From Chromatiales bacterium (lineage in GTDB: Bacteria > Pseudomonadota > Gammaproteobacteria > Steroidobacterales > Woeseiaceae), in contig SHLT01000006.1 in the NCBI GenBank assembly GCA_004282875.1, positions 1 through 49,684 of the forward strand: a stretch of DNA of 49,684 nt. Reading direction: 5' to 3'. This document shows positions 1 to 49,684 of the stretch, one piece after another (within the stretch, counting starts at the first letter, position 1; each line of letters opens with the position of its first letter). The translations under genes were made by a program, and so were the position numbers. The notes beneath the pieces were generated by a model, which ran no database searches, had not been told where the DNA came from, and was given only the letters and a program-made list of their open reading frames with translations.

Positions 1-320
1 AGCGTAAAGACGAAGGGTGTAACGCCCTGCCCCAGGCAGGCACGAACGACGTTGTCCAGCTCGTCCGGCGTCAGCGTGGCGCCGCTAGAAATGCGCTTCG
101 AATCCGGGTGCCAGATCATGACGCCGTTCTTGTAAGCCTGTGGCAGCTGGAACGAATGGCCTTCGAGGATCGCACGCGCACCGTGCAGCGTGCGTCCCGT
201 GGCGACCGTGTAGGCAATATCGCGTTCGTCGAGCAGCCGCAGCGTCTCTCGCGTGTACTCGGAGATTACCGAGTCACGATTGAGGAGCGTGCCATCAAGG
301 TCAAAAACAACGAGTTCCAT
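1..320 (-). CDS. HAD-superfamily phosphatase, N-terminal part (runs off window)
   Basis: The reverse strand reads from an ATG at 320 into a protein starting MELVVFDLDGTLLNRDSV, which is HAD motif I (DxDGTL) with both catalytic aspartates. About 106 residues are visible before the window edge. Soon after motif I comes TVATGRT, the conserved threonine/serine region (motif II) of Cof-type HAD proteins. Members dephosphorylate small sugar or nucleotide phosphates in the cytoplasm. The cap domain and the Mg-binding C-terminal motifs lie outside the window, so the substrate cannot be guessed. It is the last visible gene of a minus-strand series and lies 125 bp downstream of the SLC13-type transporter. 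Confidence 0.88.
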   Translation of the reverse strand, partial: MELVVFDLDGTLLNRDSVISEYTRETLRLLDERDIAYTVATGRTLHGARAILEGHSFQLPQAYKNGVMIWHPDSKRISSGATLTPDELDNVVRACLGQGVTPFVFT

Positions 321-445
321 CGAAGAGAATCCGGGGCGTAGAGACTACTAGTCTCCTCGCTCAGTCACGCCGACGCAAGCTGCTGCCGCCGTGGTTTTGT
401 AACAATGTGTATGACGGTGACGGCGGGGAACGATGTCAGGCGATC

Positions 446-2284
446 TCAAAGCCCATACAGCAAAGGCAACACGATAGAAAAACCGACCCACAAGATCAGG
501 ATCAGCGGTACACCCGCCTTCAGAAAGTCCGTAAAGCGGTAACCACCCGTACTCAGAATCAGCAGGTTTGTCTGGTAACCGAACGGGGTCGCGAAACTCA
601 TGTTCGCGCCGAATAGAACGGCAAGCACGAACGGCATCGGATCGATGCCGAGCTGCTGCGCGACTCCAATAGCGATCGGCGTGCCGATGACGGCCGCGGC
701 GTTGTTGGACACAATGTTCGTCAGTACGGCCATGATCAGGATGAACGCACTGATAATCACGGGCGTCGGCAGGCCGCCCGCCGCGCTGACGAATCCGCCT
801 GCCAGGAACGCGGCCATCCCGGTGGCCACGAGCGCCTTGCCCATCGCCAGGCTGGCAACAATCAGCATGATGACAGCGACCGGGAGTGATCGCCCGACAT
901 CGCGCCAGGCGATGCATCCGAGCGCAATCATCAGGCCAACGCCGATCAGCGCGGAGGTGGCAATCGGCAGCAAGCCGAATGCAGCTGCCGCTACGACCAG
1001 CACCAATACGAGGAGCGCGCGCTTGGCCCGGTGCGCCTTGGGAAGCCCGGACATGCCGTCAACGACGAGCATCTTGCCGCGCGACTGCGCGGCCTCGATC
1101 GCCTGTCGACCGCCCTGCATCAGCACGACATCGCCGGCGCGCAGGCTCACGGACCCCGGATCCTTGGCGGCACGTTCGCCTGGCGCGCGGGCCTGGTAGA
1201 CGGCCAGTGGGATCAGACCGAAGGCGGGGCCAAGCGAAACGTCCGCGAGTTTCTTGCGGTATAGCGGCGAGCCGATTGTCACGACGATTTCTGCCAGCTG
1301 CTGTTGGCTTTCCCGGCCCGGGAATTCCGGACTCTCTGCCTCTGCTTCGTGTCCCGGCCCATACAGCGTGGCCCCGATCGCCATCTCGAAGCGCTTCAGG
1401 TTTTCCGGTGCATCAGTGACGTACAGGTGATCACCGGGCTGCAACACGACCGAGGGAAATTTCGCCAGCACCGATTCGCCGCGGCGGATTTGTTCGACAC
1501 GCATCTCGTGTTGCGTCTTGTCGAGCACGTCCTTGAGGGTCTTGCCGGCGGCAAACCCGTCTTCGCAAACCGTCAACCGGGCGTCGAACAAGCGCGGATG
1601 GGTGCCGGTCATCGGGGTCTCCCGGTCCGGAAGCAGGCGCGGCACCACCAGCCACACGTACAACAATCCAACTCCGCCGACGATCAGTGCCGGCAACGTG
1701 ATGTCGAACATGCCGATGTCAGCCACGCCCATGTCGCGTGTAATACCGACCACCAGCAGGTTGGTCGAGGTGCCAATGGTGGTCGACATGCCGCCCATGA
1801 TCGTTGCGAGGCCCATCGGCAGCATAAACCGCGATGCCGGGAGCTTCACGCGCAGGGCAATCCCGACGAGAATGGGAATCATCAGTACGACGATCGGCGT
1901 GTCGTTGACGAACGCGCTCATGACGAATACCACGACGAGCATCAGAAGCAGCGCCACGCTCGGCCGCTTCGACCATTGATCGCCGGCAAACCGGGCGACC
2001 GGCTGCAGCGCGCCCGTCGTCTCGAGCGCCTTGCCGATAATGAGCAGCGAACAGATGGCCACCAGGGCCTGGTTGCCAAAACCGAGCAGGAATAGCGCCG
2101 GGTCGACCACAACACCGTCGACCTCGTAAGGAAAAAGATGAAAGCCGACAACGAGCACAATAATCACGACCAGGCTCGAGGATTCCAGCGGCAGCCTGTC
2201 GCGCGTGAAGAGAATCAGCGCCAATACAATCAGGACGACGACGGCAATTCCGTGCGCGTCCGGCGTAGTCGTTTGCGTAAGCAT
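446..2284 (-). CDS. SLC13-family permease with two internal TrkA-C (RCK_C) domains
   Basis: This 612-residue polytopic membrane protein has N-terminal and C-terminal hydrophobic blocks separated by two soluble TrkA-C-like repeats of about 70 residues each. The first contains a VVLQPGDHLYVTD-type strand and the second VSLRAGDVVLMQGG. This is the arrangement of the DASS/SLC13 citrate-transporter-like family, which moves dicarboxylates, sulfate or other anions with sodium or protons. The family motif SNNAAAVI is visible in the C-terminal half. I start at MLTQTTTPD (2284) because it directly precedes the first membrane segment. The open frame continues 57 codons upstream, but that stretch is arginine-rich, non-hydrophobic and runs into the neighbouring gene. 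The substrate is not predictable. Confidence 0.88.
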   Translation of the reverse strand: MLTQTTTPDAHGIAVVVLIVLALILFTRDRLPLESSSLVVIIVLVVGFHLFPYEVDGVVVDPALFLLGFGNQALVAICSLLIIGKALETTGALQPVARFAGDQWSKRPSVALLLMLVVVFVMSAFVNDTPIVVLMIPILVGIALRVKLPASRFMLPMGLATIMGGMSTTIGTSTNLLVVGITRDMGVADIGMFDITLPALIVGGVGLLYVWLVVPRLLPDRETPMTGTHPRLFDARLTVCEDGFAAGKTLKDVLDKTQHEMRVEQIRRGESVLAKFPSVVLQPGDHLYVTDAPENLKRFEMAIGATLYGPGHEAEAESPEFPGRESQQQLAEIVVTIGSPLYRKKLADVSLGPAFGLIPLAVYQARAPGERAAKDPGSVSLRAGDVVLMQGGRQAIEAAQSRGKMLVVDGMSGLPKAHRAKRALLVLVLVVAAAAFGLLPIATSALIGVGLMIALGCIAWRDVGRSLPVAVIMLIVASLAMGKALVATGMAAFLAGGFVSAAGGLPTPVIISAFILIMAVLTNIVSNNAAAVIGTPIAIGVAQQLGIDPMPFVLAVLFGANMSFATPFGYQTNLLILSTGGYRFTDFLKAGVPLILILWVGFSIVLPLLYGL

Positions 2285-2334
2285 CGTTATGCAGCTCTCG
2301 TAACTGCATTCTAGCACTCGGCCGCTTGGACGGG

Positions 2335-3405
2335 TCAGTAGGCTAAGTAGGGGTCGAGCGCCTCCTCGAACTCTTGATACAACGCATAGTTGTGCGCGAT
2401 CGTGTCGTTGACGTCTTTCTGCACCAAGGCGGTGCGCAGTGACTCCCGCACCCACTGGTGCTCGGCCCAGTTGCCGCCAGCCGACTTGACCACTTCGATC
2501 TCCGAGGTTTGCAGGCCGGCCGCCTCGCTCATGCCGCCCATCATCGCGCCGATATCGCGAAACGAAACATCCTCATTACGCTCGGCTTTTTCGGCAAGCT
2601 CCTCAAGCTTCTTCATCTTCTGCTGTTGCAACTCTTCGGAGCGGTTCATTACGCGAATGAACTCGCGCACCTGGTCCTTGCTCAGCCGACCGTTCGACGG
2701 CGGATCGTAGCGATCTTCTTCGGCCGCGGCCATTAGCTCGGCCTGTCTCGCCAAGCTGCTGTACAGCCCGCCGCCCGATTCGCTGCCAGGATCGGAGGCG
2801 CTGGACATGTCGCTCAAGCTTGGCGCGGTGATGGTAGGCCCGATGAACCGGCCAATCGTCATTGAGAAAATCAATATCGCGGCGATCGATGCCACCAGGG
2901 AAAGGATGTAGTGACCGACGCGTTTGCCGTCTGGAACGGACAGGAATACGGGTATCACCTTCCAGAGAAGCACGAGCGCGTAGATGAACAGCCCAAAGGA
3001 CAGCAGCCCGCCTATCCAGGGGAGCCAGACTATGGCCTGGCCGACGTAGCCCGGAATGAACGCAAACGTCGTGGCCGCCAGCCCGAGGCCGAAACCGCTC
3101 TTGCCGCCGAACGCGCCGGCCAGGGCACTGACCACCCACGCAACGGCGACGGCGACGATTGCCGAACTGACCACAGTCATGAGGGTCGAAACGATTGTCG
3201 GCCGGAAGCGGCCAAACATGGACACTTCGCTGCCGAGAAAACCGAGCAGGTATGCGGCCGCGGCTGCGAAAAGAATGAGCGGACCGGTTAATAAAAAAGC
3301 GGTCTTTTGCCAACTCTCCGCTTCGGGCAGATAGTCGCGCCAGGTCGTCTCGGGATCGAAGATCCCACCTTTGACAAGGCTCAGGGTACGATTCAGATCG
3401 ATCAT
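2335..3405 (-). CDS. YIP1-family polytopic membrane protein
   Basis: The 356-residue protein opens with LNRTLSLVKGGIFDPETTWRDYL, the usual N-terminus of bacterial YIP1 (Yip1/DUF1282) proteins. About five membrane segments follow between residues 35 and 180. The last 170 residues are soluble and helical, including an EELQQQKMKKLEELAEKAE coiled-coil stretch. A GGAGG ribosome site lies 8 bp before the ATG at 3405. The function of bacterial YIP1 proteins is unknown. The long charged C-terminal tail is an addition to the basic family fold and could be a docking segment. It sits between a short-chain dehydrogenase and the SLC13 transporter, all on one strand. Confidence 0.8.
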   Translation of the reverse strand: MIDLNRTLSLVKGGIFDPETTWRDYLPEAESWQKTAFLLTGPLILFAAAAAYLLGFLGSEVSMFGRFRPTIVSTLMTVVSSAIVAVAVAWVVSALAGAFGGKSGFGLGLAATTFAFIPGYVGQAIVWLPWIGGLLSFGLFIYALVLLWKVIPVFLSVPDGKRVGHYILSLVASIAAILIFSMTIGRFIGPTITAPSLSDMSSASDPGSESGGGLYSSLARQAELMAAAEEDRYDPPSNGRLSKDQVREFIRVMNRSEELQQQKMKKLEELAEKAERNEDVSFRDIGAMMGGMSEAAGLQTSEIEVVKSAGGNWAEHQWVRESLRTALVQKDVNDTIAHNYALYQEFEEALDPYLAY

Positions 3406-3531
3406 GCTCCGCCTCCCATTTCTTGTGTGTAATTCTTGATGGGGCTCTTACACAGTTTAGCAGGGAGTGGCGACAACGCTTCCCACCCGCCCGCACTTCG
3501 CGCCGCGGGTCGGCTGTCGACGGGCGGGATT

Positions 3532-4341
3532 TCAGTTTGCTGTCTTGCCCGCCTCGATCGCCGCGGCCTGCAGTCGGCGTTCCATGCGCCGCAGAATCCA
3601 GGGTGCAAACCGAATGAGGTAGTGCGTGATGCGCGCATACTTGTCCGGAAACACGTGCAGACGCCGGCGGCGCATGCCTTCCAGCGCCCGGGCAACGACG
3701 TCGGCCGGGTCCGAGAGCAGGTAGTCGGGTACAACCCTGCGCTGCTCGTAGCCATGTTGAGGCGAGTCGAGGATCGGCGTCCGGCTAAACGATGGATAGA
3801 CGTTGGTGACGTAAACGCCGGTGCCGTCCAGGTCCGCAGCCAGCGTTTCACCGAACCCGCGCAACCCGAACTTCGATGCGCAATACGACGACATGCCTTT
3901 CGCGCCCATCCAGCCGGCAACCGACGACACATTAAGAATGTGCCCGCTGCCGCGCTCGACCATGCCGGGAAGCAAGCTGTTGGTAAGCCGCATCGGTGCC
4001 AGCAGGTTGAGTTGCATCAGGGTTTCCCACTGGTCCCGCGGCACGTGATCCAGTCGGCCGGCGTGGGCAATCCCGGCGTTGTTCACGAGGACATCCGGCA
4101 CCCGATCACGACTCCCGCAGGCTGCAATGACAGTGTCGCAGCCCTGCTCCGTGGCGAGGTTTGCGACAACGGATGCGACGAGGTCGTCGCCGGCCGCGGC
4201 GACCGCGCTTTGCAGGGCCTCGTCACTGACATCGGTTAGCACCAGCTTCGCACCCGCGGCACGAAACTGGCGCACCATCTGCAGGCCGAAGCCGCCGCCG
4301 GCGCCGGTTACCAGGACTGTCTTGTTCGTGAGGTCGGTCAT
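3532..4341 (-). CDS. Short-chain dehydrogenase/reductase (SDR), classical type
   Basis: The 269-residue length suits a classical SDR. Near the N-terminus TGAGGGFG gives the TGxxxGxG dinucleotide-binding loop, then VNNAG, and YCASK supplies the catalytic YxxxK. VTNVYPSFSRTPIL follows in the substrate loop region. Members oxidise or reduce alcohols and ketones with NAD(P)(H) in the cytoplasm. No strong ribosome site precedes the ATG at 4341, but the start fits the family (MTDLTNKTVLVTGAGG). Acidic residues after the second strand (VLTDVSD) suggest NAD(H) rather than NADP(H), which is an inference. The C-terminal 60 residues are basic and amphipathic, as in membrane-associated SDRs. Confidence 0.92.
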   Translation of the reverse strand: MTDLTNKTVLVTGAGGGFGLQMVRQFRAAGAKLVLTDVSDEALQSAVAAAGDDLVASVVANLATEQGCDTVIAACGSRDRVPDVLVNNAGIAHAGRLDHVPRDQWETLMQLNLLAPMRLTNSLLPGMVERGSGHILNVSSVAGWMGAKGMSSYCASKFGLRGFGETLAADLDGTGVYVTNVYPSFSRTPILDSPQHGYEQRRVVPDYLLSDPADVVARALEGMRRRRLHVFPDKYARITHYLIRFAPWILRRMERRLQAAAIEAGKTAN

Positions 4342-4411
4342 GGGTCACGCCATGTTACTGCATTGCGCCCCGACCGGCGCAGGCTCGTGTGATCGAGGCG
4401 ACTTGGCGAGG

Positions 4412-5086
4412 CTAGCCGTTGGGCATGCGCGCCGCATCCGGCGCCCGCTTGAGCGTCCCGGCTTGCGCCACCCAGTCATCGCGTGAAATACGCCCTCTGA
4501 ACACATCAAGCTTCTCGTCGATGAGAGTAACGTCTTTGGGTGACCACGATGCAATTTGCCAGAAGTAGTAGATGCCGTTCTGGTTCAAGAGCATTTCGAG
4601 CTTCGGGCCGACGCCCGAAATGAGCTTGAGGTCGTCCTTCTGACCGTAGTCGGCCGAACGCAGAAGCCTCGGTCCTTCAGCCTTCGGCGTCGCCGCTACA
4701 GCCGCCTTTGGTTGCGGCTGTTTTGGTGCCGCGGACCATCGCTTGCCAAGGCGGGCGAGTTCCGTTTCGACACTGCCCAGCCGCTTGTCGATCGGCTGCA
4801 GATCAACACTGGGTATCCGGGCGATTCGCTCGCTAACGGATGACAGCTCCGAATGCAGCGGCTGCAGGTCAACTGTTTGTGGCGCAGGCGGCGTGGGAAG
4901 AGCGTCCAAGCGGCTCCAGAGGCGCTCCCATTGCGACTCGTCGGTACGCGCCGTCGCCTTACGCAGGTCTTCGTAGGACTCCGTCACGTCAACCATGCGG
5001 CGTTTCGACCACCAGTAGCCCAGCACGAAGCCGAGCACAGCGGCCAGTAGAAACAGCAGTGTGAATTTAGCAAGCAGATACATCAT
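4412..5086 (-). CDS. Membrane-anchored protein with C-terminal helix-hairpin-helix domain
   Basis: The 224-residue protein has one N-terminal membrane helix (residues 3-26), a linker of about 110 residues with coiled-coil character and an alanine/proline-rich stretch, and a C-terminal domain. That domain begins DDLKLISGVGPKLEMLLN and continues through IYYFWQIASW. It matches the HHH domain often attached to respiratory or envelope proteins and annotated as flap-endonuclease-like. HHH domains usually bind DNA or act as protein-protein adaptors; which applies here is not visible. Two ATGs are adjacent (5084-5086 and 5081-5083), preceded by a GAGGGA site. It lies 47 bp downstream of the OmpA-type gene, so the two are probably co-transcribed. 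Confidence 0.78.
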   Translation of the reverse strand: MMYLLAKFTLLFLLAAVLGFVLGYWWSKRRMVDVTESYEDLRKATARTDESQWERLWSRLDALPTPPAPQTVDLQPLHSELSSVSERIARIPSVDLQPIDKRLGSVETELARLGKRWSAAPKQPQPKAAVAATPKAEGPRLLRSADYGQKDDLKLISGVGPKLEMLLNQNGIYYFWQIASWSPKDVTLIDEKLDVFRGRISRDDWVAQAGTLKRAPDAARMPNG

Positions 5087-5133
5087 TGTCTTTCCCTCGG
5101 TTTGCGATCGACTTATTCGCAGCGATGTGGGTG

Positions 5134-6015
5134 TTATTCGTTAGCATCGATTGAAATAGCGATGCGGCGGTTAGTGGCACGGCCTTCGGCCGTCGTGTTA
5201 TCGGCGATGGGCCGCGACTCGCCATAGCCGACGGCGCGCATCCTGGCGCTGTCGACGCCGAGATCGGCAAGCGCATCTCGAACTGCATTTGCGCGCGCCT
5301 GGCTCAGCACCTGGTTCATGTCGGCATCGCCCTGACCGTCCGTGTGACCTTCGATAGTGAGATTGCCGGGACATTCCTCCGCGACAACGGCGAGCCGTTG
5401 CAGCAATGCGTCGCTGGTCGAATCGATGTCGGCACTCGCGGTGCGAAACTGAACCCTCGAACCCGATAGCGCGTCACCCAGGGCCTCATTGCACGCGTCG
5501 CGGGCAGCCTGCACATCGTCGAGCACGGCGCTTACCCCGGGCTCCGTGACTACCTTTTCGGCGATGGCCTCCTCGTGCACGGCGGCCGCGGCCGGCGCAG
5601 TAGCCGCCTCTACCACAACGTTCCTGGCTTGGGCGCGCTCGAGATCAACCTCGATCGGGCATTCCAGCTCCCCCGCCCACGTGTTACAGGTCGTCGTCCC
5701 GGCAAGGGCTTCGAGCAGATCTTCGTCGGGCCCGTCCGCGCCGAGCTGTCCCGTGACGGACTGGCCGTCCGCGGTTAGCCCATCGACAGACGCGCCTGCG
5801 TTCTCCAGGGTCGCCAAAACACCCTGTCTGACGTCAGCCTCCATGGCCGGCGCTGTAACGAATGCACCCAACAAGTAGAGGAACAGCAGGCCGAGCAGCG
5901 GCAACAGGCCCCAGGGCCACCACGGTCGCCGCACATCGGTGCGATGCCAGAAGCGCTTTGTCGTCGTAGTCGACGTCGTTGTTGTCGTTGAGCTTGAGCG
6001 TGTATTTGCCGCCAT
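5134..6015 (-). CDS. OmpA-family protein with N-terminal membrane anchor
   Basis: This 293-residue protein starts with a serine/threonine-rich leader, then has a single hydrophobic segment (about residues 33-58). A mid-region of BON-like character follows (VRQGVLATLENAGASVDGL). The C-terminal OmpA domain runs from about residue 190 to the end. Peptidoglycan-binding landmarks are present: IEGHTDGQG, QARANAVRDAL and NRRIAIS, with the conserved aspartate and arginine. A membrane anchor instead of a beta-barrel suggests an inner-membrane protein that reaches across the periplasm to the cell wall. The TTTTTSTTTT run near the N-terminus is unusual. It heads the minus-strand series and faces a divergent monooxygenase gene 141 bp away. 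Confidence 0.88.
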   Translation of the reverse strand: MAANTRSSSTTTTTSTTTTKRFWHRTDVRRPWWPWGLLPLLGLLFLYLLGAFVTAPAMEADVRQGVLATLENAGASVDGLTADGQSVTGQLGADGPDEDLLEALAGTTTCNTWAGELECPIEVDLERAQARNVVVEAATAPAAAAVHEEAIAEKVVTEPGVSAVLDDVQAARDACNEALGDALSGSRVQFRTASADIDSTSDALLQRLAVVAEECPGNLTIEGHTDGQGDADMNQVLSQARANAVRDALADLGVDSARMRAVGYGESRPIADNTTAEGRATNRRIAISIDANE

Positions 6016-6156
6016 GATCCGAGTTCCACTGTAAAGTGCGCGGCATTATATGGACGATTACCGGCCCTCGAGAGCGCCGACACAAATGTTCACAATTGCG
6101 CCCGGTATGGGCGCAGCGCATCGCGACTGGCGCGTGAATATGGGATGCTGTGAGGC

Positions 6157-7665
6157 ATGTCTACGGAGTACGTCGATGTGGTGATTGTCGGTGCCGGCCT
6201 GTCCGGTATCGGCGCCGCGTGGCACCTACAGGACCAGTGCCCGGACCGTGACTACCTGATCCTCGAAGAACGCGAAGCCATGGGCGGCACCTGGGACCTG
6301 TTTCGCTACCCGGGCATTCGTTCCGACAGCGACATGTACACGCTCGGCTACAAATTCAAACCCTGGAAGGAAGGCAAGGCGATTGCCGACGGCCCCTCGA
6401 TCCTGAAGTACATTCGGGAAACGGCCTCCGAGGGCGACATCGAGCGGCATATTCGATATCAGCATGCCCTGCTGTCTGCGAACTGGTCGAGCGAGGACGC
6501 CGCCTGGACTCTCGACGTGCAGAACAAGGCGACCGGCGAGACCGTCACGCTGCGCTGCAATTTCCTCCTCATGTGCGCCGGCTACTATAACTACAAGCAG
6601 GGCTACCTGCCCGAGTTCAAGGGCTACGACCGCTTCCAGGGCGAGATTGTCCATCCGCAGCACTGGCCCGAAGACCTCGACTACAGTGACAAGAAAGTCG
6701 TCATAGTCGGCTCGGGCGCAACCGCGGTGACGCTCGTTCCGGAGATGGCCAGGGATGCCTCGCACGTCGTCATGCTGCAGCGCTCACCCACCTACATGGG
6801 TTCGGCGCCGGACACCGACTGGCTCGCGCGGCTACTGGGTTGGCTGCTGCCCGACAAGATCGCGTATGCCATTACACGGTGGAAGAACATCCAGTACCAG
6901 CGCTATATCTACTGGCAGTCTCAGGCGACGCCAAAGTTCATTCGCAGAAAGCTTCTCAAGATGGCGCGCAAGGACCTCGGCGACTACGAAGACTTCGATG
7001 AGCACTTCGTGCCCCGCTACGGCGTGTGGGACCAGCGCCTCTGTCTTGTGCCGAACGGGGATTTCTTTCATGCCGTTCGCGACGGTCATGCGTCCATCGT
7101 GACGGACTCCATTGACGAGTTCACGGAGCACGGCATACGCCTTCAGTCCGGCGCACAGCTCGAGGCCGACATCATCGTGACGGCCACCGGGCTCGATCTG
7201 CGCGTGCTCGGTGATGTAAAGCTCAGCGTGGATGAGCAGCCCGTCGATATCTCGAAGACCTTCTCCTACAAATCGATGATGTTTTCCGACGTGCCGAACC
7301 TCGTGTCGACGTTCGGCTACATCAATGCCTCGTGGACGCTGAAGTCCGACCTCACGGCCGAGTACGCCTGCCGCGTACTCAATCACATGAGCGAAACGGG
7401 GACACGCCAGTGCACACCACGCCTGCGCGAACACGAACAGGACATGGTCGGCGCCGACTGGATCGACTGTTTTTCATCGGGTTACATCCAGCGAAAAATA
7501 CACCTGCTGCCGAAACAGGGAACGGTCTCGCCCTGGCGCAACGCGCAAAATTACGCGTTGGACCGGAAGGTCATCGGCAAGGGCCCGATCGAGGATGGGG
7601 TTCTGCAATTCACCAGCCAGGGCAACCCGCAGGTCGGCACCGTGGCCATGCGGTCATCCTCGTGA
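6157..7665 (+). CDS. Flavin-containing monooxygenase, Baeyer-Villiger type
   Basis: The 502-residue protein has the FAD loop VGAGLSG at residues 11-17, the GGTW motif at 43-46, and a second Rossmann loop VGSGATA at 184-190 for NADPH. Between them is the Baeyer-Villiger fingerprint FxGxxxHxxxWP (F160 to P171). Such enzymes insert oxygen into ketones to give esters or lactones, or hydroxylate heteroatoms, using NADPH and O2. Length and motif order fit a complete class B monooxygenase. The next genes include an ester-forming acyltransferase and a GMC alcohol oxidase, so a role in lipid or terpenoid oxidation is plausible but inferred. Its TGA (7663-7665) abuts the convergent peptidase stop codon with no gap. 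Confidence 0.93.
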   Translation: MSTEYVDVVIVGAGLSGIGAAWHLQDQCPDRDYLILEEREAMGGTWDLFRYPGIRSDSDMYTLGYKFKPWKEGKAIADGPSILKYIRETASEGDIERHIRYQHALLSANWSSEDAAWTLDVQNKATGETVTLRCNFLLMCAGYYNYKQGYLPEFKGYDRFQGEIVHPQHWPEDLDYSDKKVVIVGSGATAVTLVPEMARDASHVVMLQRSPTYMGSAPDTDWLARLLGWLLPDKIAYAITRWKNIQYQRYIYWQSQATPKFIRRKLLKMARKDLGDYEDFDEHFVPRYGVWDQRLCLVPNGDFFHAVRDGHASIVTDSIDEFTEHGIRLQSGAQLEADIIVTATGLDLRVLGDVKLSVDEQPVDISKTFSYKSMMFSDVPNLVSTFGYINASWTLKSDLTAEYACRVLNHMSETGTRQCTPRLREHEQDMVGADWIDCFSSGYIQRKIHLLPKQGTVSPWRNAQNYALDRKVIGKGPIEDGVLQFTSQGNPQVGTVAMRSSS

Positions 7666-9678
7666 CTACGGCGCTGTCTCTTTCTCGTGCTTTGCGAAGA
7701 AACGCAATGTCTTCTCGAGGACGTACGTTATATTGCTGTTGTTCGCGAATGAGTGGCCTTCGTTGTCGATGATAACGACCTCCGCGTCCTTGCCCGCATC
7801 ATCCAGCGCCTCCTCGAAAGCCGCCGCCTGCTCCTCCGGGATGATGCGGTCCAACTCGCCATGAAACGCGATGATCGGTACCGAAAGACCATCGACGTTG
7901 TACAGCGGCGATAGCCGCTTGAGCGCCGCCTTCTCCCTGCGCGGATCGCCAGCGGCGGTCTTCCAGTATTCATAGGCGAAGTACGTATCGTTTTTCTTGT
8001 AATGCTTCAGCTGGGCAAGAATATCGATCGGCGCAGACCACGAGACGGCGGCAGCATAGAGATCCGGGTACTTGACCGTGCTCATCAATGCCGAGTAGCC
8101 ACCGTAGCTATGACCGAAGATAAAAATCTTGCCCGGCTCGGCGTAGTTGTTCTGGATGGCCCAGTGCACGCCGTCGGCGATATCGTCGATCATCAATGTA
8201 TCGATATTGCGAATACCCGAAACCAGGTGCTCGCGGCCATACCCGGTAGAGCCGCGGAAATTCATGCGCAAGACGTTGTAACCCCGCGTCGCGAAAAACT
8301 GCACCCAAGCATTGAAATACCACTCGTCCCGGGCAAAGGGCCCGCCGTGCGGCAGTACGATCAATCGTTTGTCGCCACCACCGTCCGTCGCGGGATTGAG
8401 GTAGCCGTGGATCGTGTGATTGTCACGCGCTTCGTACTCGATGAACTGCGTCCTGGCGAGGATGTCGGGGTCGAGTTCCTCATTGTTGATCGCGATCGTG
8501 AACAACGACTTGGTGTCGGGATGAAATACTGAATAGCGCCCGGGATCGACATCGCTGTAGGAAAAAACCAGCAAGGTCTTGGTATCGTCACTCCAGTCGA
8601 AAATTCGGTTGTCGTACTCCGGGCGATGCTTGTCGATGATTTCCTGGTAGCGCTGAAACCTCTCATCGAACCAGACGGACTTGCCGCGTTCCTCCTCGAT
8701 GCGCAGACCGACAACGCGCTCATTCGGGTCGTCGAACAGGAGGAAAGTGCTCTCCAGCTGACCGCCGCCGATATCGTATCGGTCACTCGCGTAGATGTCC
8801 TCGACCACGCGCTTGTCCCTGACGTTGTACTTGACGAGCTTGAAACGATCACTATCGCGGTTGGTTGCCATGTAGATATGGTCGTCGTCATAGTCGAACG
8901 ACTCGAGGCTGACGCGCTTGGTCAGGTAGGTCTCTCCCGTATGACCGAGCGTGTTGGCACCATCCTGTGAATAGTCGTCGTAGACGGTCCACTTGCGCGA
9001 CTGGTCATCGAACGCCAGGAACTGCAGCTCGTCTTTCTTGTACCGGACGCCAAGCCGCACATCGCCATCGCGGTCGATAGACCAGTGATCGATGTCCAGC
9101 TTGGGTTCAAATACGAGTTCCTCTTCCTCGCCTGTATAAATATTGACCTTGACGATGGCCGGGTCGCTGTCGACGTTCCAGGACTCGGCGAGGATATGCT
9201 CGGGGTCGTCAGGCAACAGGTGCTTAACCGCCCAGACGCGAAGGTTCTTTCTGTAGTTCTTGCCGCGATCCTCGTCGTAGTTACTCAGGAGCTTCATGTG
9301 GTTGGTCCCGTCGATGTCGACGGCAAAGACCTCACCGCCGCGGCTGTACACGATGCGACGGTCGGTCAGCCATCGCCATGTACGCGGCGGTTGCCGGCCA
9401 AATGGAATATCCTCGATATGCTCGCCGTCAGCGGTGGCGTGCACGATCATGTAGTAGCCGTTCGGTGCCCACTGCATGAATGCGGCTTTCGAGCCGTCCG
9501 GAGAAATACCGAACAGAGAGTTCCTGCTCTTCTTGAGCAGGACATGAATCGAGGGAGGCTCCACGGGGCTGGCCTTCTCGGCCGTTACAGATTCGGTACC
9601 GGGCTCCTCGCTGTTAACTGTCCCGGAAAAAGCAAAAAACAGACACGCGAGAATCGCAGTACCAGTGGTTCGAATCAT
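7666..9678 (-). CDS. Secreted S9-family (prolyl oligopeptidase-like) serine peptidase
   Basis: This 670-residue protein has a signal peptide (MIRTTGTAILACLFFAFSG), an N-terminal beta-propeller-like region and a C-terminal alpha/beta-hydrolase domain. The catalytic triad is visible: Ser524 in GHSYGGYS, Asp610 in FHGELDRI, and His642 in NEGHSF. S9C-type enzymes cleave short peptides in the periplasm or outside the cell. The start at 9678 is chosen because GGAG lies about 10 bp upstream and the signal peptide begins there. An in-frame extension to 9822 would add 48 arginine-rich residues and bury the signal. A divergent 208-bp gap separates it from the acyltransferase operon. Confidence 0.92.
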   Translation of the reverse strand: MIRTTGTAILACLFFAFSGTVNSEEPGTESVTAEKASPVEPPSIHVLLKKSRNSLFGISPDGSKAAFMQWAPNGYYMIVHATADGEHIEDIPFGRQPPRTWRWLTDRRIVYSRGGEVFAVDIDGTNHMKLLSNYDEDRGKNYRKNLRVWAVKHLLPDDPEHILAESWNVDSDPAIVKVNIYTGEEEELVFEPKLDIDHWSIDRDGDVRLGVRYKKDELQFLAFDDQSRKWTVYDDYSQDGANTLGHTGETYLTKRVSLESFDYDDDHIYMATNRDSDRFKLVKYNVRDKRVVEDIYASDRYDIGGGQLESTFLLFDDPNERVVGLRIEEERGKSVWFDERFQRYQEIIDKHRPEYDNRIFDWSDDTKTLLVFSYSDVDPGRYSVFHPDTKSLFTIAINNEELDPDILARTQFIEYEARDNHTIHGYLNPATDGGGDKRLIVLPHGGPFARDEWYFNAWVQFFATRGYNVLRMNFRGSTGYGREHLVSGIRNIDTLMIDDIADGVHWAIQNNYAEPGKIFIFGHSYGGYSALMSTVKYPDLYAAAVSWSAPIDILAQLKHYKKNDTYFAYEYWKTAAGDPRREKAALKRLSPLYNVDGLSVPIIAFHGELDRIIPEEQAAAFEEALDDAGKDAEVVIIDNEGHSFANNSNITYVLEKTLRFFAKHEKETAP

Positions 9679-9886
9679 CTGACCGGCTCCGATAGAACTT
9701 TGGAACAATTTACTAGATTGGCGACTCGGCGGGCAATGAGTAGATAGCGAAGCCAGGAGGGTCATCGGCAAGGGTCGGATCGAGGACCGTCGCCTTCGGT
9801 TCACCCTTAAAAAACAGGTCATTTTTGCTGAAACTACCTATGCCCTGTTACCCCGAATCAGCAGGGCGTTCCGGTAAAATCGGCAC

Positions 9887-11290
9887 GTGGACAGAATAGA
9901 CCTCCTGGACTCGGGATTTCTCTACCTGGAAAGCCCCGAATCGCCCATGCACGTTGCCGGCCTGAATGTATTCGAGTTTCCGGCGCGCGTGCATCAGCGC
10001 AAGTTCATGGCCGAGATGCGCGAGGCCTATTGTTCAACTACCGAACTGCGTAAACCGTTTGCTCATCGCGTCGCGCACGGCGCGCTGGGGCGCTTCGGCC
10101 CCCTCTACTGGGAGCACGAACCGGACCTGGACCTCGACTACCACGTACGGCACTCGGCGCTGCCAAAACCGGGAGGCGATCAGGAGCTGTTCTCACTCGT
10201 CTCGCGGCTTCACTCCACCCTTCTAGACCGAAGCCAACCGCTCTGGGAGGCCCACCTGATCGAAGGCATCAAGGGCCGCCGCTTCGGTGTCTATACAAAA
10301 ATTCACCACGCAGCGATCGATGGCGTTGCCGGTGTACGGCTGACCGAGGGCGGCTGCTCAAAGGACCCGATGGCGCCCCCCGGCCCGTCGCCGCTGTCGC
10401 TGGAGGCCCATGAAGCGCTGAAGGCACGGCACAACAGCGGCCACGCGGCCAAACTCGAGCCGAGCGAACTCGACTTCAAGGCGATGGCAGAATTCCTGAA
10501 GGCGCAGTTCGATACCTCGGCGCATCTGCTGGGCGTCATCAAGAGTTATGCCGCGACATGGCTCGGGATCGGCCAGGGCCTGGCCGTACCGTGGCGTCAT
10601 GTCCCGCACACCATGATCAACACCGAGGTCTCGAGCTCACGGGAATTCGTTGCGCAGTCATGGAGCATCGACAGGGTCCGGGCCGTCAGCGAGGCGACCG
10701 GCGTAACGATCAACGATGTCGTCCTGGCCATGTGTTCGGGCGCGCTCCGGCGCTTCCTCGAGGCACAGGACGAACTCCCCGAGCATTCACTGCGCGCACT
10801 GGTGCCCGTCTCGGTGCGGCAGAAAGACGATTTCGATTCCCCGCTCGCCATCAGCTACATCATTGCCGACCTCGGCACGCGTCATGCAGATCCCGTGGAC
10901 CGACTTGTGACGATTACCCGGTCGACACGCGCGGGCAAAGAGATGCTCGGTGAACTCACCTCAAGGGAAGCCAGCCTGTATGCCACCCTGATGCAGACAC
11001 CGCTGTTCCTGGCCAGCATGATGGGCGTCGCGGACTGGTTCCCGCCGGTGAGCACGGTTATCTCGAATGTTCCGGGCCCCAGGGAACAGCTCTACTGGAA
11101 CGGCGCGCCCCTGCTGCGCTCTTATCCCGTTTCTGCCGTTTTCCACGGCTTCGCACTCAATATCACGTTTGTCAGTTACCACGGCAATCTCGACTTCGGC
11201 ATCATCGCCTGCCGGCGCACCGTGCCGGGCGTCCAGCGTCTCATCGACTACCTGGAGCAGTCACTCGCCGAACTCGAGGCGCTCGTGTGA
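9887..11290 (+). CDS. Wax ester synthase / diacylglycerol O-acyltransferase (WS/DGAT)
   Basis: The 467-residue protein starts at GTG (9887), giving MDRIDLLDSGFLYLESPESP, the typical WS/DGAT opening. The catalytic HHxxxDG is at residues 140-146 (HHAAIDG). Further family marks are ISNVPGP and the C-terminal NITFVSYHGNLDFGI. The enzyme transfers acyl-CoA to fatty alcohols or diacylglycerol, giving wax esters or triacylglycerol storage lipid at the membrane face. It is the first gene of an operon whose stop codon lies 26 bp before the start of the HMG-CoA-reductase-like gene. No ATG nearer the family N-terminus exists, so the GTG start is well supported. Confidence 0.95.
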   Translation: MDRIDLLDSGFLYLESPESPMHVAGLNVFEFPARVHQRKFMAEMREAYCSTTELRKPFAHRVAHGALGRFGPLYWEHEPDLDLDYHVRHSALPKPGGDQELFSLVSRLHSTLLDRSQPLWEAHLIEGIKGRRFGVYTKIHHAAIDGVAGVRLTEGGCSKDPMAPPGPSPLSLEAHEALKARHNSGHAAKLEPSELDFKAMAEFLKAQFDTSAHLLGVIKSYAATWLGIGQGLAVPWRHVPHTMINTEVSSSREFVAQSWSIDRVRAVSEATGVTINDVVLAMCSGALRRFLEAQDELPEHSLRALVPVSVRQKDDFDSPLAISYIIADLGTRHADPVDRLVTITRSTRAGKEMLGELTSREASLYATLMQTPLFLASMMGVADWFPPVSTVISNVPGPREQLYWNGAPLLRSYPVSAVFHGFALNITFVSYHGNLDFGIIACRRTVPGVQRLIDYLEQSLAELEALV

Positions 11291-11316
11291 ACGACTCAAC
11301 TTATACGGAGAAAACC

Positions 11317-12489
11317 ATGTCGAGATCCGACCGCATACCACGCGACAAGAACAACGATCACTCGCGCGAGATGGCCTCGCAGCGCGGTGCCTTCATTGAA
11401 GCGATGACAGGCGCCAAGCTGGATACCGTAGCGAGCTACACAATCGATCCCGCGGTCACCAACGGCAATATCGAGAACTTCATCGGCACCGCACAGGTAC
11501 CGATCGGTCTCGCCGGCCCGTTGCTGATGGCCGGGGAACACGCACAGGGCAACTTCTACATTCCCATGGCGACCACCGAAGGCACGCTCGTTGCGAGCTA
11601 CAGCCGCGGCATGCGCGTCATCAGCGAATGCGGTGGCGCCAGGACCGCAGTCGTCAAGCACTCCATGCAAAGGGCGCCCGTCTTCCTGTTCAACAGCGCG
11701 CTGGAAGCGCGCGAATTCGGCAAGTGGCTGGACGAGCACATCGATGCGATTCGTGGTGTCGTCAAGGCCTCCGTCGAGGTTCCCCGGCTCATCGAGATCG
11801 AGAAGTACATCGTCGCCAAGATGATCTACACACGGTTTTGCTACACAACGGGCGATGCGGCCGGCCAGAACATGACGGGCAAGGCTACGTTGTATGCGTG
11901 CGAGTGGATTCGCGCGCACCACCCGGCGAAACCACGCTACATCCTGTCGGGCAACATCGACACGGACAAGAAGCACTCGAACATGAACATGATCCAGACG
12001 CGTGGCAAACGCGTCGTCGCCGAGTTCGTACTGAAGAAAGAGGTCGCCAAAGAGCTCCTCCGTATCGAACCGGAGTGGTTATATCGGTTTCGCCAGATCG
12101 CCGGCATCGGCACGCACATGTCGGGGGCGGTATACAGCGGCGCCCATTCCGCGAACGGCATTGCTGCGATGTTTATCGCCACGGGCCAGGATGCGGCAAA
12201 CGTTTCTGAATCCCATGCGGGGATGACCTACTTCGAGTTGCTCGAGAACGGGGATTTATACTCGTCCGTGACGCTGCCAGCATTGATCTGCGCGACCTAC
12301 GGCGGGGGCACGGGCCTGCAAACACAGCGCGAATGCCTCGAGATAATGGACTGCTATGGCGACGGCAAGGCGGACAAGTTCGCCGAGATCATCGCGGCGG
12401 TCGTACTGGCCGGCGACTTGTCGTTGTCGTCCGCGATTCTGGCGCACGAGTGGGTCAGCAGCCACGAAAAGATGGGGCGAAATCGCTGA
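11317..12489 (+). CDS. Hydroxymethylglutaryl-CoA reductase-like protein (class I pattern)
   Basis: The 390-residue protein has the whole HMG-CoA reductase catalytic set: Glu88 in ATTEGTLVAS, Lys218 in DTDKKHS, Asp292 in TGQDAAN, and His383 near the C-terminus (SSHEKMGRNR). ENFIGTAQVPIGLAGP is the dimerisation/substrate motif, and DAAGQNM (180-186) replaces the canonical DAMGMNM cofactor motif. The canonical reaction reduces HMG-CoA to mevalonate with two NAD(P)H. Start: GGAG at 11307-11310 precedes ATG 11317; an upstream GTG overlapping the previous stop is possible but has no site. No other mevalonate gene is in view, so the true substrate may differ. HMGR is uncommon in gammaproteobacteria, which suggests transfer or a specialised role. 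Confidence 0.9.
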   Translation: MSRSDRIPRDKNNDHSREMASQRGAFIEAMTGAKLDTVASYTIDPAVTNGNIENFIGTAQVPIGLAGPLLMAGEHAQGNFYIPMATTEGTLVASYSRGMRVISECGGARTAVVKHSMQRAPVFLFNSALEAREFGKWLDEHIDAIRGVVKASVEVPRLIEIEKYIVAKMIYTRFCYTTGDAAGQNMTGKATLYACEWIRAHHPAKPRYILSGNIDTDKKHSNMNMIQTRGKRVVAEFVLKKEVAKELLRIEPEWLYRFRQIAGIGTHMSGAVYSGAHSANGIAAMFIATGQDAANVSESHAGMTYFELLENGDLYSSVTLPALICATYGGGTGLQTQRECLEIMDCYGDGKADKFAEIIAAVVLAGDLSLSSAILAHEWVSSHEKMGRNR

Positions 12490-12490
12490 C

Positions 12491-12982
12491 ATGAACATCA
12501 GTCGCGATCACGAGTACGCACACGATACGGACACCCTGTTTGCGTTGTTTACCGATGCCGACGAGATCGAGGCAAAGCAGCAAGCCCTCGGTGCGCGGAA
12601 TATTCGGATAGAAGAATGCGCAACGAACGCTGACGGTGTGGCCGTCCGTTTTGTCCGCGAGTTGCCGGCCGACGTACCCGGCCTGCTCAGCAAGTTCCTG
12701 CAGCCCTGGAATACCGTGGCGCAGTCTGAGCAATGGACCGGCTACACCGATGACACGTACGAGGCGGAGCTCGACATCGATATTGCCAACGTCCCGGTTA
12801 CGGTCAAAGGAACGCTGCAGCTCGAACCCGTCGACGGTGGCTGCGTGAACCATGTGCGCATGAGCGTTGATTGCAGCCTGCCGTTTGTCGGCAAGACCCT
12901 GGCCGAGTTCATCGCAAAAGACTGCAAGCGCCTCATCGCGAATGAGTACGCTTACATCAGCGAGCAACTGGATTCAGCCTGA
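12491..12982 (+). CDS. DUF2505/SRPBCC-like lipid-binding-fold protein
   Basis: This 163-residue protein starts one base after the HMGR stop codon, so the pair is almost certainly translated from one transcript. It begins [20 protein letters not shown] and has alternating strands with a long C-terminal helix ([11 protein letters not shown], residues about 135-158). This pattern resembles the SRPBCC/START-like DUF2505 family, whose members have a hydrophobic cavity. No catalytic motif is visible. Position suggests that it binds a lipid or isoprenoid intermediate of the two upstream enzymes, which is inference. Its last 9 bp overlap the end of the convergent GMC oxidoreductase gene. Confidence 0.75.
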
Positions 12983-14572
12983 CGCGTTCTCGGCAGTCTT
13001 GATCGCGTCCGCGATCTTCTCCCCGATCATGATGGTCGGCGCGTTGGTATTGCCCGAGACCAGCGTCGGCATGATGGACGCGTCGACAACGCGCAGGGCC
13101 TCTACGCCGCGAACCCGGGCCGACGGGTCGACGACAGCCGTTGCATCCGATCCCATGCGGCAGGTACCGACAGGGTGATAGATCGTATCGCCTCGACGCC
13201 TGATGTCATCGATCAGTTCCTCGTCACTCGCGTCGCCGCTGGTATACAGGCTCGGCCCGGCTACACCCTCGAACGCCGGGGCGTCCAGAATACGATGCAC
13301 CAGTCTCGCCGCTTTCAGCGTGCGCTCCAGGTCGTCGCCCTCGCTCAGGAAGCGGGGATCGATGTTCGGTACCGAGCGCGGATTGGCATCCTGCAGCGTC
13401 AAGCTGCCACGACTCTCGGGTTGCAGCACGCACGCGTGGCAGGATATGCCGGCCCTGAAATGCATCTTGCGACCGTGGTCGTCGACGATACCCGGGACGA
13501 AGTGCAGCTGGATATCCGGCGCCGCCTCCCGGTCGGACGTGCGCAGAAACCCACCCGCTTCGGCGAGGTTGGACGTCAACGGGCCCGCTCGCCGCAGGTA
13601 GCGGACAAAATCAGGAAGCCCACGCAGCGCCCTCGAAAACGTGTAGCCCATCGCCTGTGCGGAGCGCGCCCGCCGAATCGCCGTATAGTCGAAATGATCC
13701 TGCAGGTTCTCGCCAACCTCCGGTGCATCATGGACGACATCAATACCGTGTTCCTTGAGGTGCTCGGCCGGGCCGATGCCCGAGAGCATCAGGATTTGCG
13801 GTGACTGAAACGCACCCGCCGACAGCAACACTTCCCGATTGGCCTGAACGCTTGTCGTGCGACCGCCCTCAAGGTAGCTCACACCCACGGCGCGATTGCC
13901 CTCGATCAGAACCTTTTCCACCTGCGCCCCGGTGATCACGGTGAGATTGCTGCGATCCCGCGCGGGGCCCAGGTAGGCGACGGCGGCGCTGCAGCGGCGG
14001 CCGTCTCGCTGCGTCACCTGGTAGAAACCCACGCCTTCCTGCGAACGGCCGTTGAAATCGCCATTGAACGGCAGATCGAGCTGCCGCGCTGCATCAAGAA
14101 ACAGGTAACTCAAGGGATTCTTGTAGCGCAAATCACTCACGGCCAGTGGTCCACCGGTGCCGTGAAATTCGTCCTCGCCGCGTTCCTGGTCCTGGGACTT
14201 CCGGAAATACGGCAGCACGTCCGCGTAAGACCAGCCGGTGGCGCCCGCCGCGGCCCACCGGTCGTAGTCGGCGGGCACGCCCCGGATGTAGACCATGGCG
14301 TTGATCGAGCTGGACCCGCCGAGCACCCGACCGCGCGGCTGGTAGCCTCTTCGTCCATGCATCTGCGCTTGCGGGACGGTCTCAAAGCACCAGTTGATCT
14401 TCTTGTTCTCGGCCATCATCGAGAAGCCGAACGGTGCGTGAATCAGCGGATGCCTGTCCACCGGGCCCGCTTCGAGCAGGCAAACACTAACCGCGGGGTT
14501 TTCGCTCAGGCGGTTGGCCAGTACGCAGCCGGCCGATCCTGCACCGACAATAATGTAGTCAAAATGATTCAT
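12974..14572 (-). CDS. GMC-family FAD oxidoreductase (choline-dehydrogenase-like)
   Basis: The 532-residue protein starts [16 protein letters not shown] with the FAD loop at residues 10-15. The GMC signature [14 protein letters not shown] follows at about 80-95, and a second signature [16 protein letters not shown] at about 255-270. Near the C-terminus are the active-site histidine in [10 protein letters not shown] and the asparagine in [11 protein letters not shown]. These enzymes oxidise alcohols to aldehydes with FAD. The start at 14572 is preferred because the fold begins there; 34 codons of upstream open frame are arginine-rich and not family-like. It converges on the acyltransferase/HMGR operon with a 9-bp overlap of coding ends, so it may share its substrate class. 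Confidence 0.93.
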
Positions 14573-14727
14573 AATGGCTGCCCGAATAGCAACACTACGG
14601 GTACGAATCTCGACGCGATTCGCTGCAACTATTGTAGCGCTTCCCGCGGGCCGGCTGGTACGTACTAATCGCATGGATTCCCACCGCGCAATGTGGAATT
14701 CTTGGGCAGGGGATCACAGGAGTCACT

Positions 14728-15171
14728 ATGAAAATTCAGTCGTTATGGATTGTCGCAATCACCGTGTGCCTGGCCGCGTGCAGCAAGCAAGAGCCCGCGG
14801 AACCCCAGGCGCCGGAGCCCGACCCGGCCGCCGCAGCAGAGGCTGCCGCACCGGCCGCAGAGGCTGACGCCATGTTTGATGCCGCATTTGTGAGCCATAT
14901 GCACGAGCATGCGGAGAAACTCGACGACCTGATGTTTGCGCTGGCCGATGGGGACCTCGTCGGGGCCGCAACACCGGCCTACTGGCTGTCACAACACGAG
15001 GCCGTGGACGGGGTTCCGGAAGAGTGGCAGAACTACCTGACCGGCATGCGCAATGCGGCCTACGAGGTCGAAACGGCCGACGATCTTGACACCGCGCGCG
15101 CCGCGGCCGAGGAGATCTCGGTGCAGTGCCAGGGATGCCATACCGCTGCCGGCGTCATTGTTTCCGAGTAG
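14728..15171 (+). CDS. Lipoprotein with C-terminal CxxCH haem motif (cytochrome c class II-like)
   Basis: The 147-residue protein has a lipoprotein signal (CLAACSK; lipidated Cys16) and then an alanine/proline/glutamate-rich linker (residues 19-48). A helical domain ends with CQGCH at residues 134-138, only nine residues from the C-terminus. A haem-attachment site at the extreme C-terminus of a four-helix protein is the pattern of cytochrome c-prime/c-556 (class II), so a periplasmic monohaem electron carrier anchored to the membrane is likely. AGGAG lies 6 bp before the ATG at 14728. It stands alone and converges on the NYN gene 4 bp later. No redox partner adjoins it, although the upstream divergent GMC enzyme is a flavin dehydrogenase. 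Confidence 0.82.
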   Translation: MKIQSLWIVAITVCLAACSKQEPAEPQAPEPDPAAAAEAAAPAAEADAMFDAAFVSHMHEHAEKLDDLMFALADGDLVGAATPAYWLSQHEAVDGVPEEWQNYLTGMRNAAYEVETADDLDTARAAAEEISVQCQGCHTAAGVIVSE

Positions 15172-15175
15172 CGCG

Positions 15176-15874
15176 CTATTTGAGCTTCACGAGCACGCCC
15201 GAGCTGGATTTCTCGGTGCGTACTTCGAGATAGGGCTGTTCTTTGACCATCTCGATCAGCTTCTTGAAGCCGTAGTTCCTGGCATCGAAGGACGGGTTGT
15301 TCTTTACGAGCATTGAGCCCACCGTCCCCAGGTTGGCCCAGCCGTTGTCCTGGGCCGCGGCATCAACGGCTTTACGAAGCATTTTCTCCGGTGACGGAAA
15401 CCGGGTTTTGCGCTTGCCGCTTGTCGTCTTGGGCGGCTCCAGGATGTCCGTGTAGATAAACTTGTCGCAGGCAGCCACAAATGGTTGCGGCGTCTTGCGT
15501 TCGCCGAATCCGTAGACCGCCAGCCCCGCCTCGCGAATACGCGCTGCCAGCGGCGTGAAATCGCTGTCCGACGACACCAGGCAAAAGCCATTCAGCCCCC
15601 CCGTATGCAGCAGGTCCATCGCGTCGATGATCAGCGCCGAGTCGGTGGCATTCTTGCCGCTCGTGTAGCTGAACTGCTGCACGGGCTTGATGGCGTGCAG
15701 GTGCAGCTGGTCCTTCCACTTTTTCAATTGCGGCGTGGACCAGTCGCCGTACGCGCGCTTCACGCTCGCCGTGCCATAGCGCGAAACCTCTTCCAACAAC
15801 TCGTGAATAGGCGATGCCTGTGCGTTGTCGGCGTCGATCAGCACCGCTAGATTGTCGTTAGTGGATGAACTCAT
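15176..15874 (-). CDS. NYN-domain (LabA/DUF88-like) protein with C-terminal OST-HTH/LOTUS domain
   Basis: The 232-residue protein begins with LAVLIDADNAQ (Asp14, Asp16). It continues with KNATDSALIIDAMDLL and CLVSSDSDFTPLA, which together give the conserved acidic residues of the PIN-like NYN ribonuclease fold. Residues 150-232, after a basic linker, match an OST-HTH/LOTUS winged-helix domain (GWANLGTVGSMLVKNNPSF, YGFKKLIEMV), a fold that binds RNA. Together they suggest a cytoplasmic RNA-processing or RNA-decay enzyme. An AAGGAT site precedes the ATG at 15874. The gene is monocistronic between convergent and divergent neighbours. The RNA target is unknown. Confidence 0.88.
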   Translation of the reverse strand: MSSSTNDNLAVLIDADNAQASPIHELLEEVSRYGTASVKRAYGDWSTPQLKKWKDQLHLHAIKPVQQFSYTSGKNATDSALIIDAMDLLHTGGLNGFCLVSSDSDFTPLAARIREAGLAVYGFGERKTPQPFVAACDKFIYTDILEPPKTTSGKRKTRFPSPEKMLRKAVDAAAQDNGWANLGTVGSMLVKNNPSFDARNYGFKKLIEMVKEQPYLEVRTEKSSSGVLVKLK

Positions 15875-15996
15875 TACCGGATCCTTTGCCGGGGCATGCG
15901 CCCCTGGTTATCGCTTTCTTGTCTGTCAATGTGACTGAACCCGTACTGTATCCTCTGTGTCCATAGATGACACATGAATTATCGGAGGACCGCCAG

Positions 15997-16755
15997 ATGC
16001 GCGGGAACGCGTGGCCCGGCACACTGCTGTTGCTTGTCACCTTGTTGCTCGACCCGCACGCGGCCGGCGCCGATGCGGCCGAGACCAGGCTCAACATCCT
16101 CGTCTACGGCGCGACCGGCAAGATCGGCACGCATGTCGTTACCGAGGCGCTGGGTCGCGGTCATGCGGTCACGGCCGTGTCGCGCAACCCGGCGCGCATC
16201 ACGCGCCGTCACGAAAATCTCTCCGCCGTAAAAGGCGACCTGCTCGATACCGCCAGCATCCGGCACCTCGCCACCGGGCAGGACGTCGTCATCATCTCGG
16301 TACGCGGCGTCATCGGTGATTCGAAAACGCCCGAGAGCGCGCTGCAGTGGCTTGCCGTCAAGAACGTTGTCGCAACCTTGCGCGAGATGGGCGATGACGC
16401 GCCACGCCTGATACATGTCGGCGGCTCCGGCACGCTCGAGGTCCGGCCCGGCGTGATGTACGCAGACAAGCTGCCGCGACTGTTCCTGCCGAAAGATCTC
16501 GAACTGGAAATCGAGGGGCAGATTCTTGCGCTCGACTTCCTGCGAACCGTCGACGACGTCAACTGGACCTACGCCACGCCGCCCAAGAACCTGACTAATG
16601 GACGGCGCAAGGGAACCTACCGAACCGGTGGCGACCGTATGCTCAAGGACGAGCGCGGCCGGAACCTCATATCGCGGGCCGACTTTGCCATCGCGCTCGT
16701 TGACGAGGCCCAAAGCAATGCAAACCGCAAGCAGCGCTTTGCGGTGGCGTACTGA
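15997..16755 (+). CDS. NAD(P)-binding NmrA/atypical SDR-like protein with N-terminal signal peptide
   Basis: The mature part starts LNILVYGATGKIGTHVVTEAL, a TGxxGxxG Rossmann loop typical of NmrA-like atypical SDRs, followed by AVSRNPARI and VVIISVRG. There is no clear YxxxK, so it may bind a nucleotide without being a dehydrogenase. The start at 15997 follows GGAGG at 15984-15988, and the first 27 residues (GTLLLLVTLLLDPHAAGADA) read as a cleavable signal peptide. Export of a dinucleotide-binding enzyme is odd, because NAD(P) is scarce in the periplasm; Tat-type twin arginines are absent. An upstream ATG at 15967 would add ten residues but lacks a ribosome site. Confidence 0.83.
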   Translation: MRGNAWPGTLLLLVTLLLDPHAAGADAAETRLNILVYGATGKIGTHVVTEALGRGHAVTAVSRNPARITRRHENLSAVKGDLLDTASIRHLATGQDVVIISVRGVIGDSKTPESALQWLAVKNVVATLREMGDDAPRLIHVGGSGTLEVRPGVMYADKLPRLFLPKDLELEIEGQILALDFLRTVDDVNWTYATPPKNLTNGRRKGTYRTGGDRMLKDERGRNLISRADFAIALVDEAQSNANRKQRFAVAY

Positions 16756-16929
16756 AACGTTTGCGCAAACCGCGCGTTGATTTTCGCGACTGACGCCAAA
16801 CAGAGACAGCCTGTCTTTTCGTAAAAATAAATAAGAAACAACTACCTAAGTAGACATCCTAGATATCGCTGCAAGTTGCCAGTTTCCGATTAGACAGATC
16901 TTTAGAGGCGGCGTTAGGATGCGCGCCTC

Positions 16930-16947
16930 GCGGTGCCAAGGCACCGC
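16930..16947. promoter_or_regulatory. Perfect short inverted repeat in the 5-prime region of the barrel gene
   Basis: GCGGTGCC (16930-16937) and GGCACCGC (16940-16947) form perfect 8-bp arms around a two-base centre, 39 bp before the start of the outer-membrane protein. It could be an operator or, in RNA, a hairpin near the leader. There is no T tract on the plus side, so a terminator is unlikely. A ribosome site GGAG follows at 16975-16978. Confidence 0.4.
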
Positions 16948-16986
16948 CGAACGCACAAACTTGGGCAATAAATCGGAGAAAGAACA

Positions 16987-17559
16987 ATGAACAAGACACT
17001 ACTCGTTATTGCGGTGCTGCTACTGCTGCAAGGCACCGCCGCGGCACAGTCGAGTCAGCGGCCGACTACGGCAGACCTCGACTATACGTATGCCGAGCTG
17101 CGCTTCGTCGATGTCGACACCAACGGCGGCGACGGCTTCAAGCTGGGCGGGTCGTTCGACCTGAACGGGCCGTGGATCCTGCTTGGCTCGATCACCGACC
17201 TCGACTTCAACAACAATGTCGATGCGAGCATTCTTCAAATCGGTGGCGGCTATGTCTGGGGCTACAACACGAACTTCGACCTGATCGCCACCCTGCAACT
17301 CGTGCGCACCGACGTCGATAGCCTGGGCGGCAGTGCCGACGACACGGGACTTGCACTTTCCGCCGGTACCCGCGGCTGGCTGGCGCCGCAGTTCGAGATT
17401 CGTGCGTCAGTGAATCACGTCAACCTCGACAACAGCGATACCTTCCTTGAGATCGCAGGCGACTATCACTTCACCGACCAGGTCGCCGCCGGTTTGAGCG
17501 TGGAATTTGCCGGCGATACGGATATTTTTACCGTCGGCGCCCGCTGGTTCTTTAACTAG
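16987..17559 (+). CDS. Small outer-membrane beta-barrel protein
   Basis: The 190-residue protein has a signal peptide ending GTAAAQ. Alternating hydrophobic/polar strands follow (for example FDLIATLQLVRTDV and VDASILQIGGGYVWGY), and the last residues GARWFFN end close to the aromatic C-terminus expected of barrels. It resembles small eight-stranded barrels of the OmpA/OmpW/porin-like type, but I cannot name the family. GGAG precedes the ATG by about 8 bp. It is transcribed alone: a stem-loop at 17577-17621 lies just after its stop codon. Pore, adhesin or purely structural roles cannot be told apart from sequence. Confidence 0.75.
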   Translation: MNKTLLVIAVLLLLQGTAAAQSSQRPTTADLDYTYAELRFVDVDTNGGDGFKLGGSFDLNGPWILLGSITDLDFNNNVDASILQIGGGYVWGYNTNFDLIATLQLVRTDVDSLGGSADDTGLALSAGTRGWLAPQFEIRASVNHVNLDNSDTFLEIAGDYHFTDQVAAGLSVEFAGDTDIFTVGARWFFN

Positions 17560-17576
17560 CCGGGCAATTCGCATCC

Positions 17577-17621
17577 GGGAACCACGGGTTCGACCATTAT
17601 GTTGCATACCCGTGGATTCCC
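17577..17621 (+). terminator. Stem-loop after the barrel gene (possible terminator or 3-prime end hairpin)
   Basis: GGGAACCACGGGT (17577-17589) pairs with ACCCGTGG and TTCCC (17608-17621), with one bulged A. The 13-bp stem encloses an 18-base loop. It starts 18 bp after the stop codon of the barrel gene. There is no U-rich tail, so it may protect the transcript end or act as a weak terminator rather than a classical intrinsic one. A second small hairpin with a GAAA loop (GCGTTC-GAAA-GAACGC, 17666-17681) follows before the next gene. Confidence 0.45.
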
Positions 17622-17733
17622 TTACCCCGATGTGAAACGCTGCAACTGAAGATGAAAAAGGCACGGCGTTCGAAAGAACGCTTCGCAAAACCACCGGTCT
17701 ACGGTTCTTAACTAAGACAGCGGAGTTACCATC

Positions 17734-19170
17734 ATGAGCTTCATGCTTGGCATTACGCCCTGGCCAGTTGCGTCGGCATTACTTTGGATCATCCTGATCG
17801 TCGCCGCGCTCTATCTCATACGCAGTACCGCACATAAGACTATTCAGGCCGCGGCGCAAGGTTTGCACCGCAGCTTTCGCATGGCGTCAAAAGCCGTGTC
17901 GCGGTCTGAAACCAATCTCGCCGCCCGCAATCGCGACGTCCTGCTCGCGGCCGGGCGGGAAGCGAAGGAACGCATCATCGAGCGCGAGTTCGATCGCATC
18001 AACGAGACCGTCCGCAAGGACCTGGCCAATTACTCGGGCCTGCATCGCTCGCTGAGTGAGTCCATCGGGCGCATCGAGAAGGATCACCAGGAAGCCGTCG
18101 ACGTGCCGCCCGACCCGCCCGGCTGGGTCAAGGCCGTTAAAGCCGTTGCGGACATGGACGCCAAGGACGGGCGCGCTCACATCGGCAGCATCCTGAGCGA
18201 CATTCACAAGTCGTTGATCAAGGCGCACAAGGAAGCCATGGCCGCGTACCACGAGGCCAGCGCGAAGCGTCATAAACTGCTGCGGCACATGCGTCCCGAC
18301 TGGCGCAAGATCCAGCAGACGCTGGGCGCTGTCGGCAAAAACGTCGACAGTCTCCTGAGTCGCTCCGTCACGATCGACCGGCACATGCAGGAATACGAGG
18401 ATATCGTTCGCGGTCACGACCGCGCGACGTCGGTGCTGTCATCGTCATCGCTCGTTAACTTCTTCGTCTCGGCATTCGTGCTGTGCATCGCGATCGGCGG
18501 CGCCACGATCAATTTCTCGCTGATCGCAAGGCCCATGGCCGAGATGGTCGGCGGCACCAGCCTGATCGGGGACTTTCGCACGGCGGACATCGCGGCACTC
18601 GTCATCATCCTCGTCGAAATTTCGATGGGCCTGTTCCTCATGGAGTCGTTGCGCATTACCCGCCTGTTCCCGGTCATCGGCGCCCTGCCCGACAAGACGC
18701 GCGTGCGTATGATCTACATCACGTTCACGATCCTGTTCCTGTTGGCCAGCGTCGAGGCGGGCCTCGCCTACATGCGCGAGGTCCTGTTGCAGGACGAACT
18801 CGCGACAAGCGCCCTGCTGCGCGGTGAAGCCGCTGCCGCGGTTACAGCAACGGGCGAATTCATGTGGATCACGACGGCGGCACAGATGGGCATGGGCTTC
18901 ATACTGCCGTTTGCACTCGTGTTCGTGGCCATTCCGCTCGAGACCTTCGTGCATTCGCTAAGGACCGTACTCGGGCTAATCGGGATTTTCTTCCTGCGCG
19001 TTGTGGCGCTGGTTCTGCGCGTGCTGGCGAACATCTTCCTCTACCTTGGCGTACTACTGAAGCAGATGTACGACCTGCCACTGTTCGTGCCGCTCTGGAT
19101 CGAGGAACGCATGAGCCACACCGGGGACGGTCCCGCACCCGACCAGGACCTCAAGGGAGCGCGACTATGA
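17734..19170 (+). CDS. Unrecognised polytopic membrane protein with large coiled-coil domain
   Basis: I do not recognise this 478-residue protein. It has an N-terminal membrane helix (about residues 12-30) and then a charged helical domain of about 200 residues (30-230) with coiled-coil character. About five further membrane segments lie in residues 235-455: LVNFFVSAFVLCIAIGG, ALVIILVEISMGLFLM, IYITFTILFLLASVEAGL, MGFILPFALVFVAIPL, and a final pair. CGGAG sits about 12 bp upstream of the ATG. Its stop overlaps the start of the vWA lipoprotein gene (ATGA at 19167-19170), implying coupled translation and probably a complex: an inner-membrane scaffold with a lipoprotein partner. Confidence 0.8.
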   Translation: MSFMLGITPWPVASALLWIILIVAALYLIRSTAHKTIQAAAQGLHRSFRMASKAVSRSETNLAARNRDVLLAAGREAKERIIEREFDRINETVRKDLANYSGLHRSLSESIGRIEKDHQEAVDVPPDPPGWVKAVKAVADMDAKDGRAHIGSILSDIHKSLIKAHKEAMAAYHEASAKRHKLLRHMRPDWRKIQQTLGAVGKNVDSLLSRSVTIDRHMQEYEDIVRGHDRATSVLSSSSLVNFFVSAFVLCIAIGGATINFSLIARPMAEMVGGTSLIGDFRTADIAALVIILVEISMGLFLMESLRITRLFPVIGALPDKTRVRMIYITFTILFLLASVEAGLAYMREVLLQDELATSALLRGEAAAAVTATGEFMWITTAAQMGMGFILPFALVFVAIPLETFVHSLRTVLGLIGIFFLRVVALVLRVLANIFLYLGVLLKQMYDLPLFVPLWIEERMSHTGDGPAPDQDLKGARL

Positions 19171-19805
19171 AACGCATCATGATTCTTGCACTTTGCGCAC
19201 TCCTTGCCGCGTGCAGCAGTGATACGGCGCCGCGTAACACCGGTGTCTACATGCTGCTCGATACCTCGGGCACCTACAACGAGGAACTCGTCAAGGCCGA
19301 ACAGATCATTCGTTTTACGCTCTCGAGACTCGACGCGTCAGATTCGTTTGCCGTCGCTCGTATCGACACGGGCAGCTTCAGTGAACGAGACATCATTGCC
19401 AAGGCATCGTTCGATGACCGGCCGAGCGCCATCAATCGGCAGAAGCGCCTGTTCGCCGAGCAGGTGGGTGAATTCGTGGAGAATGCCGAGCCGGCACCGT
19501 ACACCGACATTACCGGCGGCCTGTTGCAGGCCGTCGAGTTCCTGAACGAGAAAGGAACGGGCAACAAGACCATCCTGATTTTCTCAGACCTCAAAGAGGA
19601 CCTTGAGAAAGGCTACGTGCGCGACATCGAGGTACCGCTTGAAGGCTTTGAGGTCATTGCACTCAATGTCACCAAGCTGCGCTCGGATAACGTCGACCCG
19701 CGCGAGTACCTCGGCCGGCTCGAGGAATGGCAGGGCCGCGTCGAGAAGACCGGCGGCAAGTGGCGCGTGATCAACGACCTGGATGGGCTGGAGGGCTTGC
19801 TCTAG
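19167..19805 (+). CDS. Lipoprotein with von Willebrand factor A-like domain
   Basis: The 212-residue protein has a lipoprotein signal (CALLAACSS, lipid Cys16). A vWA-like fold follows, with YMLLDTSGT giving the metal-site DxSxT at residues 32-36. DITGGLLQAVEF has the later threonine, and TILIFSDLKED the acidic residue of the fourth strand. vWA domains bind protein partners through a divalent cation. GGGAG precedes the ATG, and the first 4 bp overlap the membrane-protein gene upstream, so the two products are probably partners at the membrane. The serine at the third MIDAS position is replaced by threonine, so metal binding is likely but not certain. Function is unknown. Confidence 0.82.
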   Translation: MKRIMILALCALLAACSSDTAPRNTGVYMLLDTSGTYNEELVKAEQIIRFTLSRLDASDSFAVARIDTGSFSERDIIAKASFDDRPSAINRQKRLFAEQVGEFVENAEPAPYTDITGGLLQAVEFLNEKGTGNKTILIFSDLKEDLEKGYVRDIEVPLEGFEVIALNVTKLRSDNVDPREYLGRLEEWQGRVEKTGGKWRVINDLDGLEGLL

Positions 19806-19808
19806 AAG

Positions 19809-21155
19809 TCACGTGCTCTCGGCCTCGGCGCGCCGCGCCTCCAGCTCCTGGTTGCGTTTGACTGCCATGGCCTCGGCGATGGCGATTTCCTCCTGGCGCT
19901 TAATTTCGAGATTCACGATGCCGATCCACTGAGTCGCAACATTGCTCGAACGCGGCGTGCCGGCAGCCCTGCGAAACGCGCGCAACGCGTCGCCATAGTC
20001 GTGTGCGTTGTACAGGCACATGCCCAGCGTCAACTCGGCATGATCAGGATTCTTGAGACCGCCCTTTTCGATTCCCGCTCTTGCAGCGGTAACGCACTTG
20101 TTGTCTTCCCGGAGATTCAAAAACGCGTTGGCCAGGCGAACATAGAGAATGCCGTCATCCTCCATGCGGGCCGCCGTGCTCAGGGGCTCAACCGAGCGTT
20201 CGTCCTCTCGTGCCAGGGTCCAGGCTTGTGACAGGAGCCTGTAGTTCCTGGCGCTCTTCTCGACCCGGCCGCGCTCCATCTCGGCCTCGAGCAGCCTGGC
20301 CGCTTTGACGGGCACCTCGTGTTGCATGTAGAGCTGCGCCATTGTGACCAGCTCGGATTCGGATTCGAGGTGCCCCTGGATATATAGGGCCTCGTATGAC
20401 GAAAAGAATTTCACCTCGTCGCCAAGCTCCCGGTGCGCGTTGGCCAGGTACAGCCAGTAGCGTTTCTTGGGCCAGGTTTCGAGCAAGATTTCGTTGATGT
20501 CACGTATCTTCGCGTAGTTCTCCTGCTGGTAGTAGGCAAAGCTCAACAGCGCATACCAGTCTTCCTTAGTCTCTGTGTCGCGCTCGTCGGCGACGGCCAA
20601 TGCCATCTCGATCGGCTCGATCATTTCCGCATAGCGGCCAAGCTGGTAGAGGGTTTGCGCATAGAACGTGTACGCATCCGGCGCGGGATTCAGCTCCAGG
20701 TCGAACCATTCGCTGAGGCGCGACAGCGACTCGTCGTAGCGTTCTTCCATCGCCTGCAATTGCGCCACGGTGTACAGCGTGCTCTTGCGCATCGATTCCT
20801 CGATGCTCGGGATACTCAGGACCTTTTCGAAAGCGCCGATGGCCGCGTTGGTATCGCCTGCGCTGTGGTAGGAATAGCCGAGGTACTGGTACAGGTTTGC
20901 CTGTTCGTACTCGGTGTTACCGGTCTTTGCCACCTGGTTCGTAAGAACGTCGATGGCGTCGGCAAACTTTTCCTCGTCGATGAGGACTCGCGACTTTTCG
21001 ATGACTTCGTAAACGGAGCGGCTGACGGCCTGTGCCTGTCGCGTGGCCTGTGGCTGCGCTTCTTCGTTATTGGATTCTTGTGCGGTACCCGGACCGGCCG
21101 TTGCCATGAGCAACAGCGCGGCGAGTCCGGCGATTGTCCGTCTCTGGATTGTCAT
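19809..21155 (-). CDS. Secreted TPR-repeat protein
   Basis: The 448-residue protein has a signal peptide (IAGLAALLLMATAGPGTAQ) and then a region of helical pairs rich in the TPR pattern (for example YEQANLYQYLGYSYHSAGD and YVRLANAFLNLREDNKC). The C-terminus is a charged coiled coil ending EAEST. Such periplasmic TPR proteins often accompany TonB/ExbB systems or act as scaffolds; no TonB gene is near. It converges on the vWA lipoprotein, whose stop is 3 bp away, but the two are on opposite strands. The divergent gap to the thioredoxin-like gene contains a long inverted repeat (21235-21270). Confidence 0.82.
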   Translation of the reverse strand: MTIQRRTIAGLAALLLMATAGPGTAQESNNEEAQPQATRQAQAVSRSVYEVIEKSRVLIDEEKFADAIDVLTNQVAKTGNTEYEQANLYQYLGYSYHSAGDTNAAIGAFEKVLSIPSIEESMRKSTLYTVAQLQAMEERYDESLSRLSEWFDLELNPAPDAYTFYAQTLYQLGRYAEMIEPIEMALAVADERDTETKEDWYALLSFAYYQQENYAKIRDINEILLETWPKKRYWLYLANAHRELGDEVKFFSSYEALYIQGHLESESELVTMAQLYMQHEVPVKAARLLEAEMERGRVEKSARNYRLLSQAWTLAREDERSVEPLSTAARMEDDGILYVRLANAFLNLREDNKCVTAARAGIEKGGLKNPDHAELTLGMCLYNAHDYGDALRAFRRAAGTPRSSNVATQWIGIVNLEIKRQEEIAIAEAMAVKRNQELEARRAEAEST

Positions 21156-21234
21156 ATCGGTGCATTCTCAGACGTCTCCCGCGCTTTTGAATGCTCGAGT
21201 CATTCCCCTTCAAATGTCTCGAACGCGAATATGA

Positions 21235-21270
21235 TGCCTAGAACTATACAGTACCTTGTAGTTCTAGGCA
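21235..21270. promoter_or_regulatory. 12-bp perfect inverted repeat in a divergent promoter region
   Basis: TGCCTAGAACTA (21235-21246) and TAGTTCTAGGCA (21259-21270) are perfect inverted arms around a 12-base spacer. They lie between the divergent TPR gene (start 21155) and the thioredoxin-like gene (start 21324). Arm centres are 24 bp apart, about two helical turns. That suits a dimeric regulator, although an RNA hairpin in the thioredoxin leader is equally possible. There is no T tract. Confidence 0.5.
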
Positions 21271-21323
21271 AAGAAGAGGCCCCCGCCTGTCATAAACCGC
21301 ATGCCGCAGCGGTCCTCTGCACT

Positions 21324-21875
21324 ATGCGAATCAAACTCTTTGTCACAATACTCATCCTGTCATTTGCCAACGCCGTGGCGGCCGACGAGCCGCGCATCGC
21401 GCCCGACTGGACGCTGCAGTCCGTTGGTGGAGAAACCATTACGCTGAGCAAGGTCGCGGCCGAGCAGCCCGTCATCGTCGTGTTCTGGGCCACATGGTGT
21501 CCCTACTGCAAGGCGCTGATGCCGCACGTCCAGAGTGTCCGCCTCGAATACGGCGACCAGGTCAGGATCCTGGCCGTGCACTTTCGTGACGACAACGGCG
21601 ACCCTGTCGAATACATGGAGAACGCGGCTTACGACTTCACGGTCCTGCCCGATGGCGACGAGGTGGCAAAGCTCAATGACATCTGGGGAACGCCGGGCGT
21701 GCTGATTGTCGATCGCGACATGCACATCCGTTTCGACCAGTACGCACTCCCGCCTTACGACCTGCCAGCGACCGGGAAGTCGCCCTCGCACGGCAAGAAG
21801 GCGGCGTACAAGGCGCCCTACTGGGCCGCGGAATTGCGTAAGGCGCTCGATGTCGTGCTGGAGGAAACAAAGTAA
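21324..21875 (+). CDS. Exported thioredoxin-fold protein (TlpA/ResA-like), CPYC
   Basis: This 183-residue protein begins with a signal peptide (MRIKLFVTILILSFANAVAA) followed by a TlpA-like thioredoxin fold. WATWCPYCKALMPH contains the redox CPYC, and GTPGVLIVDRD supplies the cis-proline after the central insertion. CPYC resembles glutaredoxin/DsbC-type active sites and is often more oxidising than CGPC. The C-terminal 45 residues (KAPYWAAELRKALD) extend beyond the domain. The open frame runs far upstream across the divergent gene, but the signal peptide fixes the start at 21324. It probably handles disulfides or thiol reduction in the periplasm. No cytochrome maturation genes adjoin. Confidence 0.87.
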   Translation: MRIKLFVTILILSFANAVAADEPRIAPDWTLQSVGGETITLSKVAAEQPVIVVFWATWCPYCKALMPHVQSVRLEYGDQVRILAVHFRDDNGDPVEYMENAAYDFTVLPDGDEVAKLNDIWGTPGVLIVDRDMHIRFDQYALPPYDLPATGKSPSHGKKAAYKAPYWAAELRKALDVVLEETK

Positions 21876-21953
21876 CGACGTTAATGCGTTATGATTGCCG
21901 ACAGATCGCGTGACAGGCGCCCCGTAACCGGCAAATCCGACCAGGAATAAACA

Positions 21954-22394
21954 ATGCCCGAACTTGATATCGAGTGGGCCCAGACTTGGTACAACCTCTG
22001 GCACCTCGCACTCGCCTACCTGTTCGCCCTGCCCGTTGCGCTGGACCGCGAGGCTTCCAGCCGCAGCGCCGGCCTGCGCACGTTTCCGCTCGTTGCCATC
22101 GCGGCCTGCGGCTACACGCTTGTGGGGTTCTCTATTCTCGGCACGACCGATGCCGAGGCGCGCGTCCTGCAGGGCGTTATTACGGGTATCGGCTTCATCG
22201 GCGGCGGCGCGATTCTGAAAAGCCGCGGCAGCGTTACAGGAACGGCAACTGCGGCCAGTATCTGGACGACCGGTCTGATCGGCATCGCCGTCGCAGCCGA
22301 TCGCTTCGAGATCGCGCTGATCCTGTCGATTATGACATTTGCCACGTTGCGGCTAGGCCGGCAAATTAAAGAAAAGTTGCCGGAGTCCGACTAA
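21954..22394 (+). CDS. MgtC/SapB-family membrane protein
   Basis: The 146-residue protein has about four membrane helices and the MgtC family pattern: an early arginine/glycine motif (RSAGLRTFPLVAIAACGY), then GVITGIGFIGGGAILK and TGTATAASIWTTGLIG. The length equals the MgtC N-terminal membrane domain without the soluble C-terminal domain found in longer members. MgtC-type proteins inhibit the F-type ATP synthase and help growth at low magnesium in several bacteria; in environmental species the role is less clear. AGGA lies 8 bp before the ATG. The patatin gene follows 35 bp later on the same strand, so the two may share a transcript. Confidence 0.92.
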   Translation: MPELDIEWAQTWYNLWHLALAYLFALPVALDREASSRSAGLRTFPLVAIAACGYTLVGFSILGTTDAEARVLQGVITGIGFIGGGAILKSRGSVTGTATAASIWTTGLIGIAVAADRFEIALILSIMTFATLRLGRQIKEKLPESD

Positions 22395-22429
22395 AGGACT
22401 GATGTGCCAGGCCAACCAACCGGATCTCT

Positions 22430-23308
22430 ATGACTGACAAGCGAAAAAGCGTTTCACTGGTCCTCGGCAGCGGCGGCGCGCGCGGGCACGCGCACATCGG
22501 TGTTATCCGTGCGCTGGAAGAAATGGGGTATGACGTCCGCAATATTTCCGGCTGCTCGATGGGCTCGGTCATAGGCGGCATTTATGCCGCTGACAAGCTC
22601 GATACGTACACTGACTGGGCGTTCCAGCTGGCCAAGGGCGACGTCGTCAAACTGCTGGACTTCTCTTTCTCGCTACGCTCGATCTTCAAGGGCGAACGGA
22701 TCATCGAGGTACTCAGGGAGCTCGTCGGCGACCGCAAGATCGAGGACCTCGACAAGCGCTTCACAGCGGTTGCCACCTCGCTCGATGAGCAGCGCGAAGT
22801 GTGGCTGAACTCCGGATCACTGTTTACGGCCATCAAAGCGTCGACAGCCGTGCCCGGCGTCTTCTCACCCGTCGAACTGGACGAGCGCACGCTGGTGGAC
22901 GGGGGACTGGTCAATCCCATCCCCATCGCGCCCACACTGAATGATTCAACGGACCTGACCATCGCGGTCAACCTGGCCGGGCTAGGTGAGAAATACGCGC
23001 CGGCGGAGGAAGCGGCAAAGTCCGATGAGGAATCCAACAGCTACCGCGAGAAAATCGCCGACTTTCTCAGCGGACTGCGGGAGAAAGACGATTCCGGCGC
23101 CCCGGATAACGATCTCGACGCGGCCGACCTGCTGGTCAGGTCCATCGACGTCATGCAGGGCGCTATCGCACGCCTCAAACTCGCCGCTTACGCGCCGGAC
23201 AAGACGGTGGAAATCCCCCGCGACGCGTGCAGCTTTTTCGAGTTCCACCGCGCGGAAGAGATGGCCGATCTCGGCTACAAGAAGGCTCGCGAGGCACTCG
23301 CGGACTAA
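22430..23308 (+). CDS. Patatin-like phospholipase (RssA type)
   Basis: The 292-residue protein has the patatin oxyanion loop GSGGARGHAHIG at residues 13-24, the nucleophile elbow GCSMG (Ser43), and the catalytic aspartate in LVDGGLVNPIP. These are the marks of bacterial patatin-like esterases of the RssA branch. They hydrolyse acyl esters of phospholipids or other lipids using a Ser-Asp dyad. No signal peptide is present, so it acts in the cytoplasm or at the inner membrane. It follows the MgtC gene closely and converges with the MarR-like regulator, whose stop lies 28 bp downstream. Confidence 0.93.
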   Translation: MTDKRKSVSLVLGSGGARGHAHIGVIRALEEMGYDVRNISGCSMGSVIGGIYAADKLDTYTDWAFQLAKGDVVKLLDFSFSLRSIFKGERIIEVLRELVGDRKIEDLDKRFTAVATSLDEQREVWLNSGSLFTAIKASTAVPGVFSPVELDERTLVDGGLVNPIPIAPTLNDSTDLTIAVNLAGLGEKYAPAEEAAKSDEESNSYREKIADFLSGLREKDDSGAPDNDLDAADLLVRSIDVMQGAIARLKLAAYAPDKTVEIPRDACSFFEFHRAEEMADLGYKKAREALAD

Positions 23309-23336
23309 AGCGATACTTCCGGCTGACGGCGCAGGA

Positions 23337-23705
23337 CTACGAGGTGCTGGCAGCGAACCAGCGCTTCATGAAGCGACGCCCTTTCGGCGTGAGAAACACC
23401 CGCTTGACGCGCAGGTTCAGCGGATCCGCGCGCAGCTCAAGCAAGCCCGGTCCGGGGAGCTTTTTGGTCGTCAGGGATGAGAGATCCGCGATATTGCGCG
23501 ACAGCGCGGTAACCGATGTCGAATCAAGGAAGTTCAGCAGTTCGCGCTGACTCAGTCCCTCGTGGAAGAACACGCCGATAAGAATAAGAAGGCGTTGCGC
23601 GGTAATGTCGGCGCTGAGGCTAGAACGGGCAAAACGCAGCGCTTTCTCGAGCTGCTGCATTTCGGCAGTCACTGCCTCCACGCGGGGTGATGCTTTCCTG
23701 CTCAT
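23337..23705 (-). CDS. MarR-like winged-helix protein
   Basis: The 122-residue protein shows a winged-helix pattern: a helix (ITAQRLLILIGVFFHEG), the recognition-helix region LSQRELLNFLDSTSVTALSRNIADL, and a wing ending LTPKGRRFMKRWF. The LTxxGR ending is typical of MarR-type regulators. It is somewhat shorter than many MarR proteins, and its N-terminal dimerisation helix (EAVTAEMQQLEKALRFARSS) is compact. No ribosome site precedes the ATG at 23705, so the start may be leaderless or slightly different. Its target is unknown; the nearest candidates are the patatin, the coiled-coil gene and sodB. Confidence 0.75.
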   Translation of the reverse strand: MSRKASPRVEAVTAEMQQLEKALRFARSSLSADITAQRLLILIGVFFHEGLSQRELLNFLDSTSVTALSRNIADLSSLTTKKLPGPGLLELRADPLNLRVKRVFLTPKGRRFMKRWFAASTS

Positions 23706-23722
23706 GCGGCCATGTTAACGAA

Positions 23723-23748
23723 AAAAGCCAGCCCGAAGGCTGGCTTTT
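23723..23748 (-). terminator. Intrinsic terminator with a cUUCGg tetraloop
   Basis: Read on the minus strand, AAAAGCCAGCC and GGCTGGCTTTT form an 11-bp perfect stem closed by TTCG, followed by a TTTTTT run. The UUCG loop closed by C-G is exceptionally stable. It lies 44 bp past the stop of the coiled-coil gene (23792), which it most likely terminates. The A-rich left arm means it could also work in the other direction. Confidence 0.88.
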
Positions 23749-23791
23749 CTGCTTTCACTGTAACGAGCATGGTTGCGACCGGCAGCGAAAC

Positions 23792-24079
23792 TTAGTGGAA
23801 CTTCGCCTTGGCGGCGTTCTTCGCAATCGCCAGGCGTTCCCAGGCCTCCGTGAGGCCCGCCCGGATTTCGTCGACGGCGTCACTGCTCGAGTCTTTCAGA
23901 TTGTCGAGTTTCTTTCCGACCGCCTCACTCTTTTCCGTTAGCGTCGTCAGGTAGTCGTCGAGCTTTGACTCCTGCTCGAGTTTCTTCTGCTCCGCCTCCA
24001 CTTGCAGTGAATCGAGTTCGGCTTTGAGATGCGCCAGTTCGGCGCGAATTTCCTGTTCATACAGTTCTGTTCGAGTCAT
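23792..24079 (-). CDS. Small coiled-coil protein
   Basis: The 95-residue product (MTRTELYEQEIRAELAHLK...) is almost entirely heptad-like helix rich in Glu, Lys, Leu and Ala, with a break near KDSSSDAVDEIRAGL. There is no signal peptide or membrane segment. A GAGGAAG ribosome site precedes the ATG at 24079; a longer frame to 24169 lacks one and overlaps sodB. Small coiled-coil proteins of this type are often annotated as hypothetical or apolipoprotein-like. It lies 64 bp after sodB on the same strand, so it may be read from the sodB transcript, and it ends at a strong terminator. Confidence 0.75.
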   Translation of the reverse strand: MTRTELYEQEIRAELAHLKAELDSLQVEAEQKKLEQESKLDDYLTTLTEKSEAVGKKLDNLKDSSSDAVDEIRAGLTEAWERLAIAKNAAKAKFH

Positions 24080-24143
24080 GGCTTCCTCATGTTTATGATT
24101 CGTGAAAATTGAAATGCCGTTCTTTGCAGGCTCGGCGCGGGCG

Positions 24144-24758
24144 TCAGGCGGCCTTTCTGACGTTGACATTGCTCAGGTTTGCGGCCGCAAACTTCCAGTT
24201 GACCAGCTTGTCGAGAAACGTCTCGACGTAGCGTGCGCGCTCATTCCGGTAGTCGATGTAGTAAGCATGCTCCCAGACATCCAGCGTCAACACAGGCAGC
24301 ATGTGCGTGCCGAGCGGCGCGTCCGCGTTGACCGTTGTCATGATGCGCAGCCGGGGGCCGTCGAGTACGAGCCAGACCCAGCCGCTGCCGAAGTGCGACA
24401 ACGCGGCTTCCCTGAATCGGTCCCTGAACGTCTGTAGGTCACCAAAACTTTCTTCGATGAGGTCCTTGATACGGCCTTCGGGCACGCTGCCGCCGTTCGG
24501 CGACATGCTCTCCCACAGGAACGCGTGGTTCCAAGCCTGCAGGGCGTTATTGAGGATGTCGATATCGGCATTCTCGCGAGCCCTGGTCACCATGTCTTCG
24601 AGCGACAATCCCGCGTATGGCGTGCCCTCGACGAGCTTGATCAGCTTGTCGACATAGCCACGATGATGCTTGTCATAGTGGTACCTGAGCGTCTCAGCCG
24701 ATACGTACGGCTCGAGCGCATCGTAATCGTACGGTAGAGTGGATTGCGTGATAGTCAT
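24144..24758 (-). CDS. sodB: Superoxide dismutase, iron type
   Basis: The 204-residue protein carries the Fe/Mn superoxide dismutase metal ligands. They are the His of the LRYHYDKHH segment, the His of QAWNHAFLW, and the Asp and His of LDVWEHAYY. The Gln before WNH (NNALQAWNH) is where Fe-type enzymes place the active-site glutamine, and NADAPL replaces the Mn-type glutamine position, so the Fe form is likely. It turns superoxide into O2 and H2O2 in the cytoplasm. Two ATGs are adjacent (24761 and 24758). The strong AGGAGG gives a 7-base spacing to the second, so I start there. The upstream region carries paired inverted repeats (24778-24814). Confidence 0.95.
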   Translation of the reverse strand: MTITQSTLPYDYDALEPYVSAETLRYHYDKHHRGYVDKLIKLVEGTPYAGLSLEDMVTRARENADIDILNNALQAWNHAFLWESMSPNGGSVPEGRIKDLIEESFGDLQTFRDRFREAALSHFGSGWVWLVLDGPRLRIMTTVNADAPLGTHMLPVLTLDVWEHAYYIDYRNERARYVETFLDKLVNWKFAAANLSNVNVRKAA

Positions 24759-24777
24759 CATTAAACCTCCTTCAATT

Positions 24778-24814
24778 TGATAGTAATGCTATCACAATGA
24801 TTGCGATCTCGCAA
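24778..24814. promoter_or_regulatory. Two tandem inverted repeats upstream of sodB
   Basis: TGATAG-TAATG-CTATCA (24778-24794) is followed at a 21-bp centre-to-centre distance by TTGCGA-TC-TCGCAA (24801-24814). A further copy of the half-site TTGCGA lies just beyond (24819-24824). They sit 20 to 56 bp upstream of the sodB start, where an operator would act. They do not match the classical Fur consensus well, so a different redox or iron regulator is possible. Confidence 0.5.
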
Positions 24815-24892
24815 CTATTGCGAAACAGTCGTTCACAGCTAAAACCATACGAAGCAAAATCCGTCGTAAAAAGGCCGCTTGGTGCGCGTCGC

Positions 24893-25510
24893 CTAAACGC
24901 GAACAGCGAAGCTATGCATGAAATTCCTGAGCGTCTCGGGGTCTCCGGCCTGCAGGTAGCCGCTCGGCTCGCCCGGACCCGTAAACAGGTTCTTGATCGT
25001 TGTCGCGACGCAAACATCGGGTTCTTCGGCCTCGCCAAGCCCGATCGTGACCACGCCATCCGCGATCGCCATCCAGCCACTGAATTCGTGGTCCGTGAAC
25101 TGCACGGTCACACCCTCGCCCGCCATGCGATCGGGTTGAAACAGGGCCTTGAGCGCCAGCAGGTCCCAATCATCGTGGTGATGGTCGCCGGGCTGGTTAT
25201 CCGGCCCGTAGACCAGGCCCCAGCGAATCAGGGCCAGCAGCGCGGGTTCGATGGCGCGCCCGCGTGCCGTCAGCGCGTAGCGGTGTTTGCCGGAGGCCGG
25301 CGTCCCGTGCTCGACGAGCCCGGCGCCCTCGAGTTCCTTGAGCCGCGACGACAGAAGGTTGGCACCGATGCCTTTCAGAGACGCCTGTAACTCGTTGAAC
25401 CGCCGGGGGGCGATGAGCAAATCGCGAATCAGCAGCTGGGTCCAGCGATCGCCAATCACATCGTTGGCTCGAGCCAGGGCACAATTTTGTCGGTAGCTGC
25501 GTCGACTCAT
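24893..25510 (-). CDS. HxlR-type winged-helix transcription regulator with C-terminal sterol-carrier-like domain
   Basis: The 205-residue protein starts MSRRSYRQNCALARANDVIGDRWT, a standard HxlR opening with the early cysteine. It continues with ERRFNEL-type wing residues (APRRFNELQASLKGIGANLLSSRL) and LTARGRAIEPALLAL. The second half (from about residue 120) is an added domain (GVTVQFTDHEFSGWMAIADG...FTGPGEPSGYLQAGD) that resembles SCP2-like lipid-binding folds seen on some HxlR proteins. It probably senses a hydrophobic or redox ligand. The start at 25510 is set by the family; an upstream frame to 25684 overlaps the divergent gene. Two direct repeats in the intergenic region (25533-25563) could be its operator. 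Confidence 0.87.
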   Translation of the reverse strand: MSRRSYRQNCALARANDVIGDRWTQLLIRDLLIAPRRFNELQASLKGIGANLLSSRLKELEGAGLVEHGTPASGKHRYALTARGRAIEPALLALIRWGLVYGPDNQPGDHHHDDWDLLALKALFQPDRMAGEGVTVQFTDHEFSGWMAIADGVVTIGLGEAEEPDVCVATTIKNLFTGPGEPSGYLQAGDPETLRNFMHSFAVRV

Positions 25511-25532
25511 ACTTGACGAGTCTAACAAAAGA

Positions 25533-25563
25533 CTATATGTTTTTATAGTGCTATATGTTTTTA
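25533..25563. promoter_or_regulatory. 13-bp direct repeat, likely operator between divergent genes
   Basis: CTATATGTTTTTA occurs twice (25533-25545 and 25551-25563) with an 18-bp period. It lies between the HxlR gene (start 25510, minus) and the four-helix membrane protein (start about 25593, plus). HxlR regulators often bind direct or imperfectly inverted AT-rich repeats in divergent promoters, so autoregulation is plausible. Confidence 0.5.
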
Positions 25564-25592
25564 AAGCTATCGGACCCAAAGTGAGCAGGAAA

Positions 25593-25982
25593 ATGACCCC
25601 AGACAAAACGCTCTTACACCGCGCCCTGGCCTGGAACGCCGGCTTTTCGGGCCTCTCGGCCATCGTGATGACGGCCGGCGCCACCTGGCTGGCGCCGCAG
25701 CTCGGGTTGTCCGGCCCGCTCCCTATCTACGTCGTAGCCGGCGGCCTGGCGGTGTTCGCACTGCAGCTCGGCAATATCGTGCGCACCCGCAACTACCGGC
25801 GCTGGGAGATCTCGAGCATCATCGCCGGCGACCTCGCCTGGGTAGCGGGCAGCGTGATTCTCGTCGCAATGTACTTCGAACGGCTCACCGTCACCGGCCT
25901 GTTTATCGTCGATGCCGTGGCGTTGATCGTGCTGATCTTCGCGATTCAGCAGCTCCGGGGACTGCGGCTGCTGTGCACCTGA
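25593..25982 (+). CDS. Small four-helix membrane protein
   Basis: The 129-residue protein has four hydrophobic segments (about residues 12-34, 40-58, 68-88 and 97-118) and basic linkers (RTRNYRRWE between helices 2 and 3). It has no recognised motif; its size and topology resemble small DoxX/DUF-type membrane proteins. The start is uncertain. ATG 25593 leaves the protein free of the operator-like repeats, while GTG 25581 and ATG 25548 are in frame, the latter inside the repeats. It is divergent from the HxlR-type regulator, which is therefore a likely controller. Confidence 0.65.
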   Translation: MTPDKTLLHRALAWNAGFSGLSAIVMTAGATWLAPQLGLSGPLPIYVVAGGLAVFALQLGNIVRTRNYRRWEISSIIAGDLAWVAGSVILVAMYFERLTVTGLFIVDAVALIVLIFAIQQLRGLRLLCT

Positions 25983-26048
25983 CGGCCTTCGGCCTTCCAC
26001 GATTTCCCTGCACGCCGGGGAGTGGTAGGAAGACCCCGGAGGTGCGTT

Positions 26049-26663
26049 ATGAACAAGCAACGAAAGATTCTTGCGATCAACGGGTCCTACCGGGCCGGTG
26101 GCGTCACTGACCAGGCGGTCAGCGGCATACTCGACAACCTCAAGGCCCTCGACGTCGACGTGGAGCACATCAAGCTGCGCGACTACCCTGTCGAGTTCTG
26201 CATGAACTGCAGGGAATGCATGCAACAACCCGGGGACAGCCCTGGCCGCTGTGTCCTCAACGACGGCATGGCAGACCTTGTGCAGAAGATCGAAAACGCT
26301 GACGGTTATGTCCTGGCGGCACCCACTAATTTCTCGTCAGTGACCGCGCTGTTCAAGCGTTTCTCCGAGCGGCTTGCTGTGTACGGCTACTGGCCTTGGG
26401 GTAAACCCGCGCCGCAATTTCGCAAGGACAAAATGCCGAAGAAACCCGCCATTATTATCTCGTCCTGCGCCGCGCCCGGTGTCCTTGGCAAGCTCACCTA
26501 TGGAACCAACAGGAATCTCAAGATTGCTGCGAAGACCATTGGCGGCAGAGTCGTCGGGTCGATGGTGACGGGCCTGATGTCACAAGAGCGCGCTCAGCAA
26601 TTACCGCCGCAGGCGCAACGCCGGATCAAAGCGCTGGCACCGAGGTTGCTGCCGAGCCACTAG
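26049..26663 (+). CDS. NADPH-dependent FMN reductase / flavodoxin-fold protein
   Basis: The 204-residue protein opens ILAINGSYRAGGVTDQAV, the GS-x-R-phosphate loop of the flavodoxin-like NAD(P)H:FMN reductases. VLAAPTNFSSVTALFKRFSER gives the second FMN contact (the AxPTYxxxxTA pattern). Cysteines at FCMNCRECMQQ suggest a redox or metal site; CxxC-bearing members are known among the iron-sulfur flavoproteins. A GGAGG site lies 5 bp before ATG 26049. It reduces FMN or quinones, or acts in iron-sulfur chemistry, in the cytoplasm. Its last four bases overlap the convergent pyruvate-kinase-like gene at a shared CTAG. Confidence 0.86.
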   Translation: MNKQRKILAINGSYRAGGVTDQAVSGILDNLKALDVDVEHIKLRDYPVEFCMNCRECMQQPGDSPGRCVLNDGMADLVQKIENADGYVLAAPTNFSSVTALFKRFSERLAVYGYWPWGKPAPQFRKDKMPKKPAIIISSCAAPGVLGKLTYGTNRNLKIAAKTIGGRVVGSMVTGLMSQERAQQLPPQAQRRIKALAPRLLPSH

Positions 26664-28498
26664 TCGTCGCCGGACACGTGCAGCTTGCGCATGCGGGCGG
26701 TCTTCTTGAACTGGTGCGCTTTCATGCGCCGCAGGATGTTGTCGAGCGTGCGAATCGCCGCGAGTATGTGCGGCCCCTTGTTCAGCATCACGCAATCGGC
26801 GCGCTGTGACATGGCTGCATCCGTAATTTCGGCGCGCGACGGGAGTCCGCGTTTCGCCTCCTGCTCCAGTACCTGTGTCGCCCAGATGACCGGCACACGC
26901 GCCGCTTCGCACATCCAGAGTATTTCTTCCTGCAGCTCGGCCAGCCGCTCCCACCCGCACTCGACCGCGAGATCACCGCGCGCAATCATGACCGCAATCG
27001 GGTAGCGCCGCATGGCGCTGAGAATCAGCTGCGGCAGGTTTTTGAAGCCGCGCTTCGTCTCGATCTTGACGATCACGCCGAGCTCGCTCGCGCCCAGGCT
27101 GTCCAGTTCGTTCACGATTTCGTCGATGTCAGCCGTGTCCCGCACAAATGAGAGGCTGACCGCATCGGCGTTCCGGGCAATAAAGGGAAGATGCTGCCGG
27201 TCGGCGGACGTCAGCCCGGCAATGGGAATGTCACTTTTAGGGAAGTTGATGCCCTTGTTGCTGCGCAACGGACTACCTGCGGGCTTCGCTTTGGTGATCT
27301 CGATTTCCGCCTGCTCGTGGTCTGCCGAGATCACGACACCGGAGATCTTGCCGTCGTTGAGCGACACGGGCTCACCGGGCACGAGGTACTGAAACACCTC
27401 GGGCTGCTGGCATGCGATCTTCGCGCATTCGATGATGGCGCCGTCGGGTGCCTCGCTTGCCGGCGTTCCCGGGGCGCCGTCGCCCGTCAGGCGCAGCGTA
27501 TCGCCAACACGCAGCCGCAGCGGACGCTCAATGGCCGGCAACTCGCCGATACGGTAGTCGATTTTCTCCCCGGCCATCGACCGGATCAGCCGTAACCTGG
27601 AGCCTGTCTGGATATAGGCCCCTTTGTGCGCCTCGAGCACAAGGCCTTTCTCGTCTTTTTCGACGACCATTAGCCGGCGTTTCTTGCCGCGCGTGTCCCG
27701 GTAGCGAATTTCATCGCCAACCTGTGCCAGTTCGATGCATTCGTGCGGTACGGGTATGCACGCGGATTTCGTACCGCGCTGTACAAAATCCTCCGGGACC
27801 AGCCGCACGCGGCGCGGTGCAATGATCCGGCCCATCGGGCCGCGGCGAGGCTTGATATGAAGCACTTTGGGCCCGGGCTCGAGCGGCCCGGTACGCAGTT
27901 TCGGACCGCCCAGGTCCATGTTGATCCGGCACTCCGTGTTCGATTCTTTCGCAGCTTTCCGCAGGTTATCGACAATGCGCTGCCAGGTGGCCTCGTCATC
28001 CATCGCGCAGTTGATACGTGCCACGTTCATACCGGCCGCAAGCATCTCGGCAACCAGTTCCTTCTGGTCACCGGCCTCGGTCGGCATGGTGACCATGATG
28101 CTGGCGTCGCGTCCCGGTGGACCGGCACCCAGCAGCGCTTCCTTGTGCCGGCGCGCCACGGCATTGTCCAGGGCGAGTTCCTCCTGCGTGTCTGGCACGA
28201 ATGGCGTGGCCTCACCGCGCAGCGCGCCGAGCGCCGTGGAAACCACCCTGAGCGAACCGAGAACGTTGCGCTCGGAGCGCCCAAGTGACGACAGGCCGAG
28301 ACTGGTTAGCGTTTCCTGGAGGTCGCGTAAATCGGACTGGCGCAGTGCCAGGTAGTGCACGAGATTGCGCGCGCTTTCTCTGAATTGTGGATGCACTGCC
28401 GCGAGTTCATCCGCATGGATCGACTCAAACTCAATAGCCCGGTCGTAGATGCGCTTGAGTTCTGTGCTTGCCCGCTCCATGTCGGCACGGTTGGTCAT
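26660..28498 (-). CDS. Atypical pyruvate kinase-like protein
   Basis: The 612-residue protein has pyruvate kinase catalytic motifs: MDLGGPKLRTG (194-204), VKIE (Lys478, Glu480), MIARGDLAVE (504-513) and WATQVLE (Thr541). The usual RMNFSHG loop is changed to RINCAMDD (161-168). A 130-residue helical N-terminal extension precedes the barrel, and the B-domain insertion is very long (about 205-380). The usual C-terminal regulatory domain is missing, because the protein ends about 35 residues after MLNKG. It probably transfers phosphate between PEP or a similar enol phosphate and ADP without the allosteric domain. A second cytoplasmic role is possible. GGGAGG precedes ATG 28498. Confidence 0.87.
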   Translation of the reverse strand: MTNRADMERASTELKRIYDRAIEFESIHADELAAVHPQFRESARNLVHYLALRQSDLRDLQETLTSLGLSSLGRSERNVLGSLRVVSTALGALRGEATPFVPDTQEELALDNAVARRHKEALLGAGPPGRDASIMVTMPTEAGDQKELVAEMLAAGMNVARINCAMDDEATWQRIVDNLRKAAKESNTECRINMDLGGPKLRTGPLEPGPKVLHIKPRRGPMGRIIAPRRVRLVPEDFVQRGTKSACIPVPHECIELAQVGDEIRYRDTRGKKRRLMVVEKDEKGLVLEAHKGAYIQTGSRLRLIRSMAGEKIDYRIGELPAIERPLRLRVGDTLRLTGDGAPGTPASEAPDGAIIECAKIACQQPEVFQYLVPGEPVSLNDGKISGVVISADHEQAEIEITKAKPAGSPLRSNKGINFPKSDIPIAGLTSADRQHLPFIARNADAVSLSFVRDTADIDEIVNELDSLGASELGVIVKIETKRGFKNLPQLILSAMRRYPIAVMIARGDLAVECGWERLAELQEEILWMCEAARVPVIWATQVLEQEAKRGLPSRAEITDAAMSQRADCVMLNKGPHILAAIRTLDNILRRMKAHQFKKTARMRKLHVSGDD

Positions 28499-28572
28499 GG
28501 CAAACCTCCCGCCTAATTGTGGTCAAGAGCCCGCTGAGAATCTAATGGCAAAAGTACCTATGCAGGCGATTG

Positions 28573-28752
28573 TTAGTCGTCGAACTCACCATTGTCATAC
28601 TTCTTCAGGAATGACTTGATAAAGCGGCGCACCTCGCGTGCCGCCGACGTGTCGAGATCCTGGCATGCCTCAATGAAGCGATCACGCGACTCCTTGTTGA
28701 GTCTCAGGACGAGCTGCGCGTTTTTCTTCTTCTTTTCTTTCTTCTCTGCCAC
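28573..28752 (-). CDS. Small basic ribbon-helix-helix-like protein, GTG start
   Basis: A 59-residue frame starts at GTG 28752: (M)AEKKEKKKKNAQLVLRLNK, then ESRDRFIEACQDLDTSA, then REVRRFIKSFLKKY. A basic tail, one strand (QLVLRLN) and two helices are the layout of Arc/MetJ-type RHH DNA-binding proteins, where the strand pairs in a dimer and contacts the DNA groove. Codon use matches its neighbours and it has an uninterrupted frame with TAA at the end. The ribosome site is weak. It lies between the pyruvate-kinase-like gene and a thioredoxin-like gene on the same strand. No antitoxin partner gene is seen, so regulator is preferred over toxin-antitoxin. Confidence 0.6.
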   Translation of the reverse strand: MAEKKEKKKKNAQLVLRLNKESRDRFIEACQDLDTSAAREVRRFIKSFLKKYDNGEFDD

Positions 28753-28839
28753 GGTAAACGACCCATCCCTGAAACGACGACGCGCAGGTGAGAGTGTATA
28801 TACATATGCTCGCCATCGTCTACTCGGGACGGCCGCGGT

Positions 28840-29367
28840 TCACCGCACGAGCCACGCCCGAATCCAGAGCCCCAGCTGCGTGCTGTAGCCGATATCGCGC
28901 CGGATAACGCGGTGCTGGTCATCGAGGACGTAGTACGACGGGAAGGCCTGAATTTGCCAGTTCCGCGCGACATTGGCATCGCCCAGCACCACGGTGACGT
29001 TGAGTTCGTGGCGGCCGACATACTCGCGAACTTCGTCTGCGGTCTCCCAGTCGAGAGCGACGGCCACAATCTCGATATCCTCCGCATCCCGCCAGCGACG
29101 CAGCCGGTTCAGGTTGCCGGCGCTCGCCGCACAGATCCTGCACCAGGGCGCGAAGAAATAGACCATGGCCGGCCGCGAGCTCGCGTCTGCCAGGTCATAC
29201 GGCTGGCCCGCAAGAGTCAGGCCGCGCAGTTCGGGCGCGAACTGCCCGTCGGTCGCGAGCATGTTGCGTGACTGAAAAGCGAGGACACCAAAAAATACGA
29301 GCGCGATCAGCCCGGCATTCAGCAGGAACGAGCGCAGTTTACGGATGGTCTGTTTCGATCTTGTCAT
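28840..29367 (-). CDS. Membrane-anchored thioredoxin-like protein, CRIC active site
   Basis: The 175-residue protein has an N-terminal membrane anchor (about residues 15-34) and a TlpA/ScsD-like thioredoxin domain. FFAPWCRICAASAG holds the CxxC (CRIC), and QAFPSYYVLDD gives the cis-proline. Basic-residue CxxC sites of this type are found in periplasmic disulfide oxidoreductases that protect against copper or oxidants. It lies divergently from a DsbA-like protein 87 bp away. The pair suggests an electron-transfer or disulfide-exchange couple in the periplasm, which is inferred. Confidence 0.88.
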   Translation of the reverse strand: MTRSKQTIRKLRSFLLNAGLIALVFFGVLAFQSRNMLATDGQFAPELRGLTLAGQPYDLADASSRPAMVYFFAPWCRICAASAGNLNRLRRWRDAEDIEIVAVALDWETADEVREYVGRHELNVTVVLGDANVARNWQIQAFPSYYVLDDQHRVIRRDIGYSTQLGLWIRAWLVR

Positions 29368-29454
29368 TCACTCGCGCGCCGCCTGGCACGATACGTGGTG
29401 GTCATGATTCGGGAATGGTTCCTGTTGTTCCGCGCACTATAGCAGTGCAGACTT

Positions 29455-30114
29455 ATGCCCATGAAAGAAAACAATCAATGGAAAATTATCGCGGGTATGG
29501 TCGTGGCCCTCGGGCTGGTTGCCCTGGTCGTCATGTTCCTGCCAGACAGGGAAACATCGCCGTCAGCCACGTCCGGGAACGACGCGCGCAGCGCCGCCCT
29601 GGCGAGCGAGCATTCACCCACTATCGGGAGTGCGGACGCCAAAGTGCATATGGTCGAGTTTCTCGATCCCGCCTGCGGCACCTGCGCGCTCTTTTACCCC
29701 ATGGTCAAGGAATGGCTGGCGCAGGCCGACGGTGAACTCCGCCTGTCGATTCGTCACCTGGCGTTCCACGAGGGTGCCGAGTACGCCGTAAGAGTCCTGG
29801 AAGCGAGCCGCAACCAGGACAAGTACTGGGAGACGCTCGAAGCGCTGCTCGGATCGCAGCGCCAGTGGGTCAACAACCACGTCGTGCAGCCGGACCAGGT
29901 CGCCCCGGCCATCGCCGGCATCGGCCTGGACATGGACCAGCTGATGGCCGACATGAATTCGGCCGAAGTCACGCGGCGCATCGAGCAGGACAAGGCAGAC
30001 GCGATCCTGCTCAAGGTCGCGGCGACACCCGAGTACTACATCAACGGACGACCCCTGCCCAGCTTTGGTGCACAGGAACTGCTGGACCTCGTGCGTGAAG
30101 AATTGGCGAAGTAG
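29455..30114 (+). CDS. DsbA-family thiol-disulfide protein (thioredoxin_4 type), CGTC
   Basis: The 219-residue protein has an N-terminal membrane anchor (about residues 11-29) and a DsbA-like fold with an active site LDPACGTCALFYP (CGTC). The helical insertion (residues about 110-180) and a cis-proline motif ATPEYYING follow. It acts in the periplasm in disulfide formation or exchange. It is predicted to remain tethered rather than soluble, like DsbA relatives used for specific client proteins. Two ATGs (29455 and 29461) are possible and neither has a clear ribosome site. It is divergent to the CRIC protein, and its neighbour downstream is the TolB-like/TPR protein 41 bp on. Confidence 0.88.
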   Translation: MPMKENNQWKIIAGMVVALGLVALVVMFLPDRETSPSATSGNDARSAALASEHSPTIGSADAKVHMVEFLDPACGTCALFYPMVKEWLAQADGELRLSIRHLAFHEGAEYAVRVLEASRNQDKYWETLEALLGSQRQWVNNHVVQPDQVAPAIAGIGLDMDQLMADMNSAEVTRRIEQDKADAILLKVAATPEYYINGRPLPSFGAQELLDLVREELAK

Positions 30115-30155
30115 CCGAGGCTGCGAAACACCGCAAATCACGCCATAATCCGCCC

Positions 30156-32381
30156 ATGTCCTCTTTCGTATCAGAACTGAGACGAAGAAGCGTGCTGCGC
30201 GTCGCTGCGACGTACGCGCTCGTTGCCTGGATCGTTATCGAAGCGGGCTCGGTATTGCTGCCGACGTTCGGTGCGCCGGAGTGGTTCTTCAAGGTCTACG
30301 TCATTATCGTTGCCGCCGGTTTTGCTGCCGCCGTGATCTTCGCCTGGATATTCGAAATCACGCCGGACGGCGTCAAACTCGATCGCCATGTGGAACGTTC
30401 CCGCGAGGCGCCCGCCGCCGGCCGCGGAAGAAATACCGCCATCATCGCGCTGCTGGTGCTTGCCCTGGGTATCTCGATTACGTTCAATATTACCGGCATG
30501 CGCGGCAGCGCCATCGATATTGCTGATGAGCCGGTCGTGGTGCATGACTCTATTGCCGTACTGCCGTTCACAAGCCGCAGCAGTATCGAGGAAAACCAGT
30601 TCTTTGCCGACGGCATTCACGACGACATCCTGACGCGCCTCGCCGAAATCGACTCGCTGCGCGTCATCTCCAGAACCTCGGTCAACCAGTACCGGGACAC
30701 GAAACGCAACCTGCGCAAGATTGCCGCAGAGCTCGGCGTGACGACCGTGGTAGAAGGCGCGGTCCAGCGCTCCGGCGACCAGGTACGCATCACGGTGCAG
30801 CTGATCGATGCGGCGACCGACGAACACATCTGGGCGCGATCCTATGACGACGAGCTGACCATCGAAAACCTGTTCGAGGTGCAGTCGGAAATTGCCGCAC
30901 AGATTGCATCGTCACTGCGTGCTGTACTGACGCCGGAACAGGAACTCCGGCTCGCTGCAATCCCCACCGGCAACATCGACGCCTACACCGCGTACGTGGC
31001 CGGCCGGGAGGATTTGTTACGGCGCGAATACGAGTCGCTGGTCAGCGCGCGCGAGCAGTTCGCGTACGCCATCGAGCTCGACCCCGATTACGCGCAGGCA
31101 CATGCCTCGCTGGCCGAGACGATCCTGATTACGCTTGCGAATCACCAGTCCATCGTCCGGGAAGAAGCGTTCGGTCTTGCCAGCGAGCATATTGAAAAAG
31201 CGCTGCACCTCGACCCGGAACTGGCCCAGGCACACGCCACCAATGGGCTTATGAAGATGATGCAATGGGAGGTTACGCGCGACGGTCCGGGCAACCTGGA
31301 GGCAGCGGCCGCGTTCGATCGGTCGCTCGCCCTCAATCCGAATACCGCCGATGCCTACGTCTGGTACTCATCGCTGCGGCGGGCCGAGGGCAGGATCCCG
31401 GAGGCGATCGAACTGCTCACCCAGGCCCTGGTGATCGATCCGCTCAGCCGCATCCCCTACGTCAACCTGCCCCAACTGCTTGCGATGGAAGGGCAAACGG
31501 ATCGCACCACGGAGTCGCTGCTGCAGGCCATCAAGCTCTTCCCGGACTGGGGCACGCCCTACACCTACCTGAGCAATCACATGCTGGGACTCGGACGGCT
31601 CGACGAGGCCGTGGCCTGGGGTCTCGAGGCGGCCCGTATCAGTAAGGACCCAATGACAGGCGGGCCGCTTCTGGGTGTCTACCGGGAATTTGGCGACGGC
31701 GAATCGATTGCCGAGTTCATCCATGCCTTCCCGAGCGATCATCCGCTGTACGGCGCCGGCAAGGGCTACTGGCAGTTTGGGCAAAAGGACTACGAAGGGG
31801 CGCTCGCGTCATTCACGGCGTTCCGGAGTGATGCCGAGTTCCCGGTGCCGTTCCTGATACCGCTGCTGGCATCGGCGGCGATCATGGCCGGGGACTTCGA
31901 ACTCGCTCATGAAACGCTGGTGCGAGGAAGCCCCATGCTGGTCAGCGATGCCGAAAAACAGGTCGACCGGCAGAACGTAGCCGCCGCGGTGTTGCTTGCG
32001 CATGTCGAGCAGCAGCGTAACCGGCCGGATACAGCCAGGCGCCTGCTCGAGCAGGCCGCACCGATCGTGCGTCGACTTCCACGACTCGGTATGGGCGGTC
32101 ACGGTATCCGGGATGTGCAGATTCTCGCCATGCAGGGTCGTGAGAACGCAGCCATCGAGGCGCTGGCCGAGGCGGTCGACGAAGGTTACGTCAGCAGTGT
32201 CTCATTCGACTTGTGGGCGTTCGAAGATGATCCGATAATTGCATCCATCAAGGACCACCCGCGCTATGACAGCTTGCGCGAGCAGATGTACGAGAAGATC
32301 GAAGTCATGCGACTCGAAGTGGAGAAGGCACGCGCCGCTAACGACTGGTCCGCGCTGCTCGCGAGGGCCGGCACTCAATAA
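30156..32381 (+). CDS. Membrane protein with TolB-like (FlgO/CadC-associated) domain and TPR array
   Basis: The 741-residue protein starts SSFVSELRRRSVLRVAATYALVAW, the standard N-terminus of a widespread class of TPR proteins. Two or three membrane segments follow (to about residue 125). The TolB-like domain (SIAVLPFTSRSSIEENQFFADG, residues 130-260) includes VISRTSVNQY and HIWARSYD. A TPR array of about 8-10 repeats fills residues 270-700 and contains ALHLDPELAQAHATNGLM and LALNPNTADAYVWYSSL. The TolB-like domain often follows guanylate-cyclase or DNA-binding domains in this class. Here it lacks both, so it is a pure scaffold or sensor. Next in line is a secreted CotH-like protein 10 bp on. 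Confidence 0.9.
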   Translation: MSSFVSELRRRSVLRVAATYALVAWIVIEAGSVLLPTFGAPEWFFKVYVIIVAAGFAAAVIFAWIFEITPDGVKLDRHVERSREAPAAGRGRNTAIIALLVLALGISITFNITGMRGSAIDIADEPVVVHDSIAVLPFTSRSSIEENQFFADGIHDDILTRLAEIDSLRVISRTSVNQYRDTKRNLRKIAAELGVTTVVEGAVQRSGDQVRITVQLIDAATDEHIWARSYDDELTIENLFEVQSEIAAQIASSLRAVLTPEQELRLAAIPTGNIDAYTAYVAGREDLLRREYESLVSAREQFAYAIELDPDYAQAHASLAETILITLANHQSIVREEAFGLASEHIEKALHLDPELAQAHATNGLMKMMQWEVTRDGPGNLEAAAAFDRSLALNPNTADAYVWYSSLRRAEGRIPEAIELLTQALVIDPLSRIPYVNLPQLLAMEGQTDRTTESLLQAIKLFPDWGTPYTYLSNHMLGLGRLDEAVAWGLEAARISKDPMTGGPLLGVYREFGDGESIAEFIHAFPSDHPLYGAGKGYWQFGQKDYEGALASFTAFRSDAEFPVPFLIPLLASAAIMAGDFELAHETLVRGSPMLVSDAEKQVDRQNVAAAVLLAHVEQQRNRPDTARRLLEQAAPIVRRLPRLGMGGHGIRDVQILAMQGRENAAIEALAEAVDEGYVSSVSFDLWAFEDDPIIASIKDHPRYDSLREQMYEKIEVMRLEVEKARAANDWSALLARAGTQ

Positions 32382-32391
32382 AGAACACCTC

Positions 32392-33468
32392 ATGTTGCAA
32401 AGAGCCAAACGACAGATCCTGGCCTCGGCGCTGCTTTGCTTCGCGCTGCTAACGCCAACGCTTGCCCAAGACGACCCGTATCCGGGTCTCGCGCCGCTGT
32501 TCGCCGGTGATTCAGTCCTCGAAATTACGATTGATGCGCCGCTGACCGCGCTGATGGATGTCCGCCCGGACAAGGCCTATCTCGACGGCTCGTTTACGTT
32601 TACCGATGTTGACGGCACACAGCGCAAGGTCGGGCTCAAACTCCGCACCCGCGGCAATTACCGCCGCGCCAAGGAGCACTGCGATTTTGCGCCGATACGG
32701 CTGAATTTCGCTAAGAGCGAGGTGGCCGGCACCCTGTTCGAAGGCCAGGACAAGCTCAAGCTCGTCACGCATTGCCAGAACAACGAGCCGGACTACGAAA
32801 ACCTCTTGATGCGCGAATACCTTGCCTACCGCATGCTGCACGCACTCACACCCAAGAGCTTTGCGGTCCGCCTGATGAGGATCAGCTACCTCAACACCGA
32901 AAACAGGAAAACGCGCAGGCGCTACGGTTTCGTCATCGAAGACGAAGACGCGGTTGCAAAGCGTAATGGCATGAAGATCGCGAACGTCGGGCTGATTACG
33001 AGCCAGTACCTGGAACCCGAACACGCGAGCCTGATCCATGTATTCCAGTACATGATCGGCAACACCGAGTACTCGGTCCTGCGCCCGGAACCCGACAAGG
33101 ACTGCTGCCACAATGCCGACCTCATGGCACCAAAAGGGCAGAGCCTGTACACGCCGCTCGCCTATGATTTCGACTTCTCGGGCCTGGTGAATGCGCCCTA
33201 TGCGGAACCGAATCCGCGCTACAAGCTGCCCAACGTCCGCACGCGCCTGTTTCGCGGCAGCTGCGAATACGACGAGCAGCTGGAGGCCACACTCCAGTAT
33301 TTCAAGGAAAACAAAGATGTGCTGTACGCCGTTATCGACGACACCGAGCCTCTTACCCGCCTGACGCGCGCCTCGGCCAGGCGTTACCTCGACAGCTTCT
33401 ACGAGCGCATCGAAACCCCGGCCGATGTCAAGAAGTGGCTGATCGGGAAGTGTTACAAAACACAATAG
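32392..33468 (+). CDS. Secreted protein, distantly CotH-like
   Basis: The 358-residue product starts with a signal peptide (ILASALLCFALLTPTLAQ). The mature part contains GLKLRTRGNYRR (a RGN motif of CotH type), then APIRLNF, GQDKLKLVTHC, and an EDEDAVAKRNGM stretch. Late in the protein are the TPLAYDFDFSGL and RLFRGSCEYD motifs. CotH-family kinases phosphorylate spore-coat or secreted proteins; conservation here is weak and I see no clear nucleotide-binding core, so the role is open. It has at least five cysteines (for example DKDCCHNAD), which fits an exported protein with disulfides. Start 32392, 10 bp after the TPR gene, is clear because the signal begins there. Confidence 0.72.
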   Translation: MLQRAKRQILASALLCFALLTPTLAQDDPYPGLAPLFAGDSVLEITIDAPLTALMDVRPDKAYLDGSFTFTDVDGTQRKVGLKLRTRGNYRRAKEHCDFAPIRLNFAKSEVAGTLFEGQDKLKLVTHCQNNEPDYENLLMREYLAYRMLHALTPKSFAVRLMRISYLNTENRKTRRRYGFVIEDEDAVAKRNGMKIANVGLITSQYLEPEHASLIHVFQYMIGNTEYSVLRPEPDKDCCHNADLMAPKGQSLYTPLAYDFDFSGLVNAPYAEPNPRYKLPNVRTRLFRGSCEYDEQLEATLQYFKENKDVLYAVIDDTEPLTRLTRASARRYLDSFYERIETPADVKKWLIGKCYKTQ

Positions 33469-33492
33469 CCGGGACGGACGCGGGCCGCATGC

Positions 33493-34734
33493 CTATTTGT
33501 GCTTCAGCACCCGGATCGTTCGCCGTGCCCGAGCGCGCCTGAGGTCTCCGAGGTTCTTCATACGCATCGTGTCGGACGCCTGCACCTCTTCTTCCATTTC
33601 CGCGCTCAGTGCCGGAACGTTTTCCACTTTGATCTTGTAGTGCCCGAGCGTGATGATGTCGTTCGAGCGCAGCACCGTCTTTTGCACCATGCGGGAATTC
33701 ACCGATGTGCCATTGGTGCTGTTCAGGTCGATCAGCATGACCGCGTTGCCATAGACCTTGAGCATCGCATGCACTTTGCTGATGTACGTGTCCTCGATCA
33801 CGATATCGGCGAGATCGCTGCGGCCAATGACATACTCGTGCTTGGTCAGGTCGTAGCTGGCCAGTGTCCTGCCATCGCGCGTCACGTGCAGGCTCGGTAC
33901 CTGTTGTGAAGGCGCCTGTCGTGCCAGGCCATCCGCTACCGCAATTGCACAGGAATTTAACGACCCCGGCCAACCGCCCGATACCTCGTGCAGGCGCGCA
34001 CAGACGTCAAGCGAGAAGGCGTCTTCACCGTCGTTGCGCCCGGCCGCAATCCAGCGCGTGCGCAGGTAGCTGACCGTCTCCTGTTCGGTGAGCGGATTCA
34101 GGGAATACAAGGCCGGGTGGCGACGCGCAAGGTGGCGCATCCCGTGGTCGTTGACGAGGCTGAGCAGGCGGTCCTGGCCCGCCAGCAGCAGTCGCAGGCC
34201 GAAGCGGTCGCGCGACTCGAGCGCGGCCAGCCAATTCAGAAGCCGCAGGACGCTCGAGGACGCCTTGTCGACATCGTCGATAATCAGTACCGGCGTCTCC
34301 CCGGCAAGGGCTTTTTCTGTCAGGAATGCGCTCAGACGCTGCAGCAGGCGCTGGTCATCGTCGAGTGGCGGCACATCGATCCCGAACTGCTCAAGCATGA
34401 TCTTCACGAGCGATCGGGGCGTCAGCTGTTCACCCTCCACCATGGCCACGGCGCTGTCGCGGGCCAATGCGGCGAACTGCTCCCTGAGCGTAGTGCTCTT
34501 GCCGGACCCGCTGGGACCGCGCAGCAGCGCGACGCCGTTGCCGCGCCCCAGGGCCGCCGTGAGAAAGCGCAACGCGTCCTGGTGTGACTGGTACGCGACA
34601 ATGAGCCCGGGATCGGCGAGGTCGCCGAAAGCCTTGCTGCTCAATGCTGAATCGTATGCCTGCATAGTTCTTATAATTGTAGTCGCCCGTTTATTATTGC
34701 GCTTCTGATTGTTTCTGCGGGGGCGAGATTCCAT
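33493..34734 (-). CDS. ExeA-type AAA ATPase fused to a C-terminal FHA domain (paralog 1)
   Basis: The 413-residue protein has an ExeA/GspA-like ATPase with Walker A GPSGSGKST (73-81) and Walker B VLIIDDVD (149-156). An FHA domain of about residues 281-371 follows with the phosphothreonine-binding marks: IGRSD, YISKVHAML and NSTNGTSVN. ATPase plus FHA implies an ATP-driven machine whose assembly is controlled by Ser/Thr phosphorylation; ExeA proteins usually help secretion or envelope assembly. The start at 34734 is chosen because GGGAG lies 7 bp upstream; ATG 34665 is an alternative. It lies divergent from a methyltransferase-like gene. A degenerate paralog is found at 37442-38686. Confidence 0.88.
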   Translation of the reverse strand: MESRPRRNNQKRNNKRATTIIRTMQAYDSALSSKAFGDLADPGLIVAYQSHQDALRFLTAALGRGNGVALLRGPSGSGKSTTLREQFAALARDSAVAMVEGEQLTPRSLVKIMLEQFGIDVPPLDDDQRLLQRLSAFLTEKALAGETPVLIIDDVDKASSSVLRLLNWLAALESRDRFGLRLLLAGQDRLLSLVNDHGMRHLARRHPALYSLNPLTEQETVSYLRTRWIAAGRNDGEDAFSLDVCARLHEVSGGWPGSLNSCAIAVADGLARQAPSQQVPSLHVTRDGRTLASYDLTKHEYVIGRSDLADIVIEDTYISKVHAMLKVYGNAVMLIDLNSTNGTSVNSRMVQKTVLRSNDIITLGHYKIKVENVPALSAEMEEEVQASDTMRMKNLGDLRRARARRTIRVLKHK

Positions 34735-34808
34735 AATACGCTCCCTCAGCCGGTAATAGCGCCGCAAACTGCCGGTTTCCCGTCCCAAATCGCACCCAGG
34801 AGTCACCC

Positions 34809-35549
34809 GTGAGACTGATTTTTACCGTTTTTGCCGTTTTGCTCGCCAATATTGCCTACGCCGGCGAGATCGATGCCAAGGTCGAGGCCGCGCTCACCGC
34901 CGAGGGCCGCCCGGAGGCCGATATAGCACGCGACCGCAACCGCATGCCGCTCCAGACGCTCAATTTTTTCGGTCTGCAGGACGACATGCGCGTTCTCGAA
35001 CTGCTTCCCGGTGGCGGTTGGTACACACGTGTCCTGGCCCCGGTTCTTGCGGATAACGGCGAACTCTACGTTGCGCTGGGTACTCGTCGGGTCCAGGAAA
35101 ATATTCTGCCGCTTCCCGGCTTTGACAAGGTCAAAGTCCTCGAAACCAGTGACAATGTCCGTCGTCCGGAAGGTGCACGACTCTACGTCATGGACGAGTT
35201 CGAGTTCGGTGTCGAGGATCTCGACATGGTGCTGACCTTCCGCAATGTGCACAACTTCGATCACGAGGGCCGCATGCTCATGCACCGGGCGTCTTTCGAC
35301 GCGCTCAAGAGCGGCGGTGTCTACGGCATCGTCGATCACACGCAGCGTCACATGGAGCGCGACAATCCAGAGAACCGGCGCCGCATCGACCCGGTGCTCG
35401 TGATCAAGGAAGCGCAGGCGGCGGGCTTTGAATTCGTGGACTACTCCGACCTGCATTTCCGCGCCGATGACGAACTCGAGTACGAAGTCGGCCGCCGCTC
35501 GGTGAGTGGCAACACGGATCGCTTTACGTTCCTGTTCCGAAAGCCCTGA
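34809..35549 (+). CDS. Exported class I SAM-dependent methyltransferase-like protein
   Basis: The 246-residue product starts with a signal peptide (LIFTVFAVLLANIAYAGE). A methyltransferase-like core follows, with VLELLPGGGWYTRVLAP as the SAM-binding GxGxG-like motif (GGG), DMVLTFRNVHNF as the acidic/substrate motif, and GGVYGIVDHT beyond. A GTG start (34809) is preceded by AGGAG 7 bp upstream. SAM-dependent enzymes are normally cytoplasmic, yet this class of signal-peptide methyltransferase-like proteins exists in gammaproteobacteria with unknown substrate. Whether the protein is truly exported or retained is inferred only from the hydrophobic leader. It diverges from the FHA-ATPase gene. Confidence 0.83.
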   Translation: MRLIFTVFAVLLANIAYAGEIDAKVEAALTAEGRPEADIARDRNRMPLQTLNFFGLQDDMRVLELLPGGGWYTRVLAPVLADNGELYVALGTRRVQENILPLPGFDKVKVLETSDNVRRPEGARLYVMDEFEFGVEDLDMVLTFRNVHNFDHEGRMLMHRASFDALKSGGVYGIVDHTQRHMERDNPENRRRIDPVLVIKEAQAAGFEFVDYSDLHFRADDELEYEVGRRSVSGNTDRFTFLFRKP

Positions 35550-35575
35550 GGCCGGAGCGCGGTATACTCAGACCT

Positions 35576-35842
35576 ATGGCGGGTGGATTTGCAAAAGACG
35601 GCGCCGTACAGGACCAGATCGACGCGACGGTTGAGGACGCGGTCAAGCACGCGCGTTCACAGCTGCCGCGCGGCAACAGCCTGACGCATTGCGAAGAATG
35701 TGACGCGGCGATACCCGAGGCGCGGCGAGAGGCCGTGCCCGGTGTCCGCCTGTGTGTAAAGTGCCAGTCCGGGCACGACGACGAAGCCAAACTCAGCGGT
35801 TCGATCAACCGCCGTGGCTCGAAGGACAGCCAGCTGCGCTAG
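35576..35842 (+). CDS. Short DksA/TraR-type C4 zinc-finger protein
   Basis: The 88-residue protein has HCEECDAAIP followed 18 residues later by RLCVKCQSGHD, the C4 zinc finger of DksA/TraR-family proteins, behind a helical N-terminus (QDQIDATVEDAVKHARSQ). Short members of this kind (TraR or YbiI size) bind RNA polymerase through its secondary channel and alter initiation without ppGpp. It lacks the long coiled coil of DksA, so it probably acts alone or as a modulator. It follows the methyltransferase-like gene by 26 bp and its last 4 bp overlap the convergent yceH gene. Confidence 0.85.
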   Translation: MAGGFAKDGAVQDQIDATVEDAVKHARSQLPRGNSLTHCEECDAAIPEARREAVPGVRLCVKCQSGHDDEAKLSGSINRRGSKDSQLR

Positions 35843-36486
35843 TTCAGCCGCTCCTTGAGCCGCGCGACCTCGGCCTCCAGTTGCTCTACCCGCTCCACGA
35901 GATCGGCGACGCTGGTGCGCGACGATCCCATGCTTGCGGCTGTTCCGGCTTCTGCCACATAGCTCTCGACATCGACCGGCCCCGAAAACAGGTGCATGTA
36001 CTCGGCGTCCTTGCGACCGGCTGTCCGCGGCAGTTTGACCAGCATCGGCTCGCCGTCGCGTTCGATGAGACCATTCGCCGCGATCACAACCTCTTCGTTG
36101 TCAGCGAAGGTGTGCAAGCGGCCGCTGCGTGCGCGCAGTTCGCCCGGTGTTTGCGGTCCACGCAACAGGAGCAGGCACACGATAGCCAGCTGTCCCGCAT
36201 CGAACTGCTGTTCGCTGTAACGCGTATTGCAGAAGCGTTGCGTGTATTTCTCGGTGCGGCTCTTGAAGTTCTCTTCAGTCCTCACGAGATGCGCGCCTTC
36301 CAGCGTGCGTATGGCGCGCTGGACCTCGCCGGGCTGCAGGGACATGACGGGGTTGCGTGAAGACTTCTGGTTACAGGCGTTGACCAACGCATTGAGCGTC
36401 AATGGGTATTGGTCAGGCGTGGTGATCGACTTTTCGATCAGGCAACCGACGACTCGGGCCTCGATCGCATCAAGTTGTGGCAGCAC
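35839..36486 (-). CDS. yceH: YceH (DUF480) family protein
   Basis: The 215-residue length equals E. coli YceH. The sequence shows the family start LDAIEARVVGCLIEKSITTPDQYPLTLNAL, QKSSRNPVMSL, and two winged-helix-like halves, followed by a leucine-zipper-like tail (VADLVERVEQLEAEVARLKERL). Its function is unknown; the tandem winged-helix fold suggests DNA or protein binding. The start is GTG at 36486, preceded by AGGAA. It lies 11 bp after the DUF4382 lipoprotein gene, so transcription from the FHA-ATPase gene upstream is likely. The 3-prime end overlaps the DksA-like gene by 4 bp. Confidence 0.92.
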   Translation of the reverse strand: MLPQLDAIEARVVGCLIEKSITTPDQYPLTLNALVNACNQKSSRNPVMSLQPGEVQRAIRTLEGAHLVRTEENFKSRTEKYTQRFCNTRYSEQQFDAGQLAIVCLLLLRGPQTPGELRARSGRLHTFADNEEVVIAANGLIERDGEPMLVKLPRTAGRKDAEYMHLFSGPVDVESYVAEAGTAASMGSSRTSVADLVERVEQLEAEVARLKERLN

Positions 36487-36497
36487 TGCGGTTCCTG

Positions 36498-37454
36498 TCA
36501 GGTCGCGGGTGCCTCAAAGTCTACCGTAGCGAGCTCACCTGTGACTATCGTTGCGGGCTTGCCGTCTTCGGGCTCGAAACTGTCACCATCGCAGGTGAAC
36601 GCCGCTTCATACTCGCCCGCCAGCAGGAAACCGACCGTGTAATGCCACTGCACGGTGCCATCATCCTGGTCCTGAGCCTCAACCAGCGCGGTCGCCACCG
36701 GGTCGTCCGGGTCCACGATTTCATCATCAATGCCATTCGGCATGACGCCATCATTGAATACGTAGACAGACGGCTGGCAAGCCTCCGCCTCGGCGAGAGC
36801 ATTCGCAACCTGCCCGGTCAGCGTGCCAACCTCGTTGTTGTCGACCAGCTTGATCGTCGGGCGCAACTTCACGTCAGGCGCTTGACCGGGCGGCGCCGTG
36901 ATGGACTTGCCGAGATCGAACTCGGCCGTCAGGCTGACCTGGTCATTGACCGGCACGGTGTAGCCGTTGACCAGTTTCAGGCCCGTGTTCTCACCGCTCG
37001 GGACGTACAGGTTATAAACGGAATCGTCATTCATGACGATGTAAGACGCATCGCCATCGCACACATCAGGGTTACCCGTGTCGCCAACGCCACCGTTGCT
37101 GCCGCGTACGGCATCGACGCCAAGACGCATCCATGCGTATTGCCCGGCGGGCAGCCGCTCGCTGGTCAGAATCGGCATCGCGTTCGCGCCCTGGAACTTC
37201 AGGAGGTCGATCTTTTCGGCTGCCGCCAGCGTGATCAGCGTCGACGGACCTTCGACCGGCTTCAACTCAATATCGGTAAAGGATACGCAAACCTTTTTCG
37301 CGTCATGAATCGGCGCATCGCTGATACCCAGAGTCAGGAAGCCGAAGCTCTGCTCAGCGGCGTCGCCACTTCCACTTCCGCCACCGCAGCCGGCCAGTGC
37401 GACCAGTGTCATGGTAAGTAAGGTAAACGTGATTCTCTTATTCATGATTTCCAT
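36498..37454 (-). CDS. DUF4382 lipoprotein
   Basis: The 318-residue protein has a lipoprotein signal (MTLVALAGCGGG, lipid Cys23) followed by FLTLGISDAPIHDAKKVCVSFTDIEL, the beginning of a DUF4382 domain. Other marks are INLLKFQG-like IDLLKFQGANA and LPAGQYAWMRLGVDA. DUF4382 domains are beta-rich, exported and of unknown function. The start at 37454 has GGAAG 7 bp upstream; an ATG three codons later overlaps the upstream gene's TGA in an ATGA arrangement. It follows the second FHA-ATPase and precedes yceH in a tight minus-strand cluster, so it may be a partner of the ATPase. Confidence 0.88.
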   Translation of the reverse strand: MEIMNKRITFTLLTMTLVALAGCGGGSGSGDAAEQSFGFLTLGISDAPIHDAKKVCVSFTDIELKPVEGPSTLITLAAAEKIDLLKFQGANAMPILTSERLPAGQYAWMRLGVDAVRGSNGGVGDTGNPDVCDGDASYIVMNDDSVYNLYVPSGENTGLKLVNGYTVPVNDQVSLTAEFDLGKSITAPPGQAPDVKLRPTIKLVDNNEVGTLTGQVANALAEAEACQPSVYVFNDGVMPNGIDDEIVDPDDPVATALVEAQDQDDGTVQWHYTVGFLLAGEYEAAFTCDGDSFEPEDGKPATIVTGELATVDFEAPAT

Positions 37455-38686
37455 TTCTGTTCTTCCGCGGGCCGGCGAAGATGCTCATCCTTGCGCGCGC
37501 GCCGCGCATCCTCGATCGTCATCATCTTCGTCGTGTCGGCCTCTTCGAGACCAAAATCCGACGTCATGGTGAAGCTCGCCGGCAACACGACCTTGATGCG
37601 AAAATCGCCGAGCGCAATGATGTCGTTGTTGCGCAGTATCTGGCTCGAGACCTTCTTCGAGTTGACGTAGGAACCGTTGCGGCTCTTCAGGTCAACGAGG
37701 AACAGCGAACCCTCTGACTGCACCAGCATGGCGTGTTGCTTGCTGATGTACTGGTTCTCGATAACGATGTCACTGAGGTCCGACCGACCAATGATGGTCC
37801 GCATCGCGGCAACGCTTGCTTCCTGTACCACCTCGCCATTGTGCGAAATGATCAGCTGCGGCGGCTCCGGCTCCACGAAATCGTCCAGCACCGGCACGTG
37901 CTCCTCTTCGCGGACCTTCTCGAACGTGCTGAAGAGTTCGTTCGACTCCAGTTCGCTGAAGGTCTCTGTCCCCACAGGGAATTCATTTCTCTTTTTCAAG
38001 ACAGCGTCAGCAATACAATCCAGGTTGCCCGGCCAGCCGCCCGTCGCCATGTGCAGGGACTCCGTAATGTCACGCGAGATCGCACTGTCGGGATTCCGAA
38101 CGCCGTTCGCTTTGAGTCTTGCGAATAAATAGATGAGCGACTCGCGCGCGGTCAGCGGCTGCATTTCGAACGCACCCGTCAGGCGAATGGATATCGGCAG
38201 CATCCTCGGCGAATCGATAACGCGCCGGAAATAGCGATCGCCTACAAGAATAATGCGTATCGCAAAGCGCTTCTGGACCGTCAGCTGTGCCAGCTTGCAC
38301 AGCACGCCCAGCGCGCTGGGCAGCATATGATTGAAATGCTCGAGAACCAGCACCGGCGCATCGCGCGACTGTGCCTGCTGCACAGCGAACACATTGATCA
38401 TGTTCAGCAACTCGTCTACTGAACTCAGTTCGAGCTCATAGCCAAATTGCGTAAGCATGGCATTCAGAAACGCCGTCGGTTTGAGATGTGTACCGTCAAC
38501 GACAGCAACGGCCGCGCGCTCGCGCATCTTCTGCGCGATCTGTTCGATCAGCTCTGACTTACCGGCGACGTCCGGCCCGTGAAGCAGGCCGAGCCCTTTT
38601 GAATCCGCAAGCACGCCCTCAAGGAAGCTGAAAGCCTCCTGTTGCGAAGGATACTGTATGAATGCCGAATGGCGTTCGTGTTCCAC
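37442..38686 (-). CDS. ExeA-type ATPase-like protein with FHA domain, degenerate Walker B (paralog 2)
   Basis: The 414-residue protein has the same layout as the one at 33493-34734. It has an intact P-loop GPDVAGKS (37-44), but the Walker B strand reads VLVLEHF (112-118), with Glu replacing the first Asp and no DD pair. The C-terminal FHA domain is well conserved: IGRSDLSDIVIENQYISK and DLKSRNGSYVN. ATP may be bound but hydrolysis is probably weak, suggesting a regulatory or pseudo-ATPase subunit for paralog 1. It lies at the head of a three-gene minus-strand cluster with the DUF4382 lipoprotein and yceH. No clear ribosome site precedes ATG 38686. Confidence 0.87.
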   Translation of the reverse strand: MEHERHSAFIQYPSQQEAFSFLEGVLADSKGLGLLHGPDVAGKSELIEQIAQKMRERAAVAVVDGTHLKPTAFLNAMLTQFGYELELSSVDELLNMINVFAVQQAQSRDAPVLVLEHFNHMLPSALGVLCKLAQLTVQKRFAIRIILVGDRYFRRVIDSPRMLPISIRLTGAFEMQPLTARESLIYLFARLKANGVRNPDSAISRDITESLHMATGGWPGNLDCIADAVLKKRNEFPVGTETFSELESNELFSTFEKVREEEHVPVLDDFVEPEPPQLIISHNGEVVQEASVAAMRTIIGRSDLSDIVIENQYISKQHAMLVQSEGSLFLVDLKSRNGSYVNSKKVSSQILRNNDIIALGDFRIKVVLPASFTMTSDFGLEEADTTKMMTIEDARRARKDEHLRRPAEEQKWKS

Positions 38687-38802
38687 GTGCTGCCCAAGGT
38701 CTGTAGATCGTTCTTATTTGACGGCCTGAGTCGGCTGCCTGCCCGACTACTGTCGCGCAAAACTTCGGCGTCGTAAAGATGTCTCCAAATGGCAACAGGT
38801 TG

Positions 38803-39411
38803 TCAGCGTTTACTGCGATAGACACCGAAATATACGAACGGTTTGTGGGCTTTCTCGCCCACTTCTACCGGGTCGGGGACCTTATGTTTAATCGGCTTGA
38901 TGCTGCGCAAATACAGGACGATCGCATCGACATCGTCGTCGGTCATTTTTGCGTAGCCCTGCCAGGGCATTGTCACCAGGCGCCGACTGCCGTGCTGGCC
39001 TACGCCGGCACGCACCGCGTCCGCGATCTGTGCGTCGCTCCACCTGCCGATTCCGGTTTCCTCGTCGGGCGTGATATTTGGCGGGTAGACAACGCCGGGG
39101 TGTTCCGATTGCAGCGGGCTGGTCCACGCGATGCCGGTGTCGGAACCCGCCAGCGGTCGACTCATGTCGGGAACACCATCGAACGCCCCGTTCGTATGGC
39201 AGGATCCACAGGCCAGCAGTTCGACGAGGTACGCGCCACGGTCGATCATGTCGCGATCAATGGGTGAATAGCGACCGGCTTCGGGGCCCGGAGCGTCGAT
39301 TGCCGTCGCACTTTCCAGTTCCTCGTAGTCGTCGAGCGGATCGTAGGCGGCGCCTGACGCGCAGCCGGCAACAACAAAGGCAGAGACCCAGAAAAGTACA
39401 AAATTATGCAT
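38803..39411 (-). CDS. Cytochrome c lipoprotein (monohaem)
   Basis: The 202-residue protein has a lipoprotein signal (FVVAGCASG, lipid Cys17) and a single cytochrome c domain. CGSCH is at residues 68-72 (LVELLACGSCHTNG) and an axial methionine is likely in VTMPWQGYAKM, before DDDVDAIVLYLRSI. This is the layout of periplasmic class I monohaem cytochromes linked to dehydrogenases or terminal oxidases. A GGAG site precedes ATG 39411. It is divergent from the M48 protease gene 59 bp away; the dihaem oxidoreductase is 4.5 kb away on the same strand. Confidence 0.92.
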   Translation of the reverse strand: MHNFVLFWVSAFVVAGCASGAAYDPLDDYEELESATAIDAPGPEAGRYSPIDRDMIDRGAYLVELLACGSCHTNGAFDGVPDMSRPLAGSDTGIAWTSPLQSEHPGVVYPPNITPDEETGIGRWSDAQIADAVRAGVGQHGSRRLVTMPWQGYAKMTDDDVDAIVLYLRSIKPIKHKVPDPVEVGEKAHKPFVYFGVYRSKR

Positions 39412-39470
39412 TGCATCACTCCGACCCGCGCAGCCCCTAGAGTATCCTCAGCCGTCACCAGGAGTAAACT

Positions 39471-42400
39471 ATGGACAATTTGTACCCGCCAGGCCCCGCC
39501 CCGGTCGCCCAGGACCTGACTGCCCCGGGCCCGGCCTACAAGCGGCAGGCCAAAGTCGCGCTGCTAAGCCTCCTCTTGTTTATAGCGCTGTATCTCTCGC
39601 TGACGGGTTGGTTCGCCTGGACCGCGTACGACTATTTCGTCAATGCGGCAGCCGTTGAGCAAGGCGCCTGGGTCGGCTACGGGTTCGCCGCCGCGGCAGC
39701 TTTTCTCACCATTTTCCTCACGAAGGCCCTGTTCTTCGTCAATCGTGGCGGTGAAGTCAACGATATCGAGGTGACGGCGGAGGAGGAACCGCAACTCTTC
39801 GAGTTCCTGCATCGGCTCGCCGACGAGGCCGGTGCCCCCCGGCCGCACCGGGTATTCCTGTCCGGCCGCGTCAACGCGGCGGTATTCTACGACCTGACGC
39901 TCCTGAACCTGATCTTTCCGTCAAAGAAAAACCTCGAGATCGGCCTGGCCCTCGTCAACGGCCTCAACCTGGGTGAGTTCAAAGCCGTCCTCGCGCACGA
40001 GTTCGGGCATTTCCGGCAGGGCTCGATGGCCGTCGGACGCTGGGTGTATGTTGCGCAACAGATCGCGACGCACATTATCTACCAGCGCGATATCCTCGAT
40101 CGTTTCCTCGTTGGCCTGTCCAGCATCGACATACGCATCGCCTGGATCGGCTGGTTGTTGCGCCTCATCGTCTGGGCGCTGCGCGCTTTACTCGATAGCG
40201 CGTTCAGCCTCGTCGTACTCGCACAGCGATCCCTCTCTCGAGAAATGGAATTCCATGCCGATATGGTGTCGGTCTCCCTGACAGGAAGCGACGCGCTCGT
40301 ACACGCACTGCATCGACTGGGCGCTGCGGACGACGCCTGGGATCGGGCCCTGGGCTTCGCCGGCCAGGAACTCGCCGCCGGTCGCGCCGTCTCGGACATC
40401 TTCGTTATCCAGAAGATCGTCACCCAACGCATGAAGGACATTCTTGACGACGAAAACTACGACTGCCCGCCGCCCCTGCCGGAAGGCGACCGCGAAAGTC
40501 ACCGGGTATTCGACGCGGAAGACGCGCAACCACCGAAAATGTGGTCGACGCATCCACCCAATCACGACCGCGAGAACAACGCCAAGAAGCAGTACATCCA
40601 GGCGGACATCGATGAGCGCCCTGCCTGGGACGTATTCAAGAATCCGCAGCAGCTGCGCGAACGCATGACCGAACACCTGCTGAGCCAGGGACCCGATGCA
40701 CCGCAGCTGCAGAAGTCGCCCGTGACCGAGTCCGTGTCGCTCGTGACGCAGCAGTACACCAAGAAGATTTTCGACCGGCGCTACCGCGGCAGTTACATGG
40801 GTCGCTCGGTCGTGCGCGAGTTCGCGAGCGCCGACGAAGCCATCGCTCCCGTCGATCCTGCCCTGTCGGTAGAACAGCAGTTCGCCACGCTATATCCCGC
40901 GGACCTCTCGGAGCAGTTCGAGCACTGGCGCAACCTCGAACAGGAAAAGGAAACGCTGCGTGCACTGCGCGACGGCCTGCTGGAGCCACCCGACGGAATC
41001 ATCCGGCATCGTGGCGTCATCCTGAAACGCAAGGAGCTGCCCGAGGCGATCGAGGAAACACGCGCGGAATGCGACGAGGCTCGTCGGCAGCTATGCGAGC
41101 ACGATCGCAAAGTCCGTGGCGTGCACAACGCGGCCGCGGCGCGTCTGGGCAGTGACTGGCAGGCGTATCACACGGGCCTGGTACGGCTGCTGCACTATGC
41201 GGACCACTCATCCGCCAACCTCGCGGACGTCCAGGGCCGCCTTGCCAATCTCTGGGCCGTCGTCACGGCCGATGGCAAGATAAGCAGCGGCGAGGTCAAG
41301 CAATTACTGGCCGTCGCAGAGGACCTCTATGCGGTGCTGGCAAGTATCAACACCGCCACGCCCGACCTGCGGTTGTCCAGCGATATTGCCAGGGACCTCG
41401 GCGTGGACAGCTGGGGCGCGCTGCTCAAGGAAGACTTCAACCTGCCCGCACCGAGCAAAGACAACCTCGGCGACTGGCTTGGCGCGGCCGAAGGCTGGAT
41501 GGGCTACTACCAGAATGCGCTGGGTGCGCTCCAGGCCGAGACGCTCGAAGCGCTGCTGGCCGCGGAGGCCAGCATCGAAACTGCAGCAACGGGCGGAACG
41601 AATCCGGGGCCGGCACCCTCCGCGGCCGGCGTTCCCGCGCAATATCCAGTCCTGCTGCCCAACACCGAGCGTAAGTTGCAGCGACGCCTCGGTCTCTGGG
41701 ACCGTTTCCAGACGGCGACCGGATTCTTCCCTGCCCTCGCGCGGTTTGGCGTAGCGACGACCATCGTCGGCGGCCTGCTGGGTGCCGGCATGTACACATC
41801 GAGCGGCGCAGACATCACCGTCTATAACGGTCTCGCCACGGCGGTCACGGTCACTGCACTCGATGAATCGGTTGCGGTCGCGCCGCTGAGCTCGGCCGAG
41901 TTGTCTGTCAACACCTCGCCAGACCTCGTCATCGAAACACACACTCGCGACGGCATGCTTGTCGAAACGCTCGAGGTCGATGCGTCAAATTCGTTCAGCG
42001 CCTACGTCTACAACGTCGCCAGCGCGATGCCGCTCGTGCGTTGGAAAGCCGTGTATGGCTCAACCGGGGAGTCGCCGCCGGAATATCTCGGCGCCAGGTC
42101 CTGGCTCACCGCCAATGTCGATCACGTGTTCGAGGAACCGCCCGAGTCGATCAATACCTCCGGCAGTGGCGGTTCACGGTCGGTACTGAGTGCATTTCCC
42201 GACGTTGACCCACGCTACCTCGAGGACTATTTCCCGGGTGGCGATGTGAACGACGAAACGATTCTCAGCCACGCGCAGTGGGATCATCCCAATGCGCCCT
42301 ACACGACCCTCTGGATGTCGCTGGCGACCAATACCGAGCACTTCGACGAGGTGCTTGCGCGGCGCCTGCAGCGCAATCCTGACGAAGTACTCGCCTTGCG

Positions 42401-43292
42401 CTACGAACAAGACATGGCGGCATCGGATGAAAGCCGCGCTGCGGTCTGCGAGCGCCATACGGCGCAGGCGGCCGCTCTGCCGGACGACTCAAACTGGCAG
42501 TACCTCGCCAGCCGCTGCGTTGCACACGCCGAACCATCCTCGACGCCCTTCCTGAGCCTGTACGCGATATCGCCAGACAACCCCTGGGTGGCCGGCGCAG
42601 CGGGCTACGAGTTTGCCGAAACCGGACAATGGGAACGTGCCATCGCCGCCTGGGAGTCCGCCTACGAGGCCAATGCCGCTATGCGCGTCGTGTATGCCGA
42701 TGAAATCGCGCGCGCCCGGCGCATGGCACAGGGAACCAGCGCGGACTTCTCCGATGTCGCGTCAATGACGCCTTGGCTGCAAATGCAGGCAATGCTGCTG
42801 AGCGGCGAAACAGAGAGCGCACCCGGGCTTGCCCCCTACCAGCTGCTGCTGCAGGGCGACCCCGAAGGCGCTGTTGCCGAGGCGCAGGCAAGCAATGGGC
42901 TGAGCGATGAACTGCTGCGCATGGCCGCCGCGTCGGACGGGGCCAGCGATGCGATAATCGCGGCCGCGCTGGAACTGGCACCCGACCAGGGAATTAGCCG
43001 GGACTCAATCTGGACCGCGATTGGCTTCGCCATGCGGCACGGCGATTCGATCGATGAGTATCTCGACAACGCCGATGCAATTCTGGGCTCGGATGCAGCC
43101 GTAGCTCGCGAGTTCTTCGCGAGTTTGCCGAACGTTAGAGCGGCAGAGGACGTCCTGCGCGGGGCTCGCTCGAGCACGCGGGGCGCCGCTTACGCGGCCG
43201 GTGTCGTCGCATTGGGTGACCGGGCGCCGTCAGCATGGCGTGAAGGTGCGAAGCGCCTGCTGTTCGTGACAGAGCGGCCCTATTTGAGATAG
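39471..43292 (+). CDS. Very large membrane M48-family metalloprotease with TerB-like and TPR-like regions
   Basis: The 1273-residue protein has two N-terminal membrane helices (about residues 29-55 and 67-90). The zinc motif HEFGH is at 176-180 and the third ligand is Glu260 in REMEFHAD, which is standard M48 (HtpX/Ste24-type) architecture. A further hydrophobic pair lies at 225-250. A long cytoplasmic region with helical repeats follows, including VTADGKISSGEV near 590 that resembles a TerB-type motif. A third membrane segment near 755-775 is followed by about 500 residues of presumably periplasmic TPR-like sequence. HtpX-type proteases handle damaged membrane proteins; this one has a large added part, so a special client set is likely. 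AGGAG precedes ATG 39471. Confidence 0.9.
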   Translation: MDNLYPPGPAPVAQDLTAPGPAYKRQAKVALLSLLLFIALYLSLTGWFAWTAYDYFVNAAAVEQGAWVGYGFAAAAAFLTIFLTKALFFVNRGGEVNDIEVTAEEEPQLFEFLHRLADEAGAPRPHRVFLSGRVNAAVFYDLTLLNLIFPSKKNLEIGLALVNGLNLGEFKAVLAHEFGHFRQGSMAVGRWVYVAQQIATHIIYQRDILDRFLVGLSSIDIRIAWIGWLLRLIVWALRALLDSAFSLVVLAQRSLSREMEFHADMVSVSLTGSDALVHALHRLGAADDAWDRALGFAGQELAAGRAVSDIFVIQKIVTQRMKDILDDENYDCPPPLPEGDRESHRVFDAEDAQPPKMWSTHPPNHDRENNAKKQYIQADIDERPAWDVFKNPQQLRERMTEHLLSQGPDAPQLQKSPVTESVSLVTQQYTKKIFDRRYRGSYMGRSVVREFASADEAIAPVDPALSVEQQFATLYPADLSEQFEHWRNLEQEKETLRALRDGLLEPPDGIIRHRGVILKRKELPEAIEETRAECDEARRQLCEHDRKVRGVHNAAAARLGSDWQAYHTGLVRLLHYADHSSANLADVQGRLANLWAVVTADGKISSGEVKQLLAVAEDLYAVLASINTATPDLRLSSDIARDLGVDSWGALLKEDFNLPAPSKDNLGDWLGAAEGWMGYYQNALGALQAETLEALLAAEASIETAATGGTNPGPAPSAAGVPAQYPVLLPNTERKLQRRLGLWDRFQTATGFFPALARFGVATTIVGGLLGAGMYTSSGADITVYNGLATAVTVTALDESVAVAPLSSAELSVNTSPDLVIETHTRDGMLVETLEVDASNSFSAYVYNVASAMPLVRWKAVYGSTGESPPEYLGARSWLTANVDHVFEEPPESINTSGSGGSRSVLSAFPDVDPRYLEDYFPGGDVNDETILSHAQWDHPNAPYTTLWMSLATNTEHFDEVLARRLQRNPDEVLALRYEQDMAASDESRAAVCERHTAQAAALPDDSNWQYLASRCVAHAEPSSTPFLSLYAISPDNPWVAGAAGYEFAETGQWERAIAAWESAYEANAAMRVVYADEIARARRMAQGTSADFSDVASMTPWLQMQAMLLSGETESAPGLAPYQLLLQGDPEGAVAEAQASNGLSDELLRMAAASDGASDAIIAAALELAPDQGISRDSIWTAIGFAMRHGDSIDEYLDNADAILGSDAAVAREFFASLPNVRAAEDVLRGARSSTRGAAYAAGVVALGDRAPSAWREGAKRLLFVTERPYLR

Positions 43293-43327
43293 CGAGGCGC
43301 GCGCCGCCTGGCTGACCAAGGGTCGGT

Positions 43328-43879
43328 CTATTCGGTGGCCAGTTCGAGTGCCAGCGACGTAAAGCGTTCAGCCGTCTCGCTGTCGCCCTGCTTTCTCGCC
43401 TGTGCCGCGTAACCGCGGAGCGCGTTCATGGCGTCTTTGCGTTCGCTGCCGGCAAGGCTTTGCACATGGGCCTCGGCGCGAGTGAGTAGCTCTGCTCCCT
43501 CGTCCCAGCGATTCTGCCCTGCAAGGCTGACCGCCAGTTCCACGAGGCGACTCGCGATGCCAGCGGAATCGGCGATTTGTACCTCGAAATCCAGAGAAGC
43601 TCGTACCAGCACCTCAGCTTCCTTGAAGTTGCCCTGCTGTCTTTCGATCAGACCCAGTCGATACGAAAGGTCGCTAACCTCCTCAGGCGGGAATTCGTGT
43701 TGCTGAGCAATGTCGAGCGCGTTGCCGCAGGCTTCGGCAGCTGCCGCGAGAACGCCGTTGTTTTCACCAACCGTGCAGATCTCCAGTTGGCGCTCGAACT
43801 CTTTTCGTGTTTTGCCGCAGCCGCCGATCAGGGCTACAGACACCAAGACCGCGACAGCGGCCATTCTTGGCTTTGCCAT
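43328..43879 (-). CDS. TPR-like lipoprotein
   Basis: The 183-residue protein has a lipoprotein signal (VALIGGCGK, lipid Cys21) and helical pairs typical of TPR (LSYRLGLIERQQGNFKEAEVLVRASL, then GQNRWDEGAELLTRAEAHV). It is short, with about three repeats. Its role is unknown; similar lipoproteins help assemble envelope complexes. It converges on the M48 protease, whose stop is 35 bp away, and is preceded on its own strand by a strong hairpin (43900-43935) after the dihaem oxidoreductase gene. A shared transcript is possible if that hairpin is not a terminator. Confidence 0.78.
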   Translation of the reverse strand: MAKPRMAAVAVLVSVALIGGCGKTRKEFERQLEICTVGENNGVLAAAAEACGNALDIAQQHEFPPEEVSDLSYRLGLIERQQGNFKEAEVLVRASLDFEVQIADSAGIASRLVELAVSLAGQNRWDEGAELLTRAEAHVQSLAGSERKDAMNALRGYAAQARKQGDSETAERFTSLALELATE

Positions 43880-43899
43880 ATTTGAGGCCTCAGAATGAT

Positions 43900-43935
43900 G
43901 ACGCCGGGTATCGAGAAAGATCGATACCCGGCGTC
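43900..43935 (-). terminator. 15-bp perfect hairpin between dihaem oxidoreductase and TPR lipoprotein
   Basis: GACGCCGGGTATCGA (43900-43914) and TCGATACCCGGCGTC (43921-43935) form a perfect stem with a 6-base loop. It sits just after the dihaem oxidoreductase stop (43963) and before the TPR lipoprotein start (43879). No U-run follows on the minus strand, so this could be a terminator, an RNase processing site or a stability element that lowers expression of the second gene. Confidence 0.55.
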
Positions 43936-43962
43936 GATTGACAGCCTTAATTATACGACTTT

Positions 43963-45444
43963 TTAGTCAGCGCGAACCTGAAGTGACTTCAGGAACGAGA
44001 CCAGGGCTGCCTGGTCATCGACCGGCATCGAAGCAAATGCGTCACGTGAAACGCGTCCCTCACCACCGTGCATGAGGATTGCTTCTGTAATCGTGGAAAG
44101 ATCACCGCGATGGCCGTACGGCGCCGTATTGCCGACGTCCCAGAGCTTGCGTGTCAGGAAGAACTCCGTTCCCGGCTTGCCGTCCTGGTGCGGCCGGCCT
44201 TGCGCGAGCTGCTCGTTGCAGAACCAGCGAATCGCGCCGGGACCTGGATCGTCACACAGATTGTGGCGCTTGAGGTCCGTAAAGGCACGCACGAGCGCGG
44301 TGCCGTTAGGCCCTTTCTTGAGTCGCGGCCCTTCACCTTCCTGCGTCATGTCGAACGCAAACTCCGGGCAACCGTCAGCAGCACCGGCACAGGTACCCGG
44401 CGGGTTGAACGGATTCGGCTCAACAAAGTAACGGGATTCGAGCACCATCATGGGTGTGTGGCAGCTGCCGCAGCCGATGTCGTTGAACACCTGTTTGCCG
44501 CGGCGAACTTCCATACGCTCAGCCTTCGAGTCCGGCTTCACCAGTCCCGGGGTACCAAGCTGTGCCTGCCAGATCGAAATGGCGGTCAGATCGCCCAGCG
44601 TCAGCTCACGCTCGATACCGTCATTGTCGAAATCCGGGTTAAAGCCCTTGGCGGGATTCAGGTCAAAACGCTCTTCCGCCTGCATGCCGTGGTGATGGTT
44701 CATGGCGTTGGCAGAGAATTCACGCAATGAAATGACCTTGCCGGCCTGGTGGAATGGCTTGACGATGAGGTCGTGATCAATACCTTCGGCCTCAACGACT
44801 GCTCCGCCCACGACTTCGATTTCGAAATCGATGCCCTTGGTGGTCAGCGTGTAGGTGCCATCGCTCGTGATCGCTGCGAACTGCGCCTGCAGATCGCCGG
44901 TCATTTCGCGAGCCAGCATCTCGATCGGGCCAGCGCCGTGCATGCCCAGCGTATTGCGGCTGTTGCTGCGCGACGGGCTCACCGACAAGGTCACCGGATC
45001 GAGCGCCTGGGCCAGTACGAATACGTTTGCTACGAAATCGCCGGCAGCGCCAGCCACAGGATCATTGTGACAACCTGCGCAGGCATCTGAATCCGGCGCT
45101 GATGTGCGGAGCTTGGCAATCTGGGCCCCGCTCACAACCTCGCCATCTTCCGACAACGTCGGCACCATGCGGAAGTCGCCGCCACCGGTCGTTTCCGGAC
45201 GGCCCTGGCCGTCGCACGCGTTGAACTTCGCGACGAAAAGCAGTTCGCCGTGATCGATGACATCTTTCAGGCTGTGTGTGCCGTTGTTGATATCAGCCTG
45301 CTCCATGGACTGGGCAACGATCGGCTCATCGGCTGCCAGCATAGGCGGGCATTCCTTTGGTGTTGCCGCCATGCCAACTGCCGGCAGCAACATGGCCGTG
45401 ACCAGGGCGAGCCCCGCGACCTTCTTAAATTTGTGGATTTCCAT
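43963..45444 (-). CDS. Dihaem oxidoreductase (PF06537-like, putative peroxidase)
   Basis: The 493-residue protein has a signal peptide (GLALVTAMLLPAVGMAA) and two c-type haem motifs, CAGCH at 122-126 (DACAGCHND) and CGSCH at 325-329 (DIGCGSCHTP). The C-terminal half has GHRGDLSTITEAILMHGGE, the signature of the putative di-haem oxidoreductase family related to bacterial cytochrome c peroxidases. It likely takes electrons from a periplasmic cytochrome c and reduces a peroxide or another oxidant. A strong AAGGAGAG site lies 5 bp before ATG 45444. The upstream 384-bp gap carries a palindrome (45549-45563) and nested inverted repeats (45583-45716). Confidence 0.9.
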   Translation of the reverse strand: MEIHKFKKVAGLALVTAMLLPAVGMAATPKECPPMLAADEPIVAQSMEQADINNGTHSLKDVIDHGELLFVAKFNACDGQGRPETTGGGDFRMVPTLSEDGEVVSGAQIAKLRTSAPDSDACAGCHNDPVAGAAGDFVANVFVLAQALDPVTLSVSPSRSNSRNTLGMHGAGPIEMLAREMTGDLQAQFAAITSDGTYTLTTKGIDFEIEVVGGAVVEAEGIDHDLIVKPFHQAGKVISLREFSANAMNHHHGMQAEERFDLNPAKGFNPDFDNDGIERELTLGDLTAISIWQAQLGTPGLVKPDSKAERMEVRRGKQVFNDIGCGSCHTPMMVLESRYFVEPNPFNPPGTCAGAADGCPEFAFDMTQEGEGPRLKKGPNGTALVRAFTDLKRHNLCDDPGPGAIRWFCNEQLAQGRPHQDGKPGTEFFLTRKLWDVGNTAPYGHRGDLSTITEAILMHGGEGRVSRDAFASMPVDDQAALVSFLKSLQVRAD

Positions 45445-45548
45445 CTCTCCTTGCGCCTCCCTCTTTTGGTTATTTCTAGTTCTCGGCTATCCGGTCACGC
45501 GGCCAGCTGAAATCGCATGCCGTGGGACCATCGACAAGCCTTCTACCA

Positions 45549-45563
45549 GACTTAGTCTAAGTC
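45549..45563. promoter_or_regulatory. 15-bp palindrome upstream of the dihaem oxidoreductase
   Basis: GACTTAG-T-CTAAGTC is a perfect inverted repeat 105 bp upstream of the gene at 43963-45444. It has the shape of a dimeric regulator site. No promoter hexamers could be assigned beside it with confidence. Confidence 0.4.
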
Positions 45564-45582
45564 CACGCTAGGGATCGCGACG

Positions 45583-45716
45583 GAGGTGGTCAAGGGACAG
45601 CATAGGTCATTCGGAAAATTTTGGAAAAACGCCTCAAAGCCTCGGTATTATTGGCTTTGCGGTGGCAACTTTGACCCCGGCATGTCCCACTTTGGCCACC
45701 CCGGCGAGACCACCTC
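45583..45716. repeat. Nested inverted repeats, possible MITE-like or structured element
   Basis: Three collinear inverted pairs are nested here. The outermost is GAGGTGGTC (45583-45591) with GACCACCTC (45708-45716). The middle pair is GGGACAGCATAGGTC (45594-45608) with GACCCCGGCATGTCCC (45673-45688), imperfect. The innermost is CAAAGCC (45635-45641) with GGCTTTG (45653-45659). The middle pair bounds a 95-bp unit with terminal inverted repeats, which looks like a MITE or REP-type element; no target duplication is clear. The whole stretch could alternatively fold as one long structured RNA. There is no coding frame of note in it. Confidence 0.45.
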
Positions 45717-45781
45717 TGCGATATTTCTGGGCGGCTATTTAACAATAAATCGGCCAAAAGACCGGGCAACGGCCGCGACTA

Positions 45782-45810
45782 TTGGGTTTGTCGAGCGCTC
45801 GCAGTAGACT
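45782..45810 (+). promoter_or_regulatory. Candidate sigma-70 promoter of the tRNA gene
   Basis: TTGGGT (45782-45787) and TAGACT (45805-45810) are separated by exactly 17 bp, and the tRNA begins 19 bp downstream of the second hexamer. The spacing is ideal while both hexamers are only partial matches to TTGACA and TATAAT. Confidence 0.4.
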
Positions 45811-45828
45811 GGCGGTGCTCGTCACCCA

Positions 45829-45902
45829 GCGGGTGTAGTTCAACGGTAGAACATCAGCTTCCCAAGCTGAGAATGAGGGTTCGATTCCCTTCACCCGCTC
45901 CA
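45829..45902 (+). tRNA. tRNA-Gly (anticodon CCC)
   Basis: This 74-base cloverleaf includes a coded CCA end. The acceptor stem GCGGGTG (45829-45835) pairs with CACCCGC (45892-45898) before discriminator T and CCA (45900-45902). The anticodon stem TCAGC/GCTGA encloses the loop TTCCCAA, so the anticodon is CCC and it reads the GGG codon. GGGTTCGATTCCC is a normal T arm. The sequence closely resembles enterobacterial glyU from memory. It is a single tRNA, not part of a cluster, and it stands in a gap of its own. Such genes are common integration sites, but no attachment repeat is visible nearby. Confidence 0.97.
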
Positions 45903-45992
45903 CCGCATCTTTGCCCGGGCCATACCGTAGCGTCATGACCTTGCGTTATGCTTATGGCCCTTACCGTCGCGGATCCCGGGAAAGACAGACAG

Positions 45993-48320
45993 ATGCTCCC
46001 TAGAATTGCCTTGGTTTTGCTCCTGTGTATTGCCGCGCCGGTTGCGGCGCAACAGACGTTCGTCGTGGCCGTGGTCGGTGACGGGGCCGGCGACCGGCTG
46101 TCGGATCAGCAGCAAAAATACGTTGACGAACTGCTGGCGCTGACGGCCAGTGAGTTCGACGTCCAGGTTCGCCGCTTCACCGGTGCCTGGACGCGTGCGA
46201 CGATTGTCGGGGCAATCGATCAGGCCTATGCCGACCCGGACGTCGACCTGGTTCTGGTGACAGGTATTGTTGCCAACCAGCTGGCGGCGACAAGACGTGA
46301 GTTTCCCAAGCCGACGTTTCTTCCGGTCATTCTCGACATTGGGCTGTTGGGCAGCAACGAGAGCGCAGCCGCACCCGGCACAGCCAACCTTAATTACCTG
46401 ACCGCGTATGCCGACTTCGACAGTGACCTCGATATTCTTGCGAGGATTACGCCCTACCGGACCGTCGTCCTCATCGTCGATGTCGCCATTTCGTCGGCAA
46501 TCCCGCAGCTGCGTGATGCCGCTTACGCAATAAGCGCGGAGAAAGGCGCGGAGTTAGTCTATATCACGCATGACGGCGAGGATCACGATCTGGTAAGAAG
46601 CGTTCCGTCAAACGCCGACGCGGTCTTTGTCGCCGCGCTACCGCGCATGCCGGCGGACGGGTTTCAACGCCTGGTCGATGCGATCAATGCGGCTGACCTG
46701 CCAAGTTACAGCTTCATGGGCGTCACCGATGTCGAACGGGGCCTGCTGGCAACGAACACTGAACCGCGGGATATCGATCGGCAGGCGCGACTCAACGCCC
46801 TGAACATGCAGGCGGTCATGCTTGGCGGCCGGGCCGAGGATCAGCCCACCGGCTCCGGCAGTCGTGAAAAACTGACGATCAATATGGCAACGGCTCGCGA
46901 GATCGGCCTGTCGGTGAGTTTCGATGTGATGGGTGATGCGGTCCTGCTGAACCAGGAGGTTGCAGCAACCGGGCAGGAATATGGTCTTGTCGAAATTGCT
47001 CGGCTTGCGTTGCAGCAGAACCAGGACCTCAGGGCGGAAGCTTTCGGCGTGCAGGCGGGCATCCAGGAAATTAGCGGTGCGCGGTCCAACCTGTTACCGC
47101 AAGTCGGTTTTTCCACGACTTACTCGCAGCGCAAGGATTCCCCGTCGGTCACGGCCGGCCTGTTCGCCGAGCAGTCGACGGATGCGGCCATCAGCCTGAA
47201 CCAGCTCATTTATTCCGACGCCGCCAGCGCGAACCTGGCAATTCAGAAGCAGCTGCAGGAGACGCGCGAGGCCGGTTTCGCCGAGTTTCAACTCGACGTG
47301 ATTCTGGCAGCCACAACGTCGTACTACACGGTTCTGAATGCACGTTCGCAGCTCGCCGTGCAGGAAAACAACCTCAACATCACGCGCGCGAACCTGGAGC
47401 TGGCCGAAGATCGCGTGCGGCTGGGTACATCGACGCCCGCCGATGTCTACCGCTGGCAGGCAGAAGCCGCAAGGGCACAGATACTGGTCATGAATACGCG
47501 GGCTGCGCTCAATCAGTCGTGGGACACGCTTAATCGTATTCTGCACCGGCCACAAGGCACGCGTCTTGCGCTGCGTGAGGCAAGTTTCGACGAACCGTTT
47601 GTGATGACGCGGGGTGACTTCGACGAGCTGGTGAAAAACCCGTCCGACTATGCTGTCTTCTCGCGATTCTACGTCGACCGCGCGTTGTCGCAGGCTCCGG
47701 AACTGCGTCAGCTCGACGCGCAAATCGCAGCCAAACGCCGCGAACTCGTCAGCTTTCGGCGGGCCTACTGGTTGCCGGAGTTTAGTGTCGGCGCGCAGTA
47801 CCTGAGCAACATGAGTCAGTCGGGTGTCGGTGCCGGGCCGCAGGCAGGCGAGGATCTGGACGACTGGAGCATCGGTGTACAGGCGACCTTACCGCTATTT
47901 TCGGGCGGCCAGAAAAAGGCCAACGCCTCACGTGCCAGTTACGAGTTGCGGCAACTCGAAGTACTGCGCGTTGCGACGGAAGAACGCGTCGAGGAAGCCG
48001 TCCGCCTGCAACTGCACGCGACACAGGCCGCCTATGTGCAGATTGACCTGGCTGCCACGGCGGCGGAAGCCTCGCGCAAGAACTTCGACCTGGTCAGCGA
48101 CGCCTACGCGCGCGGCAACGTGACCGTGATTGAGTTGCTGGATGCGCAGGATACAAGCCTGGTGGCTTCGGCTTCGGCCGCCGAGTCGCTGTACAGCTTT
48201 TTGATTACGATCATGGGCTTACAGCGCTCGGTGGGCGGCTATGACTACCTCCTTGGCCCTGCGGACCGCGAGGCGCTGGCTGACGAGTTTCGCAGGACCT
48301 TGACGGGAACACGACAATGA
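45993..48320 (+). CDS. Outer-membrane efflux protein (TolC family) with N-terminal ABC substrate-binding-like domain
   Basis: The 775-residue protein has a signal peptide (ALVLLLCIAAPVAAQ), then about 290 residues resembling an ABC substrate-binding (PF04392-type) fold: FVVAVVGDGAG, DVDLVLVTGIVANQLAA, KPTFLPVILDI, ADAVFVAALPRMP. The rest (about 320-775) is TolC-like, with two similar halves, long helices (LNITRANLELAEDRVRLGTSTPADVYRWQAEA), FSVGAQYLS barrel strands and AYARGNVTVIELLDAQ. TolC is usually about 430 residues, so the 330 extra residues are a genuine fusion. ATG 45993 is taken because the signal starts there. It overlaps the adaptor gene by 4 bp (ATGA at 48317). Confidence 0.9.
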   Translation: MLPRIALVLLLCIAAPVAAQQTFVVAVVGDGAGDRLSDQQQKYVDELLALTASEFDVQVRRFTGAWTRATIVGAIDQAYADPDVDLVLVTGIVANQLAATRREFPKPTFLPVILDIGLLGSNESAAAPGTANLNYLTAYADFDSDLDILARITPYRTVVLIVDVAISSAIPQLRDAAYAISAEKGAELVYITHDGEDHDLVRSVPSNADAVFVAALPRMPADGFQRLVDAINAADLPSYSFMGVTDVERGLLATNTEPRDIDRQARLNALNMQAVMLGGRAEDQPTGSGSREKLTINMATAREIGLSVSFDVMGDAVLLNQEVAATGQEYGLVEIARLALQQNQDLRAEAFGVQAGIQEISGARSNLLPQVGFSTTYSQRKDSPSVTAGLFAEQSTDAAISLNQLIYSDAASANLAIQKQLQETREAGFAEFQLDVILAATTSYYTVLNARSQLAVQENNLNITRANLELAEDRVRLGTSTPADVYRWQAEAARAQILVMNTRAALNQSWDTLNRILHRPQGTRLALREASFDEPFVMTRGDFDELVKNPSDYAVFSRFYVDRALSQAPELRQLDAQIAAKRRELVSFRRAYWLPEFSVGAQYLSNMSQSGVGAGPQAGEDLDDWSIGVQATLPLFSGGQKKANASRASYELRQLEVLRVATEERVEEAVRLQLHATQAAYVQIDLAATAAEASRKNFDLVSDAYARGNVTVIELLDAQDTSLVASASAAESLYSFLITIMGLQRSVGGYDYLLGPADREALADEFRRTLTGTRQ

Positions 48321-49408
48321 ACAAGTGCTTGGTACTACTACTGTTTACCGCCCTCCTCGTCACGGCGTGCGGCGAGTCTTCCGACGTTGTGGAGGAACGC
48401 TTGCGCCCGGTTCGCTACCTCACGATCACCGATAGCGACGGTTTCCGGGATCGGAGTTTTTCCGGCACGTCGAAGTCGAGTCGCGAATCGCGTCTGAGTT
48501 TCAAGATCTCCGGCACCGTTGTGGACGTTCCAGTGCAAATAGGACAGCGGCTCGATGCCGGTGACCTGATTGCCCGAATCGACCCCGCAAGCTATGAATT
48601 GCAGGCCCAGCAGGCGCAGGCCGCGCGCGTCGAGGCGCAGGCCAACGATCGTCGAGCGGCCGCCAACTATGATCGGACCAAAGGGCTGTATGCCAATGAC
48701 AATGCGTCATTGAATGACCTCGAGTCGGCACGGGCGCAGGCTGAATCTGCACAGGCGGTGGTGGCGTCGGCGACCAAGGCGCTCGAAATCGCACGGCTCA
48801 ATGTTTCTTACACGCAGCTCTCCGCCGATACGGCCTGCTCGATTGCGTCTCTCGACGTGGAAGTTAACGAGAATGTTTCGTCCGGGCAGCAGGTTGCCGT
48901 CGTCAGCTGCGGTGACGAGTTCGAGGTCACTGTCGATCTTCCCGAGAGCCTGATTGGCAATGTGAACAAGGACACGCGCGTCAGCCTTCGATTCGGCGCG
49001 ATCCCCGACGCGGTCTTTGCGGGCGAAATTACCGAGGTGGCCGTCGCGTCGGCATCGGGGTCCGCTGCGTTCCCGGTCGTAATCCGGGTGCTCGACAGTC
49101 ATCCGTCGCTGCGTTCCGGCCTGGCCGCCGACGTGACGTTTCAGTTCGACTCGGGCGCCGCGCAGGGCGCGATCGTGCTTCCCGTTACCGCCGTGATCAA
49201 CCGTCCGGAAGGCACATCGGTGTTCGTCGCCGAGCGTTCCGAGGTAGAGGGTGAGTCCGTCGTGCGTCGCCGCGCCGTCACTCTTGGCGAGCTGACCCAG
49301 TCCGGAATAGAAGTTATCGAGGGTCTCAAGGTCGGTGACCGCGTCATCACCGCCGGCATATCGGTCATACGCGATGGCCAGCGCGTGCTGACGACCGAAA
49401 GCCGATAG
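48317..49408 (+). CDS. RND efflux periplasmic adaptor (membrane fusion protein), lipoprotein
   Basis: The 363-residue protein has a lipoprotein signal (LLVTACGES, lipid Cys18). An adaptor fold follows: SGTSKSSRESRLSFKISG, then VPVQIGQRLDAGDLIARIDP (lipoyl half). The helical hairpin region is LYANDNASLNDLESARAQ..., and the second lipoyl half carries NVSYTQLSADTACSI. The beta-barrel and membrane-proximal domains (VTVDLPESLIGNV, AIVLPVTAVINRPEGTSVFVA) complete it. It links the inner-membrane RND pump to the outer-membrane TolC-like protein. Its start overlaps the upstream stop (ATGA), so the operon is translationally coupled. Confidence 0.94.
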   Translation: MNKCLVLLLFTALLVTACGESSDVVEERLRPVRYLTITDSDGFRDRSFSGTSKSSRESRLSFKISGTVVDVPVQIGQRLDAGDLIARIDPASYELQAQQAQAARVEAQANDRRAAANYDRTKGLYANDNASLNDLESARAQAESAQAVVASATKALEIARLNVSYTQLSADTACSIASLDVEVNENVSSGQQVAVVSCGDEFEVTVDLPESLIGNVNKDTRVSLRFGAIPDAVFAGEITEVAVASASGSAAFPVVIRVLDSHPSLRSGLAADVTFQFDSGAAQGAIVLPVTAVINRPEGTSVFVAERSEVEGESVVRRRAVTLGELTQSGIEVIEGLKVGDRVITAGISVIRDGQRVLTTESR

Positions 49409-49422
49409 AGGCCGCGCTCGCT

Positions 49423-49684
49423 ATGAATCTCACTGGCGTTGCGATCAACAAAAACCGGATCACGCTGACGATCGTCGCACTGGCCGTGATTGCGGGAATC
49501 GTTGCATACGGCACCCTGCCCAAGGCACAGGACCCGGGCTTCACTGTCCGTACGGCCGTCATCACGACGCGCTTCCCTGGCGCAAGCCCCGAGCGTGTGG
49601 AGCTGCTCGTTACGGACAAGATCGAAAAAAAGATCCAGGAGATGCCGGAAATCGACTCGATCACGAGCGAGTCGCGAACCGGGA
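49423..49684 (+). CDS. RND efflux permease, N-terminal fragment (runs off window)
   Basis: From ATG 49423 the frame reads MNLTGVAINKNRITLTIV, the first membrane helix of RND pumps. It continues AYGTLPKAQDPGFTVRTAVI and FPGASPERVELLVTDKIE, the conserved start of the porter domain. Only 87 residues are in the window. It lies 14 bp after the adaptor gene and completes a three-gene tripartite efflux operon in the order outer-membrane protein, adaptor, pump. Substrates cannot be told from this part. Confidence 0.94.
   Translation, partial: MNLTGVAINKNRITLTIVALAVIAGIVAYGTLPKAQDPGFTVRTAVITTRFPGASPERVELLVTDKIEKKIQEMPEIDSITSESRTG

Follow-up and report, generated by a model that had tools for sequence, protein, structure and literature searches.

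What does a domain related to periplasmic substrate-binding proteins (SBPs) do in front of a TolC-type channel, a class of outer-membrane protein usually viewed as a duct opened by its adaptor? One gene on a 49,684-nt stretch of DNA from a Chromatiales bacterium (contig SHLT01000006.1, from position 1; this whole stretch is hereafter the window) raises this question. An original prediction, made from the letters alone, had placed a PF04392-type domain of ~290 residues ahead of a full TolC in the first gene of an RND efflux operon, and had suggested that it could sense or capture a ligand or gate the channel. The relevant features are:

45993..48320 (+), fused outer-membrane factor, SBP-like domain plus TolC-type channel, 775 aa, uninterrupted frame
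45993..46049 (+), probable signal peptide, residues 1-19, judged by eye from the sequence
46050..46949 (+), binding-protein-like domain, residues ~20-318, homologue of ABC_sub_bind (PF04392) by hhalign and profile searches
46938..47021 (+), junction A316 to N343, from an alignment of 84 sequences
46965..48242 (+), TolC-type channel, residues ~325-750, by PF02321 and alignment to E. coli TolC
48317..49408 (+), RND periplasmic adaptor (HlyD/RND_mfp), 363 aa, by TIGR01730 and PF13437
49423..49684 (+), RND pump, first 87 residues up to the window end, by match to the pumps of relatives

The reading frame and the PF02321 and TIGR01730 matches bore out the coordinates and the anatomy first proposed, that is, a domain of ~290 residues, a full TolC, an adaptor and an RND pump. 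The sequence also confirmed the two short intergenic features of the prediction: the adaptor start overlaps the stop codon of the fused gene (ATGA), and a 14-bp gap separates the adaptor from the RND frame start at 49423. The most upstream start that the list of open reading frames allows for the fused gene is 45948, which would extend the product to 790 aa. A lipid anchor was rejected for the window protein because it does not match a loose lipobox pattern, to which 14 of 116 fusions conform. The adaptor scored 200 bits with TIGR01730 (cut-off 94.9) and matched PF13437 at E 1.3e-14, and the RND fragment matched a 1031-aa frame of locus L025 (E 3.5e-45), which also encodes the closest relative of the fused protein (76% over the full length). 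The complete pump of another relative, L026, scored 531 bits with PF00873 and fell below the NCBIfam cut-offs for named RND subfamilies (best NF033617, 450 bits vs 1250). Adaptor and RND pump share the operon with the fused gene, as in a tripartite RND system.

The surroundings contain other features. A tRNA-Gly gene (anticodon ccc; window positions 45829-45902, +) lies 90 bases 5' of the fused gene, and in L025 (1661-5901) the fused operon is directly preceded, on its own strand, by a second adaptor-RND pair; no outer-membrane factor (OMF) was recognised between the two or ahead of the pair within the fetched stretch. Farther away in the window are a 612-residue protein (26660-28498, -) with a pyruvate-kinase barrel match best at residues 359-573; a 1273-residue protein (39471-43292, +) whose sole Pfam match is an M48 peptidase domain close to the start; and a pair of similar proteins in which an AAA domain precedes an FHA domain (33493-34806 and 37442-38686, both -), the latter adjoining a DUF4382 protein (36498-37454).

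To what extent is the N-terminal part a binding-protein domain? PF04392 found nothing in the window protein even at E 10, thus not reaching the Pfam gathering score, and a six-frame search of the whole genome from which the window derives gave no match either. NCBIfam returned a single weak match on the N-terminal part, ABC_SBP_TrpX at 0.0053, which points in the right direction. Profile comparisons were far more telling. A profile built from 39 diverged N-terminal parts (A3) matched the PDB chains 3lkv (3.7e-9), 3lft (6.4e-5) and 6hni (4.5e-4), and hhalign of this profile against an alignment of 14 free-standing SBPs (A5) yielded a probability of 99.4% (E 2.9e-21, 293 columns), with 0.1-0.3% in seven controls (one reversed, five column-shuffled and one TolC alignment). 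A free-SBP profile hit the window's genome at a single site, the second half of the N-domain (E 1.2e-6), and neither it nor PF04392 revealed another PF04392-like protein in this assembly, which is 86% complete. Direct matches do occur in some relatives: the fusion of Desulfoluna limicola (L244) exceeds the Pfam cut-off for PF04392 (34.9 vs 25.9 bits) and also carries PF02321, PF04392 was seen in one of nine further fusions (18.0 bits, under the cut-off), and six of 22 N-domains scanned alone matched it at E up to 1, the best at 1e-6. Among the precomputed domains of the 120 relatives listed by a protein search, PF04392 appears in none. A resemblance to V-ATPase subunit F (ATP-synt_F) was set aside, being weak and confined to ~50-90 residues, as opposed to an SBP match over the whole domain. 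On these profile comparisons the N-terminal domain is homologous to class I binding proteins along its full length. The PF04392 label originally given thus stands as remote homology and not as a direct Pfam match on the window protein. The fusion was perhaps overlooked because Pfam recognises the TolC half alone in most of the members examined.

The other half proved straightforward. PF02321 matched the window protein at E 5.5e-46 (157 bits vs 22) in two stretches that correspond to both repeats, so that profiling the two parts separately, as first proposed, returned an SBP relative on one side and a TolC on the other. Residues 3-406 of the E. coli TolC chain align to residues 332-749, a result repeated with the TolC part alone; the E. 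coli TolC chains in the PDB were hit at E 1.7e-14, and ten more listed sequences below 1e-13. Judging from the alignment to E. coli TolC, this part would form a trimeric outer-membrane barrel.

We then asked how far the fusion extends. Of 8000 protein candidates scored against the N-terminal part, 492 matched at E 1e-3; the 120 matches listed, the window's own included, show 61-100% identity, and 106 of these relatives (query excluded) are 750-799 aa long. Within the genus, 14 of 36 genomes encode the full fusion; the other 22, many of them incomplete, lack a full-length copy, though one gives a partial match. Seven of 23 genomes of the same order have it, in one case split across contig ends (L016/L017). 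A class sample (369 genomes, own included) contained 21 with a strong N-domain match (E below 1e-30), fused to TolC in 20. The exception, L068 (7421-9321), shows an N-domain with no TolC and an overlapping frame for the end of an RND pump, an arrangement that is either a deletion or an assembly join. In a phylum sample (398 genomes, own included) only the own genome gave a strong match, the next best (7.3e-17) being frames of free-SBP size. The family is thus spread widely but unevenly.

Public genome contigs, when scanned, yielded 309 confirmed relatives, of which the best 80 are all fused. These 80 loci, a majority of which come from metagenome bins whose binning we took as given, fall, judged by record title, into Pseudomonadota (48), Thermodesulfobacteriota (18), Nitrospirota (3), Gemmatimonadota, Myxococcota and Acidobacteriota (2 each) and Nitrospinota (1), with four unassigned; some bins contribute several loci, and some contigs coincide with loci from the other genome samples. 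Named strains with the fusion are Porticoccus sp. W117, Desulfuromonas sp. CSMB_57, Desulfoluna limicola ASN36 and Desulfosarcina alkanivorans PL12, and in both D. limicola and D. alkanivorans it lies on a complete chromosome. Full-text searching of open-licence PMC papers found no description of an SBP-TolC fusion; the one paper that contains both PF04392 and PF02321, PMC7565204, gives them for different Burkholderia proteins. From its sequence record, the two-domain protein is a real, old and widespread family, apparently unnamed.

For phylogeny, 114 fused proteins of at least 750 aa with a near-complete N-domain were thinned to 84 by shared 6-mers, the split L016/L017 gene and L068 being left aside. 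In quick trees with long branches, the 84 fused N-domains fell on one side of a branch (SH-aLRT 99) from 46 further SBP domains (39 free-standing and seven belonging to sensors), and the TolC parts likewise formed one clade (SH-aLRT 99) apart from 19 ordinary OMFs from seven genomes. The nearest free relatives in the tree are PF04392 proteins of 383-409 aa (L087:8176-10646, L088:7204-8391 and L090:6330-7523), L087 carrying two such genes in tandem. The alignment further uncovered a junction of nearly invariant length: from A316, where the SBP part has its final conserved alanine, to N343, where TolC has its first conserved asparagine, the distance is 27 residues in 83 of the 84 proteins and 26 in the other, while other stretches measured in the same sequences span length ranges of 2 to 12 residues. 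Since a domain on a loose tether ought to differ in this spacing from protein to protein, the constant length suggests a fixed geometry. Both halves appear to be under similar constraint, with purifying selection indicated by dN/dS values of 0.06-0.27 over 12 pairs (one TolC value undefined), ratios that are rough because dS exceeds 1 in many pairs; mean column entropy was 2.12 bits in the N-domain and 1.95 in TolC.

The genetic neighbourhood turned out to be less uniform than proposed. As anticipated, the fusion recurs beside RND genes, a pump being encoded on the same strand at 52 of the best 80 loci. At 14 others, however, the engine is an exporter of the RbbA/ABC-2 type, which does away with an exclusive RND pairing and with the claim of a fixed place, as does the position of the fusion, upstream of the RND pump in 46 of the 52 loci and downstream in six. 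An exporter of either kind is therefore present at 66 of the 80. Ten of the remaining loci have short flanks and four have ample flanks with no same-strand engine, three of them (L169, L178 and L183) with an RND gene on the opposite strand and one (L163) with none. The ABC gene set, of the type of E. coli rbbA-yhhJ-yhiI, comprises an adaptor, RbbA and an ABC-2 permease, the contig ending before the full set at a few loci; RbbA (NF033858) scored 1481-1522 bits against a cut-off of 1050 in four checked loci. Twelve of the 14 ABC loci have the fusion downstream, and the remaining two, one from a Thiotrichales bin and one from a Nitrospira bin, have it first. Compact clusters of adaptor, ABC-2 permease, RbbA and fused TolC occur at L069:919-8243, L145:2084-9328, L154:2481-9719 and L176:1814-9205.

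On the trees, three changes of engine are needed among the fused members, and constraining the ABC-paired members to a single clade, a test run after the N-domain tree had been inspected, was rejected (log-likelihood 317.5 lower, p-AU 7.9e-6). No other unlabelled gene family recurs within the fetched flanks at more than six of the 84 thinned loci. Stray ABC-ATPase-like frames were noted in the flanks of L150, L173, L187 and L189. A role in import was rejected, as no importer gene family recurs beside the operon, the window carries an exporter, and the PF04392 and free-SBP profiles turned up no second protein of this kind in the 86% complete assembly. The pairing of the fusion with two engine types is a new finding here, and these two engines, together with the three changes, argue that the extra domain belongs with the channel and not with one pump or an importer.

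Does the domain still bind a ligand? Both SBP lobes are retained at full length, and five residues, D30, G91, G250, R266 and N297, are invariant in all 84 fused N-domains. R266 also occurs outside the fusions, 15 of 36 free SBPs having R there, and the fusions no longer carry the T-G motif of free SBPs, 81 of 84 having Y at the G position. In a comparison with SBP rows, in which many free rows are gapped and the sensor rows, all gapped, were not used, the positions common to the fusions and most ungapped free SBPs were P107, D115, G250, G278, N297 and A316. According to PMC6816091, two positions set specificity in binders of Phe, Tyr and Trp. Mapped by hand, they correspond to G243, a glycine in 71 of the 84, and I261, where 63 of the 84 have W, L, F, V or I. 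On this mapping, these residues neither match nor exclude these amino acids as ligands and so decide nothing. PF04392 domains above cut-off also stand at the front of seven other large proteins with PAS, GAF, histidine-kinase or GGDEF-EAL parts (L229, L239, L241, L242, L245, L246 and L247), which, from this domain make-up, are probably sensors.

Taken together, sensing is supported by the two preserved lobes, the five invariant residues and the presence of PF04392 domains in probable sensors, and is weakened by the lost T-G motif, by R266 not being specific to fusions and by the location of the sensor-type domains elsewhere in the tree. Because RND- and ABC-paired members have the invariant residues in common, what the domain binds or contacts is probably a feature common to these envelopes rather than the cargo of the pump.

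Where the domain sits bears on what it could do. According to a review (PMC8277102), the lipid anchor at the N-terminus of OprM emerges from the equatorial domain, a belt that encircles the periplasmic barrel at mid-height. YbjP attaches to the equatorial domain of TolC with 3:3 stoichiometry and remains there when TolC opens (PMC13095208). PMC13082787 describes YbjP as dispensable for E. coli efflux under laboratory conditions and suggests a chaperone-like role for it. As the TolC chain starts at the equatorial region in published structures, we infer that three SBP domains would ring the trimer outside the tunnel. Direct feeding of substrate is unlikely because the domains would sit outside the tunnel at about equatorial height, which leaves support or allosteric sensing as the options.

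The reading that we prefer, with a probability of about 0.42, is that of a periplasmic collar, stiffly mounted near the equatorial belt, which would respond to a ligand and modulate docking or opening. The two lobes of the N-domain would open and close on a periplasmic ligand, this movement would pass through the stiff junction to the first TolC helix and the equatorial belt, and a change in the belt could modulate adaptor docking or channel opening. We also considered a bolder, rather unlikely version, in which the fusion is a ligand-gated exit duct whose three domains read a common envelope molecule, for example a fragment of the cell wall where it meets the equatorial belt in height, and permit channel opening whatever motor has docked. 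If that were true, the outer membrane, and not solely the inner-membrane pump, would exert control over export.

Nearly as likely as the ligand-responsive collar is a purely structural one, in which a non-binding SBP fold would stiffen the equatorial belt or hold the channel in position within the outer membrane and cell wall. YbjP, retained on the opened TolC in the same place, may offer a precedent, and since it is dispensable for efflux in the laboratory, a collar on TolC need not gate. The constant junction would suit a rigid spacer as well as a sensor, and the loss of the T-G motif fits a fold that no longer binds. What seems to exceed the needs of a spacer is the retention of full-length lobes and of five residues invariant in 84 of 84 sequences.

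Capture of the pump substrate in the periplasm and its transfer to the adaptor or pump is improbable. Binding proteins capture substrate for importers, and an exporter is indeed encoded beside the gene at most of the best 80 loci, as counted above; yet the domain would be mounted at the start of the TolC chain, which in published structures is equatorial, external to the sealed tunnel and distant from the pump, and one domain family serves two unrelated motors. Given the short, constant junction that sets the domain there, capture looks the least likely of the three roles first put forward, that is, sensing, capture and gating. Still more doubtful is an assembly aid with no transport role, a domain that would ease the passage of the channel through the periplasm, its trimerisation or its docking to the assembly machinery, as the chaperone-like role suggested for YbjP might hint, for the ordinary TolC proteins encoded in the same genomes (six genomes) do without it. 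An artefact, be it a gene-call error, a frameshift or an assembly join of two genes, can be dismissed despite the draft state of the genome (210 contigs) and the recognition of TolC alone by Pfam, because the recurrence is too wide, with close relatives in genus and order and two complete chromosomes among the independent genomes, the junction too constant, and both halves evolve under apparent purifying selection.

Comparison with known systems helps to place the fused protein. With the PF04392 SBPs SP1069 (3lft, Trp), VC_1101 (3lkv, Phe) and CD0873 (6hni, Tyr), the fusion is homologous across the whole domain, but it adds a TolC channel, has lost the T-G motif and lacks recurring importer genes. 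It shares with TolC both complete PF02321 repeats, alignable to the E. coli protein along their length, and differs by the ~300-residue domain before the channel and by TolC parts that form a clade apart from the ordinary OMFs. The E. coli YbjP-TolC complex (9V52, 9V53) likewise has a globular periplasmic domain at the equatorial region, the position that we infer for the fusion; whereas YbjP is a separate lipoprotein (DUF3828), the domain of the fusion is covalent and SBP-like, and the Pfam matches of the window protein, which has no lipobox match, do not include DUF3828. Sensor kinases and GGDEF-EAL proteins with PF04392 use a domain of the same superfamily outside import, but they signal into the cytoplasm and their domains occupy another part of the tree. 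As for the RbbA-type ABC-2 set, the fused channel adjoins an RbbA-like ATPase-permease or an ABC-2 permease at the 14 loci mentioned, whereas the window locus has an RND pump.

These observations place RbbA, annotated in NCBIfam as a ribosome-associated ATPase/putative transporter, in a complete export gene set with adaptor, permease and channel. For the family as a whole, the persistence of a covalently attached binding-protein-like domain while the motor changes would, in the named strains too, make the control or positioning of the channel at the outer membrane directly testable.
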